A DNA stretch of 64,000 nt from Gammaproteobacteria bacterium (GTDB taxonomy: Bacteria > Pseudomonadota > Gammaproteobacteria > Pseudomonadales > Pseudohongiellaceae), in the NCBI GenBank assembly GCA_017853205.1, contig JAFMKB010000001.1, positions 1 to 64,000 of the forward strand, written 5' to 3'. A program made the position numbers and the translations under genes. The notes under the pieces were generated by a model, which was not told where the DNA came from, did no database searches, and was given only the letters and a program-made list of their open reading frames with translations. Of this stretch, positions 1-64,000 are shown piece after piece (position 1 is the first letter of the stretch; every line of letters begins with the position of its first letter).

Positions 1-89
1 ATGTTGTAGCTACGCTGTGAAAAAAGACCAACAACACGAGAGAGAGCTCCGGGCTCGTTTTCCATTAGTAACGATATAATTCGGCGCAT
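1..89 (-). CDS. ilvH: Acetolactate synthase small subunit, N-terminal fragment (window edge)
   Basis: Reading the minus strand from an ATG at 87-89 gives 29 codons that run off the window. The translation begins [20 protein letters not shown] and continues to GLFSQRSYN, the hallmark start of the ACT-domain regulatory subunit of AHAS III. The start lies one base after the ilvI stop, and a GGAGAG-like ribosome site sits inside the ilvI tail, so the two genes are translationally linked. In the family this subunit binds valine and makes the large subunit feedback-sensitive. It is too short to have been seen as an ORF. Identity is confident from the N-terminus and the neighbour. Confidence 0.93.
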
Positions 90-90
90 C

Positions 91-1818
91 TTATGTTCTC
101 TCCGTCTTACTCAATATCATGTCTTTCATAGCCCCACCCTTGATAGCCATCGGGTACACGTGCTCTTCAGGATCAACCATGACGTCAACGAAAACGAGTT
201 TATCTTTCAGTGCGAATGCTTGTTCGAGCTTCGCGTCGAGCTCGCCTAAGTTTTCAATTCGAATACCAACATGGCCATACGCCTCGGCTAGCTTCACGAA
301 ATCAGGCAGCGATTCAGCGTAGGTGCTATGTGAATAGCGCCCACCATATTGCATATCCTGCCACTGACGCACCATGCCTAGGGACTGGTTATTCAGGCAG
401 ATTATTTTCACCGGCAAGTTATATTGCATGCAGGTAGCAAACTCCTGCAGGTTCATTTGAAAACTACCCTCACCTGTGATGCACACCGAAACCGCCTCTG
501 GGAAAGCCAACTGCACCCCCATGGCTGCGGGAAAACCAAAACCCATGGTGCCGAGCCCGCCCGAATTGATCCAGCGCCTTGGTTTATCAAAGCCGTAATA
601 TTGGGCCGCAAACATTTGGTGCTGACCCACATCTGTTGAGATATAAGCATCCCCCTTTGTAATGCGATGAAGCGCTTGAACCACCTGCTGCGGTTTTATA
701 ATGCCGTTAGTATGCGGCGTCACGCCAAGCGAGTCTTTCTCGCGCCACTTCGCGATTTGCTGCCACCACGTCTCCAATGCCTCGGCGTCAATCGCTTGCT
801 GCGACTGCTCGAGACATTCCAGCATTTCTTCGAGCACAGCTGTTACAGAGCCCACTATGGGAACGTCTGCCGCAACAGTCTTTGAAATCGACGCAGGATC
901 GATATCAACGTGCAGAATGGTTGCATCAGGACAAAATTTACTCGTATCTGAGTTGGTCACTCGATCGTCAAACCTCACGCCAATGCCTAGCAGAACATCA
1001 CAGTAATGCATTGCCATATTGGCTTCATAGGTCCCGTGCATCCCGAGCATCCCCAAGAATTGGGGATCAGACGCGGGATAGGCACCTAAGCCCATTAGCG
1101 TATTTGTGATCGGATAACCGAGCTTCTGCGTGAGTTTAGTCAGCAGTTCCGCTCCCTCCCCCTGAATAACACCGCCGCCGGCATAGATCATGGGGCGCTT
1201 TGCGCCAAGCAACGCCTCGACCGCTTTTTTAATCTGCCCACTGTGTCCTTTTCCTGGCACAGTATAGGAGCGCATCTTAATATCCTTCGGATACTCGTAG
1301 GGATGCTTAATTTTAGGGTCTGTCACGTCTTTGGGAATATCAATCACGACGGGACCCGGACGACCTGTCGTCGCTATGTGAAACGCTTTCTTCACGATCA
1401 TAGGAATATCAGCGGGGTCTTCGACCATAAAGCTGTGCTTCACGATAGGACGCGAAATACCCACCATGTCAGTTTCTTGAAAGCCGTCGGTACCAATGAG
1501 TCGACTTTCAACTTGTCCTGACAGGATAACCATCGGAATCGAATCCATGTAGGCGGTCGCAATACCAGTCACGGCATTGGTCGCTCCCGGACCTGAGGTC
1601 ACGAGAACCACTCCCGGCTTGCCTGTCGCTCGCGCATAGCCATCAGCGGCATGCGTTGCTGCCTGCTCATGACGAACAAGAATGTGCTCGATTTTATCTT
1701 GCTTGAAAAGCGCGTCGTAAATATGGAGTACCGCGCCACCAGGATAGCCGAAAATAAGGTCTACACCCTCGTCGTGTAGCGCACGAGTCAGCATGTCGCC
1801 ACCGGATAGTTGTTCCAC
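91..1818 (-). CDS. ilvI: Acetolactate synthase (AHAS III) large catalytic subunit
   Basis: A thiamine-diphosphate enzyme that condenses two pyruvates to acetolactate, or pyruvate with 2-ketobutyrate, as the first common step of valine, leucine and isoleucine synthesis. At 575 aa it is full length. The GYPGGAV motif lies near residue 24, the catalytic glutamate is in RHEQAA (E51), TSGPGATN is near 74, and the cofactor and metal end is marked by GGLGTMGFG and GEGSFQMN. As I recall, GEGS in place of GDGS also occurs in Pseudomonas IlvI. The start is GTG at 1816-1818, preceded by AAGAGG about 9 bases upstream; an ATG eight codons later is a weaker choice. It is followed at once by ilvH, which settles ilvI over ilvB or ilvG. 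The long structured leader upstream suggests regulation after transcription starts. Confidence 0.96.
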
Positions 1819-1944
1819 TTGAATCGCCTCTTAATTTTCTTCTGCACTATTGCAGTCGTTTAGTTAACGCTCGATTAGTTCGCGCTGATCACCCATCTAA
1901 TTCTGCTCATTACCCTTGAGCCGGACAGTTAGCTTAGGAGACAG

Positions 1945-2037
1945 TCAGAGGACAATCTTTCTAACGCAATACTCTCCGCACGAGGCGAATGCACCGAAAT
2001 TAAAGGTTGGAGCGCGAGCACTCAGAGCACTAAGCAT
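1945..2037 (-). CDS. Possible ilv leader peptide, 30 codons
   Basis: An ATG at 2035-2037 opens a 30-codon frame that ends in the codons for V-R-K-I-V-L and then TGA at 1945-1947, about 125 bases before ilvI. Consecutive Ile, Val and Leu codons right before the stop are what an attenuation leader for this operon would need. The upstream GCGAGA is a poor ribosome site, however, and three such residues in a row can arise by chance. I see no GC-rich hairpin followed by a U-run between this frame and ilvI, so classical terminator-based attenuation is not evident. Confidence 0.25.
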   Translation of the reverse strand: MLSALSARAPTFNFGAFASCGEYCVRKIVL

Positions 2038-2238
2038 TCTCGCTATTTAGTCGGCCTCGTACGCGATAACGTGATAGAGACCTTAGGTGGCTGTGTTTAA
2101 CACCTAGGGGGTCGATCTGCAGCTTAGCCGGGTGTGGCAAGCAGATCGAGTCACTAGCCACAGGGTTTCGCCTGAAGCTACGACATAGAAGGTGAAGTCT
2201 GACACTTTGCTGGGGAAAGTCAAGGAGCACGCGGCTTT

Positions 2239-2270
2239 CAGGTGCGAGGCCTGCCTCGAGCCTGCACCTG
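2239..2270 (-). terminator. Hairpin just after clpB, possible terminator without a U-run
   Basis: Inverted repeat CAGGTGCgAGGC (2239-2250) and GCCTGCACCTG (2260-2270), an 11-bp GC-rich stem with one bulged base. It begins 14 bases after the clpB stop. No T-tract follows on either strand, so it may stabilise the clpB 3' end or belong to the ilv leader structure instead of acting as an intrinsic terminator. Confidence 0.35.
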
Positions 2271-2284
2271 ATTTATCAAATTAC

Positions 2285-4903
2285 TTAATGTACCGCCGCA
2301 GAGCCAAAACTAAGACCACCGGCGGGATTCGCTTCGACACTAATCACACTGCCCGGCGCGAATGATCCCTTCAGCACTTCTTGTGCTAGCGGGTTCTCGA
2401 TATGATTCTGAATAGCTCGTTTTAGCGGCCGCGCCCCGTAGACGGGGTCATAGCCAACCTCTGCCAGCCTGTCGAGTGCGGCATCAGACACCTCTAACAC
2501 CAGTTCTCGCTCACGCAATCTGTCGTTAAGTAGCTCGATCTGGATCTCTGCAATAGCACGGATCTGCCCAGCCTGAAGAGGATGAAAAACGACTGTCTCG
2601 TCTATTCGATTAACAAACTCTGGTGAGAAGTGTTTAACGACAACTTTTAGAACATTCTCTTTCACTGCTGCGTAAGCCTCGCTGTTGGTAGCGACGCCTG
2701 ACAGCGTACCGTACTGCATGGACTCTTGAATTAGGTCAGACCCGAGATTTGAGGTCATAACGATCACCGTATTTCGAAAATCGACCGTTCTCCCATGACC
2801 ATCAGTAAGCCGCCCATCGTCCATAACTTGCAGAAGAATATTGAACACGTCGGGGTGCGCTTTTTCGATTTCATCCAAAAGCAGCACAGAGTAAGGTCTG
2901 CGTCTCACCGCTTCTGTCAGATAGCCGCCCTCTTCGTAACCTACATAACCGGGAGGGGCACCGATAAGGCGCGCCACCGAATGACGCTCCATGAATTCGG
3001 ACATATCGATACGTACCATCGCCTCTTCTGTATCGAACAAGAACTCGGCCAACGCCTTGCACAACTCGGTTTTTCCGACACCTGTTGGGCCGAGAAAGAG
3101 GAACGAACCATTTGGCCGATTCGGATCTGAAAGACCCGAGCGCGAACGGCGCACGGCGTTCCCTACTGCCGATACCGCTTCGTTCTGCCCAATAACGCGC
3201 TCGTGCAATCCCTCTTCCATCTTTAGGAGCTTCTCACGATCACCTTCGAGCATTTTGCTCACAGGTATACCTGTTGCACGAGCAACCACCTCAGCAATTT
3301 CTTCGTCTGTCACACGACTACGCAGCAATTGTTTTTCCTGAGCTTCAGCTGATGTTGCAGAAGCGAGTTTTGCTTCTAATGCAGGTATCACACCGTATTG
3401 TATTTCTGACATTCGACCGAGATCTCCAGCTCTCCGAGCATGCTCCATGTCGCTGCGCGCCTGCTCGAGTGAGCTTTTAATACTCTGCACTCCCTGTACT
3501 GATGCTTTCTCCGCTTTCCAAATTTCCTCGAGATCAGAAAATTCACGCTCCAACTCATCGATCGACTCGGCAAGCTTTTGCTTCCGAATCTGAGTCGCGG
3601 GCTCCTCGTCCTTCTTAAGCGCCTCGCGTTCGATTTTTAGTTGAATTAAACGCCTTTCGAGCCTATCCATTTCCTCGGGTTTCGAGTCGATCTCCATGCG
3701 AATAAGGCTTGCCGCCTCGTCAATCAGATCGATCGCTTTATCAGGCAACTGGCGATCAGTAATGTAACGCTGCGACAATTTAGTCGCGGCGATTATTGCA
3801 CCATCAGAAATCGCAACCCCATGGTGAACCTCATAGCGCTCCTTGAGACCGCGCAGTATCGCGATTGTGTCTTCCTCGGTCGGCTCATCCACCAGAACCT
3901 TCTGAAAGCGACGCTCTAATGCGGCATCTTTCTCGATGTACTGCCGATATTCATCGAGGGTGGTCGCACCAACGCAGTGTAATTCCCCGCGAGCAAGCGC
4001 CGGCTTGAGCATATTGCCCGCATCCATCGCGCCCTCACCTTTACCCGCGCCAACCATAGTGTGCAGCTCATCGATGAACAAAATAACACTACCCTCAAGC
4101 TTGGCTATTTCTGCTAAAACAGACTTTAGCCGCTCTTCAAATTCACCACGAAATTTCGCGCCCGCGATGAGAGCACCCATATCTAAAGAGAGAATTTTCT
4201 TGTCCTTCAGACCTTCCGGCACTTCACCGTTAACAATACGCTGAGCTAGCCCTTCAACAATCGCAGTTTTACCCACGCCTGGTTCACCGATAAGTACGGG
4301 GTTGTTCTTAGTTCGACGCTGCAACACTTGAACGGTACGTCTGATCTCAGCGTCGCGGCCGATAACAGGATCCAGCTTACCCTCCGCCGCACGAGCAGTG
4401 AGATCCAAGCAAAATTTTGAAAGCGCCTGCCAGCTGTCTTCGGCATTAGACCCATCAACACTCGCACCACCGCGGAGATTTTCAGCTGCGGTCTCCAGTG
4501 CCTGGGCGGAGACGCCGAAGCCATTGAGTAACTTGCCTAAAGCACCGGTATCACGCATGGCCGCAAGTAATACCAGTTCGCTAGAGACGAAGCTGTCTTG
4601 CTTCGCTTGTGCAAGCTTATCTGCCTGATTGAGCAGTTTTGACAATTCTGGCGACACGCTCACTTCACCGCCATTATCAGCCACGCGCGGCAAGTCATCG
4701 ATAAGTCGCGACAACCCTGTCTGAAGTTGATTCAAATTAAAGCCCGTCTGAGACAGCAAAGGCCGCACAGAACCATCTCGCTGCTCAACAAGTGCGTACA
4801 ACAAATGTGCCGGCGCGATCATATTGTTCTCTTTACCAAGCGCTATCGACTGCGCATCAGCAAGAGCCGATTGCAATTTACTTGTTAGTTTATCCATTCG
4901 CAT
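2285..4903 (-). CDS. clpB: ATP-dependent disaggregase ClpB
   Basis: Hexameric AAA+ chaperone that works with DnaK to pull polypeptides out of aggregates in the cytoplasm. At 872 aa it is slightly longer than the 857 aa of E. coli. It has the Clp N-domain (about 1-145), first AAA+ domain with Walker A GEPGVGKT near 206 and Walker B ILFIDELH, a coiled-coil middle domain (about 400-530, with many E/K/R), and second AAA+ domain with GPTGVGKT near 610 and the pore loop GYVGYEEGG. The start MRMDKL matches the usual MRxDRL opening, and AGAGGA sits 7 bases before it. It follows pgeF and rluD as in E. coli. A possible heat-shock promoter lies in the 124-bp gap upstream. Confidence 0.97.
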
Positions 4904-4966
4904 AGCAGTGTCCTCTGCAATTAATTGGCGGAGCGTCTCACGGCAACACTCGCCCTATGCGATGTT

Positions 4967-4994
4967 AAATTGGGGCGTTAAAAGAAAAACAAAG
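4967..4994 (-). promoter_or_regulatory. Possible sigma-32 promoter of clpB
   Basis: On the minus strand the gap between pgeF and clpB holds CCCCAATTT (4967-4975), close to the sigma-32 -10 element CCCCATnT. Twelve bases upstream is CTTTGTT (4988-4994), a weak match to CTTGAAA. Position and gene make heat-shock control likely, but the -35 match is poor. Confidence 0.35.
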
Positions 4995-5027
4995 GGGGGG
5001 TACTCTAGACAGGGGCGGCTCGCGGGT

Positions 5028-5861
5028 TTACTTGATGAAAATCAAACTTAGCAGCCTCCCAGAACGCGCTTCTCTTCGGAACGAGAAAAACCGCTCGGGC
5101 TCGCAGGCTGTGCAGAGCTTGTTTCCCGCAATAGACTTCACGCCCATCTTGCGAAGTCTTGTCTCTGCGAGCGCATAGATGTCTGCAAAGAATTTGTCAT
5201 TTTCCGCAGCCGGTTTAAACGCGGCGTGAACAGCCTCTTGTTCGTCTAACGAGTCGGTTGCCGACGAAAATCGCTCTCGAACCTCGTAACCAACTTCGAA
5301 ATGACAAGGGCCGATTGCGGGACCAAACCATACGTTGATATCAGAGGCATCTCCCCCCATAGCCGAAAGGGTGTTTTCAAGAATACCGTCTGCTAGGCCG
5401 CGCCAACCTGCGTGGGCAATAGCAATTTGCGAGATTTGCGGGTTGTAAAAAAATACGGGTAAGCAATCGGCGGTCATGATGCAGCATACCTGCCGAGGCA
5501 GACTAGTGAGCATCGCATCAGCCTCTACTGCCGGTCGGATCAACGCTTGAGCGGGGCTCACCACTTCATGAACAGCTGTACCGTGAACTTGATTCAACCA
5601 GTGCCACGAAAGCGTTTGCGGCGCGATCTTGCCTTCAGAATCCACATCGGAGATCGGGTATGCTACAAGATCTTCATTGATCTGCGCTGCCAGCAGCGCT
5701 CGGTGCTTTGCAACTCGCGCGTAGCTATCGCCAACGTGCTCAGCAAAATTAAAACCCGCGTAGCCGCCTTCGCCCTCGCGGGCACCACGGAGTGTCACTC
5801 CCGCGAACACTTTGCCTTCTGCATTCCAAGGTGACTGAATCAAGTCGATAACCGGTTTCAT
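5028..5861 (-). CDS. pgeF: Multicopper polyphenol oxidase / purine nucleoside phosphorylase family protein (YfiH)
   Basis: Cytosolic protein of the YfiH/LACC1 (DUF152) family. Members have been reported as peptidoglycan-editing factor PgeF, as laccase-like oxidases and as purine nucleoside phosphorylases. Family motifs visible are the QVHG block, MTADCLPVFF, HAGWRGLADGI, GPAIGPCHFEVG and a late CTACEPERFFSFRR. The Cys and His residues of these blocks are the conserved metal ligands. A longer reading starts at TTG (5885), but ATG at 5859-5861 has GGGAG five bases before it and is preferred, giving 277 aa against about 243 in E. coli. It lies 33 bp after rluD and before clpB, the same order as in E. 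coli. Confidence 0.9.
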   Translation of the reverse strand: MKPVIDLIQSPWNAEGKVFAGVTLRGAREGEGGYAGFNFAEHVGDSYARVAKHRALLAAQINEDLVAYPISDVDSEGKIAPQTLSWHWLNQVHGTAVHEVVSPAQALIRPAVEADAMLTSLPRQVCCIMTADCLPVFFYNPQISQIAIAHAGWRGLADGILENTLSAMGGDASDINVWFGPAIGPCHFEVGYEVRERFSSATDSLDEQEAVHAAFKPAAENDKFFADIYALAETRLRKMGVKSIAGNKLCTACEPERFFSFRREARSGRLLSLIFIK

Positions 5862-5894
5862 TGGCGCTCCCAAAACAACACTCAATACTCGCGC

Positions 5895-6848
5895 TCAGAT
5901 TGCACGAAAATCTGCTTCGAGAACGGTCAATAAATGTTGAAAATCTTGCGGCAGCGGCGCTTCCCAAGTCATCGGCTCGCCGGTTACCGGGTGCTGCAGG
6001 CTGAGCCTGCGTGCATGCAGCGCCTGCCTTTTGAAGCCTCGCAGACATTCGGCAAGCCCAGGCGAGCAACCGGCCGGCAGCTGAAGCCTGCCAGAATAGA
6101 GAGGGTCTCCGACTAATGGGATATTGATATGCGCTAAATGTGCGCGAATCTGATGTGTCCGCCCCGTTTCGAGTTGAACATGAATATGTGTGTGTGAGCG
6201 AAAGCGATTCAACACGCGGTAATGCGTTACCGCCTCCTGACCGTCTTCGACTACGGCTCGCCGCTTGCGATTAACTGGATGCCGTCCGAGTGGAGCATCA
6301 ACTTTGCCACCGCCAGTTAATACTCCTTGGGCTACCGCTTCATATTCTCTCTTTATCTCTCGGAGCCTGAGTTGCTCGACCAATTGCGCGTGCGATTCCA
6401 ACGTTTTTGCGACCATAAGCAGCCCGGTAGTGTCTTTATCCAGGCGATGGACTATTCCTGCTCGTGGTACTTCTTTTAACGCGGGACAATGATTCAACAA
6501 GCCATTCAATAATGTACCATCACGGTGCCCCGCTGCGGGATGCACTACCACATCGGTTGCTTTGTTCAGAATAATGAGGTGTTCGTCTTCGAACACAATA
6601 TCGATTGGCATAGCCTGAGCCTGCCACTGCTGCTCTGCTTGCAAATACACATCGATACTCAATGCGTCTCCACCATAGACGATATCCCGAGGCCGTGCGG
6701 CGTTAGCGTTGACCTTGAGCTGCCCGTCTTTTATCCATGTTTGGAGACGAGCACGCGAATAATCTGGAAACAATTGCGCTGCAACGAGGTCTAAGCGTTG
6801 GTTAGCGAAGGTTTCGGGTACTATCGCACTGAGTACAATATGTGTCAT
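5895..6848 (-). CDS. rluD: 23S rRNA pseudouridine(1911/1915/1917) synthase
   Basis: Converts three uridines of helix 69 in 23S rRNA to pseudouridine during late 50S assembly. The 317-aa protein has an N-terminal S4-like RNA-binding domain (about 15-75, with RLDLVAAQLFPDYSRA) and the RluA-family catalytic domain with GIVHRLDKDTTGLL. The aspartate in HRLDKDT is the invariant nucleophile. RTHQIRAHL is also family-typical. Length matches E. coli RluD (326 aa). It is divergent from bamD across 137 bp, the classic gammaproteobacterial pairing, and likely co-transcribed with pgeF and clpB. Confidence 0.95.
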   Translation of the reverse strand: MTHIVLSAIVPETFANQRLDLVAAQLFPDYSRARLQTWIKDGQLKVNANAARPRDIVYGGDALSIDVYLQAEQQWQAQAMPIDIVFEDEHLIILNKATDVVVHPAAGHRDGTLLNGLLNHCPALKEVPRAGIVHRLDKDTTGLLMVAKTLESHAQLVEQLRLREIKREYEAVAQGVLTGGGKVDAPLGRHPVNRKRRAVVEDGQEAVTHYRVLNRFRSHTHIHVQLETGRTHQIRAHLAHINIPLVGDPLYSGRLQLPAGCSPGLAECLRGFKRQALHARRLSLQHPVTGEPMTWEAPLPQDFQHLLTVLEADFRAI

Positions 6849-6985
6849 GAAATTCAGCTTTTACAACCGTTAAGAAATGAAGCTGTGCATAATACTCGAT
6901 ATTCGCCGACTACACAGGCCAAACCTCGCCGCACACCCTGAGCTGTGGTTAAATAGGCAGCAATAACACCGATAGAGCTTAACTC

Positions 6986-7969
6986 ATGAAATTACGCACC
7001 ATTACCCTCTTACTCCTGCTGGGCTCGTTTCTCTCTGGCTGCGGCCTGTTTGGAGGCGACGAGGAGAGAGACGAATTTGCTGGATTAACCAATGAGGAGC
7101 AATTCTATCGCCGCGCGCTCGATCAGCTGAATGCGCAGAATTTCACCGGAGCGATCGCAACCTACCAGGGGCTCGAGTCACGCTTCCCTTTCGGACGCTT
7201 CGCCGAACAAGCTCAGATTGAGATTGTTTATGCATATTACCGCAACAGCGACTTGGAGGCTGCACGAGCCGCGGCCGATCGGTTCATTCGCTTACATCCC
7301 GACAGCGAGAATATTGACTACGCTTACTATATGAAGGGTCTAGCCTCATTTAGTGAGAATTCCGGTTTCCTTAACCGCTTCTTACCCGTCGATCAAACGA
7401 AGCGAGACCCCGGCAGAGCACAGGAGTCGTTTGCAGACTTTGCGCAGCTCATAGCACTTTACCCTGATAGCCCTTACGCCGCGGATGCTCGTTCGCGCAT
7501 GATCTATCTGCGTAATAATCTCGCTGCCTACGAAATCCACGTCGCCAACTATTACCTCGAGCGTCGAGCCTATATCGCGGCGCTACGCAGAGCTCAGTAC
7601 GTGGTAGAAAATTTCCAAGAGTCACCTGCTGTCGCCGACGGTGTCGCGATAATGGCCGAATGCTATTTGCGTTTAGGACTTGATGATTTGGCGGATACTT
7701 CACTGGCGCTTTTGCGCAGCAATTACCCAGAGCATAGATCATTAACAGAGACCGGCGAGTTTAACGTTCGGACAGAAATTACAAACCCCTCGCTTCTTTA
7801 CACTGTGAGTTTCGGACTGATCGGGGACAATCGCGTTGAGCCTCCTCTCGCACCTACACGACGTCCCTACACCTCAGGCAGTCAGCAGATCATAGACGAT
7901 CAGGGTCAAGTGCCTGAAGAGTCAGAAAAGCGCTCCTGGTTGAGCATTCTCACGCTAGGCATACTCTAG
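6986..7969 (+). CDS. bamD: Outer-membrane assembly lipoprotein BamD
   Basis: Essential lipoprotein of the BAM complex that inserts beta-barrel proteins into the outer membrane. A signal peptide ends in the lipobox LSGC (cysteine near residue 19), followed by TPR-like repeats (for example [17 protein letters not shown], and pairs of helices with PDS and YP turns) to about residue 245. At 327 aa it is about 80 residues longer than E. coli BamD. The extra C-terminal part is polar and proline-rich, ending in a short hydrophobic LSILTLGIL. The gene is divergent from rluD and converges with nadE with only 13 bp between stops. Confidence 0.94.
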
Positions 7970-7982
7970 CGGAAACCTGACC

Positions 7983-9647
7983 TTAGTCGCCAATCGGCCA
8001 CGCGTTGGTAATGGGGTAGCGCCGGTCACGGCCAAAACCTCGCCGTGTTAGACGAACGCCGGTCGGGCTCTGGCGCCTTTTGTATTCATTCACATCGACT
8101 AGACGCAAGACCCGCCTGACGACTTGCTCGTCAAACCCCTCGGCAATTATCGCTGTTGCACTCGCATCTTCCTCGATGTAGAGCTCCAGTATCCTATCTA
8201 GGACATCATAGGGCGGGAGGTTATCCTGATCTACTTGCCCCGGCGCCAACTCGGCCGACGGGGGTCGGTCGATTACAGCCTGAGGAATTACCTCGAGCTG
8301 GACGCAGTTTTCAGTATCTTTGCGAGCATTTCGGTATCTTGAAAGCGCATAAACCAATGTCTTGGATACATCCTTGAGCACATCAAAGCCACCGGCCATA
8401 TCACCGTAAAGTGTCGAATAGCCAACCGCTATTTCGCTCTTATTTCCTGTCGTGAGAACCAAGTAACCTTTTTTATTAGAAATCGCCATAAGTAGCACAC
8501 CTCGGCAGCGTGCCTGCAAATTTTGCTCAGTAACATCGTCTTCCATGCCTTCGAACTCTGCGGCTAGCGCCTGCACAAACTGCTCGTAAATTGGCTTAAT
8601 AGAAATCGACTGATAGGCTACTCCGAGTGCTGCCGCTTGCTGCGCGGCAGCATCGCGACTTAGTTGAGAGGTGTATTCAAACGGCATCATGACCGCATTT
8701 ACGGCATCCGGACCGAGTGCATCGACCGCGATAGCAAGAGTCAAAGCGGAGTCAATGCCACCCGACAAACCAAGAATCACTCCTTTGAACCCATTTTTCA
8801 CAACGTAGTCACGTACGCCGGTGGTGAGTGCTGTGTAAACCTGTGCGAGGTCATCGAGATCCGGCGCGAGGAGACCACTTGCCGGCTCGTAGCGTCCAGC
8901 ACTCGACTGTTCGAAAACAACCGGAAAAAGACCGGCTTCGAACTGCGGTGCTTGAACCAATGCATTCCCATCCCTATCGACAACGAGGGATCCGCCGTCG
9001 AATACCAATTCGTCTTGTCCCCCTACTAAGTTCACATAAGTGATCGGCGCCCCGATAGCGCCCGCTCTTCGAGCGAGGAGTCGGCGACGCTCCATCGCCT
9101 TTCCACGGTGGAAAGGTGAGGCATTGATATTCACGAGCAGATCGAGAGATTCGCTTGCAAGCTGCGACGTGGGACCTTCGTCCCAGAGATCCTCACATAT
9201 TGTAAACCCTAGCCGAAGGCCATTAACCTCCGCAATACATGGCTGATTACCGGCTTTGAAATACCTTCTCTCGTCAAAAACTTGGTAGTTGGGCAGGCAT
9301 TGCTTTCGGTAATTCGCAATCAGTTTTCCCTGATCCACGACTGCAAGTGAATTGTATAAGCTGCCTTCATGCGTCTCAGGATAACCAAATACAAGAGTTG
9401 CCGGGAGCTTTGCGGTAAGAATACGTTCCATTGCCTCGTTCATTCGGCGAGCGAGGCTAGGTCTCAATAAGAGGTCCTCGGGCGGATAACTCGTTAATGT
9501 GAGTTCGGGGAACACGACGATCTGCGCATCAAAATCCTCAATCGCTTTTCTAGCCGAATTGAGGAGCAAGGTGGTGTTATCCTCCGTCGCGCCAACTACA
9601 AAATTGAGCTGTGCCATGACTACGGTGAATGACTGTGTGGTCGACAT
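7983..9647 (-). CDS. nadE: Glutamine-dependent NAD+ synthetase
   Basis: Amidates nicotinic acid adenine dinucleotide to NAD+ using glutamine and ATP. The N-terminal nitrilase-type glutaminase domain (about 1-265) shows the Glu-Lys-Cys triad in FPELTLTSYP, NYRKQCLPNY and FTICEDLW. The C-terminal synthetase domain has the PP-loop LSGGIDSAL. The frame stays open further upstream, but ATG at 9645-9647 (AGAGA nearby, protein beginning MSTTQSFTVVMAQLNF) matches family starts and gives 554 aa. With nadD at 47558 the window holds the last two NAD-making steps, in separate operons. Confidence 0.95.
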   Translation of the reverse strand: MSTTQSFTVVMAQLNFVVGATEDNTTLLLNSARKAIEDFDAQIVVFPELTLTSYPPEDLLLRPSLARRMNEAMERILTAKLPATLVFGYPETHEGSLYNSLAVVDQGKLIANYRKQCLPNYQVFDERRYFKAGNQPCIAEVNGLRLGFTICEDLWDEGPTSQLASESLDLLVNINASPFHRGKAMERRRLLARRAGAIGAPITYVNLVGGQDELVFDGGSLVVDRDGNALVQAPQFEAGLFPVVFEQSSAGRYEPASGLLAPDLDDLAQVYTALTTGVRDYVVKNGFKGVILGLSGGIDSALTLAIAVDALGPDAVNAVMMPFEYTSQLSRDAAAQQAAALGVAYQSISIKPIYEQFVQALAAEFEGMEDDVTEQNLQARCRGVLLMAISNKKGYLVLTTGNKSEIAVGYSTLYGDMAGGFDVLKDVSKTLVYALSRYRNARKDTENCVQLEVIPQAVIDRPPSAELAPGQVDQDNLPPYDVLDRILELYIEEDASATAIIAEGFDEQVVRRVLRLVDVNEYKRRQSPTGVRLTRRGFGRDRRYPITNAWPIGD

Positions 9648-9935
9648 AATTTTCTCTGTATCGTGGGCCCGAACTAAATGCTTCGCGCGCGGCGGCGGCA
9701 ATTGTAGCGAACTCTGGCTTTGAAGACATCGCCCCGTTTTGCCAGTCATGCCAGAAGCGTTACGCTCTTTTCCTTATCTTTGGACTACGATTTCATCCAT
9801 TAATCTCTGACAACAAACTCGCTGAGAGCAAGAATGGGATTATTCAAGGATCAGGCTATACTTGTGTCGTTCCATTAGTTAGCCATCGGCGTCGGTTGCG
9901 CTCAGGAGAGCAGCGGTTACATTTGAGAGAGTATT

Positions 9936-10694
9936 ATGGATATCGACTTGCCTAGCATTGCGCTGCTCTGCATCACGGGCTTTTTCGCCGGTGCAATAAA
10001 TACAGTCGCAGGCGGGGGCTCTAATCTGACCCTGCCCGTGCTGATGATGCTGGGTCTTCCGGCCGACATCGCCAATGGAAGTAATAGGGTTGCGGTAATG
10101 CTTCAGTGTCTCGTGGGTTTGCGGGGATACGATAAGAATAACGCGCTAGATAGGCCCGCTCTCATCCTTATACTTATACCAACAATATCGGGGGGGATAA
10201 TTGGCGCTTTGATCGCTGCGCTTTTGCCCAACCTCTATTTAAAACCCTTGCTGCTTGTCAGCATTCTTTGTATGAGCCTAGTTATCTTGCTGCGTCCGAG
10301 TATGATCGCGCATTCGCCAGACACTATTGCTCTCACCCCGAATGAGAGCAGAATGGGCTGGTGGGGGCTATTTGCAGCCGGCGTTTATGGCGGGTTTGTC
10401 CAAGCAGGCGTAGGATTTATGCTCATCGCGGCGCTTGCTGGTGGACTGCGCTATGACTTACTGCGCGCGAACGCGCTAAAGACTTTATGCGCGCTCGCAT
10501 TTACAAGCGTTGCGCTTATCGTCTTTATAATTTTTGGCAAAGTAGCGTGGGCGCCGGGACTCATTTTAGCAGTAGGATCGATGTCTGGCGCACACCTTGC
10601 TGTAAAACTCGCGGTTCGCGCATCACCGAATGCAATCAAATGGTTTCTGTTTTTGATGACACTTTTTGCCGTAGCCGGAGGACTACTGCTTTAA
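9936..10694 (+). CDS. TauE/SafE (TSUP) family membrane permease
   Basis: Integral inner-membrane protein of 252 aa with about eight hydrophobic segments. The TSUP signature is present twice: near the N-terminus (GFFAGAINTVAGGGSNLTLP, residues about 15-34) and mid-protein (YGGFVQAGVGFML). Family members export sulfite, sulfoacetate or related organic sulfur anions, or take up sulfur compounds. The substrate cannot be read from the sequence. GAGAGAG lies just before the ATG. It stands alone between divergent nadE and the convergent histidine kinase, with no sulfur-metabolism gene nearby. Confidence 0.88.
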   Translation: MDIDLPSIALLCITGFFAGAINTVAGGGSNLTLPVLMMLGLPADIANGSNRVAVMLQCLVGLRGYDKNNALDRPALILILIPTISGGIIGALIAALLPNLYLKPLLLVSILCMSLVILLRPSMIAHSPDTIALTPNESRMGWWGLFAAGVYGGFVQAGVGFMLIAALAGGLRYDLLRANALKTLCALAFTSVALIVFIIFGKVAWAPGLILAVGSMSGAHLAVKLAVRASPNAIKWFLFLMTLFAVAGGLLL

Positions 10695-10717
10695 ATCTCA
10701 CTACCCGAGTAGTCCTC
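10678..10717. terminator. Possible bidirectional terminator between the TSUP gene and phoQ
   Basis: A perfect 10-bp inverted repeat, GAGGACTACT (10678-10687) and AGTAGTCCTC (10708-10717), with a 20-base loop. It overlaps the end of the TSUP gene and lies between two convergent genes. Only TCT follows on the plus strand, so the U-run is weak. Confidence 0.4.
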
Positions 10718-10754
10718 TCTTAGAGAAAACGCAGTAGCCTAAAAGCGTGCTTGA

Positions 10755-12194
10755 TCATTTGCGAGTCGGTTCAGTCTCGGGCTGCGGGAAGGTCAACACA
10801 AACTTCGCGCCACCCAAATCACTGGGCTCTATCGTTACGCTACCCTGATAGCTCGCCATAATGTCACTTACCACTGCAAGCCCTATCCCTTGCCCCTGAG
10901 CAAGGGTATCTGCTCGTGCGCCGCGCTGGAGAACAAACTCTCTTTGTTCTACCGAAATTCCCGGCCCGTCGTCCTCGATAAAAAATTCGAGCGCACCGTC
11001 GTCTCCTTGCTTTGCTATGAGTCGAATACGCGCAGCACCGTATTTAAAGGCGTTGTCTAACGTATTGCCTAACACTTCGAGAAGGTCGCGCTCATCTCCC
11101 CTGAATTGCAAGCCTTCGTCGCACTGACTTTCTACAATAAACCGGCGACCCGCATACACTTTTTCTAATACCGCCAAAAGTTCTGATACTGCGGTGGCAA
11201 CGTTGACTCTCAACGCGAGAGTCGCATGATTCTGTGTCGACACGGCTCGCTGCAGTTGGTAAGCAACGATCTGATCCATCCGCTCAAGCGCTTGTTTAAT
11301 CATCAACAACTGCGCGTTACCTCCTTCTAAGTTGGGCGCTAAGGGTGACGAACTAGAGAGCGTATCTACCGCCCCCGAGGCAACGCTCAGAGGCGTTTTC
11401 AAACTGTGTGCGAGATCTGCCAATGTTGTCTTGTAGCGTTCTCTCTGTCGTCGTTCAGAGTCGATTAGACGATTGAGATTTTCGGTGACAGCCCAAAGCT
11501 CATCTGGATAATCTCCCGTTAGGCGCTGACTGCTACCCCGTTCGATATTCCGGAGTTCTAGAGAGAGGCGCGCGAGGGGACGCAGGCCCCAGCGCAATAA
11601 AACTAGCAGCAGAATAAGCAAAAGCGCAGCAGCACCGCCAAGCCAGCGGCCGAGGCTTCGACGGAAATCGCGAATTTCTGAGAAATAAGGTGCCGCTAAT
11701 TCAGCAACACTTACACTGAAAGGGGTTTCTACACCTTCCCAAAGAATCCCATAGCTAAACCGAAATAGACGCTCGCCGTTGCTGTCGATTACCGTATCGA
11801 AAATTGCCTCACCGACCTCCGGTATGCGCCTACTCTGTTCGCCCTGCGACAAAGAAAGGGCCAACGCCGAATCACTCCGCCACATTTCGGTCAGTGCAGC
11901 ATCGTAAACAAAACCGTAAAGACCAGAGTTGATAGCAGCGTAGCGAGGCTCTTGAATATCCTCGATTACAAAGAACTCACCCGCTTCCTGCTCAAGCGCT
12001 GCCAAGAGTAAATAGACCTGTATTTGCAATCTCTCAGCAGCGCCACCCTCAACGCTATTGCGATAGGCGCGATCTAGGGCGATGCCCGTGAAGCCAAGAA
12101 ACAACAGTAAGACCGCGCCGAGCACTACTAGCATGCGCACGCGGAGGGAGTAGCGGCTTTGATGAGCACTCATTTCGCCACGAATCACTGTCAC
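10755..12194 (-). CDS. phoQ: Sensor histidine kinase, PhoQ-like
   Basis: Inner-membrane kinase, 479 aa. One membrane segment lies near residues 22-42 and a second near 190-210, enclosing a periplasmic sensor domain of about 150 residues. A HAMP-like linker follows (LSLELRNIERGSSQ), then the phospho-acceptor block LADLAHSLKTPLSV, which closely resembles E. coli PhoQ (HSLKTPLAV), and an ATPase domain with NTLDNAFKYG, DDGPGI and GQGIGLAVV. The start GTG lies two bases after the response-regulator stop, so the pair is coupled. PhoQ homologues sense Mg2+, acid or cationic peptides, but the ligand here is unknown. The symbol rests on kinase-core similarity. Confidence 0.75.
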   Translation of the reverse strand: MTVIRGEMSAHQSRYSLRVRMLVVLGAVLLLFLGFTGIALDRAYRNSVEGGAAERLQIQVYLLLAALEQEAGEFFVIEDIQEPRYAAINSGLYGFVYDAALTEMWRSDSALALSLSQGEQSRRIPEVGEAIFDTVIDSNGERLFRFSYGILWEGVETPFSVSVAELAAPYFSEIRDFRRSLGRWLGGAAALLLILLLVLLRWGLRPLARLSLELRNIERGSSQRLTGDYPDELWAVTENLNRLIDSERRQRERYKTTLADLAHSLKTPLSVASGAVDTLSSSSPLAPNLEGGNAQLLMIKQALERMDQIVAYQLQRAVSTQNHATLALRVNVATAVSELLAVLEKVYAGRRFIVESQCDEGLQFRGDERDLLEVLGNTLDNAFKYGAARIRLIAKQGDDGALEFFIEDDGPGISVEQREFVLQRGARADTLAQGQGIGLAVVSDIMASYQGSVTIEPSDLGGAKFVLTFPQPETEPTRK

Positions 12195-12196
12195 GA

Positions 12197-12883
12197 TTAC
12201 TTTTCAGCGCCCTGTTCGAGGTCAAAGCGATAGCCTTGCCCTCGAACAGTTTCGATAGGATTGAGGGTCTGACTGGGGTCCAACTTTTGCCTCAAACGCC
12301 GGACAAACACTTCGAGGACATTACTGTCTCGATCGTGATCCTGGGCATAGAGATGTTCAGTTAGCTGAGCTTTGGAGACTACCTTACCAGCATTAAGCAT
12401 CAAGTATTCAAGCAGCTTATATTCATAGGCAGTGAGATCCACAGGCTTTTCGTAAAGGGCTACCCGTTTCGCACTGAGGTCGAGTTGTATCGGACCAAAC
12501 TCAAGCGAAGAATTCGCAAATCCTGCCGCACGGCGCAGAAGCGCATTCACACGAGCGACAATTTCCTCAAGATGATAGGGCTTAACAACATAGTCGTCTG
12601 CGCCTGCATTGAGCCCTTTCACTTTCTCATGCCAATCGCCGCGCGCGGTCAGAATTAAAATAGGGAATGCTCTCCGCGCTTGGCGCAGCTGCTTTATAAG
12701 ATCAATGCCATCGATACCCGGTAAACCTAGATCGATAATCGCCGCATCGTAGTCATATTCTGTTCCATAGTAGAGTCCGTTTCGACCCTCTGATGCCGAG
12801 TCCACTATGAAGCCATGCTGAGTCAAACCAACTTCAAGTTGTTGCCTCAGCACATCTTCATCTTCCACTATGAGTAATCGCAT
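12197..12883 (-). CDS. phoP: OmpR-family response regulator, PhoP-like
   Basis: Two-domain transcription factor of 228 aa. The receiver domain has the acidic pair E7/D8, phospho-acceptor D51 in IIDLGLPG, T/S in LTARG and K in VVKPYH. The C-terminal winged helix has the OmpR-type YKLLEYLMLN, VLEVFVRRLRQKLD and TVRGQGYRF. A TTG one codon earlier is possible, but ATG at 12881-12883 has GGAGAG four bases upstream. It is the first gene of the pair with the PhoQ-like kinase and lies 42 bp after a PepSY gene, so those envelope genes are its likely co-transcribed or regulated partners. Confidence 0.8.
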   Translation of the reverse strand: MRLLIVEDEDVLRQQLEVGLTQHGFIVDSASEGRNGLYYGTEYDYDAAIIDLGLPGIDGIDLIKQLRQARRAFPILILTARGDWHEKVKGLNAGADDYVVKPYHLEEIVARVNALLRRAAGFANSSLEFGPIQLDLSAKRVALYEKPVDLTAYEYKLLEYLMLNAGKVVSKAQLTEHLYAQDHDRDSNVLEVFVRRLRQKLDPSQTLNPIETVRGQGYRFDLEQGAEK

Positions 12884-12925
12884 CAAGCTCTCCGAAAAAT
12901 CGCCGCGCAGCGGATTCTAGTCAAA

Positions 12926-13279
12926 TTAACCGCCCCGAGTGATTTCTCCCGTTCGGGCATGAACAAAGAGGGTAAACACCTTGCCATCCTTCTCCATCCT
13001 GATCTGATAACGTTTATTACCTCCTGAGCCCACCAAACTTATTCGCAGAACATTACCCGAATATTGAGAACGCGCCCTGGACACGGCTTGACGCTCGGTT
13101 AATTCAAGCCGTGAGGCATTGGGGGCTGCAGGTGTCGATGCGCCGCGACGGCTAGGATCCAACTGCGTCTGAATATCCTGCGCAGACTGGGCAAGAATGT
13201 TAGTCGCCGCGCCGAGGGTGTATGCAAACATTAAACACGATGCCAACACCTGCATGTTTACCGAGCCTGCTTTCCTCAC
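12926..13279 (-). CDS. Exported PepSY-domain protein
   Basis: Small periplasmic protein of 117 aa with an N-terminal hydrophobic signal (about 8-30, VLASCLMFAYTLGAATNILA). A C-terminal PepSY-like domain spans about 60-117, with AVSRARSQYSGNVL, KRYQIRMEKDGK and a final TGEITRGG. PepSY domains are thought to restrain peptidases or act as sensor accessories. Placed directly before a PhoP/PhoQ-like pair it may be a modulator or target of that system, an arrangement I recall from other Pseudomonas-like gammaproteobacteria. The GTG start has GGGGAGA five bases before it; an internal ATG eight codons later lacks a ribosome site. Confidence 0.8.
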   Translation of the reverse strand: MRKAGSVNMQVLASCLMFAYTLGAATNILAQSAQDIQTQLDPSRRGASTPAAPNASRLELTERQAVSRARSQYSGNVLRISLVGSGGNKRYQIRMEKDGKVFTLFVHARTGEITRGG

Positions 13280-13334
13280 ATCTCTCCCCTCAGCCCTTGC
13301 TTAGCTTCTAATTTTCTATCGCTACGCGGATAGT

Positions 13335-13919
13335 CTAAAAAATAGGTTGCACGTCGACTCGCACTTTCATCTGCGACCCAGGATCCTGCGCCATGCGCAC
13401 ACTATACTGCTGTCCATTAAATAGGTAAGTAACATCATATCCAAGAAGTCGTTCCTCTTCATGGCTAACGAACACGGTCTCACAGCGCTCTACAATCTGA
13501 TAGTGCCTAGTATCTGGACTTTGACTCTGGCGCGCAATATCGCGTCCGACGGAGTTGCCGAGAACCGCGCCTAGCACCGCTCCAACTCGTTTACTGCTTT
13601 TATTATTGCCAACCGCGTTACCAATTGCACCGCCGATAATTGTACTCACGATAATCGGCGTACCAGAACTCTGCCGTCTGGCTCGGTCCACCAAAATCCG
13701 CTCCTCTACACAGCGCTCTTGAGGAGTCTCTATTTGAGCTAATTGGTACACCGGCTGCGCTGAAACAACAGCAACCGTCTCATAGCTTTGCTGTGCTGTT
13801 GCGGCGCTGGGCAACGCCAACAGACTAAGAATGAGCATGCCCCCTTTCGTCACCAACTTGAGGATCGAAACTTTCTGTATACCCCAAAGATTGACTTGCT
13901 TAGTGATTGAGTTTGTCAT
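13335..13919 (-). CDS. Glycine-zipper 2TM domain envelope protein
   Basis: Exported protein of 194 aa. A signal peptide ends around ALPSAATAQQ. The centre carries a glycine-zipper repeat, GGAIGNAVGNN and VGAVLGAVLGNSVGRDI (about residues 105-140), as in the Rick-17kDa/SlyB-like 2TM family of outer-membrane-associated proteins. The C-terminal part is a beta-rich domain with YQIVERCETVF and RLLGYDVTYLFNG. There is no lipobox cysteine. ATG at 13917-13919 is chosen over one eight codons upstream because AAAGGAGA lies seven bases before it. It leads the PepSY-phoP-phoQ cluster. Function is envelope-related but unknown. Confidence 0.82.
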   Translation of the reverse strand: MTNSITKQVNLWGIQKVSILKLVTKGGMLILSLLALPSAATAQQSYETVAVVSAQPVYQLAQIETPQERCVEERILVDRARRQSSGTPIIVSTIIGGAIGNAVGNNKSSKRVGAVLGAVLGNSVGRDIARQSQSPDTRHYQIVERCETVFVSHEEERLLGYDVTYLFNGQQYSVRMAQDPGSQMKVRVDVQPIF

Positions 13920-13947
13920 TCTGGTTCTCCTTTCAATCGTCACCGCG

Positions 13948-13966
13948 CAAACGCGAAATGCGTTTG
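13948..13966 (-). promoter_or_regulatory. Hairpin in the 5' leader of the glycine-zipper gene
   Basis: A perfect 7-bp inverted repeat CAAACGC/GCGTTTG with a 5-base loop, flanked by a second pair CAATC (13934-13938) and GATTG (13966-13970). It lies about 30 bp before the start codon, where it could be an operator or an mRNA element. Confidence 0.3.
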
Positions 13967-14138
13967 ATTGAGACTCACCTTACCTCGGAGTAACTGAATG
14001 AAAGCTGAAGCAATGGCCGCAATTGGTTGGCGCAAGGCATCTCTATGACACCACTAGCACTCCTTTTCTGCATGCATTAGAATAATTAATTAAGCCATTG
14101 TTAAAAAAGAAAATAAATCGGCAAGGACACCACTCAGA

Positions 14139-14591
14139 ATGCAAAAAAATCCTTATCTCATCGCGCTACTGCTAACAGTACTTTCTGCTTTACCACTCTA
14201 CACGCTGACAAGTGCGAACTACACATTAACGCCGGACGACCTTCCGACTAGCCTCCTCTCAGTGGCAACCGTAGCTCTCCTCTCGGCACTTTTTGCGCGC
14301 CCAAGCACTGCCGCCAAATCCAATCGGGGCGGCAAGAAATCACGCAGCCGCAGCGTCGCTCCCCGCACCCAGCCCGCTAAGCAAGGCAAACGCGAGCAGG
14401 GAGAGGTTAAGTGGTTCAACTCCACCAAAGGATTCGGCTTTATTACTAGAGATAGCGGTGAAGATATTTTTGTACATTTCCGCTCAATTCGCGGCGAAGG
14501 CCATCGAACGCTAAAAGATGGCGAAAGAGTAGACTTCATCGTAAGCCATGGGGATAAGGGGCTGCAGGCCGACGACGTCGTCGCACTCTGA
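14139..14591 (+). CDS. Membrane-anchored cold-shock-domain protein
   Basis: 150 aa. The N-terminal part has two hydrophobic stretches (about residues 8-26 and 37-53), then a basic, serine-rich linker (about 58-85). A complete cold-shock domain follows at 86-150, with [14 protein letters not shown] and DIFVHFRSI, the RNP1 and RNP2 nucleic-acid-binding motifs. Ordinary Csp proteins are about 70 aa and soluble, so this looks like a CSD tethered to the inner membrane by a hairpin anchor with the domain in the cytoplasm. CspA-family domains melt RNA structure. What membrane attachment adds is unknown. It is monocistronic, in an AT-rich context upstream. Confidence 0.85.
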
Positions 14592-14699
14592 TTTGAATCG
14601 CCAGGTGATCAATCGACTACCCCAGGTCACTGGTGTCAGATTAATGATGTGAAGGCCTCTACGCAAAAATTCATGCTACTTCGCTTAATTATTATTTAG

Positions 14700-14936
14700 C
14701 TAATAGTGTGGTGGCCTTTCGTCAACTGTCTCCCCGACACCACTGCGGTCGCGCTCACGCAACCCGTCAAGCTGCTCCTTGCAACTTTTCAGCTGTACCG
14801 CCAACTCCATGATCTGACGCCCTTGTACCGCAACAACATCGTTGAGCTGTTGAAGCGTATCTTCTTGGAAACTGAATTTCTCCTCTAATTCAGTCATCCG
14901 GCTCATCAATTCAATGCTTCCATCACGCTCTGTCAT
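14700..14936 (-). CDS. slyX: SlyX family protein
   Basis: Small cytoplasmic protein of 78 aa, nearly all coiled coil (heptads through MTELEEKFSFQEDTLQQLND), ending in the family-typical PPHY. Role unknown; E. coli SlyX is encoded near the prolyl isomerase SlyD. ATG at 14934-14936 has AGGGAGG seven bases upstream and is clearly better than an ATG 28 codons further up. It stands alone between the cold-shock gene (convergent) and the desaturase gene (divergent). Confidence 0.88.
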   Translation of the reverse strand: MTERDGSIELMSRMTELEEKFSFQEDTLQQLNDVVAVQGRQIMELAVQLKSCKEQLDGLRERDRSGVGETVDERPPHY

Positions 14937-15093
14937 AGCCCAACCCTCCCTAATTACGCTTGATTCTTCACTCTTCGCGCCACTAAGCTCGCCGCTAGGG
15001 TGCGAACCCATTTGAAACATCGTAACACTGATGCCACTTTTGTATTCGTGGTACAGTTAAGCCCATTGTATTTCAGCGTCGCAGGACCACTAC

Positions 15094-16341
15094 ATGCATT
15101 CATCAGATTCATCGCCTCGTCAGACTACCCTTTCGCACTCTTCTTCAAATTCGGTTGCCGATGCAGTGTCTAATTCAGTATCAAAACCTCAGGAGACCGG
15201 CAAGGCACCGATCAACTGGACAAATATGATCCTTTTTACGGTCACACCGGCTCTCGCGGTCACACTCGTTCCTGCCTACGGCTGGTTTGAGGGCTACGAT
15301 GCATTCGAATGGAGCATGTTTGCTGTAATGATGGTCTTTTGCGGCATGTCCATTACCGCAGGCTATCACCGCCTGTGGTCGCATAAAACTTATGAGGCCC
15401 ACGCCGCAATTCGATTCCTCTTCGCACTGGGCGGTGCGTTCGCCTTACAAAATGACGTGCTGAATTGGGCATCGGATCACAGGCGCCACCATCAGCATGT
15501 AGATAATAATGACCACGATCCCTATTCGGCTGGTCGCGGTTTTTGGTTCTCGCACATTGGCTGGATCTTACGCCATTATGACAGTGCGAAAGACGATTTT
15601 TCGAATGTAAAAGATCTGCAGCGGGATCCGATTGTCATGTGGCAGCATAGAAATTATCTTCTTCTCGTGCTCGTTATGAACATCGGCCTCCCCGCCTTCA
15701 TTGGCCTACTTCACGGCGACATCATTGCAGGTCTGCTCTTAGGCGGCCTGCTCCGCCTAGTGTTAAGCCAGCATGCGACGTACTTCATTAACTCGTTAGC
15801 GCACATGTGGGGCACGCGTCCTTATAGCGATAACAGCTCAGCGCGCGACAACACGCTACTTGCACTCATTACCTACGGCGAGGGCTATCATAATTATCAC
15901 CATACCTTTCAGTGGGATTATCGAAATGGCATACGCTGGTGGCATTTTGACCCTACAAAATGGTTGATCCACTCACTCGAGCGCGTAGGCCTTGCGAGTG
16001 GCCTGAAGCGCTGCGCGCCAGACAAAATCGAGCGAGCGAAGCTCGAAAGGCAGTTCCAACTTGCTGCGCAAAAATGCGAGCATTTGGCAGTCGAAGGCGA
16101 TTGGCGTTCGCGACTTGAAGCCGAATATGAGGCTATTCTTCACACCGTTCAGCAGTGGGCGGAACACAGGCAAGCGTGGTACGAGGCGAAAGGCAAAGAA
16201 TTGCAAGAGCACCTCTCGCATCTCGAGAAGCAGCAGCTAAAAGCCCACTACCTCGAATTCAAATACAAACTAAAATTACAGAAGCAGCGCTGGCAATTAG
16301 TCGTGCAAACCCTCGCGACTCCGGAGCCTCGAATCGCCTAG
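15094..16341 (+). CDS. Acyl-CoA delta-9 desaturase family protein
   Basis: Membrane di-iron enzyme that places a cis double bond in a saturated acyl chain, 415 aa. The three histidine boxes of the stearoyl-CoA desaturase family are present: HRLWSH (about 90), HRRHHQH (about 130) and HNYHH (about 268). Hydrophobic segments lie in the usual positions between them. The C-terminal 120 residues are charged and helical, rich in E/K/Q/H, longer than in minimal desaturases and probably coiled coil. The N-terminal 35 residues are serine-rich and disordered. It likely adjusts membrane fluidity. A TlpA-like gene starts 76 bp downstream on the same strand. Confidence 0.9.
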   Translation: MHSSDSSPRQTTLSHSSSNSVADAVSNSVSKPQETGKAPINWTNMILFTVTPALAVTLVPAYGWFEGYDAFEWSMFAVMMVFCGMSITAGYHRLWSHKTYEAHAAIRFLFALGGAFALQNDVLNWASDHRRHHQHVDNNDHDPYSAGRGFWFSHIGWILRHYDSAKDDFSNVKDLQRDPIVMWQHRNYLLLVLVMNIGLPAFIGLLHGDIIAGLLLGGLLRLVLSQHATYFINSLAHMWGTRPYSDNSSARDNTLLALITYGEGYHNYHHTFQWDYRNGIRWWHFDPTKWLIHSLERVGLASGLKRCAPDKIERAKLERQFQLAAQKCEHLAVEGDWRSRLEAEYEAILHTVQQWAEHRQAWYEAKGKELQEHLSHLEKQQLKAHYLEFKYKLKLQKQRWQLVVQTLATPEPRIA

Positions 16342-16417
16342 CATGTCTTCGGCACTCGACGTTTTTGCCTGCCCCGCTGGCGCGTTGCACAAAAAAAGGT
16401 CAATTGGAGTAATCAAA

Positions 16418-16981
16418 ATGAACGGTCAGATGAGAATAATGAGAGCTGCGATGCTCGGCAGCAGACACTACCACAATCGCAGAAACCTTCTGAATCGGCT
16501 AGCTCTTTATTGTGCTCTTATGTTTTCACCGATTTTCGCTCAAGCTGTCGAGGAAGGTGACATGGCTCCCAGCTTTATTCTTCCTTCGATTTATTCTGAT
16601 AAGCCAGATATCAACTTAGAAGCACTTAGAGGCAAACCCGTTTATATCGACTTCTGGGCTTCTTGGTGTGCCCCCTGCCTGCGCTCGATGCCCGCTTATA
16701 ACGAACTCTATAATCGCTACCACGAGCAGGGATTAGAGTTCGTCGCGATAAATGTCGACAACCCGATAGAAGATGGCCTCGATTTTCTTCTCGATACACC
16801 GCTAGATTTTTTGATTCCTTCAGACCCTGACGGGGAAGTTACCGAACGTTTCGGCGTCGTTGGCATGCCAACGTCTTATCTCATTGACCCTACAGGCAAA
16901 GTGAGACTGGTTCACGTGGGGTTCCGGGATGGCGATATGGTCGAAATAGAGGCTGCAATTCAGGCCGTTCTAGCTGAGTGA
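16418..16981 (+). CDS. Thioredoxin-like (TlpA/ResA family) exported disulfide reductase
   Basis: 188 aa from the ATG at 16418, which follows GGAG by eight bases; an upstream in-frame ATG at 16343 lacks one. A hydrophobic signal (LALYCALMFSPIFAQA, about residues 27-44) leads to a periplasmic thioredoxin fold with FWASWCAPCLRSMP, the CxxC active site, and the cis-proline block VVGMPTSYLID. TlpA-family proteins reduce disulfides in the periplasm, often for cytochrome c or copper centre assembly. No cytochrome maturation gene is near, so the substrate is open. The stop is 8 bp from the convergent srkA stop. Confidence 0.87.
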   Translation: MNGQMRIMRAAMLGSRHYHNRRNLLNRLALYCALMFSPIFAQAVEEGDMAPSFILPSIYSDKPDINLEALRGKPVYIDFWASWCAPCLRSMPAYNELYNRYHEQGLEFVAINVDNPIEDGLDFLLDTPLDFLIPSDPDGEVTERFGVVGMPTSYLIDPTGKVRLVHVGFRDGDMVEIEAAIQAVLAE

Positions 16982-16989
16982 CACCAAGG

Positions 16990-17976
16990 TTAAATCAGCC
17001 TCAAGGGAGGCTCGTCCAGTAAGGCGAACTGCTCACGTAACTCCAAAATGTGCTCCGCCCAATAGCGCTGAGTATTAAACCATGGGAAGCTAAGCGGAAA
17101 CGCCGGATCACTCCAGCGTCGACCTAGCCAAGCACTGTAATGCATCAAGCGCAGCGCCCGCAGACTCTCTATTAGACTCAATTCAGACGGCACAAAGTCA
17201 TAAAATTCGTTGTAGCCCTCGACTAACTCGATGAGCTGCGCCTGCTGCTGATTTCTATCGCCTGAGAGCATCATCCACAAATCCTGTATGGCTGGCCCCA
17301 TCATTGTGTCATCGAAGTCGACGAAATGCGGGGTATCCTCGCGCCACAGCACATTGCCCATGTGACAATCTCCGTGCAGCCTAAGCGAGCGAAGGGGACC
17401 GTGAGCATCGAATCGCAACGCAATCTCATTAAGCAAATCGGCACTAAGCGTCTCATACGCTCGCTGTAGATCTCCCTCGAGAAAGCCACTTTGAAGCAAA
17501 AACTCACGGCTCTCATTACCCAAGCGCTCAATGCTTAACTCGCTGCGATGAGCATATCTGGCGTGTGCACCAACCGCGTGAATGCGCGCAACAAAGCGGC
17601 CCATCGAGACTAGATCATCGGGGTTCTCGAGGTTGACAGCCCGCCCAGCTAAACGCTCGAAAATGGAGAAGCGAAAGCCCTCGTAGACGAAAATCGTCTC
17701 TTCGTCTCGAATTATTGGAGCACCGACGGGAATCTCGAGAGCATTTAATTCAGCAAGAAAGCTATGCTCCTCCCTGATCTGAGCATCGGACCATCGTCGC
17801 GGGCGATAGAACTTTACAACAAGGCTACTGCCGTCTTCGAGGCCTACTTGATATACCCTATTTTCATAGCTATTGAGGGCAAAAACGCGCGCATCCGCTG
17901 CGTATCCGAGCGACTCGACGGCACTTAGCACGAGATCTGGGCTCAATGTAGCAAAGGGGAGAGACTGCGCACTCAC
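16990..17976 (-). CDS. srkA: Stress response serine/threonine kinase SrkA (YihE)
   Basis: Cytoplasmic kinase of the aminoglycoside-phosphotransferase fold that in E. coli counters MazEF-linked death under stress. Motifs: ALNSYENRVYQV near the N-terminus, VVKFYRPRRWSDAQI (ATP-binding lysine), the catalytic loop LHGDCHMGN and the metal site VDFDDTMMGP. The frame is open to a TTG at 18105 overlapping the neighbouring gene. GTG at 17974-17976 gives 328 aa, the same length as E. coli SrkA, with PFATLSPD aligned to the E. coli start. It has no strong ribosome site, so the start is uncertain. It follows the DUF1820 gene. Confidence 0.9.
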   Translation of the reverse strand: MSAQSLPFATLSPDLVLSAVESLGYAADARVFALNSYENRVYQVGLEDGSSLVVKFYRPRRWSDAQIREEHSFLAELNALEIPVGAPIIRDEETIFVYEGFRFSIFERLAGRAVNLENPDDLVSMGRFVARIHAVGAHARYAHRSELSIERLGNESREFLLQSGFLEGDLQRAYETLSADLLNEIALRFDAHGPLRSLRLHGDCHMGNVLWREDTPHFVDFDDTMMGPAIQDLWMMLSGDRNQQQAQLIELVEGYNEFYDFVPSELSLIESLRALRLMHYSAWLGRRWSDPAFPLSFPWFNTQRYWAEHILELREQFALLDEPPLRLI

Positions 17977-18070
17977 GTTCGGAGTTACACTCTGCACCGA
18001 AGCGATATTGCCGTTTACCGAGGCAGCTGCTCCCTCGCGCTTACCCCTACCTAATTCGATAATGGCGATG

Positions 18071-18406
18071 CTACTTGTCCTTGGGTTCAGGCTTACCACC
18101 CACAAGCGACATGGGGAATGGCGAGACGTTATCGCCGTTGCTGATCTTACTCACGCCCGATTTTTCGACCTCATCGATCCGAATGATTGCCTGCATGGGG
18201 ATAAAGCTGCGGCGTACGCCAGTAAACTCTGTTTTAAGTCTTTCCTCCGAGGGGTCGACCAAAACTTGACTGCGCTCATTAAAAACGTAGTCTTCGACCT
18301 CGATAAAGCCATAGAGATCGCTCTGATAGACCTGTTTCACGAAGACCTCATAGACCTTACCCTGATTGAGGAAGGTGACTTTATATATTTCCGAGGCATT
18401 ATCCAT
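18071..18406 (-). CDS. DUF1820 family protein
   Basis: 111-aa cytoplasmic protein. The opening IYKVTFLNQGKVYEVFVKQV, then LYGFIEVEDYVF and a mid-domain RLKTEF-to-SFIPMQAIIRIDEV, are typical of DUF1820, a small beta-rich family restricted to proteobacteria and of unknown role. The C-terminus is a polar tail. It lies upstream of srkA and divergent from miaB. A structural RNA- or protein-binding fold is possible, but nothing in the sequence shows a catalytic site. Confidence 0.82.
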   Translation of the reverse strand: MDNASEIYKVTFLNQGKVYEVFVKQVYQSDLYGFIEVEDYVFNERSQVLVDPSEERLKTEFTGVRRSFIPMQAIIRIDEVEKSGVSKISNGDNVSPFPMSLVGGKPEPKDK

Positions 18407-18726
18407 CTAAATCATACTCTTAAAAGCGCATTCTCATGCATGTACTAAAGTTGGGCGTCTTAGAAAGACTGTATTTTCGCGCCAGACAAGTGAGCCCATA
18501 GGCATTATTTGGCTAATTCACTAATTTTCAATGCATTATGCGTGAATTCCTAGTTAAGTACCGCAACTTTTTACTGCTATAATCTTTCCATCACTGGCCT
18601 CTTGCCCTTCATTAGACAAAGACTTTCTACTGTCACATTAACAGGAAAGACTGAGACCAAATTCTTACCGATCAACAGCGCTGCCGAGTCGCTAACACAG
18701 AGTCACCATCGGTAGCAGGAGTTTTC
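18407..18726. other. 320-bp divergent promoter region between DUF1820 and miaB
   Basis: No gene is visible. It holds a good promoter for miaB (separate entry). Just upstream is an inverted repeat AATTCAC (18515-18521) and GTGAATT (18542-18548) with 20 bases between, enclosing the 8-base palindrome AATGCATT at 18530-18537, which could be an operator. The leader from the promoter to miaB is about 140 bases and ends with the ribosome site GCAGGAG. Confidence 0.5.
18554..18583 (+). promoter_or_regulatory. Sigma-70-type promoter of the miaB operon
   Basis: A perfect -10 hexamer TATAAT (18578-18583) with TTAAGT (18554-18559) as a -35 at 18-base spacing, 143 bp before the miaB ATG. Confidence 0.6.
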
Positions 18727-20124
18727 ATGACCGTTCAAATTCAAGACCCAAAATCGGTCTTGCCCATCGCCACCGACAAGCCTGCTGCGGCCGAGTCTAA
18801 TAAAGGCCGCCGTGTCTATATCAAGACCCATGGTTGCCAGATGAATGAGTATGACTCGTCGCGCATGCTAGATTTGCTCAAAGACGATGAAGGTGCGGTG
18901 TTGGTAGATGAGCCGGAGCAGGCGGATGTGCTCCTACTCAATACCTGCTCGATTCGAGAAAAGGCACAGGAGAAAGTCTTTCATCAACTGGGCCGCTGGC
19001 GCCTGCTAAAGGAAAAGAACCCTGCGCTAAAAATTGCTGTCGGAGGCTGCGTTGCCAGTCAAGAAGGCGCCGCGATAGGTAAAAGGGCTCCGTATGTCGA
19101 TGTGGTGTTCGGGCCTCAAACCCTTCACAAATTACCCGATATGCTTAGCCGCTCTATTCCAGGTTCGCCCCTTGTCGACATAAGCTTTCCAGAGATTGAA
19201 AAATTCGACCATCTGCCACAGCCAGAAGCGACCTCATGCCAGGCTTTCTTATCAGTCATGGAAGGTTGCAGTAAGTATTGCAGCTTCTGTGTCGTGCCCT
19301 ACACGCGCGGCGAAGAGGTGAGCCGCCCACTCGATGACGTTTTGGCAGAGGCGTTCCATCTTGCCGAGCAAGGTGTGCGCGAAATTAATTTATTGGGACA
19401 AAACGTTAACGCTTACCGCGGTCTCAGCGATAGCGGTGAGATAGCCGACCTCGGGCTTTTGATAAAATATATGGCGAGCATCGACGGCATCGACCGGCTG
19501 CGCTTCACCACCTCTCACCCTATCGAGTTCAGTGAAAGCCTTATTCAAACGTACGCACAAGTGCCTGAATTGGTTGACCATCTACACTTGCCGGTTCAAA
19601 GTGGTTCAGATCGCATCCTCGCAGCGATGAAACGAGGCCACACAACTCTAGAATACAAGTCAATTATTCGCAAAATTCGCGCGATTCGTCCCAACATAAG
19701 CTTGTCGTCAGACTTCATTGTCGGGTTTCCTGGCGAAACGAATCGAGACTTCGAAGATACGATGAAACTCATCATAGAAGTGGGTTTCGATACGTCGTTT
19801 AGCTTTATTTATAGCGCGCGCCCCGGCACGCCAGCGGCCGAACTGCCGGATGAAACGCCGGAGCAGGAAAAGAAGCATCGCCTCGCTACTCTACAATCAC
19901 AGATTCTGATGCAAGCCAACGCGATCAGCGAAGACATGGTGGGTAGTGAGCAGCGCATCCTCGTCACTGGCGTGTCTAAGAAGGATCCAAGGGATCTGCA
20001 GGGCCGTACAGAAAACAATCGGGTCGTTAACTTCCGCTGTGATGATGCGTCACTGATCGGCGGTTTTGCGACAGCTAAAATTACCGACGCGCTACCCAAC
20101 TCCCTCTTGGGAACACTTGTTTAA
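18727..20124 (+). CDS. miaB: tRNA-2-methylthio-N6-isopentenyladenosine(37) synthase MiaB
   Basis: Radical-SAM enzyme that adds the methylthio group to i6A37 of tRNAs reading UNN codons. 465 aa. The N-terminal domain carries three Fe-S ligands in [22 protein letters not shown] and [10 protein letters not shown]. The radical-SAM cluster motif CSKYCSFC is near residue 180. A C-terminal TRAM domain closes the protein. It is longer at the N-terminus by about 25 polar residues than typical. It is first in an operon with phoH, ybeY, corC, leuS, lptE and holA, in the conserved gammaproteobacterial order. The ATG is preceded by GCAGGAG. Confidence 0.97.
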
Positions 20125-20168
20125 TTCTGGCACCCTACACAGCTACAGAACCTTCGAATTAGGAACGC

Positions 20169-21236
20169 ATGACAGCAGATACTTCGATTAGCAATCATAT
20201 AGAACTCGAGCCCGACAGCGCCGCTCGCCTTGCCAACCTCTGCGGACGCCTCGACGAACATCTGCGACAGATAGAGAATCATCTAGGAGTCAAGATCACT
20301 CATCGTGGCAATAGCTTCAAAATCACGGGGGGTGAGGCTGCGGTTAATGCCACGTCCTCGGCACTCGCGCATCTTTATGCGGAGACCGCGACGGGCGAGA
20401 CACTCAATCCAAATGCAATTCATCTGGCGCTAGGAGAAACGTCGCAAGCGCTCAGCGAGAACGCAGAAATCACGACCGAAACTACAAGCGGCGTTTTTAT
20501 TCGCACCCCAAAGTCTTCTGTTAAGCCCCGCAGTCCACATCAGCGTGAGTATGTAGAAAGCATACGCCACCATGACATCAATTTTGGCATCGGCCCCGCC
20601 GGTACTGGGAAAACGTACCTTGCTGTTGCCTGCGCGGTTGAAGCACTCGTAAGTGAACGCGTGAACAGACTATTATTAGTCCGGCCCGCGGTCGAGGCTG
20701 GGGAGAAGCTCGGCTTTTTACCAGGGGATCTTGCCCAGAAAATCGACCCTTATCTACGCCCTCTCTACGACGCGCTTTACGAGATGCTGGGCTTCGAGCG
20801 TGTGGGTCGACTTATTGAGAAAAGCGTTATCGAAGTAGCTCCGCTTGCGTATATGCGCGGTCGCACGCTTAACAATTCGTTTATTATTTTAGACGAAAGC
20901 CAAAATACCACGACTGCACAGATGAAAATGTTTCTCACACGCATCGGTTTCGGTTCGACTGCGGTCATTACAGGTGATGCCACGCAGATAGACCTTCCAA
21001 AAGGCGAACGTTCGGGGCTTATTCAGGCTGCGCAGATTCTTAAGGACATAGACGGCATTAGCTTTAGCCACTTTAATTCGAAAGATGTCGTTAGGCACAG
21101 GCTTGTGCAAAAAATTGTCGAAGCCTATGACCAACACGACCTGAAGAGCGTCACTTCCCTCCCCCATCAAGATCCCCGCGGTGATTCGCCGCGCAAGAAT
21201 CTTACGGAAGAAAGTAGAAATGACCGAGACAACTAG
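20169..21236 (+). CDS. ybeZ: PhoH-like ATPase (YbeZ)
   Basis: 355-aa cytoplasmic ATPase. After an N-terminal KH-like region (about 25-75) comes a P-loop domain with Walker A GPAGTGKTYLA near 143 and Walker B FIILDESQNTT near 240, as in PhoH/YbeZ. The family is thought to be an RNA helicase-like partner of the endonuclease YbeY in rRNA maturation. The gene overlaps the ybeY start by 17 bp, consistent with translational coupling and a shared pathway. It sits 44 bp after miaB. Confidence 0.93.
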   Translation: MTADTSISNHIELEPDSAARLANLCGRLDEHLRQIENHLGVKITHRGNSFKITGGEAAVNATSSALAHLYAETATGETLNPNAIHLALGETSQALSENAEITTETTSGVFIRTPKSSVKPRSPHQREYVESIRHHDINFGIGPAGTGKTYLAVACAVEALVSERVNRLLLVRPAVEAGEKLGFLPGDLAQKIDPYLRPLYDALYEMLGFERVGRLIEKSVIEVAPLAYMRGRTLNNSFIILDESQNTTTAQMKMFLTRIGFGSTAVITGDATQIDLPKGERSGLIQAAQILKDIDGISFSHFNSKDVVRHRLVQKIVEAYDQHDLKSVTSLPHQDPRGDSPRKNLTEESRNDRDN

Positions 21237-21861
21237 CTCGGCAGTAGCGCCTCTTATTTCCGTCGAGATTAGTTCGGCGTGGGAAGATGACGACACGACC
21301 GAGACGGCCGAGGCATTACCAAACTGGTTGCCTGACCCCGCGTTTTGCGAAAACTGTCTGAGTGCTGGAATCAGTCTACTACGACGGCGAGATCTGCAAA
21401 GCGCCCCTCATCAAACCCAATCATCTAGCGCCGAATCTCGGCTCCCTCTGCCGCGGACCTATGACATCAGCATTCGCTTCGCAGGGAGTGCTGAGTCGAA
21501 ACAACTCAATGCGACTTATCGAGGTCGTAACAATTCTACAAATGTCCTTTCGTTTCCCATCGCCGAGGAAACCGCACAGTGGCTAACGCCACTCGACATC
21601 CGCGACTCAAGCAGCGCCAAAGAAGCAGATAGCCAGGTAGCGGCTCTAGGCGAACTCGTTTTATGCCCCAGCATTATTGAGGGCGAAGCAATAGCGCAAC
21701 ACAAGAGTCTTGAGAATCATTGGGCACACCTCTTGATTCATGGGCTATTTCATCTACTCAATTTCGATCACATCAATGAAGAAGATGCAGAGGAAATGGA
21801 ATCGCTGGAAATCGAGACCTTAAGAAGCCTTGGAATCCCAAATCCGTATTTGTTAGATTAA
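21220..21861 (+). CDS. ybeY: Endoribonuclease YbeY
   Basis: Zinc metallo-endoribonuclease for rRNA 3' maturation and 70S quality control. The metal motif HGLFHLLNFDH has the spacing of the three zinc-binding histidines, and RGRNNSTNVLSFP is the conserved substrate-side block. From ATG 21220, inside the phoH tail, the protein is 213 aa against about 155 in E. coli. The excess is an acidic, serine-rich N-terminus (about 30 residues), a stretch near 55-75 and a loop near 120-145, so the core is intact with low-complexity insertions. An ATG-less reading from 21181 is less likely. Confidence 0.93.
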   Translation: MTETTSSAVAPLISVEISSAWEDDDTTETAEALPNWLPDPAFCENCLSAGISLLRRRDLQSAPHQTQSSSAESRLPLPRTYDISIRFAGSAESKQLNATYRGRNNSTNVLSFPIAEETAQWLTPLDIRDSSSAKEADSQVAALGELVLCPSIIEGEAIAQHKSLENHWAHLLIHGLFHLLNFDHINEEDAEEMESLEIETLRSLGIPNPYLLD

Positions 21862-21919
21862 TCGCTCTAAATCGGCCGTTTATAGGGCCCAGCAGCGATC
21901 ATAGGAGCAACAGAGAGAA

Positions 21920-22765
21920 ATGTCAGACGACCAATCACCCCTCGATCCGAGACCAAAATCTTGGATCGATAAAATTGCACATTACTTCTCAGACGAGCCA
22001 ACAGACACAAAAAGTCTGCTTGAACTTATTCGCAATGCAGAGCAAGACAAGGTGCTCGACGCCGATGCGCTCAGCATCATCGAAGGGGCGCTTCAAGTCT
22101 CTAGCATGCAGGTGCGAGACATCATGATCCCCCGCACACAGGTGGTGACAGTACCCTCCGATTTGGGACTCAACGAAATCATCGAACTAATAACAAAGGC
22201 CTCACACTCTCGATTCCCTGTAATAGGTGAAACAATCGACAATGTCGTCGGCATACTGCTTGCCAAAGATCTACTCGCCGCCATGCTGAACCAAAGCAAT
22301 ACACGTTTCGACATTAAAGACGTCGTTCGCCCTGCTACCTTCGTGCCCGAGAGCAAACGGCTTAATGTGCTTTTAAAAGAATTTCGCGAAACGCGCCAGC
22401 ACATGGCAATTGTCATCGACGAATATGGCAACGTCGGCGGCGTTGTAACCATCGAGGACGTGCTCGAGCAAATAGTCGGTGAGATTGAAGACGAACACGA
22501 CGTGGATGACGACAGCTTTATCAAGAAATTTGACGAGCATAATCACATCGTGAAGGCACTTACACCTATCGATGAATTCAATGAGTATTTTTCTACTGAT
22601 TTCAATGAGCAGGAATCAGCCACCATCGGCGGTCTCGTTTTACAGCGCTTTCGGCATATCCCTGAGCGCGATGAGACGACTCGCATCGGTAACTTTACGA
22701 TAACCATCCTAAACGCCGATAGCAGGCAGATAAAACTATTGAAAGTGACGACTGAACCGGAATAG
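21920..22765 (+). CDS. corC: CBS-domain Mg/Co efflux-associated protein (CorC/YbeX)
   Basis: 281-aa soluble protein with two CBS domains (about 65-185; MQVRDIMIPRTQVVTV opens the first, VTIEDVLEQIVGEIEDE closes the second) and a CorC/HlyC transporter-associated domain at the C-terminus (about 200-280). E. coli YbeX/CorC is linked to magnesium and cobalt efflux and to ribosome physiology. The ribosome site is AGGAGCAACAGAGAG upstream of the ATG. In E. coli and Pseudomonas the next gene is lnt; here leuS follows after 140 bp with no lnt between. Confidence 0.92.
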   Translation: MSDDQSPLDPRPKSWIDKIAHYFSDEPTDTKSLLELIRNAEQDKVLDADALSIIEGALQVSSMQVRDIMIPRTQVVTVPSDLGLNEIIELITKASHSRFPVIGETIDNVVGILLAKDLLAAMLNQSNTRFDIKDVVRPATFVPESKRLNVLLKEFRETRQHMAIVIDEYGNVGGVVTIEDVLEQIVGEIEDEHDVDDDSFIKKFDEHNHIVKALTPIDEFNEYFSTDFNEQESATIGGLVLQRFRHIPERDETTRIGNFTITILNADSRQIKLLKVTTEPE

Positions 22766-22857
22766 TTGCCTATCGACTGGGTGGAATCCTGTTTACCTCG
22801 TGCGAGCTAAGGTATCCTTAGAAGCCGTGGAGGTCATACCCTCATATACACTATTGA

Positions 22858-25383
<2,526 letters not shown>

Positions 25384-25415
25384 ACCGGCACCGCTTGGAA
25401 AGTAGGGAGACGCGT

Positions 25416-25946
25416 ATGCAGTCCTTCACGCAGGTAATTAGCTGGCTGCCTAAATGCTGCGTTGCATTTGCGCTCACACTTTTTCTTACCGCCTGCGGAT
25501 ATAGCCTGCGCGGTAGCGAGCAGGCTACTACCACGCTTTCCCAGATCGACTTAATCGCCTCAAATCCGAACGATCCTCTCGTTATTGAGCTGATCGGGGC
25601 ACTAGAGGCACTCTCTGTCGATGTTTCAGTCACTAGCGAAGGCTCAGCCCAAAATACCACCTCGATTGTTCTCAAACTTGGTGACGAGCGCCTGGATCGA
25701 CGCGCCGTATCGGTCAACTCGCGCGCGCGCGCCGCACAATATGAACTCTCTCTTAGCAGCCAGCTCACACTCTTAGTTGGCTCGACTATCGTCTTGGATG
25801 CGGTCGAAGTCGTCGTGCAAAGCGAATATTTTGAAGAGATCGAAAACCTCACCGGTACCCAAGACGAAATTACGCTTCTCACACTAGAGATGCGCCGCAG
25901 CCTTGTACGTCAAATTATTCGACGTACCAGCGCAGCGATTAGGTAA
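25416..25946 (+). CDS. lptE: LPS-assembly lipoprotein LptE
   Basis: Outer-membrane lipoprotein that plugs the LptD barrel and helps LPS insertion. 176 aa from ATG 25416 (GGGAG six bases upstream; a TTG seven codons earlier is rejected). The signal peptide ends with lipobox LTACGYSLRG, the G-Y-S-L-R stretch being typical of LptE. The rest is a single alpha/beta domain with low sequence conservation, so the name rests on the lipobox motif, length and position between leuS and holA, which is diagnostic. Confidence 0.9.
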   Translation: MQSFTQVISWLPKCCVAFALTLFLTACGYSLRGSEQATTTLSQIDLIASNPNDPLVIELIGALEALSVDVSVTSEGSAQNTTSIVLKLGDERLDRRAVSVNSRARAAQYELSLSSQLTLLVGSTIVLDAVEVVVQSEYFEEIENLTGTQDEITLLTLEMRRSLVRQIIRRTSAAIR

Positions 25947-25956
25947 GGGGACACGC

Positions 25957-26994
25957 GTGGAAATATCCTCCGGCCAGCTCAACGCTCAGCTAAGACCTCC
26001 CAATCGAGCGCTTTACTGGGTATCCGGTGACGACCCTCTTCTTATGCTCGAAGCGGGCGACGCCATTCGTTCGTTTCTTCGAAACCAAGGTTTCGAGCAG
26101 CGTGACTTATTCCATGTTGATAAAAACTTTGACTGGAACAACTTCTTACAGCTTACGGGCAGCCTGTCTTTATTCGCAGACAAGCGAGTGATTGAACTAC
26201 GATTCTCAGCTGCAAAACCTGACGACGAAGGTAAGAAGGCACTGCAACATTTTGTAGACAATCCAAGCGACGATATCGCAGTAATGATTATCGGTCCGAA
26301 ACTAGACAAAGCCACCACCTCAACTAAATGGTTCGGCAGCCTTACGGCTAATGCATTACTGGTTAAAGTTTGGCCACTGAAACGTACAGAACTTCCCAGC
26401 TGGCTCAACATGAGACTTAAGACCGCGGGGTTATCAGCGAGCAGAGACGCCGTCGCGATGCTCGCCGACAGAGTGGAGGGAAACTTGCTTGCAGCAGTGC
26501 AAGATATAGAACGAATAAAATTAGCCTATGCAGATAATAAAGAACCTGCAAAGCAGTTAGAGGTAAGCGATATCGTCGACTTTGTTAGCGATAATTCTAG
26601 GCTCACGGCTTTTGACTTAATCGACGCAACCCTGCTCGGAGAAACGAGTCGAGCTCAAAAAATTCTTCAAGGATTGAAAGCCGAAGGTGCGCATCCTCTA
26701 CCGATTTTGGCTACTTTTACCCGTGAGCTTGATAACCTCTTACCAATGCTGGCGCAAAAAGAGCAGGGGCAAACGAGTGAGACGATCATTCGAAACGCGC
26801 GCGTTTGGTCCAACCGTAAAGCAGTTGTGAACAGTAGTCTCGCACGCCTGAGCAGATCACAGGTTTGGCAACTGCTCCATCACGCGAGGATAATCGACGG
26901 TGCAATAAAAGGCATAAACCTGGCGAACCCTTGGGACGAACTCAGTCTCCTCTCGCTCAGATTGAGCGGCGCTAGGCGAAAAAACCCCAGCTAG
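25957..26994 (+). CDS. holA: DNA polymerase III delta subunit
   Basis: Clamp-loader subunit that opens the beta sliding clamp. 345 aa from GTG 25957 (AAGGGG seven bases upstream). An upstream TTG frame overlaps lptE and is unlikely. The N-terminal domain has YWVSGDDPLLMLEA, then FFADKRVIEL-like FADKRVIELR, and the AAA+-like middle with VEGNLLAAVQDIERI. The C-terminal collar domain includes LANPWDELSLLSLRLSG. The gene ends one base before the stop of the convergent M3 peptidase gene. Confidence 0.93.
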   Translation: MEISSGQLNAQLRPPNRALYWVSGDDPLLMLEAGDAIRSFLRNQGFEQRDLFHVDKNFDWNNFLQLTGSLSLFADKRVIELRFSAAKPDDEGKKALQHFVDNPSDDIAVMIIGPKLDKATTSTKWFGSLTANALLVKVWPLKRTELPSWLNMRLKTAGLSASRDAVAMLADRVEGNLLAAVQDIERIKLAYADNKEPAKQLEVSDIVDFVSDNSRLTAFDLIDATLLGETSRAQKILQGLKAEGAHPLPILATFTRELDNLLPMLAQKEQGQTSETIIRNARVWSNRKAVVNSSLARLSRSQVWQLLHHARIIDGAIKGINLANPWDELSLLSLRLSGARRKNPS

Positions 26995-26995
26995 A

Positions 26996-29122
26996 CTACT
27001 GCAGTCCTCGTCTTAACAGAAGCGGCTCGACGGAGGCATCTCGCCCCCTAAAATCTCTGAACAAACTCATTGCATCACGACTACCACCTTTGGAAAGCAA
27101 CGTGTTTCTGAAGTGGTCGCCGTTGGCACGAAGCAGCCCGCCGTTCTCCTTGAACCACTCGACGCTGTCAGCATCTAGCACTTCGCTCCAGATGTAAGAG
27201 TAGTATCCTGCCGAATAGCCTCCCATAATGTGTGAAAAATAAGCACTCTTATAGCGTGGAGGTACCTGCCTGATATCCAGACCGGCTCTGGCCAACGCAT
27301 CTGATTCAAATTGTGGAATCTGATCGGCGCTGGGTACCTCATTGGGTGCTAACTGGTGAAGTGCCTGATCAAGAACCGAAGCAGCTAGATACTCCGACGT
27401 GGAGAAACCTTGATTAAACTTCTGTGCCGAAAGCACTTTATTGAGCAGCGCCTGAGGCATCGGCTCACCGGTTTGGTAATGCACGGCATAGTTAGCAAGC
27501 ACTTCTGGCCATGTCGCCCACATCTCATTGACCTGTGACGGATACTCAACAAAATCGCGGGGCACCGATGTTCCAGAAAAATAAGGGTACTCAACATCGG
27601 AAAACAAACCATGCAGCGCATGCCCAAACTCGTGGAAAAGCGTCGTCACTTCGTCGAAAGTCAGGAGTGTCTCAACACCCTCTGCTGGTTTTGTTATGTT
27701 TAGATGGTTTGCGACTACCGGGCTGGTTCCCATCAGACCACTCTGCGGCACATATGCGTTCATCCATGCACCGCCGCGCTTAGAGGGCCGTGCATAGAAA
27801 TCGCCAATAAAAATACCTAATTTTGTCCCCGCCACATCGAACACATCGAAGACACGAACGTCTTCTTGGTAGACAGGCAGATCAAACCGTTCGGCAAAAG
27901 TGAGTCCGTAAAGTTTTTCCGCAGCAAAGAAAACACCAAGCTTGAGCACATTATCCAGCTCGAAATAGGGACGTAACTGTGATTCATCAAACGCGTAGCG
28001 CTGCTGTCGTAACTGCTCGCTATAAAACTGCCAATCCCATGCTTCCAGCTCGAAGTCATCTCCATTGTCCTTGATTATTTCCTGCAGGTCTTCGGCTTCA
28101 CGTTTTGCATTCGCAGCGGCGGCGGGCGCAAGCGAGGCCAACCGCGCATTGACCGCATCGACAGTCAATGCCGTAGCATCTTCGAGCACATAGTCAGCGT
28201 GGGTCGGATACCCCAAAAGATTCGCGCGCTCCGCCCGCAGTCGAAGCACGGTAGATAGCACCTCTTTATTATCAAACTCTCCTCCACGTGTTCCGCGTGC
28301 TATGGACGCGCGATGGATCGCCTCTCTAACCCTGCGATTCTGCAGACTACTCAGGGCGGGTTGCCCACTCGTGTTAAGGAGAGGCAATACAAATTTCCCG
28401 TCATAACCTCTCTCGACCGCCTCCTTTGCTGCAGCAATAATGAGCGCCTCATCGAGGCCTGCTAGCTCTTCACGAGTGTCAACCACAACAGCCATCGCAT
28501 TAACTTCATTGAGCACGTTTTGACTGAACTGTGTCTGCAACAGAGCCATCTCAGCATTGATCTCTTTTAAGCGACGCTGCTGATCCGGACCAAGCGCTGC
28601 GCCAGCGCGGACGAAGTCGGTGTAATATTGCTCCACCAGACGCAGCGCTTCAGCATCCAATCCAAGCTCTGTTCGGCGCGCATAAACACTCTCAATTCGA
28701 GCGAATAATTTAGGATTCAATACGATCGAGTCATCATGGGCGGCGAGCTCAGGCGCGATTTCCTGCTGTATTCTCTGCAGCGCGTCGTTGGTGTGCGCGC
28801 CCGCAAGCGCGAAGAATACGCGACTCACCCTATTGAGAAGCTGTCCTGAAACCTCAAGTGCTAAAAAAGTATTCTCAAAATTTGGTGGAGCATCCTGCTC
28901 CGCGATCGCCGCTGCCTCGGCCTTCTGCTGCGCCATGCCAGCTCTGAAAGCAGGTAAGTAATGCTCGCTTTCTATTCTGTCGAAGGGTGGATACTGGAGA
29001 TCGAGAGGACTCTCTTCAGCAAAAGGATTAGCTTCAAGTGTCATCGAGATCGTCGTCTGCGCGGCGGCGGAAACACTTATTAAACCCACTGCTATCGCAA
29101 TACTTGCTAGGGATACTTTCAT
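26996..29122 (-). CDS. dcp: Exported M3-family peptidyl-dipeptidase
   Basis: Zinc metallopeptidase of 708 aa with a signal peptide (VGLISVSAAAQ, cleavage near 22), so periplasmic. The M3 active site LFHEFGHALHGLFS lies near 490, and the third ligand and substrate block EYPSQVNEMW about 30 residues on. The tyrosine-rich region SHIMGGYSAGYYSYIWSEV (about 650) is the M3 substrate loop. Members trim dipeptides from the C-termini of peptides. The signal peptide and the sequence favour Dcp over cytosolic oligopeptidase A. AGAGAGG precedes the ATG. It likely feeds the NSS transporter or peptide salvage pathways (inference). Confidence 0.85.
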   Translation of the reverse strand: MKVSLASIAIAVGLISVSAAAQTTISMTLEANPFAEESPLDLQYPPFDRIESEHYLPAFRAGMAQQKAEAAAIAEQDAPPNFENTFLALEVSGQLLNRVSRVFFALAGAHTNDALQRIQQEIAPELAAHDDSIVLNPKLFARIESVYARRTELGLDAEALRLVEQYYTDFVRAGAALGPDQQRRLKEINAEMALLQTQFSQNVLNEVNAMAVVVDTREELAGLDEALIIAAAKEAVERGYDGKFVLPLLNTSGQPALSSLQNRRVREAIHRASIARGTRGGEFDNKEVLSTVLRLRAERANLLGYPTHADYVLEDATALTVDAVNARLASLAPAAAANAKREAEDLQEIIKDNGDDFELEAWDWQFYSEQLRQQRYAFDESQLRPYFELDNVLKLGVFFAAEKLYGLTFAERFDLPVYQEDVRVFDVFDVAGTKLGIFIGDFYARPSKRGGAWMNAYVPQSGLMGTSPVVANHLNITKPAEGVETLLTFDEVTTLFHEFGHALHGLFSDVEYPYFSGTSVPRDFVEYPSQVNEMWATWPEVLANYAVHYQTGEPMPQALLNKVLSAQKFNQGFSTSEYLAASVLDQALHQLAPNEVPSADQIPQFESDALARAGLDIRQVPPRYKSAYFSHIMGGYSAGYYSYIWSEVLDADSVEWFKENGGLLRANGDHFRNTLLSKGGSRDAMSLFRDFRGRDASVEPLLLRRGLQ

Positions 29123-29178
29123 TATTGAGCCTCTCTATTGATCCGAATTCAGCCTTTGGAGGGCATTATATTCCAGCC

Positions 29179-30519
29179 CTATTGAAAATAGACTACGACG
29201 ATCGCTGCCGGACAGATAAAGCGAATATAGAACGGCCAAACTTTCCAAAAGAAGCCCGACGCCGCATTAGGCGACCCCTGCTTAATCTCTTCAAGGATAG
29301 CCGAGCGATTCCAAATCCAACCAGTGAAAATGCAGAAAAACAGCCCCAGCAATGGCTGGCTCATTTCAGTAGTTACGGTGACTACCCATTCGAACAGCGC
29401 GTCGAAATTAAACACGATCACTAACGAGATAACTGCGATTATCGAGCCAAGCAGCATTGCCGCCCTAGGTCTGCGAACCTCTCGAGACTCAACTACAAAC
29501 GAGACAGGTACCTCTAGCATAGAAATCGACGACGTAAGCGAGGCGATTGTCATCAGCGCAAAGAAGGCGAAGGCTACGAAACCGCCGATAGCCCCCATGC
29601 TGTCGAACAGTGCCGGTAGCACCGAAATAATCAAACCCGGACCCGCGATCAACCCGCCCTGAGCATCGAAAATTTCTACACCGCTCGCGAGCGCCACGTA
29701 CATGGCAGGTAAAATGAGGAGACCTGCGAGCACCGCTATTCCGACATCGAGAAGTGCAACGAGACTACCGATTACGGGCAGATTTTCGTTCTTGCTAATA
29801 TAAGAACCATACACAAGCATTGTGCCTACGCCGAGAGACAGAGAAAAGAAGGCTTGCCCCATTGCGCTGACAAGGAGCCCTGGCTTAGCGAAGACAGAAA
29901 AATCCGGCACTAAGTAAGCACGCAGACCATCCATAGCACCCGGCAACGTAAACACATAGCCAATCAAAAACACGAGAATAAGAACCAGAGATGGCATTAA
30001 ACGAGTGGCCCATTTCTCAATCCCTTCCTTGACCCCAGCACTAATAATAAAAACAGTCAGGAGCATGAAGCCAATAACAAAAATTGAATTGCGTAGGATT
30101 CCATCCACTGCCAACCATTCTGACAGCGCGTCTAGACCAGCGGCGTCCGCAATCGGCTGCAGCAAAAAAGCCAACATCCAACCGCTGACAATGGCGTAAA
30201 AACTCAGAATGAAGCTCACGGTCACAATACCTAGACCGCCAACCACAGAACCAAATAATTTACTCTTTGGACCCGTCGCGATGGTTCTCAACGCCGTTAC
30301 GCCATTGGCACGAGCGTAACGACCTATAATCAGTTCTGCCATCAGCGCGGGATAGGCTAAGGCAAACGCGAGCAATAGGTAGGCGAATAAAAACGCTGCG
30401 CCGCCATTACTTGCGGCGTTGGTGGGAAACCCCCATATATTACCAAGACCGACTGCCGAGCCCGCAGCCGCCATAAGAAAGCCGAATCGAGATGAAAATT
30501 CGCCGCGTGGACTCGCCAT
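29179..30519 (-). CDS. Sodium-dependent transporter, NSS (SNF) family
   Basis: Integral membrane symporter of 446 aa with 11-12 hydrophobic segments. The first helix carries the NSS signature SAVGLGNIWGFPTNAASNGG, whose backbone forms the Na+ and substrate sites (LeuT fold). Bacterial members take up amino acids or related zwitterions with Na+; the substrate is not readable here. AAAGGA precedes the ATG. It is 56 bp from the M3 peptidase gene, same strand, which suggests use of amino acids or small peptides. Confidence 0.9.
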   Translation of the reverse strand: MASPRGEFSSRFGFLMAAAGSAVGLGNIWGFPTNAASNGGAAFLFAYLLLAFALAYPALMAELIIGRYARANGVTALRTIATGPKSKLFGSVVGGLGIVTVSFILSFYAIVSGWMLAFLLQPIADAAGLDALSEWLAVDGILRNSIFVIGFMLLTVFIISAGVKEGIEKWATRLMPSLVLILVFLIGYVFTLPGAMDGLRAYLVPDFSVFAKPGLLVSAMGQAFFSLSLGVGTMLVYGSYISKNENLPVIGSLVALLDVGIAVLAGLLILPAMYVALASGVEIFDAQGGLIAGPGLIISVLPALFDSMGAIGGFVAFAFFALMTIASLTSSISMLEVPVSFVVESREVRRPRAAMLLGSIIAVISLVIVFNFDALFEWVVTVTTEMSQPLLGLFFCIFTGWIWNRSAILEEIKQGSPNAASGFFWKVWPFYIRFICPAAIVVVYFQ

Positions 30520-30654
30520 GGTTATATCCTTTTACACGTTTGCGCTGCTCGACCGGCAGAATTCGCCGCTGTTTTGGCGTTCACAGGGGTGACGTGTCGC
30601 CTCAATCCACCCAAATTGACTGTGAATTTAGTGCCTTTAATTGTTCAAAATTAA

Positions 30655-31614
30655 CTAGTTTTGCTCGTAAGAATCGAGTAAAAATCGCGCCCTGGCAGGA
30701 TCAATTAATTTAAACACTACATTAGAAATAACACTTACAGAGCCATTTAAATTCACTTCGAGTGAGGGAATAGTAAACAGGCCTGTGGCGCTATCAAAAG
30801 CGGCTATGCCATCAAATACTGCCTGCCTCGGTATAACGCTCTCTTGATTCGCTTGAATCACAAACCCGAGATCAGACGCTACGGAGCTAAAATTTAAACT
30901 TACGTTGTCGCTGCCGTTATCGATATTGACACTCGTAATCAGCAGTCCTGTGCCACTCTCGTAAACGTGAGCAGCGGAGCTAAAACGCTCGGTGACCTCA
31001 ACATTCATGTAAACAAATGAAGTCGGGTTTTCGTAAAATTCCGAAAAATAAGGTGCGTTGGTCGCCTTCGCGCCGAGGCTGACAAAGGGCAATGCGTCTA
31101 TCGCATCGAGCACAGCCATTCCATCGCCAAGAACGGTACCGAATACGGTAAACCCGCCGTTGCTCTCATCGAGGTTTGCGCTGTTGTCTGCAAGGTTTAC
31201 AAACCATTGATTAGTCGCACTATCAGGATCGCCATCGACTTTAGCCATCGCGACGGTGCCACGTACATTTGAGGCACCGAATTCATTCACAACGGACTCC
31301 CCAACAGGAATATCGATCGGGCCTTCGAATAATTTAAATCGGTATGCACCGCCTTGAACCACAAAATTGTCAACGACACGATGCAGATAGGTGCCGTTAA
31401 AATCATTTCGATCGACGTAGCCAAGAAAGTTCGCCACTGTGAGGGGTGCTGATTCGTCCAACAGTTCAATCGAATAGTCACCGACGCTCGTACTCACCCG
31501 TACGATAGTTCCTGCGAGCGATGTTGCACTGGTAAAAATACTGAATAAGGCAAAAACCGCGCAGAGCGCGCGAAACGTAACCTTTGCAGAGTAATCGATA
31601 GTGAGATTGGACAT
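30655..31614 (-). CDS. Exported cyclophilin-type peptidyl-prolyl isomerase with unknown C-terminal domain
   Basis: 319 aa from ATG 31612-31614. A signal peptide ends about residue 34 (FTSATSLAG). The cyclophilin domain (about 35-200) includes NFLGYVDRNDFNGTYLHRVV, FVVQGGAYRFK, GTVAMAKVDGDPDSATNQWF and FTVFGTVLGDGM, covering the family's core, with NQWFVNL in place of the usual SQFFINL. The last 120 residues are a separate, mostly beta region rich in Ser, Asn and Val, with no homology I recognise. A frame open to a GTG at 31740 lacks a ribosome site and a signal sequence at its start. The protein probably folds or anchors envelope proteins in the periplasm. It stands alone. Confidence 0.82.
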   Translation of the reverse strand: MSNLTIDYSAKVTFRALCAVFALFSIFTSATSLAGTIVRVSTSVGDYSIELLDESAPLTVANFLGYVDRNDFNGTYLHRVVDNFVVQGGAYRFKLFEGPIDIPVGESVVNEFGASNVRGTVAMAKVDGDPDSATNQWFVNLADNSANLDESNGGFTVFGTVLGDGMAVLDAIDALPFVSLGAKATNAPYFSEFYENPTSFVYMNVEVTERFSSAAHVYESGTGLLITSVNIDNGSDNVSLNFSSVASDLGFVIQANQESVIPRQAVFDGIAAFDSATGLFTIPSLEVNLNGSVSVISNVVFKLIDPARARFLLDSYEQN

Positions 31615-31842
31615 AAAATGCACTTGAAAGCTGAATAATGAGAGGTATTGTAACTGCGGTATCGCCACGGCGCCACAGGGTAAAAGGGAGACGCATAATC
31701 GGTATCTTTCTAGGCAACATCTAGAGAGCAGGTTAGACACTGTGGTATCTTCGCGCCTCGCGTCGGACAGCGCACACGGTGCCTATTTCTTCAGTGCCAA
31801 TACATTTAGTAAAGCTTTACATGAAACGAGTACGGGTAATCA

Positions 31843-33309
31843 GTGAACACGAAACAGCATTCATTCCAACTCGCAGCCGACGTTAACTCTAGCCGGCTTG
31901 GCATCGGCATAGACTACGGCACGAGCAACAGCGCTGCTGCAATATTCGATGGAGTAAAGGTGACCGTAATCTCTCTTGAAGAAGCGGCCAAGGTCATGCC
32001 GAGTGCTACTTATATCAACCGCGAGTATCAAATAGTTACTGGGCAGGCTGCTATCGATGAATATGTCCGAAGTAATACAGGTCGAACGGTCGAGCTAAGC
32101 GCAGAAATTCTCGGGGAGGGACGCACCTCTACGGGACAAATCGGAGATCACGGTTTGCCCGAAGAAGCCTCTACCTCGCTGATCTATGGTCAATCCCTCG
32201 TCGATGGCGGGCAACAGGGGCGGCTCTTCAGAGGCGTTAAAAGACTATTGGGCAACAACGAGTCACAGCGACTCATGGTTTTCGACAAACCTTTCCGCCT
32301 TGTCGCCCTTATTACCCCTCTGCTCCTACGTATACGCAGAACTATCGAAGCGCAATTGCCATCCGGACTGAGTCCGACACCTGTTATCGATCACGCCTGC
32401 ATCGGGCATCCGGTTAATTTCGAAGGATCCCAAAGTGATAGGAATCGCGCAGCCCTGAGCGCGTTGTCAGAGAGCTATGGCTACGCTCAGTTCACTCACC
32501 AGAGCTTTTATCCGGAACCTAACGCTGCGGCACTGAGCTATCTTCACGCTAATCCGCAGCTACAAACAAAAACTCTCTTAGCTGTCGACTTCGGAGGAGG
32601 TACGCTAGATCTATGCGTCATCAAGCATACCCAGAAAGATTTCGAAGTCATAGCGACACATGGCATTGGCCTGGGCGGCGACCATATCGACCAACTTCTC
32701 TTTAGGGAGCTAATTTTTCCTTTGCTCGGTAAGGGTGAGCGCTGGCGACGGGCGGGAGAAGACCGGGAAATCGAGACACTGTTCCCCTTCGAAGAATATG
32801 AGGACCTACTGCTCAATTGGGCTGTGAGCTATATGCTCAATCAGAATAAATACACCACACCGCTGCATCAAAGGATTCAGGAAGGCGACGAGGCTTCGGT
32901 AAAATTTCAGCGCCTATATGACCTCATTAAAAACAATCATAGCTACCTCGTGTTCCAGTTACTGAAAGAGCTTAAAGCAGAACTGTCACGCAAAGAGTCG
33001 GCCAATCTCGATATACCGGAACTCGATATCGAACTGACGCTTTCCCGCGATCAGTTCGAGAACATGATCTCAGGGCTCATGGTTAAATTTGAACAAGCCA
33101 TCGATGACACACTTTTGCGCGCAGGAATCAACAGCAGCCAGATCGAACTCGTTATTCGCACTGGAGGCTCCTCACTAATCCCTGCGGTGAAGCGCATCCT
33201 CGAAGAGCGCTTTCCTGACAAAGTTGTTGAGCACGACCCCTTCACGAGTGTCGCTGCAGGTCTGGCAATCGCGGAATATCTGGGTGCTTCGAATACTGGC
33301 GAGAATTAG
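31843..33309 (+). CDS. Hsp70-family ATPase (YegD-like), short form
   Basis: 488 aa, well short of DnaK (about 640) and close to YegD. The actin-like ATPase core has GIGIDYGTSNSAAAI (phosphate 1), AVDFGGGTLDLCVI (phosphate 2) and a final adenosine block RTGGSSLIPAVKRIL. Between them lies a long helical insertion with charged repeats (about 325-395). No classical substrate-binding beta domain or lid is visible, and there is no C-terminal EEVD. This is a chaperone-like protein of unknown client. It starts at GTG 31843, and the last bases overlap the convergent DUF6702 gene by 4 bp. Confidence 0.83.
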   Translation: MNTKQHSFQLAADVNSSRLGIGIDYGTSNSAAAIFDGVKVTVISLEEAAKVMPSATYINREYQIVTGQAAIDEYVRSNTGRTVELSAEILGEGRTSTGQIGDHGLPEEASTSLIYGQSLVDGGQQGRLFRGVKRLLGNNESQRLMVFDKPFRLVALITPLLLRIRRTIEAQLPSGLSPTPVIDHACIGHPVNFEGSQSDRNRAALSALSESYGYAQFTHQSFYPEPNAAALSYLHANPQLQTKTLLAVDFGGGTLDLCVIKHTQKDFEVIATHGIGLGGDHIDQLLFRELIFPLLGKGERWRRAGEDREIETLFPFEEYEDLLLNWAVSYMLNQNKYTTPLHQRIQEGDEASVKFQRLYDLIKNNHSYLVFQLLKELKAELSRKESANLDIPELDIELTLSRDQFENMISGLMVKFEQAIDDTLLRAGINSSQIELVIRTGGSSLIPAVKRILEERFPDKVVEHDPFTSVAAGLAIAEYLGASNTGEN

Positions 33310-33902
33310 GGCACCTCAATCTGAAGGGAATCCGCGCCCACCGAGAAAGTGATGCTTTCGATCTTCCCGCCCCGCTCGACATTCACGAGATTCGACTGAT
33401 CAGGCCAGACATCGCGCAGAACACTATTGATAACGCGTAACTGCAACGCCTTGCCGATGTGTCTCGTCGCGAAGTCCGGTACTTCTTGGTAAACCCAAAG
33501 GTATTGCCCATCGATTTCTTCACCCAGATAGATAGGGGCAAGCTCCTGCAATGAAGCGTTATCATCGAAAGCAACAGCAAATCGATTGACCACATAACTG
33601 CCGAAAAGTGCTCGCGAGTCAGCGGACTGTATGATGTCTTGCTTAGCGCCGAATACCACATTTGCGGCATGCTCGGCGTCGTGAAGGAATAGCCTATGCA
33701 TTATTTCTAGACTGCCGGTGTTCGAGTTAAACAGCAGTCTCGTTACCGCGGTTTTCTGTTGATGGGCATAGCTTGGGCTACTAGCAACAACCGCTAGAGC
33801 AGCGAATAATAACAGGAACGCCCGATTCAGCGCGGGCGAACCTATAGAGAGAGCAGCCTGGCTAGTTAGCGCTCTCATTATCCTCTTTCTCGTCTTCATC
33901 AC
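33306..33902 (-). CDS. Exported DUF6702 family protein
   Basis: 198 aa with an N-terminal hydrophobic signal (FLLLFAALAVVASSPSYAH, about 28-47). The mature part opens HQQKTAVTRLLFNSNTGSLE and IMHRLFLHDAEHA, the pattern I associate with DUF6702, a beta-rich exported family of unknown role. The start is ATG at 33902 (two tandem ATGs) inside the tail of the upstream M1 peptidase gene, with another at 33878. Either way the gene overlaps that one by 17-41 bp, which implies coupled translation and a joint function with the peptidase. Confidence 0.7.
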   Translation of the reverse strand: MMKTRKRIMRALTSQAALSIGSPALNRAFLLLFAALAVVASSPSYAHQQKTAVTRLLFNSNTGSLEIMHRLFLHDAEHAANVVFGAKQDIIQSADSRALFGSYVVNRFAVAFDDNASLQELAPIYLGEEIDGQYLWVYQEVPDFATRHIGKALQLRVINSVLRDVWPDQSNLVNVERGGKIESITFSVGADSLQIEVP

Positions 33903-36339
33903 TATCAGTTTTAAGCTCCGTCTTTATGTCCTGCATAATGTCGCGCGCAACACGAGAACTGCTCGCAGATGCCTTGAAGCTTTCGATTCTTGAGGGCACG
34001 AGCCTGCGTGGATAGAAGTTATTTTCTATGTCTGCATCGGCTGTTTCCATGTTCGGATCGATGGTGAGTGAAACGATTTCGCGCTCGGTTACGATAAGCT
34101 TTTTGACTGCCTTAGGTGATCGTCGCCAGATCTCTGCGGGATAGCGAATCTGCTCAGTCACGCCATCTGCGTATTCGATGTCGAGTATGATAGGCATTAC
34201 CAAGCCACCTTTATTAGCGAATTCCACCAGATAGTAATTGCGGTCTTCACTTACTGCCTTATCCAGGGTTTCGCGCTCCCAGTCCTCAAGCCCTTCGAGG
34301 AAAGAATTATAGGCATTGCGCTCTTTATTAGTGACTGTAAATTCATCGTTCTCATCGTAGAAATCACGGACGTCAGAGTTACGTTCAACCCACGTGCGCA
34401 TTCCTGCAGCGCGATTTCGCTCGCTAAACAGCGAAGGCGAGAATGCCTTATCGTCTTCACGCTCACGCGCGAAATCAATGTCAGGATCCTCCGTATTCAT
34501 CTGCATTTGATACACGCGCTCTAAAGAGATATCAACGTGGTCTGTGGTGTAAAACCAACCGCGCCAAAACCAATCAAGATCGATACCCGACGCTTCTTCC
34601 ATCGTGCGAAAGAAATCAGAGGGTGTGGGACGCTTAAATTCCCAACGACGCGAATATTCTTTAAATGCGAAATCAAAAAGCTCGCGTCCCATAATTGTCT
34701 CGCGCAAAATATTCAGCGCCGTTGCCGGTTTAGAATACGCGTTCGGCCCAAGTCGCAGCACACTGTCTGACTGCGTCATCACTGGCACTTGATTACTCGA
34801 CACCATGTAATCAACGATATAACGCGGTTCTACGCCCCAGGGAATCTCGGCATCCCATTCGCGACCAGCAACCCCGTCCAGATAGCTGTTGATACCTTCG
34901 TCCATCCACGTCCACTGACGCTCGTCAGAGTTAACAATCATAGGGAAATAGAAATGTCCGACCTCGTGAATCACCACGCCAATGAGGAATCGTTTCTCAG
35001 CAAGAGTGTAGGTACGGCTGCCATCCTCTTGTAACGTCGTGCGCGGGCCGTTAAAGGTAATCATCGGATATTCCATGCCACCAACAAAGCCGATATTGAC
35101 TGATTGCGCAGTAGGATAGGGAAAGTCGAATGAGAATCTGCTGTAGACTTCGAGTGTGTGTATTACCGATTCCGTTGAGTATTTTGCCCAAAGGTCACCG
35201 CCCTCTTTAGGCCAGAAGGACATAGCAAGAACAAGCTCCTGCTCAGCGCCTTCCTGCCGATAGCCCTTGGCGTCCCAGATGTATTTACGTGACGAAGACC
35301 ACGCGAAATCGCGTACGTTTTTGGCACTAAAACGCCAAGTCTTTGTCTCGTCTGTCCCTTCAGCTTCGTTTGCTAAGGCTTCCTCAGGTGTGACAATCAA
35401 TACTGGTCGCTCTGCAGTTTCCGCCTCTCGAAGGCGGCGACGCTGCTCATCAGTGAGCACTTGATTGGCATTCTCAAGCTCCCCTGTCGCAGCAACGATA
35501 TGGTCTGCAGGAACCGTCATGGCAACATCGTAATCACCAAATTCCAATGTGAACTCACCTGAGCCCAAGAACTCCTTGTTCGTCCATCCTTCGTAGTCGG
35601 TATAGGCTACAAGACGAGGAAACCATTGTGCGAGGGCATAAATCGTGTTGCCGTTATCACCTTCGTCGGCGAAATATTCATAGCCCGCGCGCGGACCTAG
35701 TACGTCGCCGTTGACAATGTTGTAGGCGTAGTCGATCTTAAAATCCACCTTAGCACCTGGTCTCAGAGGGCGGGGCAAATCGACTCTCATCAACGTGCCA
35801 ACGATGGTGTGACTGAGCGTATTACCGGACCCATCAACAACCGACTGGATGTCGTAACCAAGTTCAGCCTCCTCCATGTACTGAATCTCTCGGAGCTGCC
35901 CGAGACTCACGCGCGCTGGTGACCCTGGCTCGGGATTAGAGCGGTTAAAGGTCTCACTGAGCTGCGCGATGGAATCATTACGAAACCGATTCTGGTCCAA
36001 TTGCAACCAAAGGTAATTTAGCGTGTCTGGAGAATTGTTTTGATAGGAAATCGATTCGCTACCCTGAATACTGTGCGTATCCTCATTTAGGGTTACGTCG
36101 ATATCGTAATCGACTTTCTGCTGCCAATACGCATGACCGGGCTGCCCTGCTGCGTTGCGGTAAACATTAGGTGTAGGCAAAATTTCATCCAGTTGACGAA
36201 ATTTATCTTGATAATCGCCTTTCGTTTGTTGAATTCCCTGCGCCGCTGCAATACCGCTGACGAGGCTTAGCGCAACGCCTAATAAACTGATTTTTAAGAC
36301 TGAAGGTAAGCCTAAGCGCTTGGTTTTCGAACCACTCAT
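33862..36339 (-). CDS. Exported M1-family zinc aminopeptidase-like protein
   Basis: 825 aa with an N-terminal signal (about 14-34, LGVALSLVSGIAAAQ). The gluzincin motif HEVGHFYFP followed by WMDEGINSY (third ligand) identifies the M1 catalytic domain near residue 470. The preceding VGGMEYPMI corresponds to the exopeptidase GxMEN-type loop, here GGMEY. The N-terminal 300 residues form the beta-sandwich found in aminopeptidase N-like proteins. The highly acidic C-terminus (last 25 residues mostly D/E/S/K) is unusual. It is probably periplasmic or cell-surface. Substrate unknown. Confidence 0.88.
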   Translation of the reverse strand: MSGSKTKRLGLPSVLKISLLGVALSLVSGIAAAQGIQQTKGDYQDKFRQLDEILPTPNVYRNAAGQPGHAYWQQKVDYDIDVTLNEDTHSIQGSESISYQNNSPDTLNYLWLQLDQNRFRNDSIAQLSETFNRSNPEPGSPARVSLGQLREIQYMEEAELGYDIQSVVDGSGNTLSHTIVGTLMRVDLPRPLRPGAKVDFKIDYAYNIVNGDVLGPRAGYEYFADEGDNGNTIYALAQWFPRLVAYTDYEGWTNKEFLGSGEFTLEFGDYDVAMTVPADHIVAATGELENANQVLTDEQRRRLREAETAERPVLIVTPEEALANEAEGTDETKTWRFSAKNVRDFAWSSSRKYIWDAKGYRQEGAEQELVLAMSFWPKEGGDLWAKYSTESVIHTLEVYSRFSFDFPYPTAQSVNIGFVGGMEYPMITFNGPRTTLQEDGSRTYTLAEKRFLIGVVIHEVGHFYFPMIVNSDERQWTWMDEGINSYLDGVAGREWDAEIPWGVEPRYIVDYMVSSNQVPVMTQSDSVLRLGPNAYSKPATALNILRETIMGRELFDFAFKEYSRRWEFKRPTPSDFFRTMEEASGIDLDWFWRGWFYTTDHVDISLERVYQMQMNTEDPDIDFAREREDDKAFSPSLFSERNRAAGMRTWVERNSDVRDFYDENDEFTVTNKERNAYNSFLEGLEDWERETLDKAVSEDRNYYLVEFANKGGLVMPIILDIEYADGVTEQIRYPAEIWRRSPKAVKKLIVTEREIVSLTIDPNMETADADIENNFYPRRLVPSRIESFKASASSSRVARDIMQDIKTELKTDSDEDEKEDNESAN

Positions 36340-36369
36340 AAGTAAATGCTCTGATTGTGATTGTTTTGT

Positions 36370-36418
36370 CTCGTATCACCGCACTCTGACCGGTGCGATA
36401 CGAGTCGGGTAATTTTTT
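36370..36418 (+). terminator. Hairpin plus T-run in the divergent M1/sterol-desaturase gap
   Basis: An 8-bp stem CTCGTATC (36370-36377) with GATACGAG (36397-36404), extended inside by an ACCG/CGGT pair, then a run of six T at 36413-36418 on the plus strand. It looks like a plus-strand intrinsic terminator, though the T-run begins eight bases after the stem. It could end an antisense transcript, or be an operator for either divergent gene. Its upstream plus-strand transcript would have to come from within the M1 gene region. Confidence 0.35.
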
Positions 36419-36546
36419 ATAAACGGCGCTATGATACCCTTTTTTGCCTTTATTGGCAGGCGTATTAGGTGTTGAAACACCGCGTCTTGCACGCCCAATC
36501 AATCCGATGATTAGCGAAGAATACGCAATAAATTGAGAGGTTTTCC

Positions 36547-37815
36547 ATGGATTTAATCGCTATCGCAGTGCCATTCTTCCTCGCGCTGATTCTGGCCGAA
36601 TTTATTTACGGCATTATTCGCGGTCGCAACACCTATCGCCTTAATGACACAATTAACAGCCTTTCCATGGGCTCACTCAGTTCACTCAGCGGACTAATGA
36701 TAGTAGGCGGCTCGGCACTCATCTATGAGTTCGTGGTCAACGCCTTTGCGCTAACGCAATTATCGGCAGACTCGACGCTTGTATGGATTGCTACTTTTAT
36801 TTTTTACGACCTTGCCTATTACTGGAAGCATCGACTAGGTCACGAAGTAGCCCTTTTTTGGGGATCACATGTCTCACATCACCAAAGTGAGGATTACAAT
36901 TTAGGCACTGCACTTCGGCAGACGAGCATCGACTTTCACGGCTTTTTATTCCTTATACCTTTCTTCATTGCCGGTGTGCCCGGCGAAGTCCTCGTTGCGA
37001 CGGTGAGTCTCAATCTCATCTACCAATTCTGGGTGCACACTCAGCATGTACCCGCGCTTGGGCCTATCGAATGGATCATGGTGACGCCCTCGAACCACCG
37101 CGTCCATCATGCGCGCAATGATCAGTATGTCGACAAGAATTACGGCGGTGTTTTCATTATCTGGGACAGGATTTTCGGTACCTATCAGGATGAACTTGCC
37201 GAGGAACCGGCTGTTTATGGTCTGCGCAAGCCTCTCAATAGCTGGAATCCGCTATGGGCGAATACGCATGTTTACTGGCGACTACTGGTTGATTTCGTGA
37301 AAATTAAGGGCATTAAGAACAAAACCCAACTCTTGTTTAAGCGCCCTGGGTGGCTTCCTGAAGGCTACGCGAAAACCTGCAAAGCGACGCCAATCGACCT
37401 AAGATCTAAATATGATCCTCCCGTTGCCGGCGCAACGAAGGCCTATGTGTTCGGTCAATTTCTCATCACAGTCGCCGTGAGCCTCTCCCTCGCTGGCCTT
37501 GCCACTTTGGCAAGTCCCGTCGAGCTGTGGGCTGCTGCCGGCTTCATAGTGTTATCACTCTTTACACATGGCTACGTACTCGACAAACGCCGACTCGCTG
37601 CACCGCTCGAAAGTGCACGTTTGCTACTCGCCATTGCGCTCGCCTTTCTGCTCCCACTGGGGTCAATGCTCTCCGCGCTACTCGGTTTTTCGGCCGCAGC
37701 CTCGCTGATCGTTGTAGGCATTAGCATCGCCTTACAGCGCAATATCCTTGGGGCTGGAGATCAGGAGATTCGTAAAGGGGGCAATAGCGAAGGACTTGCG
37801 AAGGCTTCTGTTTAG
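36547..37815 (+). CDS. Sterol desaturase / fatty acid hydroxylase family protein
   Basis: Membrane di-iron oxidase, 422 aa. Histidine motifs HRLGHE (about 97), HVSHHQSEDYN (about 116) and HRVHH (about 192), with a Trp-His pair WVHTQHV between, give the eight-histidine site. The layout resembles alkylglycerol monooxygenase-like bacterial members. The C-terminal 120 residues add three to four membrane segments not needed for catalysis (about 300-405). GAGAGG precedes the ATG. Substrate unknown: hydroxylated fatty acids, sterol-like lipids or carotenoids are possible. No carotenoid or hopanoid gene is near. Confidence 0.85.
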   Translation: MDLIAIAVPFFLALILAEFIYGIIRGRNTYRLNDTINSLSMGSLSSLSGLMIVGGSALIYEFVVNAFALTQLSADSTLVWIATFIFYDLAYYWKHRLGHEVALFWGSHVSHHQSEDYNLGTALRQTSIDFHGFLFLIPFFIAGVPGEVLVATVSLNLIYQFWVHTQHVPALGPIEWIMVTPSNHRVHHARNDQYVDKNYGGVFIIWDRIFGTYQDELAEEPAVYGLRKPLNSWNPLWANTHVYWRLLVDFVKIKGIKNKTQLLFKRPGWLPEGYAKTCKATPIDLRSKYDPPVAGATKAYVFGQFLITVAVSLSLAGLATLASPVELWAAAGFIVLSLFTHGYVLDKRRLAAPLESARLLLAIALAFLLPLGSMLSALLGFSAAASLIVVGISIALQRNILGAGDQEIRKGGNSEGLAKASV

Positions 37816-37833
37816 CTTAATGTTGCAATGCGT

Positions 37834-38559
37834 TCACAGGCGAATAAGAGGAAAATCGTCGATTAACTCCCCGGAGTCAATGTCGCGCAATTCGAATTGA
37901 GCCTGTTGCGCGTCTTTGAGCGCTTGCCGGAGCGACGTCCCCTCTTCCAAGTTAGTAATCACGAATGCAGCTTTACCGGTCAAACTCCCCAAGGGTGCTA
38001 CGCTAAGCGGATTGAACACATATTCTTCGCTTTCACTCAGCAGGCCTTTTACGCTTGCCTCGACGCTCAAGGCGCTACCTGGAACCGCATCACGCACCGC
38101 TCTATACAAAGAAGAGTCACCGCGCGCATCGATTACGCGAAGATATAGCTCGACATCGCGTGTAAAGAGCTCAGCGTTTTTTAATTCGATTGTTGGCGTA
38201 TAGATCGGGTAGCTGAAACCCACTTCTACAATCCCATTACTTGAGGCATCGGTAATGAGGGCACTGAGAATTTGCTCACCGCGAACCCCCTCCCCCTCTC
38301 GTTGAGGGAGCAAGAGAAAAAAGTAGAGCGCGACAAAGAAAAGCAGTGGGATGACAAAAAAGCCGGTAAATACCACCGGTGAACGCAGGAAGGGCGAAAG
38401 CCAGGGCCGCACGCCAATCAGGCCTAGGATCGCAACCGATGCACTTAAAAGGGCTCTTGCAGGAATAGCCAATCTGCCGACCACAATCGCATTGGCATCG
38501 AGCCAGTAGAGGAGCAAGGCGGCTAGCAGCAGGCTCAAGGCAGACACCAGGCGAGTCAT
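37834..38559 (-). CDS. Membrane protein of unknown function
   Basis: 241 aa from ATG 38557-38559, five bases after the lipA stop, so probably the last gene of the lipA operon. A longer frame into lipA is not credible. Three hydrophobic segments (about 5-22, 30-50 and 60-85) are followed by a soluble, mostly beta domain of about 150 residues, probably periplasmic. No motif is recognised. It converges with the sterol-desaturase gene with 18 bp between. Nothing in the protein suggests a lipoate-related role. Confidence 0.75.
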   Translation of the reverse strand: MTRLVSALSLLLAALLLYWLDANAIVVGRLAIPARALLSASVAILGLIGVRPWLSPFLRSPVVFTGFFVIPLLFFVALYFFLLLPQREGEGVRGEQILSALITDASSNGIVEVGFSYPIYTPTIELKNAELFTRDVELYLRVIDARGDSSLYRAVRDAVPGSALSVEASVKGLLSESEEYVFNPLSVAPLGSLTGKAAFVITNLEEGTSLRQALKDAQQAQFELRDIDSGELIDDFPLIRL

Positions 38560-38563
38560 AATC

Positions 38564-39547
38564 TTAAGCCTTAACGACGATTTCTTCGCCCTGAGCCTGT
38601 TTATCAGCATGATACGACGAGCGCACGAGAGGTCCGCTTGCGACGTGCTTGAAGCCAAGCTCCTCACCGAACTGGCGCAGCGCGTCGAATTCGTCGGGAT
38701 GCACGAAGCGTTCGACCTTGAGATGGTCTTTGCTCGGCTGCAGGTACTGACCAAGCGTCACCATGTCAACATCGTGCGCGAAGAGGTCGCGCATTACGTC
38801 TTTCACCTCGTCGACTGTCTCACCAAGGCCGAGCATCAGCCCAGACTTCGTTACAACCTCGGGGCGGAGTGCTTTGTATCCCTTCAGAAGATCAAGAGAC
38901 CACTGATAGTCTGCACCTGGACGGGCTTTCCTGTAGAGGCGGGGAACGGTCTCAAGGTTATGGTTAAACACATCCGGCGGCGTCTCTTTCAAAATATCGA
39001 GTGCAATCTGCATGCGTCCTCGGAAATCAGGCACTAAGACCTCGACCTGAATCTCGGGATTGAAGCGCCGCGTTTCACTTATGCAATTCGCGAAATGTTG
39101 TGCTCCGCTGTCTTTTAAGTCATCACGATCGACAGAGGTAATGACAACATAGCTAAGACCCATTTCTTTGATCGCACTGGCGAGCTCTGTCGGCTCATTG
39201 GGATCGAGTGCGTTAGGCTTGCCGTGGGCAACATCGCAGAAGGGACAGCGGCGGGTGCAGATCTCACCCATAATCATGAAAGTCGCGGTGCCGTTGCTAA
39301 AACACTCGCCCAGATTGGGGCACGAAGCCTCCTCACAAACTGACGCAAGTTTATGTTCGCGAAGTTTCTGCTTAATATGATTAATTCTGGGCGACGCAGG
39401 AATCTTAACGCGAATCCAGTCAGGCTTTGTTGGCAACTCGTCGGTTGGGATCACCTTCAGAGGGATGCGCCTCACCTTGTCTGCACCGCGCAGCTTCTCG
39501 CCTTCAATTAACACATTTCGACGCTTTCGCTCTGTTGTCTCTGTCAT
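38564..39547 (-). CDS. lipA: Lipoyl synthase
   Basis: Radical-SAM enzyme that inserts two sulfurs into octanoyl-E2 to make lipoyl cofactors. The auxiliary cluster cysteines lie in [12 protein letters not shown] near 77 and the radical-SAM motif [13 protein letters not shown] near 102. Other family blocks are [19 protein letters not shown] and the C-terminal R-S-S-Y-H-A-D. 327 aa matches the family. It works after lipB in the same operon, separated by a 108-bp gap that holds two small hairpins (39625-39643 and the GCCGG/CCGGC pair). Confidence 0.97.
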
Positions 39548-39655
39548 TTTGACCTAGCTCACTTCGCCGGCGCACCGGCATTTCAGTTTTTAGCCTGCTA
39601 AAGAGGCATTTCAATTTGCACTTACTCCTTCTTCGGTAAGGAGAAAGCAGCGGTG

Positions 39656-40357
39656 CTAGGCTAAATACCCTAACCGCGTTAACAAAGCCGCAACAAGCGC
39701 GCTGCTAACCTCTTGCATTAAATTACGCTCGGCATCGACCTTGCCGATTAGATCTGCGACCTGAGTTACTTTGAGGTCCTCGAACCCGCAGGGGTTTATT
39801 CTATCGAACGGCGATTTGTCCATATCGACATTGAGACTCAGCCCGTGATAGCTCAACCCGTTTTTGATGCGCAAGCCCAGCGCGGCGATTTTCGCGCCGT
39901 TCACGTAGACACCCGGAGCATCAGGCCGACGCTCTCCACTGATTCCAAACGTAGCGAGCGCCTCGACAATTGCCTCTTCGATGAGGTCTACTAATTCGCG
40001 AACACCCATCTTACGACGCTTTACATCGATTAGTAGATAGCCAACAAGCTGACCTGGGCCATGGTAGGTAACTTGACCACCGCGGTCGATCTGCACAATA
40101 GGAATATCGCCGGCATCTAGTATATGCTCAGCCCGACCCGCTTGCCCTTGAGTAAAGACAGGCTTGTGACTCAACATCCATATTTCATCATCGCGACCAG
40201 TTCTCGGATGTTCGGCAAGATATCGCATCGCGTGCCAGAGAGGCACGTAGTCTTGAAGCCCTAACCGCCTTACTTTCAGCCCTATTTCGTTAGGTTTAGT
40301 TAAAGGCTGATTAGGCGCGGGGACTGCCTGCTCCCACTTATACGCATCTAAACGCAT
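39656..40357 (-). CDS. lipB: Octanoyl-[ACP]:protein octanoyltransferase
   Basis: Transfers octanoate from ACP to E2/GcvH subunits. 233 aa. The LipB signature RGGQVTYHGPGQLVGYLL (about 92-109) and the catalytic region APGVYVNGAKIAALGLR (Cys/Lys dyad region; the lysine is in AKIAALG) and YHGLSLNV are intact, and the catalytic cysteine lies in NPCGFED. About 20 N-terminal residues are extra relative to E. coli. It starts immediately after the ybeD stop (base-adjacent), so the two are coupled. Confidence 0.94.
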   Translation of the reverse strand: MRLDAYKWEQAVPAPNQPLTKPNEIGLKVRRLGLQDYVPLWHAMRYLAEHPRTGRDDEIWMLSHKPVFTQGQAGRAEHILDAGDIPIVQIDRGGQVTYHGPGQLVGYLLIDVKRRKMGVRELVDLIEEAIVEALATFGISGERRPDAPGVYVNGAKIAALGLRIKNGLSYHGLSLNVDMDKSPFDRINPCGFEDLKVTQVADLIGKVDAERNLMQEVSSALVAALLTRLGYLA

Positions 40358-40663
40358 CTAAAGCACCATCTTTACGTGCTCGATAGTCTTCAGCTCTGCA
40401 AATAGTTTTTCGAGTTGCTCTGCGCCAGTGGCCGCAATAGTCACTCGCACCGAGACATAATTACCTTTTTTGCTCTCGTTAAACTCTATGAGCTCCTCGG
40501 ATATTTTTCCTGCATGGCGCTCGAGCACGCTTATTGCCGTCGCTCGAAAACCCGGCGCAGACGCGCCAATCACCTTAATTGGGTAGAGGCAGGGAAACTC
40601 TATTTTCGGTGCTTCTTGATCGGTGCTGAGTGGCGTCTCAGTAAACGTAATGTCCTTGGTCAT
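40358..40663 (-). CDS. ybeD: DUF493 family protein YbeD
   Basis: 101-aa cytoplasmic protein of the ferredoxin-like DUF493 family (PF04359). The opening FPCLYPIKVIGASAPGFRA and the KGNYVSVRVTIAATGAEQLE stretch are typical. It is found in E. coli between dacA and lipB with a proposed allosteric role in lipoate or glycine-cleavage metabolism, but the function is unproven. Gaps of 10 bp to dacA and 0 bp to lipB put it inside the operon. Confidence 0.9.
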   Translation of the reverse strand: MTKDITFTETPLSTDQEAPKIEFPCLYPIKVIGASAPGFRATAISVLERHAGKISEELIEFNESKKGNYVSVRVTIAATGAEQLEKLFAELKTIEHVKMVL

Positions 40664-40673
40664 TGCATCGAAC

Positions 40674-41858
40674 CTAAGAGAATAAATTGCTGAAGAAAAG
40701 CGTTAACCAATCAATGAAACGCTTAAACAGACTGCCCTGTTCGACGCCTTGCATTGCGACTACGTCGCCTCTATAGATGAGATCGTTGTCGAGAGTGACA
40801 TTTACCACGCCCATAATTTCCCCCTCGACTAGAGGCGCGCTGACGGCCTCCTCGACTTCGATAGCTGCTGTCAGATTTTCGCCTTGACCGCGCGGAATGG
40901 TCACAAATACGTCCTCTGTGACACCTAGATCAACGGCCGACTGCTCTCCTGACCAAACGGGAACATTGGTCAATACTTGTCCCTCGTTATAGAGCTGATG
41001 AGTTTCAAAATAGCGGAACCCATAGGTAAAGAGTTTTTGTGTCTCGATGGCGCGTGCCTCTGTGCTTGCAGTGCCCATCACGACTGAGATCAGACGCATA
41101 CCGTCGCGTTCGGCCGAGGCGACAAGGCAGTATCCTGCTGCGTCTGTCCAGCCTGTTTTGAGACCATCCACATTACGATCTCGAAAAAGTAGCGAGTTGC
41201 GGTTAGTCTGCGTAATGCCATTGTAAGTGAACTCGCGCTCGGCATAGATTGGATAGAAATCCCGATGCTTGTTCACCGTTTCTCGAGCAATGATTGACAG
41301 GTCACGCGCCGACATTGTGTTGTAATACTGCTCCGTATCCAACCCACTCGAATTCATGAAAAAACTCTGCTGCATGCCCATAACCTCGGCATACTGATTC
41401 ATCATGTCAGCAAAGGCGTCTTCACTGCCCGCGATGTGTTCTGCTATCGCGACACTCGCGTCATTGCCTGATTGAATAATAATGCCGCGCAAAAGGTCCT
41501 CTGCGCGCACCATCGTATCGACGCCAACAAAAGTCTTCGACCCCTCCATGCGCCAGGCCTTCTCACTAATGTGCACAGGCGTATCGAGTGTCAGGCGACC
41601 GCTGATGATTTCCTCGATAGCAATGTAAGACGTCATAATTTTTGTCAGGCTGGCAGGCGGCAACGCCTCATCGGCGTTTTCTTCAATTAAAACCTGCCCT
41701 GTTTTGGCATCGATCAAAATATAACTAGTCGCCGCGATATCTGGCGGGCGTGGAATAATCGCGGGAGCTGCAAACGCCCTGAGAGTTGGCAACACGCCAA
41801 TGCACAGGGCAAGAAGGATACTGAGTGTGCGCTGGTTAGATCGGACTCTTGATATCAT
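40674..41858 (-). CDS. dacA: D-alanyl-D-alanine carboxypeptidase (PBP5/6 type)
   Basis: Removes the terminal D-Ala of peptidoglycan pentapeptides. 394 aa from ATG 41856-41858 (GAGAAGAG about 10 bases upstream), with a signal peptide ending in FAAP. Active-site triad motifs: SLTK (serine near 65), SGN near 128 and KTG in DGLKTGWT near 231. The C-terminal beta domain and a final amphipathic segment (SLFKRFIDWLTLFFSNLF) that tethers PBP5 to the inner membrane are present. It is followed by ybeD-lipB-lipA as in Pseudomonas. Confidence 0.94.
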   Translation of the reverse strand: MISRVRSNQRTLSILLALCIGVLPTLRAFAAPAIIPRPPDIAATSYILIDAKTGQVLIEENADEALPPASLTKIMTSYIAIEEIISGRLTLDTPVHISEKAWRMEGSKTFVGVDTMVRAEDLLRGIIIQSGNDASVAIAEHIAGSEDAFADMMNQYAEVMGMQQSFFMNSSGLDTEQYYNTMSARDLSIIARETVNKHRDFYPIYAEREFTYNGITQTNRNSLLFRDRNVDGLKTGWTDAAGYCLVASAERDGMRLISVVMGTASTEARAIETQKLFTYGFRYFETHQLYNEGQVLTNVPVWSGEQSAVDLGVTEDVFVTIPRGQGENLTAAIEVEEAVSAPLVEGEIMGVVNVTLDNDLIYRGDVVAMQGVEQGSLFKRFIDWLTLFFSNLFS

Positions 41859-42154
41859 GGGAAACTCTTCTCTTTGTCTGAATGCTCTTTTGCGGCTTTT
41901 TTGTTTGTCGCGCCACCGGAAATTTCGCTTGGGTCGATAATTCATCCTGCTGCCATGGCCTATGATACTAGGTCTTGCGCGGAATTATTGATCGAATTTG
42001 TATTCGTAAAAATAAAATCGGTAATTTATTTCTAGTTTAATGCTTACGCGCCGCGATGCCTACGCATCATCGGTTATCAATAAAAATAGTCAGGGATTAG
42101 TCTCGTTTGAGTCACGCTTTGCCCGTGTTTAGACGCGTTTTGAAATTAGTGTTT

Positions 42155-43072
42155 CTACTCGGAAACGGTGTAGGGCGTCCCCAGATTAGCTGACGCCACT
42201 CGTGCCTTTAGCGAATCCACCTCGGCCAGATCATTCAGAGGTCCGATTCGCACGCGGTGCAAACGCTGACCCTGGGAGGAAATCACCTCTTCTATTTTAA
42301 CAGGCTGCCGTGTAAGACGCCGCAGCTGCTCTGCAACTTCTTGCGCACTGCCGCGCTGTGAATAGGCACCCACTTGAAGGTATTGGTCAGCTAGTTTGCC
42401 GCTACCGACTCTCGCCAGCTGCGGCGGCTGGCGTCTCTCGCGAGGCTCGTCTGTATTGACCACGACCGCCTCTAACTCGACGCGCGCAGTGCCTCTGTCG
42501 GCGTAGCCAAGCTTCACTGCGGCTGCGTAAGACAGATCAATGATTCTATCTCCGTGAAATGGGCCTCTATCGTTGACTCGGACAATGATGCTGCGATTAT
42601 TGTCTAGGTTAGTTACCCTGAGAAAACTCGGTATCGGCAGTGACTTATGCGCGGCTGATACCTTATACATATCGAAGATCTCGCCGTTTGACGTTTTGTG
42701 ACCGTGAAATTTTTCGCCATACCAAGAAGCCACCCCTCTCTCAAAATATCCTTCCTCGGTGGACATGACTGTATAGCGTTTGCCCAGCACCTCGTAGGGA
42801 CTGCGATTTCCTGCCATTGTGCGCGTCACAGCAGTTGGCACAACCTCACTGATCTCTGAAGGATCTAGCACCCTAGTAGGCGCCCGGTCTTGTGCTAGTT
42901 GATAGCGCCCTGCGTTTGGCGAAGGTTGCTGCACAGAGGGACTGCTCGCACAGCCTGCCAGCAAGGCAAGCAAAAGCATCACCGGCGTTTTTACTCCAAA
43001 GAGGATGCCACGGTGCTTCGCTGCCTTAACTCGCGACGCGCAAGTCCACACAGACTGAACGGGGTGATCCAT
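42155..43072 (-). CDS. rlpA: Septal ring lytic transglycosylase RlpA
   Basis: Outer-membrane lipoprotein that cleaves peptidoglycan glycan strands lacking stem peptides. 305 aa from ATG 43072 (AGAGG about 8 bases upstream); an ATG five codons earlier is nearly as good. The signal peptide ends in lipobox LLAGCASS at about residue 41, so the signal's charged start is long. The RlpA double-psi barrel has GVASWYGEKFHGHKTSNGE and NDRGPFHGDRIIDLS with the catalytic D and H/E residues, and a SPOR peptidoglycan-binding domain (about 230-300). In Pseudomonas a mltB-like gene lies between rodA and rlpA; here only 212 bp remain. Confidence 0.93.
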   Translation of the reverse strand: MDHPVQSVWTCASRVKAAKHRGILFGVKTPVMLLLALLAGCASSPSVQQPSPNAGRYQLAQDRAPTRVLDPSEISEVVPTAVTRTMAGNRSPYEVLGKRYTVMSTEEGYFERGVASWYGEKFHGHKTSNGEIFDMYKVSAAHKSLPIPSFLRVTNLDNNRSIIVRVNDRGPFHGDRIIDLSYAAAVKLGYADRGTARVELEAVVVNTDEPRERRQPPQLARVGSGKLADQYLQVGAYSQRGSAQEVAEQLRRLTRQPVKIEEVISSQGQRLHRVRIGPLNDLAEVDSLKARVASANLGTPYTVSE

Positions 43073-43283
43073 TGCAGTACCTCTCATTGCTTCGCCTCTT
43101 GATGGTTCTGTTCGCTCAATTTTCCGTAGATGTCTACGCAGTAGCCGAATGCCGTCGAGACTCTATAGACGCACAATGCTGCAGACACTCAGAAAGGGTA
43201 GCGGTAGCAAGCGAGAAAGTTTGAGTATTTTAGCGCTTTGTCCAGGGTTACACCCTTATCCTGGAAACCCGGAGCACCGATGC

Positions 43284-44444
43284 CTAGCGCACCGGTTGAG
43301 TAACTCGATGGGTCTGAATAGACATGAGCAGCCCAAAGCCGATAAACAGCGTTACAACCGCTGTTCCGCCCCGTGAGATAAGAGGCAGAGGCAATCCAAT
43401 TACGGGTAATAGCCCCGATACCATCGACATATTGACAAACAAATACAGAAAAAACGTAAGGGTAATGCTGCCTGCCAACAACCGACCGAACATGTCACTC
43501 GCCGCGAGTGCGATGCTTGCGCCTCTTATAATCACAAAAAGGTACAGCGCGATGAGCACCAACACACCAATAAGACCAAATTCCTCGGCGAGAACAGCCA
43601 AGATAAAGTCCGTGTTGCTCTCTGGAATAAAGTCTAGGTGTGACTGCGCGCCATTCCCGTAGCCTTTCCCATAAATACCACCGGAGCCGATAGCAATCTG
43701 CGACTGAATGATGTTATAGCCAGCGCCAGTAGGATCTCTATAGGGGTCGAAAAAGGTCAGTATCCTATTCTTCTGGTGCGGCTGCGCAAGGAACAAATAC
43801 CATACTGGTGAGGCGATCACCGCTGCGAAGATTCCCGCGAAAACAACTCTCCACCGCAGCCCCGCAAGGAGCACGACAAAAATGCCCGACATGGTAACCA
43901 TGAGCGCGGTACCCATATCATTCTGAAGAACAATGAGCGCAGCTGGCATTAATGTAAAAACACCCGCCCAAAAGACATGTTTTAGATTGGGCGGCAGCGG
44001 GCGGCTCGCCAGGTACCATGCAAGAAGCATTGGGACAATAAATTTCAGCAGTTCAGAGGGCTGGAAACTTGGTAATCCAGGAAGATCCAACCAGCTTTTT
44101 GCCCCATTTTTCTCAGCACCAATCACAAGCACGAGGCCAAGTATGAACAATGCCAGGACATAGGCCGTAGGGGTCCATCGACGATAAAATTGACTATCGA
44201 ATTGTGCAACAGCACACATCACGACAAGGCCGATTCCCATCGTTCCTGCCTGCCGAAAAATCGTTTCGGGGTCTCCCCCTGTAGCGCTGTTGAGCACGAA
44301 GAGTCCAAAACCGCAAAGGGCCAACAACCCAGCGAGGAGTATGGGGTCAATATGAATTATCTGCCAAAAGCTGCGCAGCCCGCGGGGCTGAGAGAAACTG
44401 ACATTCGACTGCCTGACGAAATCTCGATTAGTGGACGCCTTCAC
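43284..44444 (-). CDS. rodA: Peptidoglycan glycosyltransferase RodA (SEDS family)
   Basis: Polytopic membrane enzyme polymerising glycan strands for lateral wall growth with PBP2. 386 aa with about ten hydrophobic segments. SEDS motifs are visible: LIPESNTDFIL-type FIPESNTDFILAV near 285, the GIYGKGYGNG loop and VIGLPLPLISRGG near 355. The start is GTG at 44442-44444 with GAGAGG seven bases upstream. It sits 60 bp after the mrdA stop, forming the classical mrdA-rodA pair. The first 25 residues form a cytosolic tail. Confidence 0.95.
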   Translation of the reverse strand: MKASTNRDFVRQSNVSFSQPRGLRSFWQIIHIDPILLAGLLALCGFGLFVLNSATGGDPETIFRQAGTMGIGLVVMCAVAQFDSQFYRRWTPTAYVLALFILGLVLVIGAEKNGAKSWLDLPGLPSFQPSELLKFIVPMLLAWYLASRPLPPNLKHVFWAGVFTLMPAALIVLQNDMGTALMVTMSGIFVVLLAGLRWRVVFAGIFAAVIASPVWYLFLAQPHQKNRILTFFDPYRDPTGAGYNIIQSQIAIGSGGIYGKGYGNGAQSHLDFIPESNTDFILAVLAEEFGLIGVLVLIALYLFVIIRGASIALAASDMFGRLLAGSITLTFFLYLFVNMSMVSGLLPVIGLPLPLISRGGTAVVTLFIGFGLLMSIQTHRVTQPVR

Positions 44445-44504
44445 ACCAGCGCCTCTCTCGACCCAACTCCTCTGCCGATGACTGAGCGAATAGCTCTTCC
44501 ATGA

Positions 44505-46553
44505 CTAATCATGTCGATGACCTTCATGCTCGGCATTGAGGGCGACAACGCTGGGGGAGTTTTCGTCTGCCTGTCGCGCGCGATCAGAGCCCTCGCTAAG
44601 CAGGGCATCAGGATCAGTGGCAAGCGCAGTAAAATCTATTTCTAGGATATCGAGAAGATAGGAATCAATAACCGCTTTGGCGACAGGACCAGCGACACTG
44701 CTGCCATGCTGCCCGTTCTCAACAAAGACGGCGACAGCAATCTGGGGCTCGATAGTTGGATGCTGCGCCGGGGCATAGGCAACAAACAGCGCATGGTCTT
44801 TATTCAAATCAGACACATCGATATCCTCGCTCTGAAGAATATCTTGAGCGATGCTCACGACTTGTGCCGAACCCGACTTTCCAGCCATTTTATAGGACAT
44901 ATCGCGATCAGCCCGAGCGATCGCTTCATAGGCGGTACCATAGTCTCTGAACACCTGAGAGTACGGCCTATGTACGACCATCGTCATCGACTCTTCAATG
45001 TAACGCCAATGTTCTGGATTATCTATCTGCACGTTGCCTGCGGGGTTTGGGTCTTGCGGCTGAAAAGGCTCTCCGTCAATCGCCGCAAGCATTCTCGGCT
45101 TAACGACAATCCCTTTGTTGGCCACGATCGCAGTTGCAGTCGCAAGCTGCAGAGGGGTGGCCCACATATAACCCTGCCCAATTGAGGAATTAATCGTATC
45201 ACCCGGATACCAAGGCTCATTTCGCGTTGCCTGCTTCCACTCTCGCGAGGGCAGCACGCCGGTTCGTGCGTACCCAACATCGAGCGCGAAATTTTGGCCA
45301 AAGCCAAACTGACTCAAAAAACTATGAATGGTATCGATACCCATCCGATACCCAAGGTCGTAAAAGAAGGTATCGCAGGATTGAAAGATTGCGCGCTGAA
45401 GATTGGTCTCGCCATGGCCGCCGCCGATGGCTGTTCGCAATGTGTAGTCACCCCATCGGTAGCGTACACCGGGAAGCCTGAAATAACCGGGGTCTTGAAT
45501 CACCGTGTCGGTGTCGGTAAAGCCGTGCTGCAAACCACCAAGACCGATAAAAGGCTTTACCGTCGACGCCGGAGGATAGGGATTCACGGTCCTGTCGAAT
45601 AATGGCGTATTGACAGTGTCGGTTATGAGCTGCGAGTAGTCGGCATTGCTTATCCCTGTCACGAACAAATTAGGATCAAAGCCCGGCTTACTGACCATTG
45701 CTAGGATTCCACCGGTTGCAGGATCAATTGCCACAACCGCGCCCCGATGCTCACCTAAGGCTTCGGTAGCGACACGCTGCAATCGATTTTCTAGGAAAAG
45801 CGTCAGATTCTTACCGGCAATTGGGTCCGTGCGTTCAAGCCGACGCATGACCTGACCGCGATTGTTCTTCTCGACTACCTCGTAGCCAACCTCGCCGTGA
45901 AGAAGAGCCTCGTAGGTGCGCTCGATTCCTGTCTTACCTATGTGATTCGTCCCGCCATAATTTTCACGCGCATCCTCGGCAAACGCGTCGAGCTCTTCAC
46001 GATTGATCTCAGATACATAGCCAATCGCGTGCGCGTTGAGTTCACCAGTAGGATAGCTGCGCACAAATTGGGGCTCAATGCTAATACCAGGAAGACGATG
46101 CGCATTAACCGACACGCGTGCCTTTTCCTCTTCGGTGAGGACATAGCGAAGTGGAACTGAGGAGAAAGGAACTCGGCGGCGCTTGAGCCTTTCTCTGAAT
46201 TGCTCAACATCCTCTGGAGCGAGGCGGATAAGCGAAGATAACAGCTCGAAAGTCGCCTCGATGTCGTCGACCCGCTCTCTCACAACCGAAAGATTAAAGA
46301 TCGGCTGGTTATCAGCAAGCAGTTCTCCGCTTCGATCGTATATTAGCCCTCGTGCGGGGGGCACATACTGCGAGTGAAGCCGATTGCCATCTGCTCGCGC
46401 AGCAAAATAATCGTATTGGGTGACTTGAAGGTTAATGAGTTTGACCAGCAATGCAGCGAAGAGAAACGCAACGACGATGCTCGCAACGAGCATGCGTCTC
46501 GCGAAAAGCCTTCGTTCAGCCTCACGATCTTTGAGCTGCCACCTACCTTCCAC
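44505..46553 (-). CDS. mrdA: Penicillin-binding protein 2
   Basis: Class B transpeptidase for cell elongation, 682 aa. One N-terminal membrane anchor (about 22-45) is followed by the PBP dimerisation domain. The transpeptidase domain has the active serine in PASTVKP (SxxK near 328), SxN as SCD near 385 and KSG in MAGKSGSAQVV near 560. The start is GTG (46551-46553) with GGAG nearby. The last 45 residues are an acidic tail. Genes rlmH and rsfS precede it as in other gammaproteobacteria. Confidence 0.95.
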   Translation of the reverse strand: MEGRWQLKDREAERRLFARRMLVASIVVAFLFAALLVKLINLQVTQYDYFAARADGNRLHSQYVPPARGLIYDRSGELLADNQPIFNLSVVRERVDDIEATFELLSSLIRLAPEDVEQFRERLKRRRVPFSSVPLRYVLTEEEKARVSVNAHRLPGISIEPQFVRSYPTGELNAHAIGYVSEINREELDAFAEDARENYGGTNHIGKTGIERTYEALLHGEVGYEVVEKNNRGQVMRRLERTDPIAGKNLTLFLENRLQRVATEALGEHRGAVVAIDPATGGILAMVSKPGFDPNLFVTGISNADYSQLITDTVNTPLFDRTVNPYPPASTVKPFIGLGGLQHGFTDTDTVIQDPGYFRLPGVRYRWGDYTLRTAIGGGHGETNLQRAIFQSCDTFFYDLGYRMGIDTIHSFLSQFGFGQNFALDVGYARTGVLPSREWKQATRNEPWYPGDTINSSIGQGYMWATPLQLATATAIVANKGIVVKPRMLAAIDGEPFQPQDPNPAGNVQIDNPEHWRYIEESMTMVVHRPYSQVFRDYGTAYEAIARADRDMSYKMAGKSGSAQVVSIAQDILQSEDIDVSDLNKDHALFVAYAPAQHPTIEPQIAVAVFVENGQHGSSVAGPVAKAVIDSYLLDILEIDFTALATDPDALLSEGSDRARQADENSPSVVALNAEHEGHRHD

Positions 46554-46651
46554 TCTTCACTCCGCTTCTCACCATCAGTAACTTCGACACCGTCTGTGCG
46601 CGAAAGTTTTGCCTATTATCAGGCCTGCTGCTAACGCTCTATTCCTAGTAC

Positions 46652-47122
46652 TCACGCTCGATGGTATGGGTGCCCCTTGCTCAGGCTGCTCGCACGATAG
46701 AGTTGCTCGACCATTATTACGCGCACCAGAGGGTGAGGTAAGGTCATCGCCGAAAGCGACCAGCTCTCATCAGCACGTGCTGCGCATGCCTTAGACAAAC
46801 CATCGGGACCACCAACCAAAAGGCAAATATTTCGACCTTGACTCTTGAAGTGCTCGAGTCTCGCGGCGAGCGCCGGTGTATCAAGCGGCTTACCTAACAC
46901 TTCGAGGCTTACTACATAATCGGCGTCTTGCACGGAAGCTAGAATCGCCTCGCCCTCTTTCTCGCGACATACCTCGGGGCTCTGAGCCTTGGTGCGCTTG
47001 GCCATCGGGAGCTCTAGGAGACTAAAGCCCAAATCACCAACGATTCGTTTACTGTATTCATCAACCCCTTCCTGCACCCAGCGCGGCATTTTGGTCCCAA
47101 TGCTAATTAACTTAAGTTTCAT
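46652..47122 (-). CDS. rlmH: 23S rRNA (pseudouridine(1915)-N3)-methyltransferase RlmH
   Basis: SPOUT-fold enzyme methylating m3Psi1915 in helix 69, working on a base made by RluD elsewhere in this window. 156 aa from ATG 47122, matching E. coli (155). SAM-binding knot motifs: LLVGGPDGLSKAC and LSAMTLPHPLVRVIMVEQLYRA; the C-terminal GHPYHRA is invariant. The ATG overlaps the rsfS stop by 11 bp; the longer upstream frame is a shadow. It is separated by 98 bp from mrdA. Confidence 0.95.
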   Translation of the reverse strand: MKLKLISIGTKMPRWVQEGVDEYSKRIVGDLGFSLLELPMAKRTKAQSPEVCREKEGEAILASVQDADYVVSLEVLGKPLDTPALAARLEHFKSQGRNICLLVGGPDGLSKACAARADESWSLSAMTLPHPLVRVIMVEQLYRASSLSKGHPYHRA

Positions 47123-47501
47123 GCTCGACTGCGGTCTCGGTGGTGATTTCCTCAGTTGGTGGCTTAAAACTCCAGAGCTCCTCCAAATTATAAAGCGCGC
47201 GCATTGGGGCAACCATTAGATGGACAACAACATCGCCAAGGTCGACTAGCACCCATTCTGCCGCTAGTTTGCCCTCAATGCTTTTAACGGTTTGCCCAGC
47301 CTCTTTTGCCGCCTTATCGACTGAATCGGCAAGCGCTTTCACATGCGTACTAGACGAACCGGTAGCGATAACCATGAAGTCCGTAATCGAGGTCAGCCCT
47401 TTAACGCTAATGCTACGTATCTCCTGCCCCTTCATGTCACTAAGCGCAGTTACTGCCAGCTCGGCTAACTGGTCGCTTTTAAGTGCCTTTAAATTTTTCA
47501 A
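47112..47501 (-). CDS. rsfS: Ribosomal silencing factor RsfS
   Basis: Binds L14 on the 50S subunit and blocks subunit joining under starvation. 129 aa. It has the family pattern LKALKSDQLAELAVTALSDM and FMVIATGSSSTHVKALADSV, and ends with EWVLVDLGDVVVHLM. The best start is TTG at 47499-47501, with AAGGA seven bases upstream. The C-terminus is longer than usual with an acidic TEEITTETAVEHE tail. It follows nadD after 56 bp. Confidence 0.93.
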   Translation of the reverse strand: MKNLKALKSDQLAELAVTALSDMKGQEIRSISVKGLTSITDFMVIATGSSSTHVKALADSVDKAAKEAGQTVKSIEGKLAAEWVLVDLGDVVVHLMVAPMRALYNLEELWSFKPPTEEITTETAVEHET

Positions 47502-47557
47502 TACTTATTCCTTGTAAATCAATTAATTAAGTTAACTAAATAAAGTTAAATCTACAT

Positions 47558-48217
47558 CTATCTGTAGAGATCATGAGTCTCGATATAGGCGCGTACTGTG
47601 TCCGGTAACCAGTCATCCAACCTCATATCTGTCGATTGAGTGCGACCGTTTACCCCAGAAAGCGCCGCGCGAACGCGTGTAGACGACAAATGATTCTGTA
47701 ACTCCTCCAGCAGAATAATTTTGCCCCTGCCTCCATCGAAAAGCGCTTCCGGACTTCTCACCATTCGCGAAGCGAGCTGCGTTAGCTCTGCGCTTTCGCG
47801 TGATACAGATATCCCCGGACGTGAAACCACCGCGAGTAAATTTTCATCCAAAAGCCGCTCCCATCTATCCCAGAGAGGCAGCCCCTCGAACGCGTCTCTT
47901 CCAAGCACGAAGACGAAATCCGTGCTCGGATCGTCGTTCTTTAACTGCGCGAGCGTATCGATACTATAAGAAATACCCTCTCGCTCTAGTTCAATAGAGC
48001 TCGCGACGAGTTGGGCGCTGTCCGCACATGCGAGGGTCAACATATCAAGGCGTTGAGCACCAGTCGCACTCGCTGCATGCCGGTGATTAGGGAGTTTACA
48101 GGGCACCAAAAGCACGTGATCGAGACTAAGTGCCTCCAGCGCGAGCTCGGCTACGGCGAGATGACCGCAGTGCACTGGGTCAAACATTCCACCGTAGACA
48201 CCGACTCTCTTACTCAT
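47558..48217 (-). CDS. nadD: Nicotinate-nucleotide adenylyltransferase
   Basis: Adds AMP to nicotinic acid mononucleotide, the step before nadE. 219 aa. N-terminal [19 protein letters not shown] holds the nucleotidyltransferase HxGH motif; [17 protein letters not shown] and the C-terminal STRVRAAL (ISSTxVR-type) are the other family blocks. It overlaps proA by four bases (ATGA), so the pair is translationally coupled, the same order as in Pseudomonas. Confidence 0.95.
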
Positions 48218-49473
48218 GTGCGGATATGCCCATCCCCTAACACGATATATTTCTGCGAAGTCAGGCCTTCTAAACCCACAGGGCCTCGCGCGTGAAGTTT
48301 ATCAGTCGATATACCAATCTCGGCGCCGAGACCATATTCGAAGCCATCGGCGAATCGAGTCGACGCGTTAATCATTACCGAACTGGAATCCACTTCACGC
48401 AAAAAACGCTGCGCCTTTGTGAAATTCTCGGTAATGATAGATTCCGTGTGCCCCGAACTGTAATGGTTGATGTGAGCTATTGCCTGATCCAGGCCACTGA
48501 CAACCTTGACCGATAGAATAGGAGCAAGATATTCCTCTCCCCAGTCTTCTTCGGTCGCTGCGATCGCCGTCGGAACAAGAGAAAGTACTCTGGCACATCC
48601 CCTTAACTCCACCCCATGATTAGCATATTCGGCGGCGAGCGAAGGCAAAAGCGCTTCTGCAATTGCGTCGTCGATAAGTAATGACTCCAGCGTGCAGCAA
48701 GTCCCATAACGCTGGGTCTTGGCGTTGATTGCCACGCGCACCGCCTTATCGAAATCAGCATCTGACTCGATGTACAGGTGGCAATTGCCGTCGAGATGTT
48801 TGATCACAGGTACGCGGGAATCGCGACTAATACGTTCGATTAACCCCTTACCACCGCGTGGGACAATGACATCGACAAACTCGGGCATAGTAATCAAATG
48901 GCCTACCGCATCTCGATCAGGGCGATCTAGTACTTGCACGGCATCGGTAGGCAACTCTGCCTCAGCAAGCCCTAACGCGATGCAGCGTGCAATCGCCTGA
49001 TTAGAATTCAGCGCCTCCGAGCCACCTCGCAGAATCGTCGCATTGCCCGATTTGAGGCAAAGACTCGCAGCTTCGCAGGTCACATTCGGGCGCGACTCAT
49101 AGATGATCCCGATGACGCCGAGGGGCACACGCATACGCCCTACCTGGATACCGCTAGGCCGTGGTTTCATCTCGCTAATGCCGCCAATGGGATCGTCGAG
49201 CGCAGCCACTTGCCGAAGCCCCTCGAGCATCGCATCGATGCGTGCAGTCGTCAGTTCTAAGCGATCGAGTAGCGCAGCATCGAGCCCCTTTTCTTGACCC
49301 GCCGCCATGTCTAGTGCATTCGCCTCGAGGAGCACCTCACGCGCGTCGTCGATATGCTGGGCTATTGCCAGTAGCGCCGCGTTCTTTTGACCCGTAGTCG
49401 CTTTAGCGATTGAAGCTGACGCATCGCGCGCGCGTCTACCTAGGTCGGTCATATAGGCTTTAAGATCTGTCAT
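48214..49473 (-). CDS. proA: Gamma-glutamyl phosphate reductase
   Basis: NADPH-dependent second step of proline synthesis from glutamate. 419 aa from ATG 49471-49473 (AGGGA six bases upstream) against 417 in E. coli; a start nine codons earlier is less likely. It has the aldehyde dehydrogenase-like fold with catalytic cysteine in [15 protein letters not shown] (about 258) and the NADP region [14 protein letters not shown] near 110. The C-terminus [13 protein letters not shown] is family-typical. Its partner proB is not in the window. Confidence 0.96.
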
Positions 49474-49647
49474 CTGCGTCCCTAACTCGGCGCGCACCAT
49501 CTGACACGCGCAACATAACTATGTATTCCTCGAAGTATACCCTACGCCAAGCCCCGCGGTCTGCGGCTAACGCTAAGAGATTGGACACAGGCGGGGGCTA
49601 GCGCTTATCCTCGAATGTCCTAGTTAATCGCGAGATAGCCACCTAGA

Positions 49648-51204
49648 ATGACTGAGCCCCCCGAACAGCTAACCGACCAGAATACGAAGCCGACGAAACG
49701 CGCTGCAGGCGAACCTGGTGAGGCCAACGCCAAAACAGCCACGCTGAGCGAGGCGACTGTTTCGCAAGCACTCTTGCCGGTTGCAGCGCTCGTGCTGATG
49801 CTATCCCTGTCGGTCTATTTATTCGGGGAAGACGCAAGCTATGGGCCAAATCAGATCGCACTCTGCATCGGCGCCGCCCTTGCAGCAGCTATCGGCTGGC
49901 GTAACGGACTAAGCTGGGAGGATACCGAAGACGCCATCGTTGCTGGTATAACTATCTCACTCAAACCTATCCTCATTTTGTTTAGCGTAGGCGTATTGAT
50001 CGGCACCTGGATTCTATCCGGCACAGTGCCGACCATGATCTATTACAGCCTCCTCATACTTGTTCCGTCTATCTTTTACGCCGCCAGCTGCCTGATTTGC
50101 GGACTCATCGCTCTGAGCATCGGCAGCTCGTGGACTGTCGCCGGTACCGTCGGCATTGCGCTAATTGGCGCTGCCGCCGGCCTCGGTCTGTCGCTCGAAA
50201 TTACTGCAGGCGCCATCATTTCCGGCGCTTATTTCGGCGACAAAATGTCGCCCCTATCAGAGACAACAAACCTCGCGCCGGCGGTTGCAGGAACGGATCT
50301 GTTTAGTCACATCGGCCATATGGTTTGGACAACTATACCCAGCATCGTTATCGCGCTACTGCTTTATCTTGTGCTCGGACTCAATATCGATACGAGCGCG
50401 AGCGCCGACGATCTCGCAATCACGATGAGGCTAATCCAAGACAATTTCACCATCAATCCGCTGATGCTAATACCAGTGGCTACCCTGCTCTTCATGGCAA
50501 ACAAACGCCTCCCCCCAATACCTACCATTCTCGCAGGCGCCCTTATCGCAATCGGGTTAGCTCTCGTTTTCCAGCAGCCCGCTCTGGCCGCAATGTCGGG
50601 TGATTCATCATCGTTGACGCTCGGCATTATCAAAGGCATTTGGCAAACGCTTTTCGATGGCTTCGTTCTCGACAGTGGCAATACAACGCTTGATGATTTA
50701 ATGACACGCGGCGGCATGAGTTCGATGCTCAACACAGTTTGGCTTATTTTATGTGCTATGGTTTTTGGCGCGGCGATGGATTTCAGTGGGCTGCTGCGCT
50801 GCCTCGTGGCCTATGCGCTTTCATTCGTCCACAGTACGGGAAGCCTGATTGCGACAACCATCGCAACCTGTATTGGCGCTAATATCATCACCTCAGACCA
50901 ATACATCGCTATCGTATTACCTGGCAGGATGTATAAGCAGGAATACGCGAATCGCAATCTTGACCCGAAAAACCTCTCTAGAACGCTAGAGGATGCAGCG
51001 ACCATGACTTCGCCTCTGATCCCATGGAATACCTGTGGAGCCTATATGGCGGGAACGCTCGGGGTAGCGACTTTCGCCTATCTCCCCTATTGTTTCTTTA
51101 ACTTGATATGCCCCGTCGTCGCTGTTATCTACGGCTTCTTAAGCTTTAAAATAACTCTGCTCGATGAACACGGCAATGAGACCCACGTGCCGTCGAAAGC
51201 CTAG
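49648..51204 (+). CDS. nhaC: Na+/H+ antiporter, NhaC family
   Basis: 518-aa inner-membrane antiporter with about 12 hydrophobic segments. NhaC motifs include GTWILSGTVPTMIYY, GAIISGAYFGDKMSPLSETT (the conserved D/S/T stretch, near 190-215) and, late, SDQYIAIVLPGRMYK with LSRTLEDAATMTSPLIPWNT. The first 40 residues are a soluble, charged tail. Na+ export for proton uptake suits a marine or alkaline habitat, in line with the Na+-coupled NSS transporter elsewhere in the window. It stands alone between divergent proA and the convergent GIY-YIG gene. Confidence 0.93.
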   Translation: MTEPPEQLTDQNTKPTKRAAGEPGEANAKTATLSEATVSQALLPVAALVLMLSLSVYLFGEDASYGPNQIALCIGAALAAAIGWRNGLSWEDTEDAIVAGITISLKPILILFSVGVLIGTWILSGTVPTMIYYSLLILVPSIFYAASCLICGLIALSIGSSWTVAGTVGIALIGAAAGLGLSLEITAGAIISGAYFGDKMSPLSETTNLAPAVAGTDLFSHIGHMVWTTIPSIVIALLLYLVLGLNIDTSASADDLAITMRLIQDNFTINPLMLIPVATLLFMANKRLPPIPTILAGALIAIGLALVFQQPALAAMSGDSSSLTLGIIKGIWQTLFDGFVLDSGNTTLDDLMTRGGMSSMLNTVWLILCAMVFGAAMDFSGLLRCLVAYALSFVHSTGSLIATTIATCIGANIITSDQYIAIVLPGRMYKQEYANRNLDPKNLSRTLEDAATMTSPLIPWNTCGAYMAGTLGVATFAYLPYCFFNLICPVVAVIYGFLSFKITLLDEHGNETHVPSKA

Positions 51205-51248
51205 TACGATAGGCTGTCGAAAAACCAGTCCGCAGCCGCGACCCACCC

Positions 51249-51611
51249 TCAGTTTGATGCAATGTTGAGAAACGCGAGGAGCTCGTCACGCGACAGTCCA
51301 CTCTTGATCAACGACTCCTTTGCCGGTTTCGTCAATTTCTTCACCCGGTGCTCTGCCTGCGAGGCAAGCGAACGCGAGCCGAGAACCAGTGAGTACTCTA
51401 TCGCTACAAGCGACTTTCCCCGCAGCGAACGAGAACCGCGACCTGCCTTGTGCTCATTGAAACGGCGCTCAACATCGGTACTAATACCTGTGTAAATGCC
51501 TCCGTCTTCGCGACGCAAAAGATAGAGACTCCAGCAAGGGTTGGCTTTTTGGGGCGCGCTACCAGCTTCTTCCTCGACCACTTTTTTAGCCTTTACCGAT
51601 GTGGCTTGCAT
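51249..51611 (-). CDS. GIY-YIG endonuclease-like protein (YhbQ/UPF0213 type)
   Basis: The GIY-YIG domain covers most of the protein: WSLYLLRREDGGIYTGIS, DVERRFNEHKAGRG and an ALLGSRSLASQAEHRVK-like end. It belongs to the short bacterial family of YhbQ (about 100 aa). A polar N-terminal extension of 20-30 residues precedes the domain. Start options are ATG 51611 and GTG 51632; neither has a clear ribosome site. It lies 25 bp after the metallo-beta-lactamase gene. Role unknown; a DNA-repair or DNA-metabolism nuclease is plausible. Confidence 0.83.
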   Translation of the reverse strand: MQATSVKAKKVVEEEAGSAPQKANPCWSLYLLRREDGGIYTGISTDVERRFNEHKAGRGSRSLRGKSLVAIEYSLVLGSRSLASQAEHRVKKLTKPAKESLIKSGLSRDELLAFLNIASN

Positions 51612-51636
51612 TGATTCTGTAGCGCTATTCACTTGA

Positions 51637-52491
51637 CTAAAGTACTCGCCAATGAGATTCGTCGAACTGAGCCTTGCCCTCTTTCGCAAGCTTAATCAGA
51701 TGCGCCCTCATGGTTCGCTTCGCCCATGGCAGTAGATGCTCTCCCACGTCATCATAAGCGCTTATAACAAGTTCATCATCGGTACATGGCGCCAGAAGTC
51801 GCAGACGGTCGAAAATTTTTGCTTCGCGCTTGAGGCGATGCGCGATTAGTTTCTCGATTTCCGCAAAAGGTGCACGCATAACCTCCCCATGCGCTGGCGC
51901 AAGTGAGATGAGAGGTAGCGACAGCAGGCGCTCGAGAGACGAGAGATATTCGCTCATATCGCCGTCTGGCGGCAGGATCACGGGCGTTGTTCCTTGCAGC
52001 ACATGGTCTCCGGTGAACAAAAGCCCCTCTTCTTTAAGCAGAAAGCACAGATGATTCGAGACATGACCGGGGGTATGAATCATTTGCAGCGAATAGCAAC
52101 CCACTGAGTCCTGACATTCGATTATGTCACCGTCGACACAGGCGATATCCGAGACGAAGCTATGATCCTGACCTGGCGCCTGCGGTGCATTCAGACCGAT
52201 TAATGTCGCGCCGGTATGTTTGGCGAGCGCGAGCGCGCCAGGGGAATGATCACCATGGGTATGGGTAACCAAAATGTTCACAAGACTCGAGTCACCTATC
52301 GCAGCCAAAAAATTGTTAAACTGCTCCGCATCGATTGGTCCTGGGTCGATTAGCGTGAGTTTGTCCGTTCCGATAAGGTAGGTATTGGTTCCCGGCCCGG
52401 TCATGGGCCCAGGGTTCAACCCGAGAACTCGGCGCACGCGCACCGCTTCGGTCTCAATCTCGACAGGCACACCCGGTTGTAAAAGACTCAC
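51637..52491 (-). CDS. Metallo-beta-lactamase fold hydrolase (LACTB2-like)
   Basis: 284 aa. The fold's zinc motif THTHGDHSPGAL (HxHxDH, about 77-88) is intact, followed by HTPGHVSNHLCF, GDHVLQG and PAHGEVM, which supply the remaining ligands. N-terminal NPGPMTGPGTNTYLIG and a C-terminal winged-helix-like region (about 215-284, ending WRVL) match the LACTB2/glyoxalase II-like group, some of which are endoribonucleases. The substrate is unknown. It is divergent from serA and next to a GIY-YIG gene. Confidence 0.87.
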   Translation of the reverse strand: MSLLQPGVPVEIETEAVRVRRVLGLNPGPMTGPGTNTYLIGTDKLTLIDPGPIDAEQFNNFLAAIGDSSLVNILVTHTHGDHSPGALALAKHTGATLIGLNAPQAPGQDHSFVSDIACVDGDIIECQDSVGCYSLQMIHTPGHVSNHLCFLLKEEGLLFTGDHVLQGTTPVILPPDGDMSEYLSSLERLLSLPLISLAPAHGEVMRAPFAEIEKLIAHRLKREAKIFDRLRLLAPCTDDELVISAYDDVGEHLLPWAKRTMRAHLIKLAKEGKAQFDESHWRVL

Positions 52492-52714
52492 CTACTTATC
52501 TCCTGTTGTGCGTTTATGCGTTGTATCAAAAATTCTTGCAACACCTGTTATCTGTCATCGAATACTAGCGCGAACTGGGCCACCGCCCCAACCTGCCATG
52601 ATCAACAATCAGTTACCGTCTGCGTATGGAGTTCGATCGTGTTTCGCTTCATAATCCGTTGCTACTCAAAATGGCGCGAATTTGGGCGCCGGCTAGCAAA
52701 AAATAGGGAAGCAC

Positions 52715-53893
52715 ATGTACACGATAAAAACCTATAACCAAATCTCGAACCGCGGCCTCAGCCGCTTCCCTACCAGTGAATACACTGTCTCTGGAGAGGC
52801 TACAGAGGCCGACGCGATAATGCTGCGCAGCCATAAGCTATCGATGGATGAGGTGGGCAGCTCGCGCGCCGTGGCAAGAGCCGGCGCAGGCACCAACAAT
52901 GTTCCCGTAGCGGAATGTACAGAGCGAGGGGTCGTTGTCTTTAATACACCGGGCGCCAATGCTAACGCTGTAAAGGAATTAGTGCTTTGCGGCCTCCTGC
53001 TCGCCTCACGCGGCATCATCCCGGGCATCGCTTTCGCCGAGTCACAGGCGCACCTGAGTGATCATGGTGAGCTTTCGAAACTAATGGAGCAAGAGAAGAA
53101 GCGCTTTGCGGGCAGCGAGATCGCGGGCAAAACACTGGGCGTAGTTGGTCTCGGCGCGATCGGTTCGCTTGTAGCCGAGATGGCAATAGGCCTTGGCATG
53201 AAGGTTAATGGTTTCGATCCGGCACTTTCAGTCGAGGCTGCTTGGCGCCTGCCGAGCAAAGTTAAACGCATAGAGAGTCTCAGCGCGCTAGTTGCGAACT
53301 CAGACTTCATTACACTCCATTTGCCGGCAATTGACGCCACGCGCGGGCTCATTAACGATGAACTTTTCGATGCGATGCGCCCCGGTACTTGCCTAATCAA
53401 CTTCGCTCGCGATGAAATAGTCGACGCCGCTGCACTCCTTAGAGCACTTAACGCCAACAAGTTAAGGCGCTATGTCTGCGACTTCCCACGCCGTGAATTG
53501 ATGGGACGTGACGAAGTTATTGCGATGCCGCATATCGGCGCAAGCACGCAAGAGGCCGAAGAAAACTGTGCCATTATGGCGGCAGATCAGCTGATGGATT
53601 TTCTCGAGAACGGGCACATACGTAACTCGGTGAATTTTCCAACACTCACACTCGACAGAGCCGAAGGCGCTGCGCGCGGCACACGCCTAGCTATAAGCAA
53701 TCGCAATGTGCCCAAGATGCTTGGGCAGATTCTCGCCGTGCTCGCCGATCAAAATATCAACGTATTAGATATGATTAATAAAAGTCGTGACGAAATCGCC
53801 TACAACCTTATCGATCTTGAGAGTGAGCCTTCGGCGGATTCACTGGCTGCGATTGCAGCAATAGATAATGTCATCAAGGTCACGCTGATTTAG
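52715..53893 (+). CDS. serA: D-3-phosphoglycerate dehydrogenase
   Basis: NAD+-dependent first step of serine synthesis, 392 aa. Nucleotide-binding GVVGLGAIGSLVAEMAIGLG (about 145-165), with active-site arginine in LINFARDEIVD (ARD in place of the common ARG), glutamate in the GRDE region and histidine in MPHIGAST. A C-terminal ACT domain (about 325-392) suggests serine feedback control. AGGGAA precedes the ATG by four bases. The ARD variant and the region around DFPRRELMGRDE differ from E. coli SerA and resemble a family more common in Firmicutes and Bacteroidetes (recalled, untested). It leads serA-serC-dinB-greB. Confidence 0.93.
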   Translation: MYTIKTYNQISNRGLSRFPTSEYTVSGEATEADAIMLRSHKLSMDEVGSSRAVARAGAGTNNVPVAECTERGVVVFNTPGANANAVKELVLCGLLLASRGIIPGIAFAESQAHLSDHGELSKLMEQEKKRFAGSEIAGKTLGVVGLGAIGSLVAEMAIGLGMKVNGFDPALSVEAAWRLPSKVKRIESLSALVANSDFITLHLPAIDATRGLINDELFDAMRPGTCLINFARDEIVDAAALLRALNANKLRRYVCDFPRRELMGRDEVIAMPHIGASTQEAEENCAIMAADQLMDFLENGHIRNSVNFPTLTLDRAEGAARGTRLAISNRNVPKMLGQILAVLADQNINVLDMINKSRDEIAYNLIDLESEPSADSLAAIAAIDNVIKVTLI

Positions 53894-53936
53894 CGCATAA
53901 AAAATAAACTACAAAGTAACTTTCTGGGAAAACGCT

Positions 53937-55025
53937 ATGACACAGGTTTACAATTTTGGTGCCGGCCCCGCAATGCTGCCTGCAGAGGTGATGAAAAAAG
54001 CACAGGCTGAGTTTCTCGATTATCAGGGCATGGGCGCTGGTGTCATTGAAATCAGCCATCGCTCGGCAGAGTTCGATGCCGTGCTTAACCGCTGTGATGA
54101 ACTCCTCAAGGAGCTTGCCGGCATACCCGATAATTACAAGATTCTCTATGTCCACGGCGGCGCTCAGATGCAGTTTAGCGCGGTGCCTTTGAACCTGCTT
54201 GGATTGAGTCCCACTAGATCGGCCAGCTATATCGAGACTGGGACTTGGGGCGTCAAGGCCCGCAAAGAAGCTGCTCGATATGGCAACGCGACAACAGCTG
54301 CGAGTAGCGCCGACACCGGCTTTGACCGCATTCCAGAGTTCGATGTTGCAAGCTTACCCAAAGATACAGCGTACCTGCACATCACTAGCAACAATACGCT
54401 CTACGGCACACGCTGGCATAGCTTCCCGCAAACCGGCTCGATACCGCTTGTGGCCGATATGACATCTGAATTTTTGTCGCGAAAAATCGATATCAGCCAG
54501 TTCGGTATTATTTTCGCTGGCTTGCAGAAAAACCTTGGGCCTGCAGGCCTCGCGCTTGTCATCGTACGCGAAGATCTTTTAGGTCATGCACTCGAAGAAA
54601 CGCCGTCGCTGCTCGACTACAGTGTGTATGCCGGCAGCCACTCACTAGCGAACACAAACAATACGTTTGCCATCTATATGATGGGGCTCGTGCTTGAGTG
54701 GGTAAAAGAACAAGGTGGGGTTGCTAAACTCGAAGCTCAGAATGAGGCGAAAGCGAAGACGCTCTACGATGTTATCGATGCGAGCAATTTTTATATTGGA
54801 GTCGCTGACCCGGCACATCGCTCAATCATGAACGTGACATTTAATCTCGCTAAACCGGAACTGCTCGATGTGTTCGTCGATCAAGCTCTGCAAGAAGGAC
54901 TGTACGCGCTTAAAGGCCACAGAGACGTTGGTGGCGCGCGCGCGTCAATCTATAACGCGATGCCAATGGCTGGGTGCGAAGCACTCGCCTCCTTCATGCG
55001 CAAATTCGAGAGCGAAAACGCCTAG
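53937..55025 (+). CDS. serC: Phosphoserine aminotransferase
   Basis: PLP enzyme of the second serine step, also used for pyridoxal synthesis. 362 aa. N-terminal NFGAGPAMLP, the HGGAQMQFSAVP phosphate-binding stretch, the PLP lysine in FAGLQKNLGPAGLA (about 197) and GHRDVGGARASIYNAMP near the end are family-typical. It begins 43 bp after serA. The neighbour dinB starts 11 bp after its stop, without its own visible ribosome site. Confidence 0.96.
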   Translation: MTQVYNFGAGPAMLPAEVMKKAQAEFLDYQGMGAGVIEISHRSAEFDAVLNRCDELLKELAGIPDNYKILYVHGGAQMQFSAVPLNLLGLSPTRSASYIETGTWGVKARKEAARYGNATTAASSADTGFDRIPEFDVASLPKDTAYLHITSNNTLYGTRWHSFPQTGSIPLVADMTSEFLSRKIDISQFGIIFAGLQKNLGPAGLALVIVREDLLGHALEETPSLLDYSVYAGSHSLANTNNTFAIYMMGLVLEWVKEQGGVAKLEAQNEAKAKTLYDVIDASNFYIGVADPAHRSIMNVTFNLAKPELLDVFVDQALQEGLYALKGHRDVGGARASIYNAMPMAGCEALASFMRKFESENA

Positions 55026-55036
55026 GCTGTTAACCG

Positions 55037-56203
55037 ATGGAGCAAAAGAGCGTTGCATTAGGCACGCAGAAACAGACGCGACAACGGAAAATAATTCATT
55101 GCGACTGCGACTGTTTTTACGCCTCCATCGAAATGCGAGATAACCCTGCCCTGCGTGGCAAGCCCATAGCCGTCGGCGGCTCTCCGGAACGCCGCGGCGT
55201 GGTGGCAACTTGCAATTACGAAGCGCGTAAATTCGGTATACATTCGGCAATGGCGTCGGCGACTGCTCGGCGTCTTTGTCCTGACCTAATTATCATTCGG
55301 ACCGATATGGAGAAGTATCGCCTCGCTTCATCCCAAATTCATGCAATCTTTCAACGCTATACCGATCTCATAGAACCACTCTCGTTAGACGAAGCCTACT
55401 TAGACGTCAGTGGGTGCGATGAGTTTAGGGGCAGCGCAATAAGAATAGCCGAAGCCATACGAAACGAGGTACGAGAGACCGTAGGGATAACTATTTCAGC
55501 AGGCATCGCTCCTAACAAGTTTCTTGCAAAAATAGCTAGCGACTGGAACAAACCAGATGGGCAGTTCGCAGTGCTGCCCAATGAGGTAGAGAATTTCGTC
55601 GCCAAACTCGCTGTCAACAAGCTCCATGGCGTCGGTAAAGTTACGGCAGCCAAAATGCATAAACTCAATCTAAAAACCTGCAAAGATTTGCAAAATTTCG
55701 GCGCGGATGCCTTAACCGAGCATTTTGGTAGTTTTGGAGAACGACTTTTCCAGCTGAGTAAAGGTATAGACAACCGACCGGTATCGACCGATCGTATTCG
55801 CAAGTCTGTTAGCGTCGAAAATACCTTCGATACCGACCTTCCCGATATCAACAGCTGTCGGGAAGCGATGTTAAAGCTTCTCCCGAAACTACATAAACGT
55901 CTAGGTAGATTGGATAAAGAGTATTCAATTAAGAAACAGTTCGTGAAATTGAAATTCCATGATTTCGTCACAACTACCGTGGAGATGCTTTCTGAAGACA
56001 CTGACATAAACAATTATCTCGCATTATGTGAGCAAGGTTTCGCACGCGGAGAGCGGCCCGTACGTTTAATAGGCGTAGGCGTACGCGTCGAACCACTGAT
56101 CGACAGCAACGCGATAACATCGGGCAACCAGTTGAGCCTACTGCCTGAGCTATCCGAGTTTCCGGAGCAGGCAAAACGGACAGAGCACGAGAAAAATTCA
56201 TGA
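55037..56203 (+). CDS. dinB: DNA polymerase IV
   Basis: Y-family translesion polymerase, 388 aa (E. coli 351). DCDCFYASIEM gives the first catalytic aspartates, and SLDEAYLDVSG holds the second acidic pair (D and E). The helix-hairpin-helix region and little finger follow. A beta-clamp motif QLSLL lies near the C-terminus (about 369-373). No LexA-type box is visible between serC and dinB, and dinB appears to be read through from serC. It overlaps greB by four bases (ATGA). The steric-gate residue follows DCFYA and is aromatic. Confidence 0.94.
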   Translation: MEQKSVALGTQKQTRQRKIIHCDCDCFYASIEMRDNPALRGKPIAVGGSPERRGVVATCNYEARKFGIHSAMASATARRLCPDLIIIRTDMEKYRLASSQIHAIFQRYTDLIEPLSLDEAYLDVSGCDEFRGSAIRIAEAIRNEVRETVGITISAGIAPNKFLAKIASDWNKPDGQFAVLPNEVENFVAKLAVNKLHGVGKVTAAKMHKLNLKTCKDLQNFGADALTEHFGSFGERLFQLSKGIDNRPVSTDRIRKSVSVENTFDTDLPDINSCREAMLKLLPKLHKRLGRLDKEYSIKKQFVKLKFHDFVTTTVEMLSEDTDINNYLALCEQGFARGERPVRLIGVGVRVEPLIDSNAITSGNQLSLLPELSEFPEQAKRTEHEKNS

Positions 56204-56715
56204 GCAGATACCGCCCACCACAGAAGCAGAGCTCAAACTACATTACTGCAGAGGGGCGACAGCGCCTAAAAAATGAGGTGTACCAGCTCTGGAAAGTGGA
56301 ACGCCCTATAGTCACGCAGGCTGTTTCCGAGGCTGCCGCGCAGGGAGATCGCTCCGAGAATGCTGACTATATCTACGGCAAGCGACGCCTAAGAGAGATC
56401 GATAGTCGCGTGCGCTACTTAAGTAAGCGCTTAGAAAACTTTATAGTTGTTGACCGACCGCCTGATGACCCTAGCCGCGTATTTTTCGCCGCCTTTGTTC
56501 GTGTCGAATTTGAAGATAGCGCAGGCGAAGTAAAGCAAGCGCGCTACCGCATTGTAGGCGCAGACGAGTTAGATCCGTCGCTCGGCTATATAAGCGTGGA
56601 CTCTCCACTCGCGCGAGCATTAATCGGCAAACGCGTCGATGATGAAATCAGCGTCTCCACCCCCACGGGAGTCATTGAATATTCCATCATCGACATTGAG
56701 TATGCAGAAAGCTAG
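56200..56715 (+). CDS. greB: Transcription elongation factor GreB
   Basis: Rescues backtracked RNA polymerase by stimulating transcript cleavage. 171 aa. N-terminal coiled coil with ITAEGRQRLKNEVYQL and the tip acidic residues near GDRSENADYIYGKRRLREID, a GreB-type run that separates it from GreA, and a C-terminal FKBP-like domain with VGADELDPSLGYISVDSPLARALIG. Length slightly exceeds E. coli GreB (158). It overlaps dinB by four bases. Confidence 0.93.
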   Translation: MSRYRPPQKQSSNYITAEGRQRLKNEVYQLWKVERPIVTQAVSEAAAQGDRSENADYIYGKRRLREIDSRVRYLSKRLENFIVVDRPPDDPSRVFFAAFVRVEFEDSAGEVKQARYRIVGADELDPSLGYISVDSPLARALIGKRVDDEISVSTPTGVIEYSIIDIEYAES

Positions 56716-56787
56716 GCTAAGCTTCGCGACTATCGCGTGATCTTCTTTGTTCAGATCTAACAGTGACAGCCCTAGGGAGTTTCGACG

Positions 56788-57777
56788 ATGACAACAGTCA
56801 CTCTGCTTGCCCTACCTGGCGCATTTGGCTCAGCACTGACAATTCCCCTAGAGATGATCTCCGCAGCGCGCGACATCGCTCGCTCGCGACGCCACCCTAG
56901 CGCTAACTTGCGCATTACAATCGCTAGCAACGGGCTCAGCTCTGTCGATCTGATGGGTGGCATGCGCCTGCAATGCGAAGCTAAGCTTCCCACCCTTTCC
57001 CCAACTTCTAAATCTGACATCGTCTTCGTGCCAGGATTTTGGGGCAACCCTCGCGCTATGTTGGCCAAGAACGAGGGGGTAGTTTCGTGGTTAGCTGAGC
57101 AGCAGCCGCCGATAATCTGTGCAATCACAACAGGGAGCTACTTCGTAGCCGAGGCAGGGTTGCTAGACGACTGTGATGCAACCACGCACTGGCGTTTCTT
57201 CGACGATTTCGAGGCCCGCTACCCCAGCCTAAATTTGCAGCGCAATCGATTCATTACACGTTCGGCGAATCGTTACTGTACCGGCAGCGTCGATGCTGTG
57301 CGCGATGTCGTGCTGCACCTAGTTGCTCATTTATTCGATAGGGATATAGCCACCGAAATAGCTCGCCATTTCACACATGAGATAGGCCCCTCCCTGCAGT
57401 CAGCACTCCTTGCAGCTTCGCCCCAAGACAGTCATCACGACGAAACTATTGCCTTGGTTCAGACGTGGATTCATGAGAATTACGATCAGCAAATCACTAA
57501 CGACGTGATCGCCAATCTTGCTGGCATGAGTATCAGAAATCTCGCGAGACGATTCAAAAAAGCTACTCGTACCACGCCATCCGCTTATTTAAGAAATACC
57601 CGTTTGGAAGAGGCAAGAGCGCTTCTTCGAGACAGCGATGCAAGCATAATCGAGATTGGGGATCTCGTTGGCTACCGAGACACAAGTCACTTCATCGACG
57701 CATTTAAAAAGCACACAAAATCAACACCTGGCGAATACCGTCGACTCGTTCGCGCGAAAGTGTTTGCCGCTGACTAA
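56788..57777 (+). CDS. GlxA-type AraC-family transcriptional regulator
   Basis: 329 aa with two parts. The N-terminal DJ-1/PfpI amidotransferase-like domain (about 1-190) has the nucleophile-elbow position filled by TTGSY, with no obvious catalytic cysteine in the usual place, as in GlxA regulators. The C-terminal AraC domain holds two helix-turn-helix motifs (about 230-325, LAGMSIRNLARRFKKATRTT and GDLVGYRDTSHFIDAFKKHT). The ligand is unknown. AGGGAG lies before the ATG. It stands alone, 72 bp after greB, so target genes cannot be deduced. Confidence 0.88.
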   Translation: MTTVTLLALPGAFGSALTIPLEMISAARDIARSRRHPSANLRITIASNGLSSVDLMGGMRLQCEAKLPTLSPTSKSDIVFVPGFWGNPRAMLAKNEGVVSWLAEQQPPIICAITTGSYFVAEAGLLDDCDATTHWRFFDDFEARYPSLNLQRNRFITRSANRYCTGSVDAVRDVVLHLVAHLFDRDIATEIARHFTHEIGPSLQSALLAASPQDSHHDETIALVQTWIHENYDQQITNDVIANLAGMSIRNLARRFKKATRTTPSAYLRNTRLEEARALLRDSDASIIEIGDLVGYRDTSHFIDAFKKHTKSTPGEYRRLVRAKVFAAD

Positions 57778-57823
57778 CTGTTGGATACAAATGTTCGACG
57801 ATGTCCGCACTATCAGCGATGCG

Positions 57824-58117
57824 TTACTTACTCGAACGCGCCTTTAATGCCTCGAGTTGCTCGGCAGTCGCCTCAGGCTGATGATTTTCTTTCCACTGCG
57901 AGTAGGGCATGCCATAGATTGCTTCACGTGATTGCTCAACAGTCATGGACAGGCCTCTCTCTTCAGCGGCAGCGAGATACCATTTGGACAGGCAATTTCG
58001 GCAGAAATTCGCGAGAATCATTAGATCGATATTCTGCACATCTTTGTTCGCATCAAGGTGAGCGAGGAGTCGTCGAAAAGCCGCAGCTTCGATCTCGGTT
58101 TTTTCTTGGTTGGTCAT
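57824..58117 (-). CDS. DUF1244 family protein
   Basis: 97 aa, mostly helical. The DUF1244 (PF06844) hallmarks CRNCLSKW, EAIYGMPYSQWK and AAFRRLLAHLDANKDVQNIDLM are present; the two cysteines may bind a metal or form a disulfide. Function unknown, common in proteobacteria. It stands between the convergent GlxA gene (46 bp) and the hpf gene. Its ribosome site is poor. Confidence 0.85.
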   Translation of the reverse strand: MTNQEKTEIEAAAFRRLLAHLDANKDVQNIDLMILANFCRNCLSKWYLAAAEERGLSMTVEQSREAIYGMPYSQWKENHQPEATAEQLEALKARSSK

Positions 58118-58204
58118 ATTGTCGCCTCGTAGTAAGAGTTAATTATTTCCCACCACATTATAAGGCGAGTTTATAGTCATTCAGAGACCTGAATAAAGAT
58201 AGCG

Positions 58205-58250
58205 AAAAACAAAAAGCACGCATCGCTTACGTTCTAAGCGACACGTGCTT
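58205..58250 (-). terminator. Intrinsic terminator of hpf
   Basis: On the minus strand, about 20 bp after the hpf stop, AAGCACG (58244-58250 read as its complement) pairs with CGTGCTT across an inner TCGCTTA/TAAGCGA stem, with a two-base CA internal mismatch on each side. The arms are 58214-58220 and 58244-58250. The stem is followed by TTTTTGTTTTT (58205-58215). This is the clearest rho-independent terminator in the window. Confidence 0.85.
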
Positions 58251-58270
58251 CGATGTTACTCGTTAATTAA

Positions 58271-58705
58271 TTAAGCAACGGCATATTCGCCGGCCACGTC
58301 ACGCGCTTCATCATCGACGGCGGAGCTCTCGATAACTGACTCTCCTACCAACTCTGCGGCGCTTAATTCGTGTATGGGCGTCGCTCTGTGCTTTTTATCA
58401 ACAGAGCGCAGCTGCCGCTCCGCAACATTAAACGCGTCTCGTATAGCGACATAGAGGTCTTCATGGGACTGTTTGTCGTGCTGCTCTTGATTTACTCTCA
58501 CTTCTATTTGAGGCGTGTGTATTTCGATGCTAACAGAGTAAACCTTGCCCTTGTGATGATGGTTATGCGGGGAATCTAAGACAACACGCCCGTTAATAAT
58601 TTGGTCGCAGTAACGCGAAAGTTTCTCAATTCGTTTTGTAACCGCTTCGGTTAACGCGTCAGTTTGATCGATACTATGGAATACAATTTGGATGTCATTA
58701 GTCAT
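58271..58705 (-). CDS. hpf: Ribosome hibernation factor, HPF/RaiA (S30AE) family
   Basis: 144-aa cytoplasmic protein binding the 30S mRNA channel. The S30AE domain (about 1-100) has DIQIVFHSIDQTDALTEAV at the start and EIHTPQIEVRVNQE with DLYVAIRDAFNVAERQL. The last 45 residues form an acidic, serine-rich tail that is not the long-HPF dimerisation domain, so it is an intermediate form of about 95 plus 45. The ribosome site TAGGAG is strong. Clear terminator downstream, so monocistronic. Confidence 0.88.
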   Translation of the reverse strand: MTNDIQIVFHSIDQTDALTEAVTKRIEKLSRYCDQIINGRVVLDSPHNHHHKGKVYSVSIEIHTPQIEVRVNQEQHDKQSHEDLYVAIRDAFNVAERQLRSVDKKHRATPIHELSAAELVGESVIESSAVDDEARDVAGEYAVA

Positions 58706-59289
58706 TAATTACTCCTAGCTATCATTAATACAATCTAACTTATGTTGACTCACACTTGCGCGTGGTCTACGTCCTAAATGAAACTTTTTCCTCCTTCTTG
58801 AAGCCTTTATTAATCGCACTACTCCATTTACTAAATGCGTATCCGACACAAATTTTCAAGTACACATCACTCGCCCAATGCAAAATTTCATGAGAAAAGT
58901 CTGTAAGACACGGAGCGCTAAACGCTTTTGACACAAGAAACTTTCGCGACAGGCCACGCGGACTCAGGGAGGCACAGAACAAAAAATACAATGAGATAGG
59001 AAACAAAAAGAAGGATTTTGCAGATAAAACGAAACGTCTAGCGCAAGAGTTGCGCTGAGTTAACAAGGTCTTGCCAAACTCACACTTGCCAATTTTGCGA
59101 ATGTGACTCCAACCTTGAAGAATCGACACGAGTAGTGGCATTCCCCCTCCGTTTAATCACCTTCAGACTAACGCAGCTATGTGATGATGTCTAACCAATC
59201 TCGCGATAAAAAGTGCGCCTGGAGAAACTCCTTGCTCTGGATCAATGATTTAGATTCCATTGCGCCGAAAATCACTAAGAATTTCTATA
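58706..59289. other. 584-bp region without a recognisable gene
   Basis: A minus-strand ORF (58767-59141, 124 codons) has GGAGGGGGA directly before its ATG, but the predicted protein is Ser/Phe/Cys-rich with no similarity I recognise, and the base composition is lower in GC than in neighbours. It may be chance, a decayed gene or a real short membrane-associated protein. There is a perfect 7-bp hairpin AGCGCAA-gag-TTGCGCT near 59040. Otherwise I see nothing functional. Confidence 0.4.
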
Positions 59290-59907
59290 CTAGACTGACC
59301 CGGGGCGGTAACACCAATGCCAAGGCTCATAGGCTATCCCAAAAGGATTATCGCGAGGATAAGTCAGTACAAACCCAAACTTCCCTGCGTAGGCGAGCAA
59401 CCACCTAAAACACTCGGTCTCGTCGAACGCCTCGTCTAACACCTCAACACCCTCGGTTGTTACATCCACCGCATTGCCTGTGTGATGCTCGCTAAATCCC
59501 GGCGCAGCGCTGACTTTTAGAATATCGCTAAGAGCCTCGCCGGCGCTCAATTTGCGCGCAATGATCTCCGCCTGATAATCGATACTGCGGTACGCGGACA
59601 CGAGCTGTAGGGTTATTCCCTGCTCACTAGCCTCCTTTTGAATCTGCATCCATGCCTGCGCTGCTGCCGGCGCAAGCCGCTGAGGGCGGCCAAATACATC
59701 GTCCCCAACAGACACTAAGCGTTGAGCTTCAGCGCAAAGTGGCTGCTTGCATAATCCGAGCTTCGCGTCTTTCAGCAGCGATGCCGCCAGACCTAATTTC
59801 TCATGAAGCGCCGTAAGTTTCGTCAGATAGCTCAATTCAGATGTCGCCGACAACGCGAGTACCCTCAGTAAGTTTTGGACCCGAGTATGGGAGGATTTGA
59901 ACTTCAT
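59290..59907 (-). CDS. VanY-type D-alanyl-D-alanine carboxypeptidase (M15B)
   Basis: 205 aa. The M15B zinc site is visible as SEHHTGNAVDV (SxHxxGxAxD) and EPWHW, with the fold-typical VSAYRSIDYQAEII and the aspartate-arginine stretch YPRDNPFG. These enzymes trim terminal D-Ala of peptidoglycan stem peptides; the group includes LdcB-like members. A signal sequence is not obvious: the first 30 residues are basic with a short hydrophobic run. ATG 59905-59907 is preferred over a TTG nine codons upstream, but neither has a strong ribosome site. It stands alone. Confidence 0.85.
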   Translation of the reverse strand: MKFKSSHTRVQNLLRVLALSATSELSYLTKLTALHEKLGLAASLLKDAKLGLCKQPLCAEAQRLVSVGDDVFGRPQRLAPAAAQAWMQIQKEASEQGITLQLVSAYRSIDYQAEIIARKLSAGEALSDILKVSAAPGFSEHHTGNAVDVTTEGVEVLDEAFDETECFRWLLAYAGKFGFVLTYPRDNPFGIAYEPWHWCYRPGSV

Positions 59908-60121
59908 CGTAAATCTGCCGCAAGAGGGTTGCAAGCAGCAACAAACCCGAAGATGTGATGTAGCTAAGTCAATTACCTTCAGAATATGTCGTTTATATTA
60001 TATTTAATGTCATTTTTACTACATTTTGCCTCGCTAGTGATCGGCATAATCCACATCACATCGTTCGACTGGCTCACTCAGGCGGACGCCAGGCTAGCGA
60101 GCAAAGGGAGCAGTAATTGTT

Positions 60122-62029
60122 ATGACGCCATTACCGGTAATCACAGGCTTCGGAGGCGTAAGCCCCGCGGGTCGCAGCTCGTTCCATCGAGGATATCAGC
60201 GCCTAGTCGAAAGCACGCTGAGCCAAGCACAGCGACAGCGCTTAATTGCTAGCCTTGAAGGATTATCGAATTCACAATCAGAAAAAACCCCTGCAGACAT
60301 TCTATTGCGCAACACCCTCATTCGCCCATTAGAGACAAATCTTTTTGACCCCCAGCAGCAACGCGTCCACACGCATCTAACGCTCTCGCCTGACTCTCAT
60401 CTATTCGACGACCAAGGTGACCGGGGAGAATGCGGTGAGCTCAAATTTCGCGTGCCGAGGCGTCAATTACCCACCGTCCTGCCCCCCGGGTGGCGACTAA
60501 TCGATGAGGCCAGCGAGCATGTAACCATCGCCTGCGAACGTGCCGAGATCATGCTAGCAAGCACTATCGAGATGAAAGTAACCAGCGCCGGCCAGTTGCC
60601 AAGTGGCTTCGACCCCGCTGCTCTCTATGCTTCGCGCAATCATCCTCGCGCGCTGCAGATGACTGTGTATGGCGCGTCTGACGCAATCAATTCGCTAGGC
60701 ATCGATTGGACAAGGATACGCAGCCGTGTCGCGCCCGATGCAATCAGCGTCTATGCCGGGAACTGCATGGGACAGTTAGACAGCGCTGGGTTTGGCGGCA
60801 TGCTGCAGGCTCGCTTATTGGGCAATAAAGTCAGCTCTAAACAGCTTCCACTTGGGCTAATTGAGATGCCCGCAGACTTTATCAACGCCTATTTACTTGG
60901 CAATCTCGGCACGACCGGGACAAGCGTCGCCGCCTGCGCAACGTTCTTGTACAACCTGCGTCAGGGCATTAAAGACATACAATCCGGGGAATCTAGGGTC
61001 GTTATTGTCGGCACCAGTGAGGCACCTCTCACGCCGGAGGTGTTCGAGGGCTTTAATGTCATGGGCGCGCTTGCAGAGGACTCAAAGCTGCGCGCGCTCG
61101 ATGGTCTCGCGCCTGACGCCTCTTTTGATTCGCGTCGTGCCTGTCGACCTTTCGGCGATAACTGCGGCTTTACACTCGCCGAGTCCTCGCAGTTCGTCAT
61201 TCTCATGGACGATGCACTCGCAGTCGAATTAGGCGCCACTATCTTAGGCTCGGTGAGCGATGTATTCATCAACGCCGACGGCTATAAAAAATCAATCGCG
61301 GGTCCAGGCGCCGGAAATTATCTCACTGTCGCCAAGGCCGCGGCGGCGGCTCGCTCGATTGTCGGTGAACGGGCGCTGCGAGAACGCAGCATCGTCCAAG
61401 CGCATGGCACCGGTACGCCGCAAAACCGCGTTAGCGAGTCGGCCATTCTGAATCGTGTTGCGAAGGAATTCGGCATACAGGGCTGGCGCATCGCTGCAGT
61501 CAAGGCATTCATGGGGCATTCACTCGCAAGCTCTGCCGGCGACCAACTCATGTCCGCCCTAGGACTTTGGGCACACGGCACGATTCCCGGCATTGAAACG
61601 GTGACCGAAGTCGCCTCAGACGTTAAACGAGACTGCCTCGATTTTGTATTGAAACATAGGGAGAGCAGCGCGGAATCAATCGATGTGGCGCTGTTAAACT
61701 CCAAAGGGTTTGGCGGCAATAATGCGACGGCGACAGTGCTTGCCCCTCATGTAACTCAGAAAATGCTCTGCGCGCGTCACGGTCAGAAAGCGATGATTGG
61801 CCATGCCAAGCGCAACGAAGCAATCGTCGCTATAAGTGCCGACTACGATGCGGCGGCCTCCCGTGGCGACCATCGCATCCTCTATCACTTTGATAACGGC
61901 GTACTCGGTGAGGAGGCCCTCTCGTTCGGTGCGACAACAACTGGACGCTGTAACTCAATGAAGGTGGGCGAAGACCGCCCCTCCATCAACCTTGACGTGA
62001 AAAGCCCTTATGCAGAGCTCGCAGTTTAG
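60122..62029 (+). CDS. fabY: Beta-ketoacyl-ACP synthase FabY-type (635 aa)
   Basis: Large condensing enzyme with thiolase fold. The catalytic Cys is in SVAACATFLYN (about 282) and the two histidines are in AHGTGTPQNR (about 430) and KAFMGHSLASSAG (about 463), giving the Cys-His-His triad of KAS I/II-type enzymes. An N-terminal domain of about 200 residues and a C-terminal addition make it 635 aa, matching the long FabY of Pseudomonas aeruginosa (PA5174, recalled), which starts fatty acid synthesis from acetyl-CoA and malonyl-ACP in place of FabH. The 5' leader holds an 8-bp inverted repeat (60030-60037 and 60094-60101). It converges with fumarase by a 4-bp overlap. Confidence 0.85.
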   Translation: MTPLPVITGFGGVSPAGRSSFHRGYQRLVESTLSQAQRQRLIASLEGLSNSQSEKTPADILLRNTLIRPLETNLFDPQQQRVHTHLTLSPDSHLFDDQGDRGECGELKFRVPRRQLPTVLPPGWRLIDEASEHVTIACERAEIMLASTIEMKVTSAGQLPSGFDPAALYASRNHPRALQMTVYGASDAINSLGIDWTRIRSRVAPDAISVYAGNCMGQLDSAGFGGMLQARLLGNKVSSKQLPLGLIEMPADFINAYLLGNLGTTGTSVAACATFLYNLRQGIKDIQSGESRVVIVGTSEAPLTPEVFEGFNVMGALAEDSKLRALDGLAPDASFDSRRACRPFGDNCGFTLAESSQFVILMDDALAVELGATILGSVSDVFINADGYKKSIAGPGAGNYLTVAKAAAAARSIVGERALRERSIVQAHGTGTPQNRVSESAILNRVAKEFGIQGWRIAAVKAFMGHSLASSAGDQLMSALGLWAHGTIPGIETVTEVASDVKRDCLDFVLKHRESSAESIDVALLNSKGFGGNNATATVLAPHVTQKMLCARHGQKAMIGHAKRNEAIVAISADYDAAASRGDHRILYHFDNGVLGEEALSFGATTTGRCNSMKVGEDRPSINLDVKSPYAELAV

Positions 62030-63558
62030 CCTTTTATTTCGAGCGCATGCTCCTCTGCGATGCGCTGCTTCCAAATCGCAGGCCCGGTGTTGTGCACTGA
62101 AGTACCAGAGGAGTCTACGGCAACGGTAACCGGCATGTCTTCTACGACGAACTCGTGAATGGCCTCCATGCCGAGGTCCTCGAATGCGACGACCTTAGAC
62201 TGGCGGATCGCTTTGGAGACAAGATAGGCGGCACCACCCACTGCCATAAGATAAACCGCTTTATGCTTCTTGATTGCTTCAATGCCAATGGGGCCGCGCT
62301 CAGCCTTGCCAATCATGCCTATTAGACCGGTTTTTTCGAGCATATCGTCGGTGAACTTATCCATCCGCGTAGCTGTGGTTGGGCCCGCCGGGCCAATAAC
62401 CTCATCGCGCACTGCATCTACAGGACCAACGTAGTAAATAAATTTGTTTTTAAAGTCGACGCCGGCGGGCAGAGGCTCGCCGTTAGCTAATTGTGTAAGC
62501 AAGCGCTTGTGAGCCGCGTCGCGGCCGGTGAGTAATGTGCCGGATAGCAACAAAGTTTCGCCTGGCTGCCAGTGCGTAATCTCCTCTGGGGTGACCGTGT
62601 CCAGATTCACACGGCGTGTTCTCGGCCCAACGTCCCAGGTTATTTCAGGCCAGTCAGCTAAGCTTGGAGGAGTCAGTTCTGCAGGGCCTTTGCCGTCAAG
62701 ATGGAAATGCGCATGCCTAGTCGCTGCGCAGTTTGGAATCATCGCAACGGGCAACGAAGCAGCGTGCGTAGGATAGTCGCTGATCTTGACATCCAGCACA
62801 GTGGTCAGGCCGCCAAGGCCCTGTGCACCAATTCCCAAATTATTCACCCGCTCCATTATCTCCAAGCGGAGCTCTTCAACCCGCGAGTTTGGGCCACGTG
62901 CACGCAACTCATGAATATCGATAGGGTCCATTAAGGATTCCTTCGCAAGTAACATTGCTTTCTCAGCCGTTCCCCCGATACCAATCCCAAGCATGCCGGG
63001 AGGACACCAGCCAGCGCCCATCGTCGGCACAGTGCGCTCGACCCAGTCAACAATACTGTCGCTCGGGTTCAGCATAACGAGCTTGGATTTATTTTCTGAA
63101 CCACCACCCTTCGCCGCAAGTTTTACCTCGACCGAATTTCCTGGCACGAGTTCCACATGCACCACTGCAGGCGTATTGTCGCCTGAGTTTTTACGCAGCC
63201 CCGCTGGGTCGAGAAGAATAGAGGCGCGCAAGACGTTGTCCGGATGGAGGTAAGCACGGCGTACGCCTTCGTTGACCATGTCTCTGATTGACATAGAGCC
63301 TTCCCACTGCACTTGCATACCGACCTTTAAGAAGACACAAACGATGCCGGTGTCTTGGCAAATAGGCCGCTTACCCTCGGCACAGAGGCGTGAGTTAATC
63401 AGTATCTGCGCCATCGCATCCTTTGCAGCGGGAGACTCTTCGCGCTCGTAGGCAGCATGAACTGCTTGCACAAAATCGATAGGATGGTAGTACGAAATGT
63501 ATTGCAATGCGTCGGCGACGCTCTGAATAAGGTCTTCATTGCGAATAAGGGTAGTCAC
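62026..63558 (-). CDS. fumA: Fumarate hydratase, class I (Fe-S)
   Basis: TCA-cycle enzyme interconverting fumarate and malate through a [4Fe-4S] cluster. 510 aa. It has the class I blocks CQDTGIVCVF (first cluster cysteine, about 105), GGGSENKS and GAGWCPPGMLGIGIGGT (second cysteine), and a third cysteine in PNCAATRH. The C-terminal beta domain (about 370-510) includes GPAGPTTATRMDKFTDDML. The start is GTG 63556-63558 with AGAGGT seven bases upstream. Oxygen-sensitive enzymes of this type often coexist with FumC. Overlaps the convergent fabY stop by 4 bp. Confidence 0.95.
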   Translation of the reverse strand: MTTLIRNEDLIQSVADALQYISYYHPIDFVQAVHAAYEREESPAAKDAMAQILINSRLCAEGKRPICQDTGIVCVFLKVGMQVQWEGSMSIRDMVNEGVRRAYLHPDNVLRASILLDPAGLRKNSGDNTPAVVHVELVPGNSVEVKLAAKGGGSENKSKLVMLNPSDSIVDWVERTVPTMGAGWCPPGMLGIGIGGTAEKAMLLAKESLMDPIDIHELRARGPNSRVEELRLEIMERVNNLGIGAQGLGGLTTVLDVKISDYPTHAASLPVAMIPNCAATRHAHFHLDGKGPAELTPPSLADWPEITWDVGPRTRRVNLDTVTPEEITHWQPGETLLLSGTLLTGRDAAHKRLLTQLANGEPLPAGVDFKNKFIYYVGPVDAVRDEVIGPAGPTTATRMDKFTDDMLEKTGLIGMIGKAERGPIGIEAIKKHKAVYLMAVGGAAYLVSKAIRQSKVVAFEDLGMEAIHEFVVEDMPVTVAVDSSGTSVHNTGPAIWKQRIAEEHALEIKG

Positions 63559-63833
63559 TGTTTCACCTCTAAAGGATCGCCATGCCTTGCATTGATTAAG
63601 GCGCTAGCTTAAGGTTTAGCGCATCGATTTAGCCTAAACCTATCGCCGCGCAAGGGTCTGCCGAGTCGACCGAAGTCGATCGAATGGATGCCAAAAAACA
63701 AATTACTAGTCTACCATCGCTGATCCGGTGCGGCGATGTTCTGCAGACCGAATTATCGGTATTGGCAGAAGAAATAGCCACACGGCTAATTCGCGCCGTC
63801 GCGCACTTTGTATACCTTAAGGAATTTACTCAC

Positions 63834-64000
63834 ATGCTTGACTCCAGAGACCCCAATATAGACTACAGCCTCGACGCAGGGGTTTTCGTCCTTAAAATCA
63901 ATCGCCCCGAAAAAAAGAACGCGCTGCTACCAGGTATGTATGCTGCGCTGGCCGACGGTCTTCGCTGGGCAGACGAAAGCGATGACGTTCGAGTGACGCT
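63834..64000 (+). CDS. Enoyl-CoA hydratase/isomerase family protein, N-terminal fragment (window edge)
   Basis: 55 codons before the window ends. The translation contains GVFVLKINRPEKKNALLPGM, the first conserved block of the crotonase fold, followed by an amphipathic helix, so this is an enoyl-CoA hydratase or isomerase acting in fatty-acid or related CoA metabolism. AAGGA lies about 11 bases before the ATG. The frame is also open 50 codons further up to an ATG at 63684, but that stretch has no family similarity. Divergent from fumA. Confidence 0.75.
   Translation, partial: MLDSRDPNIDYSLDAGVFVLKINRPEKKNALLPGMYAALADGLRWADESDDVRVT

Follow-up and report, generated by a model that had tools for sequence, protein, structure and literature searches.

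Does the long gap upstream of ilvI encode a regulatory RNA and, if so, of what kind? With AHAS, cells take the first committed step towards branched-chain amino acids (BCAAs), and the leader RNAs that have evolved at its gene differ from one bacterium to another. In the stretch of gammaproteobacterial DNA analysed here (64,000 nucleotides, hereafter the window), clpB and ilvI both lie on the minus strand and are separated by exactly 466 bp (1819–2284), the size given in an earlier sequence-only reading, which had proposed for this gap a structured ilvIH leader with mutually exclusive stems and an Ile-Val-Leu leader peptide.

91–1818, minus strand: ilvI, acetolactate synthase large subunit, GTG start (NF005058, 1053 bits, over the cut-off)
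1826–1831, minus strand: Shine-Dalgarno sequence AGAGGC of ilvI, complementary in the window to the 5′ strand of hairpin P4
1819–2046, minus strand: variable part of the leader, a possible expression platform
2285–4903, minus strand: clpB, the upstream neighbour, with its stop at 2285 (TIGR03346, 1390 bits, over the cut-off)

A search of the 84 genus genomes located ilvI in 72, and 70 loci from these (G074 and G085 were left out) make up our leader set. A clpB stop lies upstream of ilvI in 66 of the 70, and ilvH follows in all 22 named relatives with enough sequence; in 12 more the sequence ends too early. When 58 genomes, among them the window's own, were searched at the DNA level, 17 matched; leaving its own aside, 14 match a block inside the gap (window ~2146–2036) and the other two the ilvI start only. 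The alignment of the 70 leaders shows two conserved blocks with variable sequence between them: a promoter block followed by an RNA core, and the ilvI start region with AGAGGC and GTG. By eye, AGAGGC precedes ilvI in 54 of 58 leaders. The GTG start itself (window 1816–1818) is widely kept, in 61 of 70 genus loci and in all 10 order leaders displayed.

The first block comprises the following elements.

2218–2223, minus strand: putative -35 element TTGACT of an ilvI promoter; CTTGAC is conserved at >90% in the 70-leader alignment
2196–2204, minus strand: putative extended -10 element TGT-CAGACT, a conserved block directly 5′ of P1; relatives mostly have TGGCAGAAT
2047–2184, minus strand: conserved structured RNA core, 138 nt, four hairpins (row 1 of alignment A2)
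2151–2184, minus strand: P1 hairpin, 2184–2171 with 2164–2151 (helices 1 and 2; 12 of 13 pairs changed on both sides)
2112–2149, minus strand: P2 stem, 2149–2141 with 2120–2112, and inner P2a, GCC/GGC, 2138–2136 with 2129–2127
2084–2106, minus strand: P3 hairpin, UAGGUG/CACCUA, 2106–2101 with 2089–2084 (helix 5; 91.1% of cells paired)
2053–2082, minus strand: P4 hairpin, GGUCUC (2082–2077) with GAGGCC (2058–2053) (helices 6–8)

In the leader alignment the promoter block reads CTTGACTTT, a 16-nt spacer and TGGCAGAAT. The -10 hexamer of the window is a weak match to the consensus, and the promoter rests on conservation and position because a consensus scan of 1700–2400 found none. These features point to a dedicated ilvI promoter inside the clpB–ilvI gap, at 2223–2196 of the minus strand, with transcription probably starting near 2189. 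Between clpB and this putative promoter, at 2239–2271 on the minus strand, lies a strong G+C-rich hairpin without a T-run, perhaps the end of the clpB transcript; being upstream of the promoter, it would be outside the leader transcript.

The structure of the core was derived by comparing leaders. A core could be parsed in 65 of the 70 (all but L035, L038, L079, L086 and L091), and alignment A2 holds 38 of these after removal of 16 near-duplicates (>88% alike), two leaders with N's (L077, L081), the divergent L073 and L076 (9.5 and 11.8 bits with covariance model R1 of the core, which has 142 positions) and seven leaders from a subclade that has diverged (L080, L083, L085, L087–L090), where R1 scores at chance level. 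The four-hairpin structure is the RIBOSUM consensus fold of A2 minus two poorly kept pairs. Across the 38 leaders, 28 of its 38 pairs are changed on both sides, against 16.0 ± 2.1 after shuffling (0 of 500 shuffles as high), and double-changed cells number 141 against 44.1 ± 6.8; since the leaders are related, these counts are not of independent events. In the four-hairpin model 87.7% of cells pair, compared with 79.0% when the 3′ letters are redealt and 35–42% when the strands are slid, a control that favours the structure because it was derived from the same alignment. The compensatory changes suggested as a check on the structured leader were thus found, and that part of the sequence-only reading is well borne out. 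Judged from this comparison, the gap contains a real, conserved, structured RNA.

P2 and P2a (helices 3 and 4) have 10 of 11 pairs changed on both sides; P2 is a perfect 9-bp stem in the window, and its pair count is lowered because the window's clade is slightly mis-registered there in A2. P4 has an additional apical pairing, ACGU/GCGU (2072–2069 with 2064–2061), contains the near-invariant AUCACGUUAUCGCG and carries in its loop the tandem UAUCACGU-UAUCGCGU, a short direct repeat. In the sister genus its stem is kept with other bases, for example GGUUCC/GGAACC versus GGCUUC/GAAGCC. Near-invariant unpaired bases occupy the P2a, P3 and P4 loops and a GAC after P4; in the P3 loop, columns 107, 109, 110 and 112–114 are the same in at least 35 of 38 leaders. 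The window's clade departs from the consensus at a few loop bases, the window itself at columns 109 and 113 of the P3 loop.

Other folding approaches recover the structure in part or in full. The default consensus fold of A2 contains parts of P1, P2 and P4 (21 pairs, 16 with a double change) and lacks P3 and P2a. One free fold of the window RNA shows P1–P4; with other ends P2 and P4 stay and P3 is lost. The single-sequence folding energy of the window is only slightly better than chance (z -1.78; 5 of 100 shuffles did as well). Of the covarying column pairs, the two strongest belong to the structure, and the rest mix structure pairs with apparent shared ancestry; a pseudoknot search among the covarying columns revealed no consistent tertiary helix.

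The inverted repeats that first drew attention to the gap are present, at 82% (2104–2120/2141–2157), 76% (2073–2089/2101–2117) and 83% (2239–2250/2253–2264). Of the two stems said to exclude each other, the one at 2081–2108 is essentially P3, extended outward by three CCU/AGG pairs that form in 78 of 114 cells and overlap the first bases of P4. Conservation is lacking for the alternative at 2087–2161, whose six pairs in the window are formed in 59 of 227 cells (26%), below the 35–42% of the slid controls.

The RNA has a narrow distribution and a single genomic position. In the window's genome R1 finds its own match (101.8 bits, E 6.1e-25) and a next best at E 1.78, that is, one recognisable copy. 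At E<=1 R1 matches 60 of 84 genus genomes, all but one of these also at E<=1e-10; of the 59 strong matches, 57 are found shortly before ilvI on its contig and two (G011, G074) on another contig. In the larger samples, searched with stricter filters that lose weak matches, R1 matched 12 of 293 order genomes at E<=0.01, nine of them in the window's family and all nine upstream of ilvI, and in 274 class genomes only the window's own copy. All six sister-genus matches are upstream of ilvI, and a third genus of the family, represented by three genomes, gave none. Three weak order-wide matches (22–25 bits, three other families) were taken as chance; their loci gave no ilvI hit. A scan of named genomes with the RNA pattern alone returned 34 loci, and in all 34 ilvI lies 147–194 nt downstream on the same strand. 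These are all metagenome-assembled genomes labelled Gammaproteobacteria, Proteobacteria or narrower, including Pseudohongiella sp., OM182 bacterium MED-G28 and one labelled SAR86 cluster. The names indicate Pseudohongiellaceae as the probable family of the window.

In one divergent subclade of the genus the promoter is retained without a recognisable copy of the RNA, R1 finding nothing above chance at the leader. There (L080, L083, L085–L090) the leader has changed, and another codon stands in the alignment where ilvI otherwise starts with GTG. P3- and P4-like hairpins with other bases seem, by eye, to persist in this subclade.

The region after the core is far less uniform. A terminator-like hairpin was found in 32 of 58 post-core regions (58 of the 65 leaders were used) against 32 of 174 shuffles, and 22 of the 32 sit 44–69 nt before ilvI. 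The hairpin is absent from the other 26, the window's included, in agreement with the earlier remark that no U-run terminator is visible: on the minus strand of the leader there is none, one such element lying inside ilvI and one on the other strand only. A further hairpin, P5, closed by GACA/UGUC, is present in many relatives, by eye in 24 of 39 folds, and is not recognisable in the window. In the window, the 5′ strand of P4 can pair either with its 3′ strand or with the ilvI Shine-Dalgarno sequence (a run of 6). Among 57 of the 65 leaders, the P4 5′ strand and the Shine-Dalgarno sequence share a complementary run of at least 6 in 27 and lack it in 30; of 2569 other windows in these leaders, 175 have one. 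In the sister genus two of six leaders have it. General sequestration of the Shine-Dalgarno sequence by P4 was therefore rejected, the run being enriched yet not conserved. We regard the sensor part as firm, but not the output part; the output may differ between lineages, or the true partner may have been missed.

We then asked whether the RNA belongs to a known class. The whole window gave no Rfam match at gathering thresholds, catalogued riboswitches including T-box and ppGpp among them, and 1500–2600 none at E<=5. The sole match in 20 relatives' loci, SMAD5-AS1_3, reached 18.5 bits against a cut-off of 60 and was taken as chance. The RNA is a family of the Pseudohongiella/OM182 lineage, a group seen chiefly in metagenomes, without representation in Rfam 15. 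A match to ilvB-OMG had been suggested as possible. This motif is in Rfam as RF02919 (gathering cut-off 95.9 bits); as a positive control, one of 20 order loci scanned, L156, scored 108.3 bits. RF02919 gave nothing over cut-off in 84 genus genomes (the best, at E 0.02, is not on the ilvI contig). Among 145 order genomes it gave six matches at E<=0.01: four strong (75–126 bits, three over cut-off), all in one family, f41, and two weak (18 and 22 bits) in other families. The window RNA lies upstream of the AHAS large-subunit gene, as ilvB-OMG does, and the two further share several hairpins, the order and, in three of the four strong RF02919 loci, the presence of clpB. That it is a divergent ilvB-OMG member, shifted beyond recognition, is nevertheless very improbable, since RF02919 is absent from 1500–2600 of the window at E<=5 and from the 20 relatives' loci at E<=10, and R1 scores at best 7.1 bits in the four RF02919 loci. 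PMC10272879 interprets ilvB-OMG as a uORF with abundant BCAA and Thr codons; in the window RNA no BCAA-rich uORF was found by a test that counted only BCAA codons and is weak for mild richness. By covariance model and host family, ilvB-OMG and the window RNA are two distinct RNAs, found at the same gene in separate families of the order.

A ribosome-mediated attenuator, in which stalling on a translated Ile/Val/Leu leader peptide selects between alternative stems, would suit the gene. Restriction to a single gene and a single position also fits, being one reason why PMC10272879 favours a uORF for ilvB-II. A few leaders do have BCAA-rich frames: L050 and L055 reach 7 of 8 codons, a value matched by 1 of 20 shuffles in each case, and L049 and L061 reach 6 of 8, matched by none of 20. 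Several results speak against it. The 30-codon frame at 1945–2037 proposed as leader peptide exists in the window, but it lies in the variable leader and is not conserved: L023 and L024 have 25 and 35 aa with other ends, and its start was not found in L025 and L026. Over 65 leaders, counting any ATG, GTG or TTG frame, the best 8-codon window holds 4.03 BCAA codons against 3.94 in shuffles, whereas the same measure detects E. coli ivbL (7 of 8 codons against 4.0; none of 40 shuffles equals it). Through P3–P4 no frame is kept, because the 55 leaders tested (of the 65; the divergent ones and one with N's, ten in all, were left out) spread 10/30/15 over the three offsets, which are open in 35/35/27. 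An intrinsic terminator before the gene, also expected of such an attenuator, is lacking in the window, and the terminator-like hairpin is found in 32 of 58 leaders. The codon test is weak for mildly rich peptides, as the four ilvB-OMG leaders (L194–L197) score only 3–5 BCAA codons; their lack of enrichment means either that the published uORF reading of ilvB-OMG may deserve a second look or that the test is too weak. On balance we regard the attenuator as improbable. The sequence-only reading had named three findings that would speak against it: no Rfam hit and an unconserved frame, both of which were observed, and a lack of covariation, which is instead present. Its suggestion that the mechanism is translational, Rho-linked or that of a ligand-binding RNA remains compatible with the evidence.

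We consider it probable that the window RNA is no leader-peptide attenuator but a cis-acting sensor of ilvIH that works like a riboswitch or is bound by a protein. A riboswitch should have a conserved, covarying domain in the 5′ leader, and such a domain is found here, in a leader that is presumably transcribed. For the expression platform that a riboswitch also needs, the leaders offer two candidates, each present in only part of them: the terminator-like hairpin and the run between P4 and the Shine-Dalgarno sequence. The putative ilvI promoter would be followed at once by a structured leader RNA of ~138 nt, whose P1–P4 core would act as sensor domain for a small molecule or protein tied to BCAA status and, with no leader peptide involved, would set the expression of ilvIH in cis. 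How the signal is read out would depend on the lineage. Over half of the relatives have a terminator-like hairpin downstream of the core; because this is absent from the window, control there would act at ribosome access, through the choice of the P4 5′ strand between its 3′ strand and the Shine-Dalgarno sequence, or through Rho. Many riboswitch classes control several genes, and so the restriction to one gene and one bacterial family counts against a sensor.

Within this sensor reading, a new riboswitch class, its aptamer directly sensing a BCAA or a pathway intermediate such as a 2-oxo acid, is a tentative possibility. The candidate aptamer would lie between clpB and ilvI, the place taken by ilvB-OMG in another family of the order. 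If it does bind a BCAA or precursor, it would be, to our knowledge, the first aptamer for compounds of that pathway. A protein-bound leader, in which an RNA-binding regulator on P3/P4 controls ilvI translation or decay with no small-molecule ligand, is a branch of the same explanation, its share contained in that of the sensor, and we think it unlikely. The near-invariant loop bases, the short direct repeat in the P4 loop, the single target gene and the narrow distribution would fit such a site, but its four covarying helices exceed the needs of most. The core is short and suited to probing, and 38 diverse sequences give it a firm structure. Together with ilvB-OMG it makes two unrelated-looking RNAs that precede one and the same gene in different families of the order.

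The RNA can be compared with several known systems of BCAA genes. E. coli ilvIH is regulated by Lrp at the DNA level; its operon type is the same, ilvI then ilvH, but the upstream neighbour is leuO and not clpB. The E. coli ivbL (ilvBN) attenuator has in common with the window RNA that control of AHAS is exerted in cis in the leader; it differs in that ivbL encodes VVVVRVVVVV, and no such run was detected in the window RNA. The ilvB-II motif (C. glutamicum ilvBNC leader) is likewise narrow, single-copy and located at an AHAS gene. As described in PMC10272879, ilvB-II has two stems, with P2 terminator-like and U's behind it, and a BCAA-codon-rich uORF of usually 15–17 aa; two published ilvB leader motifs, at first considered riboswitch candidates, were later interpreted as uORFs. 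In contrast, the window RNA has four helices, no conserved frame through P3–P4 and no terminator. The ilvD motif of Veillonella, in PMC8632094 a 'weak riboswitch candidate' conserved in one genus with a possible terminator in some members, is, on a comparison of descriptions, also a one-genus BCAA-gene leader, at another gene and in another phylum. Comparable narrow ilv motifs occur in other phyla, and one was reassigned from riboswitch candidate to uORF according to PMC11109978 and PMC8632094, which calls for caution in reading the window RNA as a riboswitch. A literature search for a Pseudohongiella/OM182 riboswitch or an ilvI/ilvIH leader, covering few subscription journals, found nothing beyond PMC10272879; with the Rfam scans, this makes the RNA a candidate for an unpublished one.

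Leaders in other families of the order contain a different string, conserved and hairpin-like. A pattern scan found it, roughly CACAYGACCUGUGUUGCGAG, upstream of ilvI in 7 of 45 loci (L148, L153, L154, L155, L163, L165 and L177), four of which (L154, L155, L163, L165) are from one family; L148, L153, L154 and L155 gave no Rfam match. This string is possibly a further undescribed ilvI leader element.
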